DNA of 39,232 bases from Chloroflexi bacterium HGW-Chloroflexi-8. GTDB taxonomy: Bacteria > Chloroflexota > Anaerolineae > Anaerolineales > Anaerolineaceae. Numbering within the stretch: position 1 is the first letter of the stretch; each line of letters starts with the position of its first letter. This document shows positions 1 to 39,232 of this stretch, piece by piece. Where the stretch lies: NCBI GenBank assembly GCA_002841995.1, contig PHBS01000015.1, positions 1-39,232 on the forward strand. The letters are read 5' to 3'. Both the position numbers and the translations under genes were made by a program. The notes beneath the pieces are model-generated. The model made no database searches, was not told the DNA's origin, and saw only the letters and a list, made by a program, of their open reading frames with translations.

Positions 1-223
1 TACCAATGGTGGCATTTGGCATGTTTCGCCATTCAACGGTTCGCCATATGAGGGTAATGGCGATAAAAATGATGGCAAAGATCCCGCTGCCCAGATTGGT
101 GATGACGCCGGTACGAATTGGACCAATGATATGACCTCCCCGGCTACTGAAAGTTGCTTGCACAGCGATTGCCATTCCGGTTGCAAGTGCAACAAATACC
201 CCGAAGAATATGGCGTTTTTCAT
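1..223 (-). CDS. DMT-type transporter of the YdcZ/DUF606 family (partial)
   Basis: The gene begins with ATG at 223 and runs off the left edge, so only the first 74 residues are visible. An AAGGAG ribosome binding site lies just upstream of the ATG. The visible part has two hydrophobic segments: an N-terminal one ending in a QATFSS motif, and a second one around residues 45-60 after a TGVITNLGSG stretch. This layout (helix, conserved Gln-Ala, short loop, helix beginning with a small-residue stretch) is that of the short YdcZ/DUF606 branch of the drug/metabolite transporter superfamily, which are inner membrane proteins of about 140 residues. Substrate unknown. Family call moderately sure, because the C-terminal half is missing. 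Confidence 0.6.
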   Translation of the reverse strand, partial: MKNAIFFGVFVALATGMAIAVQATFSSRGGHIIGPIRTGVITNLGSGIFAIIFIAITLIWRTVEWRNMPNATIG

Positions 224-524
224 AATCTACTCCTTGTAGATGTCATGAATTCGATCCATTAAATATCGAATTTGAATCACAATTAATGATAATGGAAAAA
301 TCGAACAGGGAAATACTCAAAATAGTAATTTCTTTATGGTAATTTGGCTACCAGGAGTATTTAATTATTTGATGCAGCATCATGCTGTATTGAAAGGTCG
401 ATATTTCCATGAACAAGGAGATGAAGAATTGGCGTAAAAAATACACTGCAGCAGGATTATCTTTTTCACCTAAGTTTCCATATAATTAATGCATCGTTCC
501 TTTGACTTTTCGGGAGATCCTTAT
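224..524. other. Intergenic region, divergent, with a near-palindrome
   Basis: This AT-rich gap lies between the divergently transcribed transporter and GNAT genes and holds no convincing ORF. It contains a near-perfect inverted repeat at 372-390 (ATGCAGCAT, one central C, ATGCTGTAT; one mismatch between the arms), which would suit a dimeric regulator. No clear paired -35/-10 promoter was assigned. Confidence 0.4.
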
Positions 525-1022
525 ATGATCCGACTTCGCTCCTATCGAGAGCAAGATTCCGTCGCGGTTGGTATCCTGATTGCTGAAATATTATCCAAAA
601 ATGTTCTCGAATCCATTCCAGAAAACGAAAAACCAGCCTATATGGGTCCTTTTTATAATGCCCATTCACAGGATTCCTCTCACCAGCAACAAGTTGCCAT
701 GTTTATTCAGGACACGCTTGTCTTTGTAGCGGAAGATGAAGATGGGAATATCGTTGGGGTTTTACGCGGACGTCCTGGTAGATTGCATGGTTTGTACGTT
801 CATGATTGGTATTTTTTTATGGATACCGGCAGAAAATTGGTTGAAAAATTTGAGGAGAATTGCAGGAAACTTGGAAGCTCCAAAATCAAATTGGCGTCTC
901 CATTGTATGCAGTTCCTTTTTATTTGAGGATGGGCTATAAAAAATCGACTGGATTGCGAAATGGTGCCAGTTTTGATGGGCGAGAGCTGGTCTGGCAGCC
1001 CATGAAGAAAAAATTGATTTAA
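525..1022 (+). CDS. GNAT-family N-acetyltransferase
   Basis: Encodes 165 residues from ATG 525, chosen over the in-frame ATG at 489 because GGGAG sits 8 bases upstream and the protein then begins MIRLRSYREQDS, a typical GNAT opening strand. The fold is suggested by the order of elements: the N-terminal strand, a central strand pair around VFVAEDEDGNIVGVLRG, a helix in the acetyl-CoA binding region (MDTGRKLVEKFEE) and a C-terminal VPFYLRMGYKKS motif, which in GNAT enzymes precedes the last strands. The canonical Q/RxxGxG/A loop is degenerate here, so the acetyl donor or activity may differ. A GNAT enzyme would transfer an acyl group from acyl-CoA to an amine; the substrate cannot be predicted. 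A small membrane protein gene follows after 21 bases. Confidence 0.7.
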   Translation: MIRLRSYREQDSVAVGILIAEILSKNVLESIPENEKPAYMGPFYNAHSQDSSHQQQVAMFIQDTLVFVAEDEDGNIVGVLRGRPGRLHGLYVHDWYFFMDTGRKLVEKFEENCRKLGSSKIKLASPLYAVPFYLRMGYKKSTGLRNGASFDGRELVWQPMKKKLI

Positions 1023-1043
1023 CCGGAACTGGATGGTTTCGTA

Positions 1044-1439
1044 ATGGAACGGACTGCGTTTGGTAACACCAGGAATAATATTCTCAGGCTAATGAAATTT
1101 CTCCTCCTGATTCTTGCAGGATTTTGGGTAATCGCTGGAGTGTATGGATTGGTGAATAGGAATAATCATGGGATTACTTCTCCTATCATCTATGTAGTTA
1201 TGGGGATTCTGATGCTGATGAATGCCGGGTTTCTTATCCTGTGCAGTTTTAAATTAGGGAAACGGATTTTTGGGTACTACCTTTTCACGTTATTGCTTTT
1301 GTTTACAAATATTATTTTGAGTTTTACAGATCAAATTGGCACTGCGGATCTGGTTGTTTTGGCATTTACACTGGCTCCCTTTCTTTTGCTAATTATTTAT
1401 CGCCAGAATTTTGTGCCTATCACCAAGACCAAATCATAA
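1044..1439 (+). CDS. Small four-helix membrane protein of unknown function
   Basis: A 131-residue protein with about four hydrophobic segments at roughly residues 17-37, 47-68, 73-92 and 101-121, joined by short loops, and a basic C-terminus (ending in TKTKS). It begins 21 bases after the stop of the GNAT gene, so the two are probably co-transcribed. No ligand-binding or catalytic motif is visible and I do not recognise the family. Likely an integral cytoplasmic-membrane protein. The coding call rests on the start with spacing consistent with an operon, the uninterrupted frame and the clear membrane pattern. Confidence 0.6.
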   Translation: MERTAFGNTRNNILRLMKFLLLILAGFWVIAGVYGLVNRNNHGITSPIIYVVMGILMLMNAGFLILCSFKLGKRIFGYYLFTLLLLFTNIILSFTDQIGTADLVVLAFTLAPFLLLIIYRQNFVPITKTKS

Positions 1440-1496
1440 TACCGTTTTAATCTCAATAATAAATTTGGGATTCATCAAAAAACACAAAGGTTCCTG

Positions 1497-1525
1497 TTGA
1501 CTCTGATGAAAGAGGAGGTTATTCT
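1497..1525 (+). promoter_or_regulatory. Candidate sigma70-type promoter of the OsmC selenoprotein gene
   Basis: TTGACT at 1497-1502 and TATTCT at 1520-1525 are separated by 17 bases, a good match to a housekeeping promoter. Transcription would start about 30 bases before the ATG at 1562. It would make the selenoprotein gene independently transcribed from the GNAT/membrane gene pair upstream. Confidence 0.5.
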
Positions 1526-1561
1526 CTTAAACACAGAAATTCAATAAGGAGATGAGTCACA

Positions 1562-2062
1562 ATGGAAAATAAAAAAGAAGGCTTCCGTGACATTCAGGTG
1601 ACTGCAAATGCCAGCTCTATTGAAAAATGGCGAAAACAAGTGATTGCCGGGCAACCGGAGACCGGGTCTGCATTTGCTCTGATCAGCGATGAAGGCAACT
1701 ACATGCCAGGTGGCGAGGGTACTGCTCCCACGCCTCTGACTTATTTTGTTTCCGGTATGGCTCTTTGACTGATTTCACATGTGTCGCAGGTAGCGACCAA
1801 AAAGAAACTTATGATCCGCAATGAACGTGTAAAAGTGACAGCACATTTTCATGAACAAGGGTCGGTTTTGCGTGGGGACGCGGAAGGGTTCTGTGATGGG
1901 TTTGATGTCGAAATCTCGTTTGATTCCGAAGAACCAGAAGAACAAATCACTACTTTATTACGACTAGCAAGGCAAATGTGTTTTACTGAAAAAGCCCTGG
2001 TTGGAAGCGTGCCAGTACAGGTGACACAACAGGTTAACGGAAAATTAATTTCAGGAAAATGA
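1562..2062 (+). CDS. OsmC-family peroxiredoxin-like selenoprotein (in-frame UGA = Sec69)
   Basis: Read through the TGA at 1766-1768, this is a single 166-codon OsmC-family protein. Residues 1-68 hold the N-terminal half, ending in TPLTYFVSGMAL; the TGA is codon 69; the same frame continues with LISHVSQVATKKKL and the C-terminal half to 2062. OsmC/Ohr proteins reduce peroxides with two cysteines, the first on the central helix right after the 'PxxxfxxGxa' region, the second near the end in an 'A...C' helix. Here codon 69 falls on the first cysteine, and Cys140 (in LARQMCFTEKAL) fits the second, giving a Sec69/Cys140 pair. AAGGAG precedes ATG 1562. The downstream half has no convincing start or ribosome binding site of its own. 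A SECIS-like hairpin begins 11 bases after the TGA. OsmC-like proteins are, as far as I know, among reported bacterial selenoprotein families. The genes for Sec insertion (selA, selB, selC, selD) are not in the window, so this stays a sequence-based prediction. Confidence 0.85.
1780..1799 (+). promoter_or_regulatory. Bacterial SECIS element (selenocysteine insertion hairpin)
   Basis: The arms GTCGC (1783-1787) and GCGAC (1793-1797) pair perfectly around the five-base loop AGGTA. Below them U1782 is bulged, and G1781-C1798 and U1780-A1799 extend the stem to seven pairs. The loop GG is preceded by 20 bases after the UGA; in E. coli fdhF the same count is 18. The fdhF SECIS also has the apical sequence GC-AGGU...GC and a bulged U in the stem, features recognised by SelB. 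The hairpin lies inside the coding region, as bacterial SECIS elements must. The match in loop sequence, bulge and distance together makes chance unlikely. Confidence 0.85.
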
Positions 2063-2128
2063 CAAAATAAGCCATCCAGTAGATTTTCTATTACCAAATA
2101 AAACTGAACCAAGAAAGTTGGCATAAGA

Positions 2129-2668
2129 ATGTTTCGGATACGGAATGCCGTGTGGAGTGATTGTGCAAACCTGGCAAAAGTGCAGGTTGACAATTACCGA
2201 TTGAACTACACAGGGCTTTTACCCCAATCTTACCTGGATCAGTTTTCATATGAGGAACAGGAGCAGGATTGGAAGGACTGGATGACAACCCATTCAGAAG
2301 ACATTCTTGTTGTTGCTGAAAAAAACGATGGTGAATTAGTTGGATACGCCCAGGGCAAATCCGGGTTAACAAGCATTCCCCCTTACGATAGTGAATTAAC
2401 AGCCCTGCATGTCAGTCCTACCTGGCAAATGCTGGGTATTGGGCGTCAACTTATGCAAGCCGTTGCGTCTCGATTTGTACAAATGGGCTGCTTATCCATG
2501 ATGTTGTGGGTGATGGATAAAAATAAAGCACGCCTTTTTTACGAGCGTTTGGGTGGTCAGATCATTGGCCAGCAAATATTACGTCCAGGTAAAGAAGACA
2601 TCCAATTCGTTGAAATTGCTTATGGCTGGTCGGATATCAACAAACTGGTTGTATTACGGATTTCTTAA
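2129..2668 (+). CDS. GNAT-family N-acetyltransferase
   Basis: Encodes 179 residues opening with MFRIRNAVWSDCANLAKVQV, the usual first strand and helix of GNAT enzymes. The acetyl-CoA pyrophosphate-binding loop is visible as QMLGIG (Q/RxxGxG) in the segment LHVSPTWQMLGIGRQLM, followed by the C-terminal KARLFYERLGGQIIGQQ motif. The family uses acetyl-CoA to acylate amines in small molecules, antibiotics or protein N-termini; this member resembles generic RimI-like or stress-related enzymes and its substrate cannot be told. It starts 66 bases after the selenoprotein gene on the same strand and may be partly co-transcribed with it. It converges on the YbhN-type gene, whose stop is 51 bases away. 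Confidence 0.85.
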   Translation: MFRIRNAVWSDCANLAKVQVDNYRLNYTGLLPQSYLDQFSYEEQEQDWKDWMTTHSEDILVVAEKNDGELVGYAQGKSGLTSIPPYDSELTALHVSPTWQMLGIGRQLMQAVASRFVQMGCLSMMLWVMDKNKARLFYERLGGQIIGQQILRPGKEDIQFVEIAYGWSDINKLVVLRIS

Positions 2669-2719
2669 TGCTACATCCGGAAGCACTCAAAGAAGGAATG
2701 ACTCCACCGTTTACCAGGA

Positions 2720-3772
2720 TTATTCGGTTTGACGGGTCGTCATATGGTTCAGATAGATTACCAGAATAAAACCCATAATCGTTGTGAACCAAAACGACAA
2801 AAATCGATAAACCAAAACAACCGCAAACGCTGTTGATCCTGGAACGCCATATCCACTAAAAATGGCTGTCATGGTTGTTTCTACAATTCCCAGACCACCC
2901 GGCAAAATAAATGCTGCTTTCCCCATTAATAAAGGAAGTCCGTATCCTGCCAATACTTCCAAAATGGAAATTGGATGCCCGGCCGCAAAGAAAAGGAAAA
3001 ACAATGCCAAATTATCAAATGCAATATAGATCAATGCACCTGATAATGGCAGATGCCATTTCCCATTGCGAATCTCATCCAGGGCCAAAAATGCCTGTCT
3101 GGTTTTATCTACAATATCTTCGCTGTCCAGTGGGCGGTGCAATTTGGTTTTTAACCAGACCGTAAGACGATGTAAATCATTTAAGAATTGCCCATGGTAA
3201 CGCATTCCCCAGATGACAAATCCGACAATGACGAAAAGTATCATCAGTACAACTGTGAAAATAATAATTTCTAATTTTGATAATTCATGGACAATTAGCA
3301 AATGAGTCAAACTAAATAATGACAGGAAAGTTATAAATGCTGTATTGAGAAATGACGGAAGAATTCCCAATACCGATGCTGTTTTAAGATCAGAAAGCTG
3401 GTTACGAGTCCAATGTGCAATCGATATAATGGTGCCAAACATTCCACCCGCTACTAAACCAACGCTCGATCCGGCAATGAAGATGATTATGCCATTCAAT
3501 ATCGATAATTTTTGCCGATAAATGGCAGATAAAGCATGCATGGAGTAGCCAACCCCAAAATAACTGATTGTTTCTGCCAGAATTGCCAGGATAATAAACT
3601 GCCATTTCATGTGGCTGATTATTTCAAATGCCTGGCGAAATGATTTGACTTGTGGCAATAGAAAATGAATTGCAAGACCTAAAACAAGTAACAAACCAAC
3701 GGTTTGAAAGATTTGTCTTCGATTTGAAGATGATTTTTGGGGTATGCCTTGCTGCATCGTATAAATTTCCAT
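2720..3772 (-). CDS. YbhN/UPF0104-type flippase-like membrane protein (LPG synthase TM domain)
   Basis: A 350-residue protein with about eight transmembrane segments and the family signature near the C-terminus, where PGGLGIVETTMTAIFSGYG is followed by a hydrophobic helix containing YRFLSFW. This is the membrane domain found alone in YbhN/UPF0104 proteins and fused to a transferase in MprF, where it flips aminoacylated phospholipids. No transferase domain is attached here, so a role in moving a lipid or lipid-linked molecule across the membrane is inference. The first 22 residues are polar and basic, then the first helix starts. ATG 3772 is used; ATG 3757 is an alternative. The gene is probably transcribed alone, since a terminator lies just upstream of it at the end of the next gene. 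Confidence 0.8.
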   Translation of the reverse strand: MEIYTMQQGIPQKSSSNRRQIFQTVGLLLVLGLAIHFLLPQVKSFRQAFEIISHMKWQFIILAILAETISYFGVGYSMHALSAIYRQKLSILNGIIIFIAGSSVGLVAGGMFGTIISIAHWTRNQLSDLKTASVLGILPSFLNTAFITFLSLFSLTHLLIVHELSKLEIIIFTVVLMILFVIVGFVIWGMRYHGQFLNDLHRLTVWLKTKLHRPLDSEDIVDKTRQAFLALDEIRNGKWHLPLSGALIYIAFDNLALFFLFFAAGHPISILEVLAGYGLPLLMGKAAFILPGGLGIVETTMTAIFSGYGVPGSTAFAVVLVYRFLSFWFTTIMGFILVIYLNHMTTRQTE

Positions 3773-3820
3773 TCAAGCATGAATATAAAGATTGTATACG
3801 AAAATTGTTTTTGAAGATGC

Positions 3821-3868
3821 TAAATAAAAACAACAACGATTCCTTCTTTCCGGAAAAGGAATCGTTGT
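3821..3868 (-). terminator. Rho-independent terminator of the SH3b lipoprotein gene
   Basis: The arms 3833-3845 (ACAACGATTCCTT) and 3856-3868 (AAGGAATCGTTGT) form a perfect 13-bp stem. Read on the minus strand, the stem is followed by a T-rich tail (complement of the A-rich run 3821-3832). It lies 21 bases after the stop codon at 3889. Confidence 0.85.
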
Positions 3869-3888
3869 CTGCGAAATGAAACCTTAAT

Positions 3889-4674
3889 TTACTTCCAGGT
3901 AAATTGTAATGGGGCATTCGTTGGCAAGCTGATTTGAATAGATTCGGGATCAGCTGTACCGCAAATTCCATTGATGCAATTGCAGGAAGCGTCCATGGTG
4001 TTACTGTCACATCCAATGGCTACGTATGTAATCTTCCAGGTGCCTGAACTTTCCAATGGCATAAAAGCAAAGAATTCGCCATTCTCATCCGTAATAGCGT
4101 CATTTCTTAAGGGATTGTCACCACTGCCTTGCGTTATCGCAAATTGGACTCCACTGATGGGACGGCCAGCCGGATCGAGCAGTTTTCCACGAATGATTTG
4201 CACATCTCCAGGTTCAACCAGAGGTGCTTGCAGTAAGCGAGGTTCATCATTAAATAATTTCGAATAAACCCAACCATAAACCTTTTCAGGAGTTTCAACA
4301 TAAATCCAATCATTTCCTTGTGAACGTCCATGCACAAGTAAAGCTGTATTCTGGTGGACCATCATGCGAGCCGGGAAAAGATAACCGGGGTTTGTGCGAA
4401 GTTTAACGTTATTTACAAACGGGCTGATTGTAAATGGACTATAGTTTGTGGCTGTTGGACTTGGCTGTGGAGCAAGGGTAGCTTGTTCAGTTGCAACTAT
4501 TAGGGGAACTGGTGAGGGGGTGATTGTACTGGCATCAATAAATGGCTGCAGAGTCCGGATTTCAAGTGTTGGTGGAATTGTCATGGTGGCCTGAGAATTT
4601 TTATTCGGAAGGTTGCAACCACTGAGGGCCAGGCTAAAAACGAGAATTATAATAAAAACGATTTTCTTATTCAT
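3889..4674 (-). CDS. Secreted lipoprotein with SH3b-like domain
   Basis: Begins at ATG 4674 (MNKKIVFIII), chosen over ATG 4695 because TAAGGAT lies upstream at proper spacing and the signal peptide then starts with a normal basic N-region. The lipobox is LSGC around residue 20, so it should be lipid-anchored outside the membrane. A Pro/Thr-rich spacer (about residues 40-80) leads to an SH3b-like domain: VKLRTNPGYLFPA at about residue 90, WIYVETP and KVYGWVYSKLF. The C-terminal third has a carboxypeptidase-regulatory-like beta domain (IIRGKLLDPAGRPISGVQFA, DENGEFFAFMP) with a cysteine cluster around CNCINGIC. SH3b domains usually bind cell-wall or surface polymers. The exact role is unknown. 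Confidence 0.75.
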   Translation of the reverse strand: MNKKIVFIIILVFSLALSGCNLPNKNSQATMTIPPTLEIRTLQPFIDASTITPSPVPLIVATEQATLAPQPSPTATNYSPFTISPFVNNVKLRTNPGYLFPARMMVHQNTALLVHGRSQGNDWIYVETPEKVYGWVYSKLFNDEPRLLQAPLVEPGDVQIIRGKLLDPAGRPISGVQFAITQGSGDNPLRNDAITDENGEFFAFMPLESSGTWKITYVAIGCDSNTMDASCNCINGICGTADPESIQISLPTNAPLQFTWK

Positions 4675-4808
4675 AAATTGATCCTTAAATACCAAAAAAG
4701 ACCTTGATGACTCAAAGACGATACATACTCCGGATAAGTTCCGACTTTACCATTATTTCACTGAATAACTCGAATCCTGACCTATTCCATTCATGGTCCA
4801 TTAAAAGA

Positions 4809-6497
4809 TTATTTGGAATTTTTCACTTCACTGATCTTATCCCAAAGCACAAAAGGCGAACCAGTCTTAAAATAGATCGTGTGGTTATTCAGGAAAACGG
4901 GTGTATAAGCAGATAGAAAGGGAGCTGCTTCTTCATCCGTACTGGGAAATACTTCCACAACAACATCAGGTTTCAATTGACCAATGGAATATTCATAACG
5001 CCATTTACTGTGGCCGGGTCTCAGGTTTAAGATATCCTGCCGACTTGGATTGGTAACATTTTGCATAAGGTCGAGTCTGGCTGGCATCATTGCGATCTTT
5101 TGATCGATCTTACCGAAAAGATCCACACCCGGACGTTCAGCAAAGTAAATGATCCCACCTGCAGCAGTCACGGCAATATGTGCTTCTGGGGTAGTTAATT
5201 CCCGTAAAATCAATCCGTCCCTGGTATAACGTTGTGAACCGGGCACAAAAAAGGAGGGCTGTGTCAAAAAAGCATAACGAACAGCGCTTTCGGAAGGATT
5301 CCAAAGCACTGATAGAGGGAAGTATTCATTTTTATAACGGTTTGCATATAATAATGCAAAGACACAGATCAAAATCATCACAATTCGTCCAGCAACCGCC
5401 AGTACGCCTGCTAGTCGTTTAAACCATTTACTCAAAAGACGAATGACCAGATCCATCCAAAGCCAGCCAGAAGCGCTGAAAAGCAGCCAATAAAAAGGCA
5501 TGCCAAGCGCAATAAATCGATTTGCTCCACCACGATGTTCCCAGGCATCACCACCAACGAACACACTGTAGGCTAATTGACCAATCACAATTAATGCAAT
5601 TAACAGCCATCTTCGATCACGTTTGAAGATGAGTACGGTAAACGCAAACAGAAATGCCAAATTGTAAAGCCCGCCAATAAAATCAACCAGGGTATACCAG
5701 CCCCGCAGCAGACGTAAATTAAGCGGAACGCCTGTCATTTTGAGGTAATAGGTCATCGGCAGCCATTCACCATAATAAGCATAGCGCAAGAGGGTTTGCC
5801 CCCCGAGGAAGAGAAACAAAAGCCCACCACCCCAGGCAAAATGTTTCCAGCGATTTTCTTGACCAAATAACCATAACCATCCCATAATCACCAGGAAAGG
5901 CACAACCATATCCAGGCGAATCAGTGTGCTGGCAGCTAATAGAACATATAGCCCCGGTATCACACGCTTTTCATCCAGCGATTTTATTGCCAACCAAACT
6001 CCCGCTGCCATTATGAGCAACAGCACGCTAACTTCAGTCCCTAACAACGACCAATTCGACAACGGATAATAAAAAGCAATCAGGAAAACGGTCAATAAAG
6101 CTGGCAATGGTTTGCCTGGCATTAACCGATTCATAATCTTAAATATAAATATCAGACAAATGATAAAGAAAACAGCACCTGCAATCATGATTGGTAGACT
6201 CATCAACCTTTGAGGAATAGGTAAAAGATGAAATGCCGCCATAAATATGACCCACATCGGATTGGAGTAACCCTCAATCCGTTCTGCACCGGGATACCAA
6301 ATAAGCCCGTATCCGTTTGCAAAAGTGCGGGCATAAGTCATCGAGATCATCGCGTCATCAAAAAGGACGGAATATGTCTGTCCATCCACCTCAAAAAGGC
6401 TTTGCCGAATAAATACCGTAGCATAAGCAGCATAACAAAAGAGAATTGCTGCCAGTAAGAATACCTGAGTAGTTCTTCTCATGAGCCCGTTTATCAA
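4809..6497 (-). CDS. GT-C-type polytopic glycosyltransferase (AftB-like)
   Basis: A 562-residue membrane protein with about nine to eleven helices and a C-terminal extracytoplasmic domain from about residue 410. The first external loop contains the acidic pair Asp47-Asp48 in FDDAMISMTYARTFANGYG, then ERIEGYSNPMW at about residues 72-82. The DDA...RY...NGxG...ERxEGYxNxLW pattern is that of GT-C glycosyltransferases using polyprenyl-phosphate sugars, for example the mycobacterial arabinofuranosyltransferase AftB; the Asp is the presumed catalytic residue. Sugar and acceptor are unknown here. TTG 6497 is chosen because it overlaps the stop of an upstream small ORF as TTGA, suggesting translational coupling; ATG 6482 is the alternative. 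Confidence 0.75.
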   Translation of the reverse strand: MINGLMRRTTQVFLLAAILFCYAAYATVFIRQSLFEVDGQTYSVLFDDAMISMTYARTFANGYGLIWYPGAERIEGYSNPMWVIFMAAFHLLPIPQRLMSLPIMIAGAVFFIICLIFIFKIMNRLMPGKPLPALLTVFLIAFYYPLSNWSLLGTEVSVLLLIMAAGVWLAIKSLDEKRVIPGLYVLLAASTLIRLDMVVPFLVIMGWLWLFGQENRWKHFAWGGGLLFLFLGGQTLLRYAYYGEWLPMTYYLKMTGVPLNLRLLRGWYTLVDFIGGLYNLAFLFAFTVLIFKRDRRWLLIALIVIGQLAYSVFVGGDAWEHRGGANRFIALGMPFYWLLFSASGWLWMDLVIRLLSKWFKRLAGVLAVAGRIVMILICVFALLYANRYKNEYFPLSVLWNPSESAVRYAFLTQPSFFVPGSQRYTRDGLILRELTTPEAHIAVTAAGGIIYFAERPGVDLFGKIDQKIAMMPARLDLMQNVTNPSRQDILNLRPGHSKWRYEYSIGQLKPDVVVEVFPSTDEEAAPFLSAYTPVFLNNHTIYFKTGSPFVLWDKISEVKNSK

Positions 6498-6610
6498 TCC
6501 GTCAGGTTAACCAAGGAAACAATCTTCTTAACGGAGGGAATAGCCATGAAGCCTGCAAAAAAATGAGCAGTATCTAAGACCAAAAATGATGACAAAAGTA
6601 AAACAGACAC
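6494..6610 (-). CDS. Candidate 38-residue hydrophobic leader peptide
   Basis: A GTG at 6610 is preceded by the strong GGAGGAG with 8 bases spacing and opens a 38-codon frame that ends with TGA at 6494-6496. The peptide begins VSVLLLSSFLVLDTAHFFAG, so it is hydrophobic in its first half and basic later (PSVKK). Its stop overlaps the TTG start of the glycosyltransferase as TTGA. This arrangement fits a small membrane peptide or an upstream ORF controlling translation of the next gene. There is no homology evidence, and a chance ORF is possible. Confidence 0.35.
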   Translation of the reverse strand: MSVLLLSSFLVLDTAHFFAGFMAIPSVKKIVSLVNLTD

Positions 6611-6746
6611 GTCTGAAACTCCTCCTGCGATTATTTTAGCATAAATCCAGAGGCAGTTTTGGCGTTTATCTTCAGCCCATATTCTGGATTATGATCCAGG
6701 TGTTGATTCTCAAAAAGTGTTTACAAAACTCCATGAAGAAGGAGAA

Positions 6747-7532
6747 TTAATCATTCGCCGAAGGAGGCCTGGCTTTCGCTTTTTTCGTAAACAGCCAACC
6801 CAAACCAGAAATTACTGTCAGAGCGATGGCACCTAAAAGCAGGAAGGATGGTTTCCTGGTTGTGGCTGCTGGAATGTTAGGTGCTTCTGCAATTGGAATG
6901 AAGATTTGCTGGTTGGTTGGAGTTGATTGCGGAGGATTAGTCGGCAAGATTTCCCCTTTTGGCTGTAAACGCAAATTGGCAGCTGTTTCGGGATTCAAAT
7001 CATCACCGGGATCAATGCCATTCAAGACCAATACATGTGCAGTAACTGCCCAGGCTTGATCAGGTGGTAGCATTCCAGGGTTATGCCAGGGCATGGTTTT
7101 ATTAATATATGTATATAAATCCAGGGCAGTTGGAAAAAGTTGAGGAAAAAAATTCCCAACAATGGCAGGGCTGGCTGGCAGATAGAAGCCATCATCCGGG
7201 TGATTATAACCATGGCATTTGGACTGCCAACAGTTCTGATCCGCCGGATTCCAGGTGGAACGCCAGGCATCTGTCAACCCCGAGCCATCATAAGCATGAC
7301 ACGCACTGCAGGTCAGCCTGTAAACTTCTTTGCCAATGTCTTTTTGTGTGGAACCTGGTGGAAGATCGATGATCACACCAATTTTTTTATCAATAACCTG
7401 CATACCCGGGGTAGCGGTAGCCTGGGCAAGAATTTCACCATCAGCCAATGCACTGGTCCACCCTGCGAATACCAACACCAGGACAGTGCAGAATATGACC
7501 AGTGTGGTTAAGAATGGAGGGCTATTTTTCAT
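6747..7532 (-). CDS. Membrane-anchored cytochrome c, one canonical and one CX4CH heme motif
   Basis: A 261-residue exported protein. It has a signal peptide (cleavage likely after SALA, residue 30), a c-type heme motif CSACH at residues 75-79, a second CWQSKCH motif at 101-107, and a C-terminal transmembrane helix at about 231-250 followed by a basic tail, so it would be held to the outer face of the membrane. The segment MPWHNPGMLPPDQAW supplies a plausible axial methionine and resembles class I cytochrome c. Between the globular domain and the anchor is a Pro/Thr/Asn-rich linker. Such proteins carry electrons between a quinol-oxidising complex and terminal reductases. The AGGAAG ribosome binding site precedes ATG 7532. 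No electron-transfer partner is adjacent; the oxidase-like block is 3 kb away. Confidence 0.85.
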   Translation of the reverse strand: MKNSPPFLTTLVIFCTVLVLVFAGWTSALADGEILAQATATPGMQVIDKKIGVIIDLPPGSTQKDIGKEVYRLTCSACHAYDGSGLTDAWRSTWNPADQNCWQSKCHGYNHPDDGFYLPASPAIVGNFFPQLFPTALDLYTYINKTMPWHNPGMLPPDQAWAVTAHVLVLNGIDPGDDLNPETAANLRLQPKGEILPTNPPQSTPTNQQIFIPIAEAPNIPAATTRKPSFLLLGAIALTVISGLGWLFTKKAKARPPSAND

Positions 7533-7604
7533 TTATTTCTTCCTACATTTACATCAATAAGATTTTTTTGGGAAACAAAAATAGGATAATTTGAAATTGG
7601 AGTG

Positions 7605-7934
7605 TTATTTGGGGGGTAGCGTTGCAGAAAACTGAAGTGCAGAATTTATCCAGTTTTTTAGATCATTATCATCTGACGTTCCATCCGGGTCCACTAAAAG
7701 CCAACCGCGCATTTCTTTACCAGTCATTTCAAACTTGCGGGTATTTGGTTTTTGCAAGGCTGTCTGGTAATCCTGTTGGGATAGACGAACGATTAATGCA
7801 TTTTGAATTACACCGCAGGTCATATTACCGCGAAATAAATATCCTATTCCACCAAACATTTTCTTCGCAATAAATGCAGATGTATCAGCCAGAATCTCTT
7901 CAACACGAAATGATAATCCTTCGTCGTAAGCCAT
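7605..7934 (-). CDS. TfoX N-terminal domain protein
   Basis: A 109-residue cytoplasmic protein that is almost entirely a TfoX-N domain: the conserved KKMFGGIGYLFRGNMTCGV segment at about residues 24-42, then LIVRLSQQDY and the C-terminal MRGWLLVDPDG region. In Haemophilus TfoX/Sxy promotes competence gene expression, but short stand-alone TfoX-N proteins in other phyla have unknown function. GGAG precedes ATG 7934 at good spacing. The gene stands between the cytochrome c gene on the same strand and the divergent histidine kinase gene. Confidence 0.85.
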   Translation of the reverse strand: MAYDEGLSFRVEEILADTSAFIAKKMFGGIGYLFRGNMTCGVIQNALIVRLSQQDYQTALQKPNTRKFEMTGKEMRGWLLVDPDGTSDDNDLKNWINSALQFSATLPPK

Positions 7935-8040
7935 TGCTTCTCCAAACTTAACTAATATTCATATCATACACAAAAAAAGGTAAAAAGAAAATTTGAGTTT
8001 TGGTACAATGATAATATTCCAAATTGAAAAGGCAAACTAA

Positions 8041-9483
8041 ATGAACTCCGAGAATCATCCCGATGAACGTATTCCACGTTATATTCAAGTTGCCGAAGAA
8101 TTGTCTAAAGGTAATTTTGAAATTGTGATCCCAACTTCATCTGCAGATGTGGTGGGGCGCTTAGGTTTGGCTTTACAGGATCTTGCTCGAGCATTGGAAG
8201 CGCGCTACCAGGAATTGCAGAAACTGAACCGTTTGACCAATCATATCAATTCCGGCTTATTGTTGGAAGAGATTCTAGAGCAGGTATATAACGATTTTCG
8301 GGATTTTATTCCGTATGACCGGGTCGGATTTGCTTTATTGGAAGATGACGGCAGAGTTTTGAAGGCCCACTGGGCGAAAACCGAATATCAACCCGTTTTA
8401 CTTGGAATTCATTATATGGGCAACATGAGTGGTAGCAGCCTGGAAAAGATTCTGGTCAGCGGGCAGCCTCGGATTATCAATGATTTGGAATCCTATCTTG
8501 AAAAAAAACCAGAATCTGCATCCACCCGTTTAATAGTCGAAGAGGGGATTCGATCATCTTTAACCTGTCCGTTGATTGCAAATGGTGTACCTGTTGGTTT
8601 CATTTTCTTCTCCAGCAGAGTAAAGGATATATATCGGTCTCAGCACATTGAACTGTATTTACAGATTGCAGGTCAACTTTCGGTGATTGTGGAAAAAGGC
8701 AGACTGGTCAGTGAATTGGCCGAGCAAAAGGAAAAAATTGAACAGCAGTACCAACAAGTGCGTCATTTGATGGATATTCAAAATATTTTCATGGGCATTG
8801 CAGCACATGACCTTCGCAGTCCGATCGCAAGTATTCAAAGCGTTACAGATCTGTTGTTAACAAAAGAAATTGATCTTCAACCGGAAGAGCAAATTGAATT
8901 TTTGGGAGATATTCGTGATCAAACTCAGCATATGCTTGGGTTACTGAACGATCTTTTGGATGTGACACGAATTGAAGCAGGTAAATTAGAACTGGAATTA
9001 AAATTCAAAGAGATGAGGGAAATGCTTGAGGATGCAGTCAGGCGTAATGGTCGCCTTGCTGAGAAGAAATCGACAAAAGTTTTGTTAGAAACAATGGATT
9101 CTGGAAATGTACTGGCTGATCCTGTCCGTGTTCGACAGGTACTGGATAACCTGATTTCCAATGCGGTTAAATACTCGCCTCCAGGTACCTTGGTCCGAGT
9201 ACGAGCCAAAAAAGGCACAAATTGTTGGCGGGTGGAGGTGCAGGACGAAGGACCTGGAATCAAACCACAGGATCGTGATCGTTTGTTTCAGGACTTTGCC
9301 AGGCTGTCTGCGCGTCCCACCGGCGGCGAAAAAAGCACGGGTCTGGGATTATCAATTTCACGACGGGTGATTGATGCACATGGTGGAGAAATCGGTGTCG
9401 ATTCCGAGCCGGGAAAAGGTGCGACTTTCTGGTTTACACTTCCATATGACAGGGAAGGTCAGGAGCATTGCGCTGATGGATGA
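8041..9483 (+). CDS. Soluble GAF-domain sensor histidine kinase
   Basis: 480 residues without transmembrane helices. Order: a HAMP-like segment (residues 12-55, ending in a coiled coil), a GAF domain (about 65-225) for small-molecule or redox sensing, a second coiled coil, a HisKA dimerisation domain with H-box AAHDLRSPIASIQS and phospho-acceptor His256, and a HATPase domain with N-box NLISNAVKYSPPG, G1 DEGPGI and G2 TGLGLSI. It should autophosphorylate on His256 and pass the phosphoryl group to a response regulator. No response regulator is encoded nearby, so it is an orphan kinase here. Its stop overlaps the start of the zinc-ribbon gene by 8 bases. Confidence 0.93.
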   Translation: MNSENHPDERIPRYIQVAEELSKGNFEIVIPTSSADVVGRLGLALQDLARALEARYQELQKLNRLTNHINSGLLLEEILEQVYNDFRDFIPYDRVGFALLEDDGRVLKAHWAKTEYQPVLLGIHYMGNMSGSSLEKILVSGQPRIINDLESYLEKKPESASTRLIVEEGIRSSLTCPLIANGVPVGFIFFSSRVKDIYRSQHIELYLQIAGQLSVIVEKGRLVSELAEQKEKIEQQYQQVRHLMDIQNIFMGIAAHDLRSPIASIQSVTDLLLTKEIDLQPEEQIEFLGDIRDQTQHMLGLLNDLLDVTRIEAGKLELELKFKEMREMLEDAVRRNGRLAEKKSTKVLLETMDSGNVLADPVRVRQVLDNLISNAVKYSPPGTLVRVRAKKGTNCWRVEVQDEGPGIKPQDRDRLFQDFARLSARPTGGEKSTGLGLSISRRVIDAHGGEIGVDSEPGKGATFWFTLPYDREGQEHCADG

Positions 9484-10762
9484 AAACAAGTACGCATCAC
9501 GTGATCTTTTTGTTCGCGGAATTGCAGCAGCCAAGGCTGGTGAAACCAAAGAAGCGCGTTTTTTTCTGGAATGGTACCTGAGTCAGAATCCGCCTCTACA
9601 CGAACGGAATGATGCAATCTTTTACCTATATCAAATTGCAGAAGGGGTTGAAGAAAAGCGCAAACTAATAGAATCAATCCTTGAGAATGACCCGGTCGTT
9701 GTACGTGCCAGGCGCGAGTTGGCCATTTTGAATGGTGAAATCCAAACAAAGGATCTTGTAGATCCGGATCGACTATCCCCACAGCATCCGATAGAAATTC
9801 ATAATGATAAATCAGAACGATTTATTTGTCCGAAATGTGGTGGACGAATGGCATTCGCTCCGGATGGTCAATCGCTGGTATGCGAACAATGTGAAGTGAG
9901 ATCCATGAACCCAAAAAATGGCACTACGGTAAAAGATGAGAACTTCATCGTAGCCCTTGCCACTGCCAAAGGACATTCCCGGGCAGTTAACACCCAGGTA
10001 GTAAGATGCCAGGGATGTGCCGCTGAGTTCATCGTACCACCCAGACAATTGAGTTGGCATTGTCCATTTTGTGAATCAAATTATGCCATTGATCAGGTTG
10101 AGGAACGTCAGATTATTGCACCAAACAGCCTGATCCCATTCTATGTACCAGAAAGAGAAGCACGGGGAATTATTCAGCATTGGATGGAGAAGATAAATCA
10201 GGAAGAAAGACCTGTTTTGCGTTCTTTGTCTGGTATTTATCTGCCTGTATGGACATTTGATGTTGGCGGGATGATCTCCTGGCAAATGGAAGTTAAGGAA
10301 AATAAAAAATGGAAGATCATTTCAGATCAAAAGTCACTTTTTTTGGACGATATTTGTGTGCCTGCCTGCCGAAATTGGCCGGAGTGGATAGACGATTTGA
10401 TAGATAGCTTTAAACTAAAGCAGCTGGTACCTTTTGATACTGAATATCTGGCAGACTGGGTAGCTGAGACTTATGAAATTCAAGCTGGTGATGCCGCATT
10501 AAAGGCGCGCGAAATTGCACTCAAACGCGAAAAGAATCTGGTTCGTGGTTATTCTATGCTGCCGGTACGAGGGGAGTCGGTTGATTCTACCCGAATGACG
10601 GTGGAGCAATATAAGCTTATTCTGGTTCCGGTATGGAGTGGCATTTTACAAACAGGTCAAATGCAGATTCAGATCCTGATTAATGGTCAAAATGGTCAGA
10701 TGATTACACCAGCTGACAATGAAAAAGGAATCAGTGGCTGGATTTCGAGACTTTTTGCATAA
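9476..10762 (+). CDS. Double zinc-ribbon protein coupled to the histidine kinase
   Basis: 428 residues from ATG 9476; an in-frame start at 9371 is ignored because it lies deep inside the kinase gene. The overlap with the kinase stop is 8 bases (ATGGATGA), which suggests coupled translation. The first 90 residues form a helical repeat of the TPR kind. Two four-cysteine zinc-ribbons follow: CPKC/CEQC (residues 118-121 and 136-139) and CQGC/CPFC (178-181 and 196-199). The C-terminal half (about 210-420) is a beta-rich domain with PVWTFDVGGMISWQ and LVPVWSGILQ, as in zinc-ribbon proteins of unknown role associated with membrane or signalling systems. There is no signal peptide. Its role, perhaps as partner of the kinase, is inferred only from gene order. 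Confidence 0.75.
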   Translation: MDENKYASRDLFVRGIAAAKAGETKEARFFLEWYLSQNPPLHERNDAIFYLYQIAEGVEEKRKLIESILENDPVVVRARRELAILNGEIQTKDLVDPDRLSPQHPIEIHNDKSERFICPKCGGRMAFAPDGQSLVCEQCEVRSMNPKNGTTVKDENFIVALATAKGHSRAVNTQVVRCQGCAAEFIVPPRQLSWHCPFCESNYAIDQVEERQIIAPNSLIPFYVPEREARGIIQHWMEKINQEERPVLRSLSGIYLPVWTFDVGGMISWQMEVKENKKWKIISDQKSLFLDDICVPACRNWPEWIDDLIDSFKLKQLVPFDTEYLADWVAETYEIQAGDAALKAREIALKREKNLVRGYSMLPVRGESVDSTRMTVEQYKLILVPVWSGILQTGQMQIQILINGQNGQMITPADNEKGISGWISRLFA

Positions 10763-10948
10763 ACATACAAAAGTTTTCAGTATGTAACACGATCTGAGCA
10801 TTTTTTTTGGAGAGGGCTTGATCTTATGAACTGATCCTGGCCTTCTCAAACTCATAATTGTCGCAATAATCCAGGTGTAATCCGAATACTCCGCCAGCTT
10901 TTAGATTTTCAAATTCCGGAATTTGAATTGTAAGATAATTTTGTTATG
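10763..10948. repeat. Convergent intergenic region with 20-bp perfect palindrome
   Basis: Between the convergent zinc-ribbon gene and the minus-strand operon lies TTCAAATTCCGGAATTTGAA (10908-10927), a perfect 20-bp palindrome. It could fold as an 8-bp hairpin with a CCGG tetraloop on either strand. It lacks a good T-run, so it may be a weak bidirectional transcription end or a protein-binding site. Confidence 0.45.
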
Positions 10949-11656
10949 TTACGAAATTCGTCTGGTCACCAAATTTCGAAATGACCGCGAGGAAAAAAGC
11001 TTCACCCATAAGGGGGTCCCAAATAACCCTGCCCCACTTAAAAACAGGAGTGTCCCGATGAGATTCAATTGCAATGGCCAGGCATCTGCCCAGTTGGTAC
11101 CACCCGGAAAGAATGTATGAGTGGAAGCACCCCAGACCGGGGCGGTCAGGACAGCGATTCCACACAAAACAAGCGTAAATGCTGCACCGATCCTTCCAGC
11201 CCCCTTGCCGGCGGGCAGGGAGAAATCAATCTCTTTCCACAATGCAGGAATGCGGAAAATCAGGAAAATGAGGAGTGTCAACACATTCATATAAACGACA
11301 CCGTCTGTTGGCATGGATTTTCCACGAATTGTACGGGAAGCAATTATATGAATGACTCCAATCACAATTCCAAGTATCAAAGAAAGCATGGCATAGCGAA
11401 AGGCATGATCTTTGGATTTGATGATCATGATCGTTGCACGAATCATCATGACCCCGATAGCTGTTGTAAAGATCACGAAGAGAATATAAAGCCATTTGTA
11501 GGGAGCAATTAATGCCATGCTTTCACTGAATTTCTCGGCTGCAAATGCCACGCAAGTCGTGCCAATTCCAGCCATCAGGGTGAACACTGCCGTAATGCCC
11601 ATGAAAATAATCCCAATGATTCGCAAAATCTTTCCCCAAGTTTTCCGATCTGACAT
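10949..11656 (-). CDS. Polytopic membrane protein of unknown function, last gene of the operon
   Basis: 235 residues from ATG 11656, chosen over an upstream frame extension because AAGGAGG lies directly before it. About six hydrophobic segments (roughly residues 12-33, 53-76, 86-105, 119-136, 158-178 and 199-218) with polar loops; the loop before the last helix contains HTFFPGGTNWADAW. No known family recognised. It starts 19 bases after the stop of the preceding membrane gene and is the fifth gene of the run beginning at 15543. The context suggests a role linked to the heme O synthase and the oxidase-like protein. Confidence 0.65.
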   Translation of the reverse strand: MSDRKTWGKILRIIGIIFMGITAVFTLMAGIGTTCVAFAAEKFSESMALIAPYKWLYILFVIFTTAIGVMMIRATIMIIKSKDHAFRYAMLSLILGIVIGVIHIIASRTIRGKSMPTDGVVYMNVLTLLIFLIFRIPALWKEIDFSLPAGKGAGRIGAAFTLVLCGIAVLTAPVWGASTHTFFPGGTNWADAWPLQLNLIGTLLFLSGAGLFGTPLWVKLFSSRSFRNLVTRRIS

Positions 11657-11675
11657 TTTTTCCTCCTTAAAAAGA

Positions 11676-12296
11676 TCATCGAATTGAATTAAAACCAAGC
11701 ACAAAGAAAAAAGTGGTAAAGAATAAGAGTGCTGGTAACAGACTAAGAATTGTTTGTTGAGAAATGAAGGCTTTTCCGACTCGCAAGAATGAAAGCAACA
11801 AGCCACCCAGGCCAATCAATGCGCCACCAAGCGTAATCCAAAGAAAACCGGGCGGTGCCACTTTTTGCAAACTGAGGAGAATAGGCGTAAAGAAAATGAC
11901 AAGACCAGATATGCCATGGATCGGTGCTAAAAAGAAAGAAGCCGAACGTGGATTTACTTTCATTCGGGTGACACCTACGAGGAAAAGTCCGATAATGGCA
12001 AATGCCAGATAAAAGTATGTCCAGGCAGGAAAAAAATCTGCAACCAGACCCATGGATATTGCAAGGGGAATAATTGTGGCGATGGTCACGATGAGCGGTC
12101 TCTGAAAAGTGTCGTAACCCAACAGGATCAAAATCAACCCGGAGATCAGCAACACACCAAACCCGACGGTGTAAGCCCAGGTGGCGATGATTTGCCGACT
12201 GTTTCCACCGAGGATAACTTCATATGCAGCCAAACCCACCATTAGAAATAAAAGCAACTTATTGATCGCTGATAGTTTCTTGTTGGAGGCGTTCAT
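11676..12296 (-). CDS. Six-to-seven-helix membrane protein of unknown function
   Basis: 206 residues with about six to seven predicted helices, beginning MNASNKKLSAINKLLLFL. Its ATG overlaps the ctaB stop as ATGA (12293-12296), a classic sign of translational coupling. No conserved ligands: a histidine occurs in APIHGISGL, but no paired histidine motifs were seen. Function not recognised; because it is coupled to ctaB, it may belong to heme or oxidase biogenesis. Confidence 0.65.
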   Translation of the reverse strand: MNASNKKLSAINKLLLFLMVGLAAYEVILGGNSRQIIATWAYTVGFGVLLISGLILILLGYDTFQRPLIVTIATIIPLAISMGLVADFFPAWTYFYLAFAIIGLFLVGVTRMKVNPRSASFFLAPIHGISGLVIFFTPILLSLQKVAPPGFLWITLGGALIGLGGLLLSFLRVGKAFISQQTILSLLPALLFFTTFFFVLGFNSIR

Positions 12297-13171
12297 CTAA
12301 CCATCATCAGAATCATTGAACTGAGCATATATAAGGAGGCATATTTGAATAAACCAAAATTTAATTTTTCGGAAGGGTTAATCATGCTGCGAAGGGATAA
12401 AAGCACAAGTCCGGCCGAAAGAACAACCAACAATCGCAGATATCCGAACTGCAACCCAATGCCCAATGCAGCCAACCCCATCATCAACCCGGCCAGGATA
12501 CTGGAGATCGCGATTACTTTTCGTGTAAAAGCCACATTGAATTTGCTGACAAATGTTGGAATTTTCGCTAATCGGTAGTCCTGGTCGTAACGAATACTGA
12601 AAGTCATGATGTGGGTAGGAATCCAGAAAAGAATGGCAACAGCCAATGCAAGCCCGATCCAATCGATTTGACCCAGTGCCAGAGTTCTACCAGCCAAAAC
12701 GGGCATTCCACCTGATATACCACCCCAAATAATTGCCCAGCAAGTTCGTCTTTTTAACCAAATGGTGTAAACAAAAAAGTCAAAAAACAAACCTGCGAAA
12801 ACGATTGTTCCGTAAAGAGGATTGATCACAAAAGACCACAGCACTCCAGAAACGCTCAGAACAATTCCGACCCATAAAGCTTCCCCGGGTTGGACTTTTC
12901 CTGTGGCCAGGGGTCTGAGGCAGGTGCGTTTCATTTTGGCATCAATGTCACGATCATGCCACATATTAAGAACTGTGCTCCCGCTAATCGCAAGAAAGAG
13001 GGTGGCAGCTACTGCAGAAAGTTCAGGTAAATTAAAGACCGGGCAACGAACCGTCATGTATCCGGATAAACCGGTTGCCAGGAGTAAACCGGTTTGCAAG
13101 CTTTTAATCAACTGCCAGTAGTCATTGAGTTTATGCTTGATTTGTTTCACATAAAATTCCTTTGGTAGCAT
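12293..13171 (-). CDS. ctaB: Protoheme IX farnesyltransferase (heme O synthase)
   Basis: 292 residues with about eight to nine transmembrane helices and the UbiA-superfamily signature NMWHDRDIDAKMKRTCLRPL (residues 69-88). That sequence carries the Asp-rich motif binding Mg-farnesyl diphosphate; a second motif lies at about residues 195-206 (YDQDYRLAKIP). CtaB converts heme B to heme O by adding a hydroxyethylfarnesyl tail, the first step toward hemes O and A of terminal oxidases. ATG 13171 directly follows the TAG stop of the preceding gene, and its own stop overlaps the next start. The N-terminal half shows VRCPVF rather than the usual loop. Placing it between a SUMF1-like lipoprotein and membrane proteins supports heme delivery to the oxidase-like protein of this operon. 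Confidence 0.92.
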   Translation of the reverse strand: MLPKEFYVKQIKHKLNDYWQLIKSLQTGLLLATGLSGYMTVRCPVFNLPELSAVAATLFLAISGSTVLNMWHDRDIDAKMKRTCLRPLATGKVQPGEALWVGIVLSVSGVLWSFVINPLYGTIVFAGLFFDFFVYTIWLKRRTCWAIIWGGISGGMPVLAGRTLALGQIDWIGLALAVAILFWIPTHIMTFSIRYDQDYRLAKIPTFVSKFNVAFTRKVIAISSILAGLMMGLAALGIGLQFGYLRLLVVLSAGLVLLSLRSMINPSEKLNFGLFKYASLYMLSSMILMMVR

Positions 13172-14062
13172 CTATCGCACACAACGAAACCCGACAGATG
13201 GGCTTGTGAACACTGGGGTGGCATTGTTTCGCACCCAGATCCGTAAATTGCTTTGGTAAAGGTCCTTACTGCCACCTCGCATATAGCGATAGTGTTGGGA
13301 TTTGTAGACATCATTGGTCCATTGCCATACATTCCCAGCCATGTCATAAAGGCCATATGGGCTGGCAGAATCGAGTGTCTGATAACCCTCATAGTTCTTG
13401 CCATTGAAAAATCCGACTGGAGAGGTTCTGGAGCCAAATTTTTGGTTGTCTTCGAACGGATCGCGGCTGTTAATGAAATTGGCATTATTTCTCGCGATTT
13501 CAAAACCCCAGGGGAACGGACGAATATCAGTACCTCTGGCTGCTTTTTCCCATTCCAATTCACTGGGTAACTTGCCGCCATAATATTCACAGTATGCTTT
13601 TGCTCCAAACCAGGAGACCATTGTCACGGGATGGTTTTCCCAGGTCTCGATGACCTGGAATGTTTTTCCATCAAAGCTCAACCGTAAAGCAGGGTCATCG
13701 ATCGGAATGTAAATATAGTCGCCAGCAGCAATTTCCTCTTCATGGCGGCCTTTGTTAAAAGGATCTCCAGGATAGTATCCAACAATTTGGTTGCCAACCA
13801 ATTTTATCGATCCGTCAGCCAGGGCGTTGTTTAGAAATTCTGTGTACTGGCTGTTGGTAACGTCTGTGACCATTATTTCGTAATCGTAATCCAGATTGGT
13901 TTCTTTATTGAATTGCCCACTAAAGAAAGTGCCGGCTGGAATGGTGACCCAACGACCCGGATCGACACCGCTGTCAAAAACCGGCGCTGGAGCAGTAACA
14001 TCCACCGGCGTACAGGCTGTTATTAAGGAAAGTGAGAGCAGGATGAAAATGAGTTTATTCAT
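13172..14062 (-). CDS. SUMF1/FGE-fold lipoprotein without the catalytic cysteines
   Basis: A 296-residue lipoprotein: signal peptide MNKLIFILLSLSLITAC with lipobox ITAC at residue 17, then a formylglycine-generating-enzyme-like (SUMF1) domain. Fold markers are WVTIPAGTFFSG near residue 40, VTDVTNSQYTEFLN, HPVTMVSWFGAKAYCEYYGG, LPSELEWEKAARG, MAGNVWQWTNDVY, YMRGGS and the final GFRCVR. In true formylglycine-generating enzymes the segment after RGGS has two cysteines; here it reads KDLYQSNLRIWVRN, so it cannot act as an FGE in the standard way. A binding or assembly role outside the membrane is more likely. It overlaps the oxidase-like gene by ATGA and abuts ctaB. Confidence 0.82.
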   Translation of the reverse strand: MNKLIFILLSLSLITACTPVDVTAPAPVFDSGVDPGRWVTIPAGTFFSGQFNKETNLDYDYEIMVTDVTNSQYTEFLNNALADGSIKLVGNQIVGYYPGDPFNKGRHEEEIAAGDYIYIPIDDPALRLSFDGKTFQVIETWENHPVTMVSWFGAKAYCEYYGGKLPSELEWEKAARGTDIRPFPWGFEIARNNANFINSRDPFEDNQKFGSRTSPVGFFNGKNYEGYQTLDSASPYGLYDMAGNVWQWTNDVYKSQHYRYMRGGSKDLYQSNLRIWVRNNATPVFTSPSVGFRCVR

Positions 14063-15543
14063 TTATTCACCTCCACCTGGATCCCGATGGGCTCTTGTGA
14101 TTCTTTACTCCACTTGCCTTTTTTCTTGAAAAGATCGGTCAATCGCCAGACCATTAATGCAGCTAGAACAACCAGAACCATCACCAACCCGATATCACCC
14201 AGCAGGGTGGTGGTATTAATGATAGGCTGCTGGGAAGATTCCTCAACAAACATGCGTTTCATTTCATAAACGGTCACAGAACCAAAAGCCAGATCGGAGA
14301 AAATGATCAGCAACCAACCAAACCATTGTCTGGCTTTACCTTTTATTCCTGCCAGGTCCGCATAATATAGCAGGAGTATGGTGGCAGTCAATGTTGCCAG
14401 GATATGCCAATGTCCGGTCAGAATCAGACGTTCATCCATAAACTGCCATTTTCGGAAAATTTCATCCAGTTTGACAGCCACAAAGATTCCGACAAAGCTA
14501 ACTGTAAAATTCATAAAGACCATTTGCCATGTTGGACCGAACTTAACCGGATCGCTAAGCAGCGCAGCAACGGCCTGAAAAAAATTTCCTTTCTTTATCC
14601 CTTTGCGTTCCAATCCTTCGCGGATTAATTTGCACCAGGAGAAAATAACCAGGAAAAGTGCTCCGAGCATGGCCAGGGTGGATCCGCCATAAATGATGAA
14701 ATGGGCAGCAGTCTCAAACGGAACCACCAACCAGGTACCCATTGCCAGTACAAATGATCCAACTATCATGAGCGGCATGGCTAATTTATGCCAGATGCCT
14801 TTAAAATCCATCCATCGCCCGATGATTAAGCAGCAAGCTATAGCGATTAAAGCCAGCATGATGTGTAAATGACCAATAACTGAAAGGTCAAGGGCGGTTT
14901 TATGGGGTTCACGTACGACGTTTTCAGCCAAAAAAGTTTCAAAACCATTGCCATAATATGACCCGGGAATAGCACCAAAAAGTGAGGATAACAGGGTCGC
15001 AAGTGCCATGACAAAAAAAGCAATGCGTTCCACGGAGTAGCCAGCGCGGGTATGAGCGTATTGCTTATCTTTGACTTTATATTCTTTTTGCCATGGAAAT
15101 AAAGCGTAAAGCAGGAAGCATCCTGCGAAAAAAATCAAGGATAATCCTGCAATATAAAGACCGTGGAAAGGCCAACGATGTCCCCAGTAAGCGAAAGGTA
15201 ATCCTCCAAAGAGAACCGCCCAATAACCTATCGTGATGGTGCTATTAATAAATAAGCGTTGATTTTCTTTCATCGCGAGCAGACCGGTGATCATATAGGT
15301 TTCAATAGCGACAACGATCATGGCAATTGAATGATAAAGAATAATCAGACGGCCTTCCCTTTCCGCTTCGATCAGTTTTATTCCAAAGAACTTAACAATC
15401 ACATCTTTGATACCAAAGTCAGCCATCGGACCCGACAACATGCCGAAAAAGGCAGATATGAGCGCACACATGGCGATGCCAACTAAAATTAATCCTTTTG
15501 TTGAAAGAAAAAGGAATTTAAAACGCTGTTTGAGTGCTTGCAT
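14059..15543 (-). CDS. Polytopic heme-binding candidate, distantly like heme-copper oxidase subunit I
   Basis: 494 residues with about eleven to twelve helices. Histidines sit within or at the ends of helices: His71 (LYHSIAMIVVAIET), His122 and His127, His225/His227 (GHLHIMLA), His281 (TAAHFIIYG) and His378/His380 (GHWHILATLTA). The C-terminal GHWHI helix is followed by LLLYYADLAGIKG and then a further helix, an order that recalls helix X of heme-copper oxidases (HxH, then YY...G...). The GHxHI motif occurs twice, suggesting an internal duplication. The His-His pair of helix VII that binds CuB is absent, so it is not an ordinary oxidase. AGGAG precedes ATG 15543. It is the first gene of the operon with heme O synthase. 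A heme- or quinol-handling role is inference; the family is not firmly identified. Confidence 0.7.
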   Translation of the reverse strand: MQALKQRFKFLFLSTKGLILVGIAMCALISAFFGMLSGPMADFGIKDVIVKFFGIKLIEAEREGRLIILYHSIAMIVVAIETYMITGLLAMKENQRLFINSTITIGYWAVLFGGLPFAYWGHRWPFHGLYIAGLSLIFFAGCFLLYALFPWQKEYKVKDKQYAHTRAGYSVERIAFFVMALATLLSSLFGAIPGSYYGNGFETFLAENVVREPHKTALDLSVIGHLHIMLALIAIACCLIIGRWMDFKGIWHKLAMPLMIVGSFVLAMGTWLVVPFETAAHFIIYGGSTLAMLGALFLVIFSWCKLIREGLERKGIKKGNFFQAVAALLSDPVKFGPTWQMVFMNFTVSFVGIFVAVKLDEIFRKWQFMDERLILTGHWHILATLTATILLLYYADLAGIKGKARQWFGWLLIIFSDLAFGSVTVYEMKRMFVEESSQQPIINTTTLLGDIGLVMVLVVLAALMVWRLTDLFKKKGKWSKESQEPIGIQVEVNK

Positions 15544-15569
15544 GAAATCTCCTGCTCAAGGGGTACATT

Positions 15570-15585
15570 TGTGCATTTTTACACA
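15570..15585. promoter_or_regulatory. TGTG-N8-CACA site upstream of the oxidase-like operon
   Basis: TGTGCATTTTTACACA lies 27 bases upstream of ATG 15543. It resembles the Crp consensus (TGTGA-N6-TCACA) in its outer half-sites. On the minus strand it directly follows an extended -10-like TGATACTAT, so a bound regulator there would be expected to block transcription. The same class of site occurs at 17169-17184. Confidence 0.4.
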
Positions 15586-15734
15586 TAGTATCAAAAATGA
15601 GATAAAGAGTCTTTAACAAAAGTTAAGAAGGCAAATATTGATGCACATTGTTGTGAGTGTTTTGGTATTGTTTTCCAGGAAATCTGAGTTTGGAAACCTA
15701 TATTTGTGGAAAGATTTATTCGAATAAGATTAAG

Positions 15735-15765
15735 AAACCTGGTTGTTTTTACACAAACCAGGTTT
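15735..15765 (-). terminator. Terminator-like hairpin after the 15788-16561 gene
   Basis: AAACCTGGTT (15735-15744) pairs with AACCAGGTTT (15756-15765) around an 11-base loop. Read on the minus strand it follows the stop codon at 15788 by about 22 bases and leads into a moderately T-rich stretch. It separates this gene from the operon starting at 15543. Confidence 0.6.
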
Positions 15766-15787
15766 CGGAAATGCTGATTTTTAGATC

Positions 15788-16561
15788 TTATGCTGTACCA
15801 CTCCACTTTTGCCATAAACCTGGCCATACTAAAATTGCAATCAAAATCAGACAGGTAATAGGGGCAAGCGCAAAGAGAGAAAACCTCCCCAGTTGTTGTG
15901 CAGTTACTACAGCCAATGGAATACCGACTGCAAGTTCCAGCACACCGGAAGTCAAACCAACGACCTGCATCCATTCTTTTGGACTCATCAGGATTCCAAC
16001 TGTAATGACAGCCCAACCAATCATGGCAACCCAATGCAGCGCATCAACCACCACAAAAATCGGAGCGCCAATAGTAATAATTCTGCTGGTGCTGGAAACC
16101 CCATTCATAAAACAGAAGATGTAGGCCAACCCAAACCCCAAGGCCAATAGTGTGCGACTCCATGAGATTCTTTCTACACTCCGAAGAAGAAGGAAATAAA
16201 TGAGTAGATAAGGAAAAAAGAGAGGAAAATAGACTGGTGGAAGGCTGGCAGCCATAAATGGAACATTAATAAACCAGCTCGCTAGCAACGCACATACGAT
16301 ACCGATCACCGAAAGCAAAAAAGCCCAGTTCTTTTTGCAGAAAAAACCGTAAGAACTGACCAGAAGAATTACTGCGCCTAGAATACCTAAATCTGCCAGC
16401 CCTGGGTGAATATATTTAAGTAATATCTCACAACCAGGCTCAGCAGATTCAGCAGACATGCCTTTTACGTACCATTGGAAAAACAAAACATAATGACCAA
16501 CGATTCCCATTACGGCACCAATGATTGTCAGAATTCCACCCAAACGATGATTTCTTTTCAT
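15788..16561 (-). CDS. Polytopic membrane protein of unknown function
   Basis: 257 residues, about seven to eight helices. N-terminus MKRNHRLGGILTIIGAVMG is basic then hydrophobic. Loops contain PGCEILLKYIHPGL after the first helix and MSPKEWMQ before the last pair of helices. His occurs in helix-like positions (VGHYVLFFQW, DALHWVAMIGW) but no known cofactor motif is seen. The family is not recognised. It lies between a lipoprotein with a heme motif and the oxidase-like operon, and is flanked by a palindrome upstream and a terminator downstream, so it is a unit of its own within the same regulated block. Confidence 0.65.
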   Translation of the reverse strand: MKRNHRLGGILTIIGAVMGIVGHYVLFFQWYVKGMSAESAEPGCEILLKYIHPGLADLGILGAVILLVSSYGFFCKKNWAFLLSVIGIVCALLASWFINVPFMAASLPPVYFPLFFPYLLIYFLLLRSVERISWSRTLLALGFGLAYIFCFMNGVSSTSRIITIGAPIFVVVDALHWVAMIGWAVITVGILMSPKEWMQVVGLTSGVLELAVGIPLAVVTAQQLGRFSLFALAPITCLILIAILVWPGLWQKWSGTA

Positions 16562-16626
16562 GTGAATTTCCCTTCCCTAAAGTGATCTGGATAAGTTCAA
16601 AATATCACAAATGATTTTTTTTGACG

Positions 16627-16640
16627 TTGCTTTAACGCAA
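16627..16640. promoter_or_regulatory. TTGC-N6-GCAA palindrome upstream of the 16561 gene
   Basis: TTGC TTTAAC GCAA lies 66 bases upstream of ATG 16561, between two minus-strand genes. The outline matches Crp/Fnr-superfamily sites (half-sites with a 6-base spacer, as in Fnr TTGAT-N4-ATCAA), and the same half-sites recur at 17153-17166. It is taken as a candidate operator of the Crp-type regulator encoded at 17281. Confidence 0.45.
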
Positions 16641-16655
16641 ATACGTTCAATAAAT

Positions 16656-17069
16656 TTAAGGTGCCAAGCCCCTACCAGTTAGATGACAATAATCACAACC
16701 TTGAAAGTAAGGGGCATTGTTGTGCGCAGCAACATAAAGGACTGAACCCGGACTAACTTCAAAATCGCAGCCATCCAAAAAGGTTGGTTTTTCCTGCCAT
16801 TTGGCAATTTGAATATCACAGGCAATATAAACTTTTCCGCTCAGATGGTTATTGCATAATGGACCGTGGATAACCTGATCAAACTCCATTGTTTTGCCAT
16901 CCACTTCCATTGAAATAGGATCTGCCGATTTTGTATCCTGCAATGGTGGAAATTCAGTGCCGGGATCCTGATAGGTAAGCGAACTTTCAGTGCAATAAGG
17001 AGGTGGTGGTTTGCAAGCACTGGCAACCATACTTAATAAGATCAAAACCAGGATAGCTGAACTTTTCAT
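16656..17069 (-). CDS. Small lipoprotein with C-terminal heme-binding motif
   Basis: 137 residues from ATG 17069, preferred over ATG 17087 because CAGGAG precedes it and the protein then begins MKSSAILVLILLSMVASAC, a signal peptide with lipobox at Cys19. The mature part holds further cysteines (PPPYC, PLCNNH, IACDI, DGCDFE) and ends in GCDYCHLTGRGLAP. CDYCH fits the CXXCH motif for covalent heme c, only eight residues from the C-terminus, with few residues left for a distal ligand. It would be a membrane-attached electron carrier, or a heme-maturation target. It is divergent from the Crp-type regulator, with two palindromes in the shared gap. Confidence 0.7.
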   Translation of the reverse strand: MKSSAILVLILLSMVASACKPPPPYCTESSLTYQDPGTEFPPLQDTKSADPISMEVDGKTMEFDQVIHGPLCNNHLSGKVYIACDIQIAKWQEKPTFLDGCDFEVSPGSVLYVAAHNNAPYFQGCDYCHLTGRGLAP

Positions 17070-17152
17070 ATCTGAAAACTCCTGCAATTGAAAAATATTT
17101 TCAATAAATTCTCAAGCTAAATGGGTTGTAACATAACCAAAAACACATAAAA

Positions 17153-17184
17153 TTGCCTTAAAGCAAATTGTGAAAAAATACACA
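17153..17184. promoter_or_regulatory. Paired operator-like palindromes between lipoprotein and Crp-type genes
   Basis: TTGC CTTAAA GCAA (17153-17166) is followed after two bases by TGTGAAAAAATACACA (17169-17184, Crp-like TGTG-N8-CACA). Both lie in the divergent gap upstream of the 17069 lipoprotein and the regulator at 17281. The first repeats the site at 16627 and the second repeats the site at 15570. Autoregulation and control of the respiratory block by the neighbouring regulator is the simplest reading. Confidence 0.5.
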
Positions 17185-17280
17185 TTACTGTTTAGGATGG
17201 AAGTCAACAAATCTGGATCATGCGGGGATGCCCCAAAAATGGAAATCCTGCTATATTGATTAAGAAGTGAGGAAAAAAAA

Positions 17281-17964
17281 GTGGCGACCCATTTGGATTT
17301 ATTGACTCAAAACCCTGTTTTCGGCGTTTTGCCAAAACCAAAGTTGGAAATGTTATTACAGTTGGCTATTCTACGAAAGTATCAAAAAGGACAAAGCATT
17401 TCGCGTGTTGGGGATATCTGGCCTTATTTTTTTCTGGTTGTGTCCGGTTCAATACAAGCATTGAAATATTCAGCAGAGGGAAGAAGCCTGGTTGTAACAA
17501 CATTCAAAGCCGGAGATATTTTTTGGGGAGTTGCATTTTTTTATGAAAATTTACCCATGCCGGTTTCTCTGGAAACCGATGCGGTTTCAAAAATATTATT
17601 ATGGTCAGCAGAACAAATGCATCCGTTTCTAAAAGAAAATGGGCAGTTTTCCTGGGAACTTTCACGCTTGATGATCGGAAAAATGGCGCGTGCAAGTGAA
17701 ATACTGGAAGAAATGGCTTTTCAGCCTGTAGCAGGAAGATTGGCTAAATTATTAATGGAGACTGGCCAGAATGAAAAGATGGGGGTAATTCAAAGAAGTC
17801 TGACCCTGGATGAGATGGCTGCCAGAATTGGTTCGACCCGGGAAATGGTCTGCCGTTTTTTGCATCGGTTCGCAGACGATGGGATTATTGATATCACGCG
17901 CACAGAATATAAAATCATGGATCGTCATAAGCTTGAGTACATGGTGCAGCGGAATAAACTCTAA
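17281..17964 (+). CDS. Crp/Fnr-family transcription regulator
   Basis: 227 residues from GTG 17281, with GAGG upstream. The N-terminal half (about 10-125) is a cyclic-nucleotide-binding-type beta-barrel (GQSISRVGDIWPYFFLVVSG, GRSLVVTTFKAGDIFWG). A long dimer helix around 140-160 and a winged helix-turn-helix (LTLDEMAARIGSTREMVCRF, then LHRFADDGIIDI) follow, the latter at about 165-215. It has no Fnr-type iron-sulfur cysteine cluster, so it is not an oxygen-sensing Fnr; a Crp-like, heme- or nitrosative-stress-sensing role is possible but not shown. It is divergent from the heme lipoprotein and shares with it a gap holding two palindrome classes that recur in the block. Confidence 0.88.
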   Translation: MATHLDLLTQNPVFGVLPKPKLEMLLQLAILRKYQKGQSISRVGDIWPYFFLVVSGSIQALKYSAEGRSLVVTTFKAGDIFWGVAFFYENLPMPVSLETDAVSKILLWSAEQMHPFLKENGQFSWELSRLMIGKMARASEILEEMAFQPVAGRLAKLLMETGQNEKMGVIQRSLTLDEMAARIGSTREMVCRFLHRFADDGIIDITRTEYKIMDRHKLEYMVQRNKL

Positions 17965-18165
17965 TTTGTTGTGAGTTCTGACTTTCTTATGAATTAAGAG
18001 TGTCTTAATAGGATGACTTTGCTTCAGCAATAGATATCAATCGGATATGAATATTTGTTGACCATTAACAAGAAACCTCCTGGTTATTTACATGAGGAAA
18101 AACAACCCAACGTTTTATAGGTCATAGGAAATCTGGTTTTTAATCCTTGTATTGGTCTTTTTTTT

Positions 18166-18192
18166 CTGGTCCTCTGTTTTACCAGATTTTTT
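18166..18192 (+). terminator. Terminator-like hairpin downstream of the Crp-type gene
   Basis: CTGGT (18166-18170) pairs with ACCAG (18181-18185), followed by ATTTTTT. An upstream AAATCTGG (18129-18136) could instead pair with CCAGATTT, giving an alternative structure. The stem is short, so strength is uncertain. Confidence 0.4.
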
Positions 18193-18323
18193 ATCACATT
18201 GAATTCTGGAGCAATGCATCCCTACGCTTTTTTTTGCTTTCGGTTTATTTTGTTGTAAGATGGAAAATAGATTGAAAAAATCTGGTTAGGTTTGGCATTA
18301 AATTTAGAAGTCAAGCGGTTTTT

Positions 18324-18345
18324 GGTCGGTCCGATTGACCTTTTT
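18324..18345 (+). terminator. Terminator/attenuator-like hairpin before the FAD oxidoreductase start
   Basis: GGTC (18324-18327), extended by two G-T pairs, pairs with GACC (18337-18340) and is followed at once by TTTTT. It ends 19 bases before ATG 18365, upstream of its ribosome binding site, so if it acts it would stop transcripts before the gene, as an attenuator would. Confidence 0.35.
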
Positions 18346-18364
18346 GTATAGAAAGGAAAATAAA

Positions 18365-19549
18365 ATGAAACATTACCGATATTTGATAGTTGGTGGCGGT
18401 CTGACCGGGGATGCAGCAGCCAAAGCGATCCATGAGTTGGATCCGGAAGGTTCGATCGGATTATTTAGCACGGAACCTGACCCGCCATACAATCGACCAT
18501 CTCTCTCCAAAGGGCTTTGGAAGGGAAAGCCAATGGAACGAGTTTGGCGGAAAACAGAAGCAACAGGTGCAGTTTTACACCTCGGAAGTACGATCTCGAA
18601 CATTGATTCGAAAACGAAAAGTGTTCAGGACAATTCCGGGCAGATCTATTCTTATGAAAAACTTTTGCTGGCGACGGGTGGAACACCTCGCCGTCTACCT
18701 TTTGGTGATGTTCCGATAAATTATTTCCGGGATCTGAATGATTACCGACAATTAAGAGCAGTGGCGGAAGCAGGAGCGAACATTGCAGTAATCGGGGGTG
18801 GTTTCATTGGTTCTGAGATTGCTGCTGCGTTAAGTATGGTAGGTAATCGGGCAACCATGCTTTTTCCGGAAAAAGGAATTGGAGCAAGAATCTTCCCAAA
18901 CGATTTAGCCATGTACCTGAACGATTTTTATCGATCCAAAGGGATTAAGGTCCTGGATGGAGAACTGGTTGTAGGTTTGGAAGAAGTTGATAAACAAATA
19001 CGTGTAAGAACGGATTGTGGGACACAGCTTGATGTGGATTATGTTGTTGCTGGCTTAGGTATCAACGCGAACGTGGAGCTGGCAGTCATGGCAGATTTGA
19101 AGCTGGACCGAGGCATTGTGGTCGATGAACAGATGCGTACTTCACAACCCGATATTTATGCAGCTGGAGATGTCGCCACATTTTATAACAACAGCTTGCA
19201 CACATGGATGAATGTGGAACACGAAGAAAATGCTTTATGGATGGGGCAAATTGCCGGTAAGAACATGGCTGGAACTAAAGAGGTTTACCAGCATTTGCCG
19301 TTATTCTTCTCTGATCTTTTTGAGATCGGTTATGAGGGTGTCGGAATTGTTGATTCGCGCATGGATATTGTCGCTGATTGGAAAGAGCCCCACGAAAAAG
19401 GAGTTATTTATTATCTGAGAGACAAGCATTTACGCGGGGTTTTGTTATGGAATGTGTGGAAAATGGCTGATGTGGCCAGAGCATTAATCGCTGAGTCGGG
19501 ACCTTTCGAGAACAAGGATTTGATTGGAAGAATTCCGTTTGATGCTTGA
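18365..19549 (+). CDS. FAD/NAD(P)H-dependent oxidoreductase (ferredoxin-reductase/AIF type)
   Basis: 394 residues from ATG 18365, preceded by AAAGGAAAA. The FAD-binding Rossmann motif is LIVGGGLTGDAAAKAI at the N-terminus, and PPYNRPSLSKGLW is the conserved flavin-proximal segment of the rubredoxin/ferredoxin reductase family. The NAD(P)H motif is IAVIGGGFIGSEIAAAL at about residues 140-156, and IYAAGDVATF near residue 265 is the second FAD motif. There is no CXXC disulfide, so it is not a thioredoxin- or glutathione-type enzyme. These flavoproteins pass electrons from NAD(P)H to small electron carriers such as rubredoxin or ferredoxin, or to quinones. A leader with hairpins precedes it, and the DsbA-like thiol gene follows after 90 bases, so they may act together. 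Confidence 0.88.
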   Translation: MKHYRYLIVGGGLTGDAAAKAIHELDPEGSIGLFSTEPDPPYNRPSLSKGLWKGKPMERVWRKTEATGAVLHLGSTISNIDSKTKSVQDNSGQIYSYEKLLLATGGTPRRLPFGDVPINYFRDLNDYRQLRAVAEAGANIAVIGGGFIGSEIAAALSMVGNRATMLFPEKGIGARIFPNDLAMYLNDFYRSKGIKVLDGELVVGLEEVDKQIRVRTDCGTQLDVDYVVAGLGINANVELAVMADLKLDRGIVVDEQMRTSQPDIYAAGDVATFYNNSLHTWMNVEHEENALWMGQIAGKNMAGTKEVYQHLPLFFSDLFEIGYEGVGIVDSRMDIVADWKEPHEKGVIYYLRDKHLRGVLLWNVWKMADVARALIAESGPFENKDLIGRIPFDA

Positions 19550-19639
19550 AGAAGCGTTGATGTTGCAGGCTGATGTGTGATGATATTTCATTCAGCAAAC
19601 CGATAAGATATTTAATCCTTTGAAAAAGGAGTTTTTGAA

Positions 19640-20386
19640 ATGACGGAAGAGACCAAAATCCCGGAGTTATGGCAATGGGCTGAATATTTTTGTCCATGGT
19701 GTTATATTGCAGCAGTGCGTTTACGAAAGATTATGCCGGAATTTGAAGGTCGGGTGCGTTTACGGGAGCGCGCATTTCCATTAGAGGTATATGGGAGTGG
19801 GGCACCCATTCGTCAGGATATCATTTCGGAAATTTGGCTGGCTGCTCTGCAAGAACCAGCAGCGGAATTCGAAGCCTTTCCAGATCGCGGCTGGCCCTCC
19901 AGTACAATGCCGGCGTTTGAAGCTGCCTGGATAGCACGCCAACAAAGTGCTGCATTGGGCCATGAAGTTGATTTTCAGATCCGGAAGGCATTCTTTGCAG
20001 ATGGACGCAATATTGGGCGGCGGGATGTCATTGTGGAAATAGCGCAAGAGTGCGATTTGGATATGGGTCACTTTTTACGCCTCTTCGAGACTCAAGAGGT
20101 TGAATTTGCGGTACTGGAAGAAGGTAAGCTGGGTAAGGAGCAATATCGGGTACGCGGCGTACCAACCATTATGGCAAGTGATGGCACCAAGTTTCGGCAT
20201 CCAATCGCTTATGCTGATATTTTAGAGGGGAAAGTATACTCTGTCGGAAAATTACCTTGTTGTGGTGAGACCTGTTATGAATTGACCCGCGACATTTTTG
20301 AACAAACGATTCAGCGTGCCGAAGAAGGACAATATCCACATCCAGTAAAGCAGGAACACAACCTTAATCGAGAAAATCCAAATTAA
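19640..20386 (+). CDS. DsbA/FrnE-family thiol oxidoreductase
   Basis: 248 residues in the cytoplasm (no signal peptide). Strand and helix start WQWAEYFCPWCYIAAVRL carry the CXXC active site Cys18-Pro-Trp-Cys21, as in FrnE/2-hydroxychromene-2-carboxylate isomerase-like members of the DsbA family. The cis-Pro loop is YRVRGVPTIMASDG at about residue 170. A helical insert lies between. The C-terminus adds an unusual cluster LPCCGETCYELT. The family catalyses dithiol-disulfide exchange. It probably shares a transcript with the flavoprotein at 18365 (90-base gap) and its AAAAAGG ribosome binding site is present. The 3' end overlaps the convergent Crp-type gene by 23 bases. Confidence 0.85.
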   Translation: MTEETKIPELWQWAEYFCPWCYIAAVRLRKIMPEFEGRVRLRERAFPLEVYGSGAPIRQDIISEIWLAALQEPAAEFEAFPDRGWPSSTMPAFEAAWIARQQSAALGHEVDFQIRKAFFADGRNIGRRDVIVEIAQECDLDMGHFLRLFETQEVEFAVLEEGKLGKEQYRVRGVPTIMASDGTKFRHPIAYADILEGKVYSVGKLPCCGETCYELTRDIFEQTIQRAEEGQYPHPVKQEHNLNRENPN

Positions 20387-21062
20387 TTGCAGCAATTCTG
20401 GCGATTTCTTCCGGATGATTAATCAGGATTATTTTGCGTGAAGTTGTAATATAGCCTGATTGCCTGAAATTGTTGATTGTGCGGCTAACAACAGGACCAA
20501 CTGAGGCTGTTAAGGAAGCGATTTCTTCAATCGAGTGGTCTTTGCGTTGGATGGGCTGACTACCGTTTCTACTTAAATCAAGTAGTAGTTTTGCGACACG
20601 AGAATCGACATTGCGGTAAGAGAGGTCTTCGTAATGTTGAACCAGACGTCGATTACGAATTGCCATGATTCGCAGCAATCCCAGTCCAATTTCTGGAAAA
20701 CGTTTGAGAAGGGATTGGAAAGTGGCACAATCGACGTGCCAGAGAATACTGTCCTGGGTGGCGACTGCTGTGACAGGATTTTTATCGCAATCCAATACGG
20801 CTACTTCATTAAACATAATGATTGGTTTGATTGTCGCGAGTATATTTTGCTGTCCCTGAGGACCAAGTTTGCACAGGTTGACTGCACCTTCGATCAGGAC
20901 AAACATTCCGGAACTTGGTTCATCCTGTACAAAGATAAACTCGCTATTCGAGAATTTGAGGATTCGACCTGAGGTTAAAATCCCTTTAAGTTCTTTATCT
21001 GAAAGGGTTTGAAATTGTTTGACCTGGCGAAACCCCTTGAACATAGATTCATAATCAACCAT
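20364..21062 (-). CDS. Crp/Fnr-family transcription regulator (second)
   Basis: 232 residues from ATG 21062. An upstream in-frame start at 21134 would add 24 poorly conserved residues and is disfavoured; the ribosome binding site is weak in both cases. N-terminal cyclic-nucleotide-type barrel (ILKFSNSEFIFVQDEPSSGM, LIEGAVNLCKLGPQG). Dimer helix region around RNRRLVQHYEDLSYRNVDSR; C-terminal winged helix-turn-helix with IEEIASLTASVGPVVSRTI and FRQSGYITTSRK. No Fnr cysteine cluster. It differs from the regulator at 17281 in the barrel and in the recognition helix, so it should bind other sites. It is convergent with the thiol gene and divergent from the ABC exporter, making those possible targets. 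Confidence 0.85.
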   Translation of the reverse strand: MVDYESMFKGFRQVKQFQTLSDKELKGILTSGRILKFSNSEFIFVQDEPSSGMFVLIEGAVNLCKLGPQGQQNILATIKPIIMFNEVAVLDCDKNPVTAVATQDSILWHVDCATFQSLLKRFPEIGLGLLRIMAIRNRRLVQHYEDLSYRNVDSRVAKLLLDLSRNGSQPIQRKDHSIEEIASLTASVGPVVSRTINNFRQSGYITTSRKIILINHPEEIARIAAINLDFLD

Positions 21063-21108
21063 ATCATAATTGTACCGGAAGGTGAAATAATTTCGTCCAT
21101 TTGTCCGG

Positions 21109-21158
21109 TTGAACCTGAACTTTATACCAGGCATATTTTGGTAAACAATCTATATAAT
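21109..21158 (+). promoter_or_regulatory. Promoter-like elements upstream of the ABC exporter genes
   Basis: TTGAAC (21109-21114) and CATATT (21132-21137) with 17-base spacing form one candidate. A TATAAT at 21153-21158 without a good -35 is another. They could serve the ABC exporter gene starting at 21219. Confidence 0.35.
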
Positions 21159-21218
21159 TTAATCATTGAGTTATTTCAAATAGCTGATGATTATTTTCCA
21201 GGTAAAAAAGGTGAATAG

Positions 21219-22136
21219 ATGAGCGAAACGGTTGTAGAAGTTCACGACTTTTGCAAATCCTATGGGGATTTTGTGGCGGTCCGAAAGATGAGTTTCGAAG
21301 TGAAAAAAGGGGAGATCTTCGGTCTGTTAGGACCAAATGGAGCTGGCAAGACATCGACTCTTGAGTGTTTGGAGGGTCTACGCAAGCCAAGCGGAGGTAG
21401 CATGCGGGTGGTTGGGCTAAATCCAGCTACTGAGTTTGGGCGACTAAAAAATCAGATTGGCGTGCAACTCCAATCCTCCGGATTACCGGAAAGTATTACA
21501 CCTGAGGAAGCTATGAAATTCTTTTGTGCGTACCATGGTGTAGATCCGCGATTTGATCTATTGGATCGAATGGGGCTTTCGACCAAACGAAATAACCAAT
21601 TTTTTGAACTTTCAACCGGTCAGCAAAGACGATTATCTTTAGCCCTGGCAATGGCGCATCATCCTGCAGTTGTTTTCCTGGACGAGCCTACTGCCGGTTT
21701 GGATGTGGCAACACGGGTAGAATTACATGACTTGATGCGTGAATTAAAAACTGGTGGCACGACGATCATTCTGGCGACGCATGATATGGCTGAAGCGGAG
21801 CAGCTTTCAGATCGGGTTGCAATTATGCTGAAGGGAGAAATTGTCCGTTCTGGTAGTCCTCTGGAAATCACAGCTACAGGTGCAGGATTAACTAAAATAT
21901 CTGTTCATTCTCAAAATGGCAGCTTGACAGATCCTCAGATTAATTTCCCTGCCGTACAACAAAAGACGGCAAAAGATGAATACCAGATTTTCTTTAGTTC
22001 GGATATTGGACCAACCGTTGCTGCGATCATCGATTATTTGAAAAACGAGAATGATGCCTTGATTGACTTACGCGTGGAACGTCCAACGCTTGAAGACCGT
22101 TTCCTGGAAATCACCAATTCGGGAGGTGCAAAATGA
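21219..22136 (+). CDS. ABC-2-type exporter, ATP-binding protein
   Basis: 305 residues with the full ABC ATPase set: Walker A GPNGAGKT (38-45), Q-loop around GVQLQSSGLPE, signature LSTGQQRR, Walker B VVFLDEPTAGLD and the H-loop ILATHDMAEAE. The accessory C-terminal segment (about 220-305, ending VERPTLEDRFLEITN) is typical of CcmA/DrrA-type exporters. It would hydrolyse ATP to drive the permease encoded next, whose ATG overlaps this stop as ATGA (22133-22136). Family members export drugs, lipids or antimicrobial peptides; substrate unknown. Confidence 0.95.
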   Translation: MSETVVEVHDFCKSYGDFVAVRKMSFEVKKGEIFGLLGPNGAGKTSTLECLEGLRKPSGGSMRVVGLNPATEFGRLKNQIGVQLQSSGLPESITPEEAMKFFCAYHGVDPRFDLLDRMGLSTKRNNQFFELSTGQQRRLSLALAMAHHPAVVFLDEPTAGLDVATRVELHDLMRELKTGGTTIILATHDMAEAEQLSDRVAIMLKGEIVRSGSPLEITATGAGLTKISVHSQNGSLTDPQINFPAVQQKTAKDEYQIFFSSDIGPTVAAIIDYLKNENDALIDLRVERPTLEDRFLEITNSGGAK

Positions 22137-22942
22137 CCGCCTTTTTCCATCATTTTTTATTTGAATTTCGTACAGGTATTCGTAATAAAACACTTTTAAT
22201 GATGAATTACCTTTTTCCGTTGGGCTTTTATCTGATGATGGGCTTTATCATGGGATCTATCAACCCTCTTTTTGGTGATGATATCATTCCGGCTATGATC
22301 GTTTTTGGGATCATGGCTGCCACATTTCTGGGCATTCCGGATCCATTGGTGACTGCAAGGGAGAACGGGATCTTCAGGAGCTATAAGATAAACGGGGTCC
22401 CATCCTATGCTATTTTGTCAATCCCGGCCATCACCACCATATTACACCTGATGATACTGGCAGTGATCATCACAGTTTCTGCACCACTGTTATTTGATGC
22501 TCCACTACCATTGAATTGGCTCAACTACATCCTGGTATTCCTTGGGCTAGCTTTTGCCTGCGCTGGTCTGAGTGTTTTAATCGGTGTCATTTCACCGAAC
22601 TCAAGGACAACAGTCTTATATTCTCAGCTATTTTTTCTTCCCTCGATGCTGTTGGGAGGATTGATGCTTCCTTATAGTATGTTGCCATCGATCGCCGGGA
22701 AATTTGCTCAACTTTTGCCTGCCACACAAGCGATGAATGCTTTTCGAGGTCTGGCAATGGGCAGAATAGCTGATTTCAATCCATGGGGGTCATTAGTTAC
22801 CCTTTTTGTCAGCGGTATTATTTCATTTGCTTTGGCGTCTTTCCTGTTTCGATGGGATAGTCACAATACTGCCAGAAAAGGACATCCTGTCCTGGCATTA
22901 TTGGCACTGCTACCATTTGCCATCGGAATTTTTCTGGCCTGA
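22133..22942 (+). CDS. ABC-2-type exporter, permease
   Basis: 269 residues, six helices, in the ABC2-membrane fold: FRTGIRNKTLLMMNYLFPLG at the N-terminus, then a cytoplasmic TARENGIFRSYKINGVP loop and a C-terminal segment with LFFLPSMLLGGLMLP and LLPATQAMNAFRG. The start overlaps the ATPase stop (ATGA), so the two are translated together and form one transporter. A hydrophobic last helix ends at the stop. Confidence 0.92.
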   Translation: MTAFFHHFLFEFRTGIRNKTLLMMNYLFPLGFYLMMGFIMGSINPLFGDDIIPAMIVFGIMAATFLGIPDPLVTARENGIFRSYKINGVPSYAILSIPAITTILHLMILAVIITVSAPLLFDAPLPLNWLNYILVFLGLAFACAGLSVLIGVISPNSRTTVLYSQLFFLPSMLLGGLMLPYSMLPSIAGKFAQLLPATQAMNAFRGLAMGRIADFNPWGSLVTLFVSGIISFALASFLFRWDSHNTARKGHPVLALLALLPFAIGIFLA

Positions 22943-22991
22943 AACAGGCTTTCGAAAGTGCCTATATTCTTAGAACACGGCGTTTGTTTTT

Positions 22992-23711
22992 TTATGGAAT
23001 TTTTTCTTCTTTTGCCAGAAGTCTGGCAGTCCGTATGGTGTTAAACAAGAATAAGTATAAAATCGCCAGCATAACTGTTAGTACAACCAGATCAAATATC
23101 GTTAAAGAAAACGGACCCGGAAGGATACCCAGCGTTGGGATTTGCAATGAAGGATTGCCAAAGAAAAAGACAACTGTATTTATCAGAATGGCGATCAGGC
23201 GAAACTCTGTCGGGCTTAATCCGCCATAGGACAACTTAAATACACCATTAACATAGGTGTTTAGATAAACATAAAGAGAACCAAGCAGGTAACTGGCTAA
23301 TGCCATTACTGCTAAATCATAACGAACATAGGGTGACAACCCTACCCCTACAAATATAAAAGCTTCGCCAATTGCATCCAAAATGTGGTCAATGAAAAAT
23401 CCAAAACGTGGTCGTTCAATCTTTCTAAATCGAGCTAAGGTCCCATCCAGACTGTCTCCATACCAGTTGATAATAAAACCCAGAGTAGCCAACCATAAGA
23501 ATCCTTTGTCGAAACGCGTTAAAAAATATCCGACGAAAATGAGAAGGGAACCAAAAACCCCAAAGGCAGTCATGATATCCGGGGTGACCCAGTTAGGTAA
23601 GCGTGCAACCATCCATCTTAAGAGCGTTTTTTCATTACGCGTTATGAATGTATCCAGCACTCGTGGGTGATCTTTAATGGGGCGTGAACTTTTGGGGCTC
23701 TTTTTCGGCAT
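22992..23711 (-). CDS. CDP-alcohol phosphatidyltransferase family protein
   Basis: 239 residues with about six helices and the family signature in the second helix region: DSLDGTLARFRK, then GFFIDHILDAIGEAF, giving DxxDGxxAR...GxxxDxxxD with all the metal-binding aspartates present (last two in FIDHILD). The enzyme joins CDP-diacylglycerol (or another CDP-alcohol) to an alcohol at the membrane, for example for phosphatidylglycerol or phosphatidylinositol synthesis; the alcohol cannot be told. The first 30 residues are polar and basic. GGAG precedes ATG 23711. It converges on the ABC permease. Confidence 0.88.
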   Translation of the reverse strand: MPKKSPKSSRPIKDHPRVLDTFITRNEKTLLRWMVARLPNWVTPDIMTAFGVFGSLLIFVGYFLTRFDKGFLWLATLGFIINWYGDSLDGTLARFRKIERPRFGFFIDHILDAIGEAFIFVGVGLSPYVRYDLAVMALASYLLGSLYVYLNTYVNGVFKLSYGGLSPTEFRLIAILINTVVFFFGNPSLQIPTLGILPGPFSLTIFDLVVLTVMLAILYLFLFNTIRTARLLAKEEKIP

Positions 23712-23877
23712 GATCTTAAATCTCCAGAATACTCAATAGGGATGACAATCTCAATTATTCTTTACACCATATTAATGGTTGGCACTTTCCTTCATTACGT
23801 TTATACATTTTGTTGGCACATTTACCTAATTATATGAATAATGAAAATAAGAAGTGTTTCCAGGGAAAGCGGTTTTC

Positions 23878-24816
23878 TTAAAGTTTTTTATCCCAACTCC
23901 GCTTCCAGGGTTCGCTTAGGTCGAAATTGGTGAAACCAATAGAAGCATAAAGCGCTCCTGCTCCAGTGGAGTACGATCCAACTGTTGCCAGTGTTGCCCC
24001 TAATTTTTTCATACGTCTCAGGCCTTCTGTCATTAAAGCTTTTCCAACGCCTTTCTTTTGGTGATTTGGATGCGTGCCAACTGGTTCAAAAGATGCGGTT
24101 CTTGTAAAATCGTCAAACCAAATCGTACAAAAAGAAGCCAGTTCGCCATCTTTTGCAACAGCGACCAAATCCAGGTCTCGCCGGTACAGCGGTGCACTTT
24201 GAACACATCGGTACCAATCATAACCCCCGTAATCCGTATCCGGTGCATCGGAATGGAAAGCTTTCCAGGAAAGCCAGCTTCTGGCTGGAATTTCAGAAGC
24301 ATCTCCCAGAGATCGAAAAGTATAGCCTTCTGGTGTTGGCACATCCTGGATTGGATATTCTAAAGAACGGTATCGCTGATGTTCCGGGAACTCCCCTTTT
24401 ATGAAACCTAATTGACCCGCGATGAGCTGGCGTTGCACGTCATATTTCGATATCCAGGTCAGGACTGACCATTTACCGTCGGATTGCTCTTTTGTGAAGT
24501 GACTCTTTGCTGCCGCAAATAATTCTGTTAGCAATTCCGGGTTAGCATATTGTGGATGAATGTTGAATGTAGCTTCACCCGGGTTTTCAGCGGTAATGCA
24601 AGCTGCAATCTTGCCATCCGGTGTTTCCCAGAGTCGGATGGCCTTTTCCCAGGGGACTTGAAAGAGTACCGGATTGACAAACCAATACCAATAGTCAAAA
24701 CGGTAAACCGGCCAGCTCGTTTCATGGCGCTTGTTTAACAGAAAGACTTCCCGTAAAAATGTGCGGATGTGCCAGGCATCATTTTCTGAATCATAAGCTC
24801 GCTGAGTAAGTTTCAA
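23878..24816 (-). CDS. Tandem GNAT-domain acetyltransferase
   Basis: 312 residues from TTG 24816, chosen because AAGGAG sits 5 bases upstream; an ATG at 24888 would add 24 residues with no family likeness. The first half (to about residue 160) looks like a degenerate GNAT domain (RLWETPDGKIAACITAENPG). The second half is a canonical one: KDGELASFCTIWFDD, HPNHQKKGVGKALMTEG with QKKGVG binding acetyl-CoA, and GALYASIGFTNFD near the end. Such two-domain GNAT proteins acylate small molecules or proteins; the substrate is unknown. Divergent from the Gfo/Idh/MocA gene. Confidence 0.8.
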   Translation of the reverse strand: MKLTQRAYDSENDAWHIRTFLREVFLLNKRHETSWPVYRFDYWYWFVNPVLFQVPWEKAIRLWETPDGKIAACITAENPGEATFNIHPQYANPELLTELFAAAKSHFTKEQSDGKWSVLTWISKYDVQRQLIAGQLGFIKGEFPEHQRYRSLEYPIQDVPTPEGYTFRSLGDASEIPARSWLSWKAFHSDAPDTDYGGYDWYRCVQSAPLYRRDLDLVAVAKDGELASFCTIWFDDFTRTASFEPVGTHPNHQKKGVGKALMTEGLRRMKKLGATLATVGSYSTGAGALYASIGFTNFDLSEPWKRSWDKKL

Positions 24817-25145
24817 TGGCTCTCCTTGTGTAGATCGGATAACGAGTTGGGTTCTGTGTAAAACGCATTGTTTATTAATTTTAAACAATTTTTTAAAACT
24901 GACATTTATAAGGTTGCCAGGACCGGGTAATCATAAATACCAGTGTAAAAGCCTTCTTTTGGCAGCACTTGGCAGCACAAACGTATAAACACCAGTTAAA
25001 AAATTGTGATTCGAAATTTATTCTAATTGTGCAATTAGGACAACTTTCTTTCTAACTGCTCTCAGCCCTTTCAAATTTGGATAATCGTTTACAATGTCTT
25101 TAAAATGCTTATTGCTCTTATTTTCGGGTTGAGGTTTGAATTCAG
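24817..25145. other. Divergent intergenic region with two direct-repeat pairs
   Basis: Two imperfect copies of an 18-mer (ATAAATACCAGTGTAAAA at 24933-24950 and ATAAACACCAGTTAAAAA at 24985-25002, 52 bases apart) flank a tandem pair GGCAGCAC-TT-GGCAGCAC (24961-24978). No ORF is seen. This could be an operator region for the divergent genes. Confidence 0.35.
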
Positions 25146-26078
25146 ATGACAAAACGAAAAATCGCGATAATTGGTTTGGGTGATATCTCACAGAAAGCGT
25201 ACTTACCTGTATTGGCTACCGATCCAAGCCTGGATGTGATTTTGTATAACCGCTCTGAAAGTGCATTGGATCGGGTACAGAATCAATATCATTTGGAGAA
25301 GGGATTCACATCCATGGATGAAGCGCTGGAAGAAAATCCGGAAGCCGCATTTGTGTTGACTTCTTCAGAAACCCATTTTGAGATTATTCAAAAATTACTT
25401 TCGGTTGGGATTGATGTATTTACCGAAAAACCTGCAACCTTACATTCAAACGAAACACGAACACTCACTGAGCTGGCAGAGAGGGAAGACCGAATCTTGA
25501 TGGTTGGATTTAATCGAAGATTTGCCCCTATCCATATTCGTGCCAGAGAAATATGGGCAGATCACCCTGTGAGTATGGCGTTCTTTAACAAGTTTCGAAC
25601 GAAAGCATTTCATAAAGACCTTCGATCACAATTAATGGATGATACCATCCATCAAATTGATCTTTTGCGATTTTTTTGTGGCGAAGGTCATGCTGTTTCA
25701 ACCCGTTATGTGGAACAAGATGAGCATCTCCAATCCGTTGTAAGCGTGATCCAGTTGGATAACGGGGGCATTGGAATCGTGAGTACCAATTTACAGGCAG
25801 GGGCTTGGCAGGAAAATTACGCACTATACGGTGGTCAACAAACATTGGAAATTGATGCATTTTCTCAAATAAGATTCATCCAATCTGGCGTGAAATCAAT
25901 ACAAGATGAAACCTATGCCTCCACATGGAAAACAACGCTGGAAGGCCGGGGTTTTGTTAACCAAATTCAACATTTCTTTAACTGTTTGGATTCCCGTTCA
26001 CAGCCTTTGACCAACGGTCATGAGGCATTGAAAACCCAATTATTGCTTGAAGAGATCCTGGAAAAGGCGATAGATTAA
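25146..26078 (+). CDS. Gfo/Idh/MocA-family oxidoreductase
   Basis: 310 residues. N-terminal NAD(P)-binding Rossmann fold with IAIIGLGDISQKAYLPVLAT (GxGxxs-type) and the family's EKP motif (FTEKPATLHS) around residue 97, where the Lys is the usual catalytic base. The C-terminal part holds the DDTIHQIDLLRFF segment with the conserved His on the substrate side, then the beta-sheet domain. These enzymes oxidise or reduce sugars, inositols or similar polyols using NAD(P). Substrate unknown. The MviM-like subset is the closest by look. A small terminator-like hairpin follows, 35 bases after the stop. Confidence 0.9.
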   Translation: MTKRKIAIIGLGDISQKAYLPVLATDPSLDVILYNRSESALDRVQNQYHLEKGFTSMDEALEENPEAAFVLTSSETHFEIIQKLLSVGIDVFTEKPATLHSNETRTLTELAEREDRILMVGFNRRFAPIHIRAREIWADHPVSMAFFNKFRTKAFHKDLRSQLMDDTIHQIDLLRFFCGEGHAVSTRYVEQDEHLQSVVSVIQLDNGGIGIVSTNLQAGAWQENYALYGGQQTLEIDAFSQIRFIQSGVKSIQDETYASTWKTTLEGRGFVNQIQHFFNCLDSRSQPLTNGHEALKTQLLLEEILEKAID

Positions 26079-26112
26079 TTCGATCCCCGATTGCTGTAGA
26101 CAGTGGTTTTTT

Positions 26113-26135
26113 ATCATCTTTCGATGATTTGTTTT
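26113..26135 (+). terminator. Small terminator-like hairpin after the Gfo/Idh/MocA gene
   Basis: A 6-bp stem ATCATC/GATGAT with a TTTC tetraloop, followed by TTGTTTT, about 35 bases after the stop at 26078. AT-rich stem, so weak on its own. Confidence 0.4.
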
Positions 26136-26325
26136 CCAGGCGTTTCACGATTTGTGTCTCACTTTACACCAAAAACCCGGGCAAATTTTCCTGATTTCAG
26201 TAGCGCGTAATTGGGGCAATGACTAGGTTGAACTTATCTCCAGAAAATTTTCTCTCAGCCTGATTTTATTAATCAATTGTTCTGGTTATTCTAAAGAATG
26301 GTAGACTTCGATTTCCATTTAGGCG

Positions 26326-26355
26326 TTGTTGATTTATTTTGCGAATTGGTATATT
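26326..26355 (+). promoter_or_regulatory. Candidate promoter of the aldo/keto reductase gene
   Basis: TTGTTG (26326-26331) and TATATT (26350-26355) with an 18-base spacer, 59 bases upstream of ATG 26414. Confidence 0.4.
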
Positions 26356-26413
26356 CTGCATTAGTAGTTATTTGCATAAATTTGATCGAATTTTCCTAAT
26401 CAGGAGTGTTAAG

Positions 26414-27265
26414 ATGGAAAAGCGCCTTTTTGGTCGGACAGGTCATTTATCCACGATTGCAATATTTGGTGGTGCTGCCTTTTGGGATATTACGCCTGCA
26501 CAGGTGGAAATTGTGATGCAACAGGTGCAAGATGCTGGCGTTAATCATATTGATGTAGCGCCTTCTTATGGGATGGCTGAGGAACGTTTGGGTCCCTGGC
26601 TAAAGAGTAGACGGGACCAGTTCTTTTTGGGTTGTAAGACGATGGAGCGTACACAATCTGGCAGTTGGAATGAGTTAATGAATTCGTTAAGACTTTTACA
26701 GGTCAAGAACTTTGACTTGTATCAAATCCACGCGGTTACGACAGAAAAAGAATTGGATGATGCTACACGTCCTGGTGGTGTGATAGAAACGATGGTAAAA
26801 GCCCGCAAGGAAGGTATAACACGCTTCATCGGTATCACTGGTCACGGGCAGCTGGCTCCGCGATTGTTTATCGAAGCATTGAATCGTTTTGATTTTGATT
26901 CTGTTCTCTTTCCAATTAATTTTGCTTTATACGCCCGCGAGGAGTATCGAACTGCTGCGCAAGAATTAATTTCAATCTGTAAAGAACGCAATGTTGGAAC
27001 GATGATTATCAAGTCTATTGCGCGTGGACCCTGGAAAAACCAAACTCAGACAAATACGACCTGGTATCAACCTTACACAGACCAGGAAATGATCCAAAAA
27101 GGTGTCGATTTTGTCCTTTCGCAGGAGGTAACTGGCATTTGTACCGCCGGGGATATCACCCTGCTTCCCATGATTCTGAAAGCTTGCAGCAATTTTAAAC
27201 CGATGGGATTTGGAGAGCAGGAAGAATTAATTCTTAAGGGAAAAGAATTGGAATTGTTTTTCTGA
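26414..27265 (+). CDS. Aldo/keto reductase
   Basis: 283 residues from ATG 26414 (CAGGAG 8 bases upstream); an in-frame start at 26339 is ignored as it has no ribosome binding site. The (beta/alpha)8 barrel AKR tetrad is complete: Asp47 (HIDVAPSYG), Tyr52, Lys75 (LGCKT) and His106 (YQIHAV). The NADPH-binding region follows near GITRFIGITGHGQ. These enzymes reduce aldehydes and ketones with NADPH. Residues C-terminal to the barrel are short; the iron-sulfur extension of some family members is absent. Downstream lies an MFS gene after 209 bases. Confidence 0.93.
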   Translation: MEKRLFGRTGHLSTIAIFGGAAFWDITPAQVEIVMQQVQDAGVNHIDVAPSYGMAEERLGPWLKSRRDQFFLGCKTMERTQSGSWNELMNSLRLLQVKNFDLYQIHAVTTEKELDDATRPGGVIETMVKARKEGITRFIGITGHGQLAPRLFIEALNRFDFDSVLFPINFALYAREEYRTAAQELISICKERNVGTMIIKSIARGPWKNQTQTNTTWYQPYTDQEMIQKGVDFVLSQEVTGICTAGDITLLPMILKACSNFKPMGFGEQEELILKGKELELFF

Positions 27266-27474
27266 TAAATCGATTGCGACAAATATCAGTCTGTTGATTT
27301 AAGAATTTGTGAAATCTTCAAGAATCCATGTTGCTGGATGAGTATTCCATTAAAAGAAATCCGATATCCTATCCATTCGGATGGTAAAATATCCCCCATT
27401 CACCCGATGTATCCCAGACTCTTTTGCGGCAATATTAAACTTGCGTTAATCCATAAATAAATGAGGCATAAGCA

Positions 27475-28755
27475 TTGAAGCGTTTACAAAGTATCGGAAA
27501 CTTATTCCCTCGCACACTTAAGTTGTTCCTGAGTGGAATGATATTAGCAAATGTGGCAGCCATGATGTACAACCCACTTTTGCCTTTATATCTTCAGCAT
27601 TTGGGTGCTAATGTTGGTCAAATTGGCTTGTTCTTTACCGTTGCTGCTATTTTACCTTTAATATTTCAGATCCTGGGTGGTTGGCTATCCGACTCAATCG
27701 GCCGGTTAAAAGCTGTTGCGATTGGTAGTGTGGCAGGAATGTTTACATTCATCATCTTTCTAATTGCTCCCAGTTGGCAGTGGGGTTTGTTGGCGATGGT
27801 AGGAGGCGCGATTGGTGGTTCTTTTGTCGCTCCAAGCTATCGCGCATTTATTGCAGAACAGTCGGATGAAAATAATCGCGGGAAAATTTTTGGTTTCTCG
27901 GATGGTCTCTTCGCAATTGTAGGTGTTTTAGGTCCCCCATTTGGAGGATGGTTATCGGACAATTACGGTTATCGTATTTTGTTTATAGTGGCCGGGTCAA
28001 TTTTTGCGGTTGCTACGATTTTGCGAGTGAGCATGGCAATTGAAGCGAATCGCATGACGCGTCAAAAATTTAAAATTGTGACTCCACAACCGCATGAAGT
28101 AATGAAGCCAAGCTGGCAAAATCTCAAATCCAGCTTTGGTGCAATGATTGCATTACTTTTAACCGGTGGCGTAGCAACCTGGATATTGATTTCAGACGGC
28201 ATAATTGATATCAATTTCAATATGGTAGGTCAATTAATGCCAATTTACATGCAGAATGAGATTGGGATCACTAACACTCAAATTGGCATTCTCAATTCAA
28301 TTTCTTCAATCGTGACGATGGCATTGATGACTTTTACGGGTTGGCTCTCAGATAAAAAAGGTGAACGAGTTGCTATTGCCGGAGGCTTAGTCATCTTATT
28401 TACCTCCATGATGGTTTTTATTCTCGCAAACAACTTTTTCACAATGGCATTGTCCTGGGCTTTGTTTGGATTAGGAAGTGCATTGTTGGGTCCTGCATAC
28501 AATTCCTTGATTTCAAAAGCTGTTCCGGAAAAATTACGGGGTATCGCCTTTGGACTATTTTCAACCAGCGTTGGAGTAGTCGCTTTACCTGCTCCCTTTA
28601 TTGGTGCCTATCTGTATGAAAGATTTAATCCGCGTTTACCATTTATATTGCCGACCATCGCTTTATTGGCAGTAGTACCAATAGTCTGGAAGAAATTCCG
28701 TTTGGAAAAATCCAATTCGCCTGGAGGCGAAGTTGTTCCAGCTATGGTGGAATAA
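27475..28755 (+). CDS. Major facilitator superfamily transporter
   Basis: 426 residues from TTG 27475 with GAGG upstream; twelve helices in two six-helix halves with a long central loop at about residues 190-215. The MFS motif A between helices 2 and 3 reads GGWLSDSIGRLKAVA (D and R present), and the second half has the matching GWLSDKKGERVAI, as expected for the family's internal repeat. Secondary transporter in the cytoplasmic membrane, probably drug:H+ or metabolite efflux. Substrate cannot be told. No operon partner. Confidence 0.9.
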   Translation: MKRLQSIGNLFPRTLKLFLSGMILANVAAMMYNPLLPLYLQHLGANVGQIGLFFTVAAILPLIFQILGGWLSDSIGRLKAVAIGSVAGMFTFIIFLIAPSWQWGLLAMVGGAIGGSFVAPSYRAFIAEQSDENNRGKIFGFSDGLFAIVGVLGPPFGGWLSDNYGYRILFIVAGSIFAVATILRVSMAIEANRMTRQKFKIVTPQPHEVMKPSWQNLKSSFGAMIALLLTGGVATWILISDGIIDINFNMVGQLMPIYMQNEIGITNTQIGILNSISSIVTMALMTFTGWLSDKKGERVAIAGGLVILFTSMMVFILANNFFTMALSWALFGLGSALLGPAYNSLISKAVPEKLRGIAFGLFSTSVGVVALPAPFIGAYLYERFNPRLPFILPTIALLAVVPIVWKKFRLEKSNSPGGEVVPAMVE

Positions 28756-29065
28756 TTCCAAAAACTGGTCAAATGGACAGGCAAATTAGTGGACGACCAG
28801 CCCAATCAATTCTCGCCATTTGTCGGTTGTGTGCGGGGTTTACTCGACCTAAGATAAGATTGATAAAATACAAAAACCGGCGGTTGCCCTCAATCCGCCG
28901 AAATAATGAACTGGCGCGATATCACATCGCGCCAGATGCTGTTTAACTGGATTGGTAAAAAATTTCAAAAAATGGCATAATGTACCTATTCTTGGGCCAA
29001 TTATTATTCCATTTAATTATTATTTAAAAGGTAATCCCTTACGTTTTGGAACAAACAAACATGTG
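28756..29065. other. Gap with two strong hairpins upstream of the LCP gene
   Basis: Two GC-rich inverted repeats: CGGCGG (28878-28883) with CCGCCG (28895-28900), and CTGGCGCGAT (28911-28920) with ATCGCGCCAG (28926-28935), a perfect 10-bp stem. Neither is followed by a T-run, so they are not standard terminators. A TTG start at 28952 would extend the LCP reading frame over part of this gap, but it lacks a ribosome binding site. Confidence 0.5.
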
Positions 29066-30349
29066 ATGAAGATAGTACCCCGATTCAACCTGAAAGATTA
29101 TTTTCTCACGAAACCAAAAACGCATTATTATTTGGAAATTGTTTGGTTGTTCATGCTCATAAGCATAATTGGCGGTTGTACTTTGACACCTGTTCAACAA
29201 ACTGCTAAAAAAACAATTGGTTCAATTCCCTCTCCCAGTTTTACCCCAAGTCCAAGCCCGAGTTTGACTCCTCAGGTTGGGAAGACAACAACAAAAGAAC
29301 CTCGTACTGTTTTCCCAACAGCAAAAATAAATCCCGTCACACCTATTCCAGAACCGATCACAAGTTTAAAGATCCCAGAAGAAACCCGATTGCTCGTGTT
29401 ATTGGGAGCTGATCAACCTTCTCCTTTTGTTAGTCGAACGGATGCTGTTATGTTGGCTTTCTATAATCCACGGTTAGCGAAAGTATCTTTGGTTTCTTTA
29501 CCTCCGGAGATGTTTGTTTTTATCCCTGGATATACCATGCAGCGGCTCAATATCGCGTTTGCTGTTGGTGGTTTTTCGATGCTGGCGGATACGATTGAAT
29601 ACAACATCGGAGTTCGTCCTGATGAATTTGCGGTTATTCATGTAGATGATTTTGCCTGGTTTGTTGAGGACCTTCAAGGGTTGGATGTAGATGTTTTTCG
29701 TGATTATTATAATTATTGCGGTGGAATTCCTGCCGGAAGCGTACATCTACAGGGTGGTGATGTTTTATGTTATGTCAAGTTTCGGGATGGATGGGATATC
29801 CGTGACCAGGCCGAACGCCAACAACAGGTTGTCTGGCGCTTATTCACACGGTTGATCAGCGGAGGAAAGCTGGTCGATTTGGAGGATACCTATCGGACAT
29901 ATAAATCAGTTGTGGAAAGTAATCTCAAATTACCCGACTTGTTAGCCAATATTCCATTAGCTTTACGCCTGGGACAAGTCGATCGTTTTGGATTTTACCA
30001 ACCTACTTTTGACATGTTTTCAATCTGGGATTTGCCCGGAGATGTAAAGACCACGGTCTTATTGCCACGAGGAGATCGCTTAATCCAAATGATTCAGGAA
30101 GCGATTAATTTCACTTTAATTTCAGTCCAGACATCGGATATCGTGTTAACGCTTGAATACGAATTGACAATTTCTCCAACACCGACGAATACCCCAACCG
30201 CCTCTTCCACTTTTACATTAACCCCAAGCACAACACCTACAATCACACCAGTTATCACAGGATCTGTAACCGCAACCAGAACTCTTGAAGGTTACCCTGC
30301 CCCATCCGTTTCCGTTACTGTAACTTCAACAACTGCCGGATATCCATAA
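29066..30349 (+). CDS. LytR-CpsA-Psr (LCP) domain lipoprotein
   Basis: 427 residues from ATG 29066 (start uncertain, no clear ribosome binding site). An N-terminal hydrophobic segment ends in IGGC, a lipobox, so it should be a lipoprotein. A Pro/Ser/Thr-rich spacer is followed by the LCP domain: SRTDAVMLAFYNPRLAKVSLV with the conserved Arg and Asp, SLPPEMFVFIPG, the QRLNIAFAVGG stretch, and VDDFAWFVEDLQGLDVDV. LCP enzymes move glycopolymers from a lipid carrier to peptidoglycan or other acceptors; Arg and Asp residues bind the pyrophosphate. A C-terminal Thr/Pro-rich tail ends GYP. In this lineage it may attach surface polysaccharide. An unusual double hairpin precedes the gene. Confidence 0.8.
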   Translation: MKIVPRFNLKDYFLTKPKTHYYLEIVWLFMLISIIGGCTLTPVQQTAKKTIGSIPSPSFTPSPSPSLTPQVGKTTTKEPRTVFPTAKINPVTPIPEPITSLKIPEETRLLVLLGADQPSPFVSRTDAVMLAFYNPRLAKVSLVSLPPEMFVFIPGYTMQRLNIAFAVGGFSMLADTIEYNIGVRPDEFAVIHVDDFAWFVEDLQGLDVDVFRDYYNYCGGIPAGSVHLQGGDVLCYVKFRDGWDIRDQAERQQQVVWRLFTRLISGGKLVDLEDTYRTYKSVVESNLKLPDLLANIPLALRLGQVDRFGFYQPTFDMFSIWDLPGDVKTTVLLPRGDRLIQMIQEAINFTLISVQTSDIVLTLEYELTISPTPTNTPTASSTFTLTPSTTPTITPVITGSVTATRTLEGYPAPSVSVTVTSTTAGYP

Positions 30350-30498
30350 TTATTTTTGGGTTTACGAAAAGGTAATTGAATTTCAATAAATCACTAATCT
30401 CTTTAGGTTAATCCTTCAATTTTCTATTTCGGTGTCTTGAAGAATATGCTACACTATGGAGCACATCAAAATGTTATTAATAAATATCAGGAGTTTGA

Positions 30499-32394
30499 TT
30501 GCGTAAGATCTCGATTTTCATCTTAATCTTTACGCTATTACTGACATTCGCCCATCAACCAGGTCAGTTGTCTTTTGTTGTGCACGCCGAGGAAGAGACA
30601 CCTGAAGATGAACCATACGTCCGAAAAACGATCATTACGGTGGATTACACAGCCCATGAGTGGTGGTTGGTACGCTGGAAAAATGATGATATTACCTGTC
30701 GATTCATGGTCGATCATGAGGGTCTTCCAACAGCAGATGAAGTAAAGACCTGGTGTGGAACTACACTCGAAAATGAGTGGGTAAAGACGAAGCCATGTAA
30801 CCTGGAAGATTATGGTGGTGACATTAAAAAATGTCCAGGTTTGTATATGAATTACTTCCAATCTTATCCCAGTACCAGGGAAGTGGAAATTGAACTACCA
30901 CTACCCAATGTCTGGCTTGCACTCCAGGATTGTGAGTTGATCTCTCCTCAAAATACCTGCGAGAGTCTTCCCAGTCTGAAGTTTATTGGGGAAGAATCGC
31001 TGGCAAATGAAGCAATCATCCGAATTCAGGGAACTTTAGACCATGAACCTTTTAGTTGTGCTGGTGATGTGTGTTCGATTCCGATCAGTCCAACAGGTCC
31101 GAATGGTGTGGAAATCGAGTTTTGGGCAGATTCTTCCTTTGGGGATTCGAGTGAGGTTTTTACAGCTCTGGTGCGTTTGATGCCATGGGGAGATTTTATG
31201 GCACCAGATGGTACAAGTGAAGATCAGCAGTTATGGTATGTGGATGTTATCTCTGATCAGTGGCGTGGAACGCAGGCAGCCAGTTGCACTGAAACCTGGC
31301 AGGTTTTTCCGGATTTGGGTGGACCTGCTCCCTGGCTCTTAACTCCTCAGGAACCGAAAGACCTTTATACGACAGTCTCATTTTATTATCTGGCAGGCAT
31401 GTTAATCTCCTCCGGTGAAGTCGATGCTACATATTGCCCGAATGAAGGAATGGAGACAGAAATCACTGCCAATTCTTGCGGTGTTCAAGCAGCTTATGAT
31501 AAGGTTATTGAGTGGCAAAACCACTTTGATGAAGAGATTTTTAACGCCGCAGCGGAAACTGGGGTTCCTGCCCAATTATTAAAGAATGTATTTAGCAGGG
31601 AAAGCCAATTTTGGCCTGGTATTTATTCGACGTATCAGGAAGCAGGATTAGGTCAGCTTACCGAAAATGGTGCGGATACGGTTTTGTTATGGAACCCGAG
31701 TTTTTTTAGTCAGTTTTGTCCACTGGTTTTAGGTCAGGAGCGTTGCGATTTAGGATTTGGGAATATCAATGCAGATGAACAGGCTATGTTGCGTGGCGCC
31801 CTGGTTCAAAAAGTAAATTCAAGCTGTCCGGAATGCCCGGTCGGGATTGACCTTTCACAGGCGAATTTCAGCGTGCGAATATTTGCAGAAGGGCTTATCG
31901 CCAATTGTGAACAAGTCGGACAAATTATTCGAAACGTAACCGGGAATGACCCTGGAAACATCAGTAGTTATGAAGATTTATGGCGCTATACATTAGTCAA
32001 TTACAATGCCGGATCCGGTTGCTTGGGAGATGCCATCACACAGTCCATTCGTAGAAGCTCGGTCCTGGATTGGGATCTGGTCTCCAGTAATTTATCAGAA
32101 GGATGTTGGGGGGCGATTGATTATGTGGACGATATCAGTGTGGCAGAAAGCGGCTTGCAACCAACACCAACGTCCTGGGTGCAGTTCGGGACACCTTCTG
32201 CACAGCAATTAACTGCAATCGCCAGTCCTCAAGCAACCCCGATCCCGGGAACAACAGTAACGCCAGCTCCAACTTCTCAGCGGACTCCAAATCCCACACC
32301 AACAATCGGAAGTTATCCAGCATACCCAACCCCCACAACGGGTGGTTATCCACCACAGTCAACACCTTTCCAACAACCGACCGCCTATCCTTAA
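30499..32394 (+). CDS. Secreted lytic-transglycosylase-like protein
   Basis: 631 residues from TTG 30499 (CAGGAG upstream). Signal peptide at the N-terminus with cleavage around VHA. The first 300 residues are beta-rich with several cysteine pairs. From about residue 350 the sequence has a lysozyme-like SLT pattern: FNAAAETGVPAQLLKNVFSR, then catalytic-site-like ESQFWPG, EAGLGQLTENG and later LVNYNAGSGC, as in Slt/MltC-type transglycosylases that cut peptidoglycan between GlcNAc and MurNAc. The Thr/Pro-rich tail ends in repeated Y-P motifs (SYPAYPTP, GGYPPQ, TAYP), like the LCP protein next to it. The similar tails suggest the two share a surface location. Confidence 0.75.
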   Translation: MRKISIFILIFTLLLTFAHQPGQLSFVVHAEEETPEDEPYVRKTIITVDYTAHEWWLVRWKNDDITCRFMVDHEGLPTADEVKTWCGTTLENEWVKTKPCNLEDYGGDIKKCPGLYMNYFQSYPSTREVEIELPLPNVWLALQDCELISPQNTCESLPSLKFIGEESLANEAIIRIQGTLDHEPFSCAGDVCSIPISPTGPNGVEIEFWADSSFGDSSEVFTALVRLMPWGDFMAPDGTSEDQQLWYVDVISDQWRGTQAASCTETWQVFPDLGGPAPWLLTPQEPKDLYTTVSFYYLAGMLISSGEVDATYCPNEGMETEITANSCGVQAAYDKVIEWQNHFDEEIFNAAAETGVPAQLLKNVFSRESQFWPGIYSTYQEAGLGQLTENGADTVLLWNPSFFSQFCPLVLGQERCDLGFGNINADEQAMLRGALVQKVNSSCPECPVGIDLSQANFSVRIFAEGLIANCEQVGQIIRNVTGNDPGNISSYEDLWRYTLVNYNAGSGCLGDAITQSIRRSSVLDWDLVSSNLSEGCWGAIDYVDDISVAESGLQPTPTSWVQFGTPSAQQLTAIASPQATPIPGTTVTPAPTSQRTPNPTPTIGSYPAYPTPTTGGYPPQSTPFQQPTAYP

Positions 32395-32475
32395 TGTACA
32401 AGGATAGATCATAATTGGATGAACTCAAAATTCTCCTGAGCACTATAATTGACTTTTAAATATTAGGAGTGATCA

Positions 32476-33114
32476 ATGTTTAATGCCTTTAAACGGAAAG
32501 CCGATGAAGAAAAAATGCGTTCAGAAGGACGTATACCACCAGGACAATCGCTGACAGCTCGTTTTCCAGTGCTGCATTACGGTCCTGTCCCGAAAACGGA
32601 TCTGACGAAATGGGATCTGAAATTTTGGGGACTCGTTGAAGAACCTTTGACTTTGAATTGGGATCAATTTAATCAGCTGCCGAAGACCACACTAAAGATG
32701 GATTTACACTGTGTTACTAAGTGGAGTATGTTTGATTCTGAATGGGAAGGTGTATTGATAAAGACTTTGATTGATCAAGGTTTGTTGAAAATCAAGCCAC
32801 AAGCTCGATTTGTATTACAGCATGCTGAATATGGATATACCACCAACTTGCCTTTAAAGATAATGCTGCAAGATAATTTTCTTATGGCCACGCACTATGA
32901 TGGACAACCAATTTCAGCAGAACATGGGTACCCACTTCGTGGAGTCATTGGTGCAATTCCTGGAAGAATGGATCTTGAAACCCCATATCTATGGAAGGGT
33001 GCAAAATGGTTACGAGGTCTGGAATTTTTAAGTGAGGATCAATTGGGATTTTGGGAAGAAGCTGGTTATCATAACCAGGCTGATATCTGGAAAGAACAAC
33101 GCACCGTTTATTAG
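32476..33114 (+). CDS. Molybdopterin-dependent oxidoreductase (sulfite-oxidase-fold)
   Basis: 212 residues without signal peptide. The SUOX-type molybdopterin-binding domain is seen in FWGLVEEPLTLNWDQFNQLP, the molybdenum-ligand Cys79 in MDLHCVTKWS, VLQHAEYGYTTNLPL and HGYPLRGVIGAIPG. It is like the YedY/MsrP catalytic domain but without a Tat signal, so it may stay in the cytoplasm or be exported by a partner not seen. Substrate unknown; MsrP reduces methionine sulfoxides, other members oxidise sulfite or nitrate. AGGAG precedes the ATG. It converges on the LysM gene with a 3-base gap. Confidence 0.88.
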   Translation: MFNAFKRKADEEKMRSEGRIPPGQSLTARFPVLHYGPVPKTDLTKWDLKFWGLVEEPLTLNWDQFNQLPKTTLKMDLHCVTKWSMFDSEWEGVLIKTLIDQGLLKIKPQARFVLQHAEYGYTTNLPLKIMLQDNFLMATHYDGQPISAEHGYPLRGVIGAIPGRMDLETPYLWKGAKWLRGLEFLSEDQLGFWEEAGYHNQADIWKEQRTVY

Positions 33115-33117
33115 TTC

Positions 33118-33912
33118 TTATTTCTTTTGTATGCGCAGTGCGTAAATTCCAATTCCAAGTCCAAATAAAAGAACTAGCCCTCCCAATATTCCCAAAAGGG
33201 GAGATTGGTTTTTGGTAGTTGGATCATTTTGGATTGCTTCGCCCGCTCCGCTGATTTGTGCCCCAAAATCGACGGATGTAATGTCGCCTGCTGTCAGTAA
33301 AACATTAATAGTTGTTTGCATGGTTGCATTATAGCCTTCCGGAACTGCAATACTGATGGTGTAAGTATCTTCCGGCAGATCTGTAAAACAACTTTCGCCA
33401 GTCTGTTTGGTTTGCTCATTAATGGAAACACGTCCCAAACTATCTTTGACACTGAGCGCGCCGCCGCTAAGCGGCAATTCGACTGTCTCATCGTCAATCA
33501 ATGCATTGCCATTGATGTCATTGAATAGCAATACGCACATTTCACCTGTACCATTAAATGGTGTTGGAGAAGGAAGAATTGAAGTGGCGGTTGATAGCGG
33601 ACCGGCTGTAGGCTCAGGAGCAACCGTTCCAAGTAGTAATTCCTGTCCTACCCGCAGAAAAAGGCAACCATCTCCTTCAATATTGTTTAATAACTGCAAT
33701 TGGTCCTGGGTTATATTATTGAGCAAGGAAATACTGATGCAGGTATCATTATCTTTCACAGTGTACAGAATACGACCATCCGGCTGGGCAGTCGGGGTGT
33801 AATAATAAACTTGTATGTTTGGGTTTGCAAATACAGGAAAGGCAGTACGAATTAAAAAGACTGCCGATAAAAGCAATATTCCTGCCAAATAAAGTGATAA
33901 TTGCTTTTTCAT
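33118..33912 (-). CDS. Surface protein: LysM domain, beta domain and C-terminal anchor
   Basis: 264 residues. N-terminal signal sequence (MKKQLSLYLAGILLLSAVF, cleavage near VFA), then a LysM domain at about 48-95 (ILYTVKDNDTCISISLLNN, with the VGQELLL end), a Pro/Thr spacer, an SdrD/CarboxypepD-reg-like beta domain (LFNDINGNALIDD, TYTISIAVPEGYN), and a C-terminal membrane helix (LLGILGGLVLLFGLGIGIYA) before RIQKK. LysM domains bind N-acetylglucosamine-containing polymers such as peptidoglycan. The orientation is outside the membrane with the C-terminus anchored. Confidence 0.78.
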   Translation of the reverse strand: MKKQLSLYLAGILLLSAVFLIRTAFPVFANPNIQVYYYTPTAQPDGRILYTVKDNDTCISISLLNNITQDQLQLLNNIEGDGCLFLRVGQELLLGTVAPEPTAGPLSTATSILPSPTPFNGTGEMCVLLFNDINGNALIDDETVELPLSGGALSVKDSLGRVSINEQTKQTGESCFTDLPEDTYTISIAVPEGYNATMQTTINVLLTAGDITSVDFGAQISGAGEAIQNDPTTKNQSPLLGILGGLVLLFGLGIGIYALRIQKK

Positions 33913-34062
33913 TAGTTGGGATTATATCATAGCGCAGTATCGTAAATTGTGGTTTGAGCTCGAAAAAACCATTTTGAGGAACAATCTTTTTTATTGAGAA
34001 AACGACTTTCAAAGGCAATTCTTATTTCTCTCTTACCTTTCTTTCAATCATCATCAAGCTAG

Positions 34063-34068
34063 TATAAT
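34063..34068 (+). promoter_or_regulatory. -10 promoter element of purA
   Basis: TATAAT at 34063-34068, 40 bases upstream of the purA ATG; a matching -35 is not clear. AAGGAG lies 7 bases before the start. Confidence 0.4.
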
Positions 34069-34108
34069 TAATTAAGGAAAATCCATCGATTCATGAAGGA
34101 GAACAATC

Positions 34109-35410
34109 ATGCCGCTTAGAATTCTAGTTGGGACTCAATGGGGGGATGAAGGCAAGGGGCGTATTGTTGATTTGATGTCAGCTGAATCACATTACGTGGT
34201 TCGTTACAATGGTGGTGATAATGCCGGGCATACGGTGACTGTTGGAAAGCAGACTTTCAAGCTTCATTTGGTGCCTTCCGGAATTATTCATCCGCATACC
34301 ATCGGGATCCTGGGCAATGGTTTGGTTATAAATCCCAGATCCTTATTATCCGAAATTGAAATGTTGCGAGCGGCCGGAATTGAGGTGAGTCCGACGCGCT
34401 TAAAAATCAGTTTTGGTGCTCATCTGATAACACAGGGACATATCGCACTGGATAAAGCTAAAGAACTGGCACGTGGAAAAGGACAAATAGGTACAACCGG
34501 TCGAGGAATTGGTCCAGCGTACACCGATAAAGCCAGTCGTTCTGGCTTGAGAATTTTTGATTTATTAGATCTGAACCAGCTTGTTGTAAAAATGCGGATG
34601 CATTTGGAACAGGTAAATCAAATTTTATTATCTCAATTTAAGGCTGAACCGCTCGCGCTTTCTCCTATTTTAGAGGAGATGCTCAATCATGCCCGATTTT
34701 TACAACCTTACATTGCTGATACTGGTGCAATTTTGGATCAGGCATTAAGGGATAACCAGATTGTATTAGCGGAGGGCGCTCAGGGAATTTTGTTGGATAT
34801 TGATCATGGCAGCTACCCTTTTGTGACCAGCTCCAACGTCACTGCCACCGGTGTTTTCAGTGGATTAGGAATTGGAATACGGGTTGTGGAAAGCGTCACT
34901 GGTGCTACGAAAGCCTTCCAATCCCGTGTCGGTGCCGGTCCATTTCCGACTGAGTTGGATGGAGAAATGGCGACACGATTACGCGGAACGGGTGCAAATC
35001 CATGGGATGAATTTGGCACCACGACAGGACGGCCTCGCCGGGTTGGCTGGCTGGATGGGGTCTTATTGCGATATGCCAGGAGAATCAATGGTCTAACGGA
35101 TTTGGTTTTAACCAAACTGGATGTGTTAAGTGGTCTGGAAACAATCTCAGTCTGTAATGCTTATATGGATGAGCAAGGCCAAAAGGTTGACACCCCGGCA
35201 ATGGGTGTTTGTGAACTGGAGCGCTACCAACCTGTTTATACCCAGCTTGAAGGCTGGCAGGAAAATTTAACCGGACTTCGTTCCTGGACTGATTTACCTG
35301 AACAAGCAAAAGTTTATGTACGATTCGTTGAAAAAATCAGCGGTTTGCCGGTTTCAATGGTCTCTGTTGGTCCGGAACGATCGCAAATTATTGTTGTGCC
35401 ACGTGAATAA
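34109..35410 (+). CDS. purA: Adenylosuccinate synthetase
   Basis: 433 residues with all family marks: the GTP-binding GTQWGDEGKGRIVDLM near the N-terminus, NGGDNAGHTVTVGK (catalytic Asp/His region), GTTGRGIGPAYTDKASRSG, GAGPFPTELDGEMATRLRG and the late KLDVLSGLETI region. It joins IMP and aspartate using GTP to give adenylosuccinate, the first committed step toward AMP. Length matches the usual 425-435. The stop codon is overlapped by the start of a lipoprotein gene. Confidence 0.98.
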   Translation: MPLRILVGTQWGDEGKGRIVDLMSAESHYVVRYNGGDNAGHTVTVGKQTFKLHLVPSGIIHPHTIGILGNGLVINPRSLLSEIEMLRAAGIEVSPTRLKISFGAHLITQGHIALDKAKELARGKGQIGTTGRGIGPAYTDKASRSGLRIFDLLDLNQLVVKMRMHLEQVNQILLSQFKAEPLALSPILEEMLNHARFLQPYIADTGAILDQALRDNQIVLAEGAQGILLDIDHGSYPFVTSSNVTATGVFSGLGIGIRVVESVTGATKAFQSRVGAGPFPTELDGEMATRLRGTGANPWDEFGTTTGRPRRVGWLDGVLLRYARRINGLTDLVLTKLDVLSGLETISVCNAYMDEQGQKVDTPAMGVCELERYQPVYTQLEGWQENLTGLRSWTDLPEQAKVYVRFVEKISGLPVSMVSVGPERSQIIVVPRE

Positions 35411-36203
35411 ATTCTTTGCCTGTGTCCTTCTGATCATTGGAGTGGGGTTATTTTCTGCTTGTTCAGGATTGGTGCCTGAACCGACCCCCATCCCACCAAC
35501 GGATACCCCAACCATAACACCCACAAACACTGCGACCATTGTCTGGTTTCCACCCACCGAGACGCCCACACCCATCCCGACACGACTTATAGAACCGACT
35601 TCTGAAATGCGGCCAGGGATTGGAACAGTGATTTTGAATGATGGATTTAGTGAGAATCTGAATTGGCGTACTGGCACGTATAGTGCGGGAAATATTGCTC
35701 AGGTGGACAAGTCCATCACCCTGGCAGTCCAGCAACCAAAAAGCTTTTTAATTACCTTTTTATCTGAACCATCTTTCGATCAATTTGATGTCAAGGTGAA
35801 AGTCGATGTCAGTCTTTGTCGTGGGGAAGATGCCTATGGTCTATTGATCAGGGCAGCTTCTGATTGGGACTATTATCGCTTCTTAGTGAACTGCAATGGA
35901 AATGCAAAAGCGGAACGAATTCGCAATAGCCAGACCTTACCCCTGCAGGATTGGACACCGGCTGGAATTATCCAGGGTGCTCCAATTGTCACAAATCTTG
36001 AAGTTTGGGCGAATGGCAGCGAGATGCGCTTCTTTGTAAATGATGTGTATATTTTTACGGTAAAGGATCCGGTTTTTACCTCCGGCCAGCTTGGTTTGAT
36101 GGCACGATCTGCTGGAGACACAGCCTTGACAGTCAATTTTCAGAAATTAGTTGTCAGCGAGTTGGATGTTTTGAAGATAAACTCTGTAACAGCAACACCG
36201 TGA
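35403..36203 (+). CDS. Lipoprotein with jelly-roll/LamG-like domain, coupled to purA
   Basis: 266 residues from GTG 35403, which overlaps the last 8 bases of purA (CGTGAATAA). The frame upstream within purA has no better start. Signal peptide (KFFACVLLIIGVGLFSAC) with lipobox FSAC at about residue 19; a Pro/Thr-rich spacer at about 22-65; then a beta-sandwich domain with FSENLNWRTGTYSAG, DAYGLLIRAASDWDYYRFLV, LEVWANGSEMRFFVNDVYIF and GQLGLMARSAGD. This repeat order resembles the LamG/DUF1080 (concanavalin-like) fold often used for binding polysaccharide. No catalytic motif noted. Co-transcription with purA is unusual. No ribosome binding site precedes the GTG, so translation may depend on purA. 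Confidence 0.7.
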   Translation: MNKFFACVLLIIGVGLFSACSGLVPEPTPIPPTDTPTITPTNTATIVWFPPTETPTPIPTRLIEPTSEMRPGIGTVILNDGFSENLNWRTGTYSAGNIAQVDKSITLAVQQPKSFLITFLSEPSFDQFDVKVKVDVSLCRGEDAYGLLIRAASDWDYYRFLVNCNGNAKAERIRNSQTLPLQDWTPAGIIQGAPIVTNLEVWANGSEMRFFVNDVYIFTVKDPVFTSGQLGLMARSAGDTALTVNFQKLVVSELDVLKINSVTATP

Positions 36204-36340
36204 AAAGTAGAGTTTTGATCGATAAAAATTGGGGTACGAATTGAGCACCTCGTGTAGTCTGTGTAATGGAAACACGCGTGTTGTTTAGCTAACTGGATTC
36301 TAGCCTGGGTTCATTCGTTATCAAGATCAATCCGGAGAGC

Positions 36341-37117
36341 TTACCAATTGTATTTCCGGGCGATGATGAGAAAACGTTCCCCGCTGGAGGCAAAACCTCC
36401 TTGATCCTGGATGTGTTGATGCAATGCCAGCAAACGGTCATGATATTTATCAATTGAAAATCCGGGAATTTGCCATTCACATACTTTTAAGTAATATACG
36501 ACTGCGCCGATATCCAGAAATTCATAGTTGATCCTACATGTTTTCTGTTCAAGGATTTCAAACCCTTCTTCTTGCAATTGGGTCACAGCTGATTCCAGAT
36601 TCCACGATTCAAAAGTGAATGGAATACCTGGTGCTAAAAATTGATTTAACTCATCATTGTCTTTTCCCCCTACTTGCTGGGTGATAAAGATTCCACCTGG
36701 CTGTAGAATTCGCATCACTTCACCAGGCGAATAAGATTCATGGCGGTTAATGACCCGGTCGAACTGTTCGTCAGGAAAAGGCAAATTGTGATCGTTTTCC
36801 ACAAAGCTCACCACAATGCCGAGAGGTGATAATCGTTGGTGTGCAATTTCAAGATTGGGAAGCCAGGCTTCGGTCGCGGCAGTGAAGGGTGGTAATTCAG
36901 ATATCATTGACAGGAATTCGCCGCCACCTGTACCCATATCCAGCAAGGCCATGCAATCTGGCAGGTGAGAAACAACGATTTGACGGTAGTCCCAAATTGG
37001 ATCGCCTTCTAAGTAACGGTTTTTCATAAAGCTAAAATCCCAGCCCGAGAAATGGGCAGAGATAGCTTCTTTAATCAATTCATCGAAAGATTTTGAGGTG
37101 CCATTAAGGTTGGTCAA
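36341..37117 (-). CDS. SAM-dependent methyltransferase (class I)
   Basis: 258 residues from TTG 37117, overlapping the 3' end of the upstream gene (its stop is at 37104). The conserved start SFDELIKEAI and the segment ALLDMGTGGGEFLSMI (SAM-binding motif I, DxGxGxG) lie at about residues 10-75, followed by FDRVINRHE and PGGIFITQQVGG. The N-terminal marker FDELIxEA...SGWDF is seen in a group of small uncharacterised bacterial methyltransferases. Substrate unknown. Confidence 0.85.
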   Translation of the reverse strand: MTNLNGTSKSFDELIKEAISAHFSGWDFSFMKNRYLEGDPIWDYRQIVVSHLPDCMALLDMGTGGGEFLSMISELPPFTAATEAWLPNLEIAHQRLSPLGIVVSFVENDHNLPFPDEQFDRVINRHESYSPGEVMRILQPGGIFITQQVGGKDNDELNQFLAPGIPFTFESWNLESAVTQLQEEGFEILEQKTCRINYEFLDIGAVVYYLKVCEWQIPGFSIDKYHDRLLALHQHIQDQGGFASSGERFLIIARKYNW

Positions 37118-37817
37118 ATTGTGCGCAAGGATCTATAAAGGGGGTTGGTGTTGGTGGTAATATGATCGATTTTACAACTGTGTCTGCTGAAGAGATAAAC
37201 TGCATGGAAGGGATATCAAAAAAACGGATATCTCCCGAACCGGTTTTCAGTTCAAGACGCAAATTATTCTCTGAGACAATTTCCAAAGTGCCTGCCGGTG
37301 TTGGATCAAAAAAGTATTCGTACACTCCGAGTGATTCGATCGATACGATTATTAATCCCTTCTGGTCATCGGGGTATTCATGTCCGGCATAAATTTCAAC
37401 GATTTGATCTTGATACAGTCCACGAAATATGTTATTGATTTTTAAATTCTGGGTTGCCAGAAAGTCTTCACGGACAGCAAAAATTCCCATTTCAGGGATT
37501 GTTTTGGGGCTTATTTCCAGGATTCGGTTTTCGCAAATCTCTTTCAAGGAAGGTGTAGGCAGCGATTGAGCAGTGGCCTGCAGTTTAAGCATTTTTTCGA
37601 CTGGCTCAAGTTTTTCCTGTAATGCTTTTACTGTATCCGGGTCACTCTCTTTCGCAAGCGCATCCTGCAATTGGTGTGCCTGAATCTCACTGACGGTTAC
37701 CGGTGTAGTTATCACGGTGGCATTTGCGCCCACATCCGATGTATTGATCTGAATGATCCCAGTTAACAGTATCAAAATGATTATTGGCAGCCACAGCAAA
37801 ATTTTTTTGATTCTCAT
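37104..37817 (-). CDS. Secreted protein of unknown function
   Basis: 237 residues with an N-terminal signal/anchor segment (MRIKKILLWLPIIILILLTG). Then an acidic coiled helical segment (residues 40-80, SEIQAHQLQDALAKESDPDT), a beta-rich middle (IVEIYAGHEYPDDQKGLIIV) and a C-terminal end with PPTPTPFIDPCAQFDQP. Not recognised as a known family. It is the upstream partner of the methyltransferase, which starts inside its last codons, and lies 12 bases after the unknown secreted protein gene upstream, so all three are likely one operon from the promoter at 39020. Confidence 0.65.
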   Translation of the reverse strand: MRIKKILLWLPIIILILLTGIIQINTSDVGANATVITTPVTVSEIQAHQLQDALAKESDPDTVKALQEKLEPVEKMLKLQATAQSLPTPSLKEICENRILEISPKTIPEMGIFAVREDFLATQNLKINNIFRGLYQDQIVEIYAGHEYPDDQKGLIIVSIESLGVYEYFFDPTPAGTLEIVSENNLRLELKTGSGDIRFFDIPSMQFISSADTVVKSIILPPTPTPFIDPCAQFDQP

Positions 37818-37829
37818 TTTTAAATTTCC

Positions 37830-38966
37830 TTAAGGCCAATCAATATCCGTCATCCAGGGGATGTATTCCAGGGAAGTGGACGGCCAAAAATTGACTTCGT
37901 TATAAAGCTGATACCAGGCTTCCTGTGGTGTATTATCAGTGGTTAAGCAACCTGATTTATCTATCCCTCCGCAGGCCTGCAATTGCGTCATGGCGCTGAG
38001 GAATACCATTTTAGGATAACCATGATCGACACCCCATTTGCTTAAATACGCCCATTGCTTAGCATGAACGCCATTATTAAGATATATTTCCGGGATTGGC
38101 CAGGCAGGCGCTACCCGCCAGGCTGTATAATGCGCTAAGAACATCGTCCAGCCATTCACCAAAGTTGGATTTGAATTCGGATTATTTCGGGTCGGGCACC
38201 CTTCACAAGCACCATAGTTGTAAAAAATAACTGCATTGTTATCGTTATCATTAAAACCATCAACCCAGGCAACCGTGTTATCCGGATAATTCCAGGCAAG
38301 CTCAATATCATTCGCACCGGCTACGGTTACCTGATTTTCATAATTATTACTATCTACCCAGTTGCTGACATTTCTTGTCATGGCAGCCCAAACCCAACCA
38401 TGATCATATGCATTATTTTCATAACACATCCATCGAATGGTACCTTCCGGGCACCCGGTAACAGACCAATTACTCGAAAACGCAAAATTGCTGGTACCGA
38501 TACCAACCGTAATTTTTGAAACATGGTCACTACATGCCATGTAGCCATTGATGAAATTCTTTACTGCAATAGTGATATCGCTGTCACTTGTGATTTTCCA
38601 GCCCCCCTCACGGGTCTCTCGTAAAAGAATCGTCCCCAAATAACTCGAGTTTCCCCAAGGCTGACCAAAATCAAGAATTATCAGTGAATCCTGAATGCCC
38701 GATAATTGAACGGTTTGTAGACCAGCCTGACAACCCATCTGGTAAGTGGAAGTGGCACCAATGTTTTGTGGGGTCATGTACCAGGATGTCGAATAATGGG
38801 AGGGTGGTGTTGGAGATGGATTAGGTTTGAAATTGTAAACCACCGGGAAGTAATACGTATAGGGTGGTCCATCCTGCTCAAATGGAGCAGCGTCGGCCTT
38901 TTGCCACACCAGACCAAAAATTATAAAAAATATAAAAAGGAACTTGTATCTCGTCTTTTTTCTCAT
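37830..38966 (-). CDS. Secreted protein of unknown function, Trp/Tyr/Asn-rich
   Basis: 378 residues from ATG 38966, chosen over 38972 and 39020 because AGGG lies 9 bases upstream; signal peptide MRKKTRYKFLFIFFIIFGLV. The mature part has many aromatic and Asn residues and paired cysteines, with GANDIELAWNYPDN and AWVDGFND around residues 215-235, GACEGCPT and a late HAKQWAYLSKWGVDHGYPKM. This pattern resembles a family of secreted hypothetical proteins from actinobacteria, recalled by eye, with no known function. It might be a sugar-binding or glycosidase-like protein. It is expressed from a promoter at 38992-39020. Confidence 0.7.
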   Translation of the reverse strand: MRKKTRYKFLFIFFIIFGLVWQKADAAPFEQDGPPYTYYFPVVYNFKPNPSPTPPSHYSTSWYMTPQNIGATSTYQMGCQAGLQTVQLSGIQDSLIILDFGQPWGNSSYLGTILLRETREGGWKITSDSDITIAVKNFINGYMACSDHVSKITVGIGTSNFAFSSNWSVTGCPEGTIRWMCYENNAYDHGWVWAAMTRNVSNWVDSNNYENQVTVAGANDIELAWNYPDNTVAWVDGFNDNDNNAVIFYNYGACEGCPTRNNPNSNPTLVNGWTMFLAHYTAWRVAPAWPIPEIYLNNGVHAKQWAYLSKWGVDHGYPKMVFLSAMTQLQACGGIDKSGCLTTDNTPQEAWYQLYNEVNFWPSTSLEYIPWMTDIDWP

Positions 38967-38991
38967 CGGCATTAACCCTAAATGTGAAGAA

Positions 38992-39020
38992 AGTATAGCA
39001 AGAATCGTGCCAGACGACAA
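38992..39020 (-). promoter_or_regulatory. Strong candidate promoter of the three-gene minus-strand operon
   Basis: On the minus strand, TTGTCG (complement of 39015-39020) and TATACT (complement of 38992-38997) are separated by 17 bases. Transcription would start near 38985, about 20 bases before the ATG at 38966. Confidence 0.6.
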
Positions 39021-39068
39021 ATTCGATTTATTGAAACGGATCTGTAAGGTTGATGTGAAAAAATGATA

Positions 39069-39097
39069 TTGACAGTATCTTTAAATTAGATTATTAT
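39069..39097 (+). promoter_or_regulatory. Strong outward promoter at the right edge
   Basis: TTGACA (39069-39074) and TATTAT (39092-39097) are separated by 17 bases, a near-consensus housekeeping promoter pointing out of the window. Its -10 lies inside the first of two 14-bp palindromes (39087-39119). Confidence 0.6.
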
Positions 39098-39119
39098 CTA
39101 ATTATTAGATGATTATCTA
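39087..39119. promoter_or_regulatory. Tandem palindromic operator pair
   Basis: TAGATTATTATCTA (39087-39100) and TAGATGATTATCTA (39106-39119) are near-identical 14-bp palindromes separated by 5 bases, with arms TAGAT/ATCTA. Centre-to-centre distance is 19 bases. The first covers the -10 element, the second the likely transcription start, the expected placement for a repressor bound to two sites. Confidence 0.6.
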
Positions 39120-39209
39120 TTTAACACACAATCGTCATGCTGTTTTCCGTATTCGGAAGGTTGAGCGGAGCGAAGCGAACATTATCTTATTTATACATTC
39201 AATGTAGCC

Positions 39210-39232
39210 CACATCGCAAATCACATCGCAAA
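39210..39232. repeat. Direct repeat at the window end
   Basis: The 12-mer CACATCGCAAAT occurs at 39210-39221 and again, cut by the window end, at 39222-39232. It could be the beginning of a longer tandem array, which cannot be judged from here. Confidence 0.4.

Follow-up and report, generated by a model that had tools for sequence, protein, structure and literature searches.

Gene, reading frame and neighbourhood

The window (the whole stretch of 39,232 nucleotides analysed here, from contig PHBS01000015.1 of Chloroflexi bacterium HGW-Chloroflexi-8) belongs to a draft genome of 3.95 Mb in 256 contigs, which is 93.32% complete with 4.49% contamination. Close to the start of the window, an ordinary-code list of open reading frames (ORFs) places two separate ORFs, 1562–1768 (68 amino acids) and 1781–2062 (93 amino acids). 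When the TGA that ends the first of them is translated as selenocysteine (Sec), the two merge into a single frame of 166 residues, with Sec at position 69 and a terminal TGA at 2060–2062 (Table 1). A single frame interrupted only by the TGA at 1766–1768 had been proposed in an earlier note on this DNA, and the domain scores agree with it: the read-through product reaches 46.2 bits against the Pfam OsmC model (cut-off 27.5), whereas the second half scores 23.6 and the first half alone has no Pfam OsmC match. The joined product also passes the curated cut-off of the NCBIfam model NF041052 (OsmC_like_Se, 'OsmC-related (seleno)protein'), with 128.9 bits against 95. Purifying selection acts on both sides of the TGA, with median dN/dS values of 0.041 upstream and 0.079 downstream, taken from nine row pairs with usable dS; against the window's own gene, dS is at least 1.5 or saturated. 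The ribosome-binding-like site precedes the first half only, as had been noticed before; no such site lies upstream of GTG 1781, the start of the second half, which is positioned inside the hairpin described below. Judged by its sequence, the region 1562–2062 is very probably one gene, in which the TGA is best read as Sec and which would encode an OsmC-like selenoprotein. Because an ordinary-code ORF list splits the gene at the UGA, proteins like this one can easily be overlooked or mistaken for defective ones.

Table 1. Coordinates of the selenoprotein gene and of the features assigned to it
Feature	Position in window	Strand	Basis
Predicted OsmC-like selenoprotein gene, 166 codons plus stop	1562–2062	+	NF041052 and Pfam OsmC scores, translation
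AAGGAG, ribosome-binding-like, 10 bases 5' of the ATG	1546–1551	+	sequence
UGA read as selenocysteine, residue 69	1766–1768	+	TGA at the same codon in homologs
Predicted bacterial SECIS hairpin	1780–1799	+	fold, pair counts, synonymous-codon null
Possible lower SECIS stem, 1773–1776/1804–1807	1773–1807	+	the window's own fold; weak
Codon of Leu59, position of the catalytic Glu in Ohr	1736–1738	+	aligned to the Glu of V. cholerae Ohr (3eer)
Codon of Cys140, putative resolving cysteine	1979–1981	+	invariant column in alignments A3 and A4

The selenoprotein gene is flanked by two GNAT acetyltransferase genes (489–1022 and 2129–2668), and an ORF without a Pfam match (1044–1439) lies between it and the upstream GNAT gene. 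The neighbourhoods were compared by all-against-all BLASTP (E 1e-8) of ORFs of at least 70 amino acids from the first 6000 bases of the window and from 19 loci. None of the window's neighbour genes matched at the homolog loci in this comparison, and the only matching ORF was an antisense one that overlaps the selenoprotein gene. Groups of relatives have neighbours of their own, identified by a Pfam scan of a single example per neighbour. These are a malic enzyme upstream (five loci), GNAT and TerC proteins downstream (six loci each), and a lysine-2,3-aminomutase-like gene beside the cysteine (Cys) forms (four loci). The downstream GNAT gene of the relatives has no match to the window's two GNAT genes at E 1e-8.

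The hairpin downstream of the UGA and the decoding machinery

The segment following the UGA folds in RNAfold into a stem (1783–1787/1793–1797) closed by the loop AGGUA (1788–1792), with a bulged U at 1782 and further pairs between 1780–1781 and 1798–1799. The paired upper part begins 11 bases 3' of the TGA, and the energy of the fold, including the lower stem, is −8.7 kcal/mol. The loop, the bulge and the spacing had been recognized from the letters alone, and the computed fold reproduces them. The arrangement is that of a bacterial SECIS, a hairpin 3' of the UGA with a small apical loop that holds a G. The lower stem has 75% of its cells paired among 20 distinct close rows, and its assignment to the SECIS is doubtful.

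Conservation of the upper stem was scored as pairing of positions +15 to +19 with +25 to +29 after the TGA in 46 Sec rows, from which duplicates had been dropped. All five pairs can form in 41 of them, and the remaining five rows form 1, 1, 2, 4, and 4 pairs; the one of these five that was folded (L066) has a hairpin in a shifted register. The five Cys rows (four close ones and L069) form zero to two pairs. When the codons of the hairpin's peptide in the window were redrawn among synonyms 2000 times, all five pairs arose in 1.85% of the draws, and in 0–4.9% of 2000 draws for each of the eight rows tested. In the alignment of the 46 Sec rows (40 distinct), 93.5% of cells pair, and two-sided changes occur at all five pairs. 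The covariation score of 0.585 compares with 0.126 in shuffles, none of 500 being as high, and with 0.100–0.194 when the pairing is slid along the alignment; for the close rows (n = 21), it is 0.179 against 0.076, again with none of 500 shuffles as high, although the shuffled nulls do not preserve the kinship among rows. Taken alone, the count of pairs with two-sided changes was equalled by 29 of 500 shuffles for the 46 rows and by 158 of 500 for the close rows. The bulged U is invariant in the 21 close rows, but in them it coincides with the second position of a codon for Val, Leu, or Met and therefore does not count as independent evidence.

As evidence for the SECIS, the folding energy is weak when taken by itself. 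Energies as low as that of the native hairpin occurred in 2.6% of the synonymous recodings of the window, and in 25, 13, and 24% of those of L024, L027, and L037, three of the eight rows. The folding energy has a z-score of −1.21 over 47 nt and of −2.49 over 31 nt, and the hairpin ranks fifth by energy among the window's 15 two-ORF TGA junctions. By its conservation and covariation, the predicted SECIS is nevertheless beyond chance.

The earlier note had asked for selA, selB, selC, and selD, the genes that should accompany a bacterial selenoprotein gene, and all four are present in the genome. The tRNA-Sec has the anticodon TCA and scores 69.1 bits (cut-off 47), and selA (537.8 bits), selB (357.2 bits), and selD (348.8 bits) are each over their cut-offs. 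The selD gene (L017 1501–2433, G000:C46:24006–24938) contains one in-frame TGA of its own, within the N-terminal motif CAG-U-ASK, which brings the candidate selenoproteins of this genome to at least two. Another OsmC-domain stretch is located elsewhere in the same genome (L064 1501–1794, G000:C184); its closest model is OsmC/YcaO TIGR03549, for which it scores 60.6 bits, far under the cut-off of 900.

Fold, relation to known families and possible function

The AlphaFold2 model of the 166-residue protein has a mean pLDDT of 89.7. Residue 69 is located within the helix formed by residues 58–80, and residue 140 falls where helix 126–139 gives way to helix 141–147. The best fold matches in the PDB are OsmC-like proteins; 2opl is matched with a TM-score of 0.70–0.71 and an rmsd of 3.6–3.7, and the best match by E-value is 3cje, an OsmC-like protein from Jannaschia. 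The latter is also the nearest solved relative by sequence (E 2.7e-10 with a single sequence, 9.6e-23 with a profile) and has a Cys at the position aligned with Sec69, but the fold alignment has 22% identity with a poor rmsd of 13.0. Columns 69 (Sec or Cys) and 140 (Cys) are invariant in alignments A3 (32 aligned proteins out of 54 rows) and A4 (31 rows), which agrees with the previous placement of the TGA at the first redox cysteine of OsmC/Ohr proteins with the second one intact. Asp43, Glu44, Gly50, Pro56, and Pro58 are also invariant in A3.

OsmC-like selenoproteins are already known, in print since 2005 and as an NCBI model, and the window protein is a further member. They were described from the Sargasso Sea metagenome as three sequences with the motif UxxT (PMC1088965), appear again in the GOS data, in a table row with a first count of 5 (PMC2398784), and are listed in a 2026 review (PMC13188914). 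An OsmC domain, Sec at the first redox Cys, and a hairpin just 3' of the UGA are common to the window protein and the family NF041052. The window protein differs in the motif after Sec, which is U-L-I-S (UxxS) instead of UxxT; the latter describes the published members, and the NCBIfam cut-off is passed without it. The same phylum also includes members with ULLT or UMLT, and a few other UxxS rows (L051, L079, and L087). The window protein is 24–36% identical to eight aligned UxxT members of the phylum, against which its residues from about 18 to 35 (SSIEKWRKQVIAGQPETG) are mostly gapped or poorly aligned. One UxxS row, L051 1501–1863 (G031), is a distant OsmC-like gene, 27% identical to that of the window, in which a TGA is likewise present and is followed by a hairpin with all five pairs.

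The earlier note, which already pointed to metagenomic reports of the protein type, supposed that its occurrence in this lineage may be new. The first part stands, and for the second, the open-access literature searched yielded no paper that names such a protein from Chloroflexota. Three selenoprotein families were attributed to Chloroflexi in an early survey, the main text of which does not mention OsmC (PMC1794560). Whereas the family was first obtained from the Sargasso Sea, the host of the window protein is Anaerolineaceae-like according to the nearest named homologs, and one Sec-form homolog (L036) belongs to a strain record, that of Bellilinea caldifistulae. A family first seen in marine metagenome fragments is thereby placed in named genome records of an environmental lineage.

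The sequence and its comparisons support a single gene, the insertion of Sec, the SECIS, the assignment to the fold family, and the conservation of two redox positions; on this basis, the product would be an OsmC-fold oxidoreductase with two centres, a thiol and a selenol. The UGA at 1766–1768, which precedes the hairpin at 1780–1799, would be decoded as Sec by SelB and tRNA-Sec. By analogy with Ohr, which in X. fastidiosa has Cys61 and Cys125 (PMC5962072), the natural reading is that Sec69, in the central helix, would be the attacking residue and Cys140 the resolving one. A substrate, most likely a hydroperoxide, may oxidize Sec69 to a selenenic acid; Cys140 would then resolve the latter to a selenenylsulfide, and a cellular dithiol would complete the cycle. 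This chemistry of oxidation and recycling is inferred, and an organic hydroperoxide as the natural substrate is a guess with about equal chances of being right and wrong.

The claim that the protein is a peroxide-reducing enzyme is not secure and has about even odds, because the position of the catalytic Glu of Ohr is occupied by Leu59. The window protein shares the fold family and the two redox positions with Ohr; however, Ohr combines a peroxidatic Cys with a catalytic Glu, and the window protein Sec with a leucine. Ohr requires Glu51, located ten residues before the Cys, and the substitutions R19A or E51A leave only residual activity (PMC5962072). The alignment with Ohr 3eer covers the window protein from residue 49 on, and its N-terminal part, where a counterpart of the catalytic Arg in the N-terminal loop of Ohr would be sought, is unaligned. 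Sec69 and Cys140 may instead take part in thiol-disulfide chemistry of another kind, or in reactions with persulfides or electrophiles, a possibility that extends to the YhfA branch of OsmC/Ohr, and we give a selenoprotein of this kind, distinct from a hydroperoxide reductase, somewhat less than an even chance. Leu59 speaks for it, as do the scores against the two Ohr family models, which are far below the cut-offs (34.2 bits against 240 and 24.2 bits against 88.85). A 2022 review files the OsmC-like selenoprotein family under COG1765 (YhfA) (PMC9312934), and the YhfA subfamily is set apart from the thiol-peroxidases (PMC4069020). Furthermore, no window neighbour gene recurs beside the homologs, so that the compared loci gave no genomic connection to peroxide stress. 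On the other hand, the two redox positions known from Ohr/OsmC are invariant, a Sec in the place of the peroxidatic residue is well suited to reacting with peroxides, and the invariant Asp43-Glu44 of alignment A3 could supply a substitute acid.

Distribution of the UGA and probable conversion to cysteine

A scan of genome contigs in named records identified 19 close homologs that are 67–78% identical to the window protein. Fifteen of them have a TGA at the same codon, and the other four have TGT or TGC, which encode Cys. When the window's own genome and 60 relatives were scanned (n = 61), some match was found in 23 genomes and a close homolog in 11, the own genome included; every one of these close homologs contains a single TGA. 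In 400 genomes of the phylum, some match was found in 237, and 27 members were over the family cut-off. One TGA is carried by 26 of the 27, at the same column in those that were aligned, and the exception is the Cys form L069 of G345, the genome of which has selA. Among the matches listed below the cut-off in these 400 genomes, the TGA is mostly absent, and Sec thus marks the above-cut-off core and not the wider OsmC superfamily.

These homologs, together with the decoding machinery and the hairpin, bear on the remaining explanations of the UGA. It is very improbable that the UGA is decoded as an ordinary amino acid through a changed genetic code or leaky readthrough; the frame would be open whichever residue stood at the TGA, but the gene's own stop is a TGA, tRNA-Sec and selA, selB, and selD are present, the covarying hairpin lies 3' of this particular TGA, and the close homologs without it have Cys, the sulphur analogue of Sec. 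A changed code is therefore rejected. The recurrence of the TGA from genome to genome makes it very unlikely that a local sequencing error, which the earlier note had named as a possible refutation, is involved. An ordinary Cys-type OsmC gene altered by a nonsense mutation or by an assembly error, conceivable in a draft of 256 contigs, is refuted by the TGA-bearing homologs (15 of the 19 close ones, all from other records, the B. caldifistulae strain record among them, and 26 of the 27 over-cut-off members of the phylum) and by the selection on the part after the TGA, and its probability is practically nil. Two separate genes, of which the second could start at GTG 1781, or a truncated but functional protein that stops at the TGA, are disfavoured to the point of being negligible by the missing ribosome-binding-like site, by the Pfam cut-off that only the whole reaches, and by the four close Cys homologs, which are unbroken through the codon.

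In the tree, the four close Cys homologs form one clade with a support of 100/100 inside a 25-row set that also contains the window protein and in which the other 21 rows are Sec forms; the branching within this set is mostly unresolved, and the tree program warns that the bootstrap is not settled. None of the four genomes of the close Cys clade has a selA match, whereas all 15 Sec-form genomes in the same search have one, 14 of them over the cut-off. tRNA-Sec is found over the cut-off in 13 of the 15 Sec-form genomes and in none of the four close Cys-form genomes; weaker matches occur in all 19, and only over-cut-off matches were counted, with matches at E 0.001 present in 14 of 14 control genomes and over the cut-off in five of these. 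The two Sec-form genomes without an over-cut-off tRNA-Sec (G454 with L023 and G462 with L031) have selA over the cut-off, and the missing tRNA-Sec is likely due to assembly gaps. The clade suggests one Sec-to-Cys conversion, a single event and not four, along with the loss of the selenium pathway, with the direction deduced from the Sec-rich surroundings in the tree. Conversion of Sec to Cys is a known process (PMC1794560). With matched Sec and Cys versions of the protein at hand in close relatives, the reason for the use of selenium becomes experimentally testable.

A simple link between selA and the Sec form shrank on wider comparison. A selA match is present in all 46 Sec-form genomes (44 over the cut-off), but also in 84 of 101 phylum genomes (81 over the cut-off), and is therefore not very informative when taken alone. 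It is present as well in all four genomes that carry more distant Cys homologs (G345, G183, G245, and G105), so that among the Cys forms examined only the close clade lacks it.

A broader reading, which we consider speculative and on balance unlikely, is that the Anaerolineaceae UxxS proteins constitute a separate branch of OsmC-like selenoproteins that would lack the Glu of Ohr, act on a substrate other than organic hydroperoxides, and use Sec to provide the acidity that Ohr obtains from its Arg-Glu pair, with one clade having changed from Sec to Cys upon loss of the selenium pathway. If this were true, the Sec and Cys clades would be a ready-made pair for measuring the contribution of Sec.

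The 25-row clade of the window protein also includes a Sec form (L038) on a 3.9-kb contig of a Syntrophomonadaceae record labelled Bacillota. Its placement may reflect horizontal transfer or misbinning, and the genome of this record has two tRNA-Sec matches over the cut-off.
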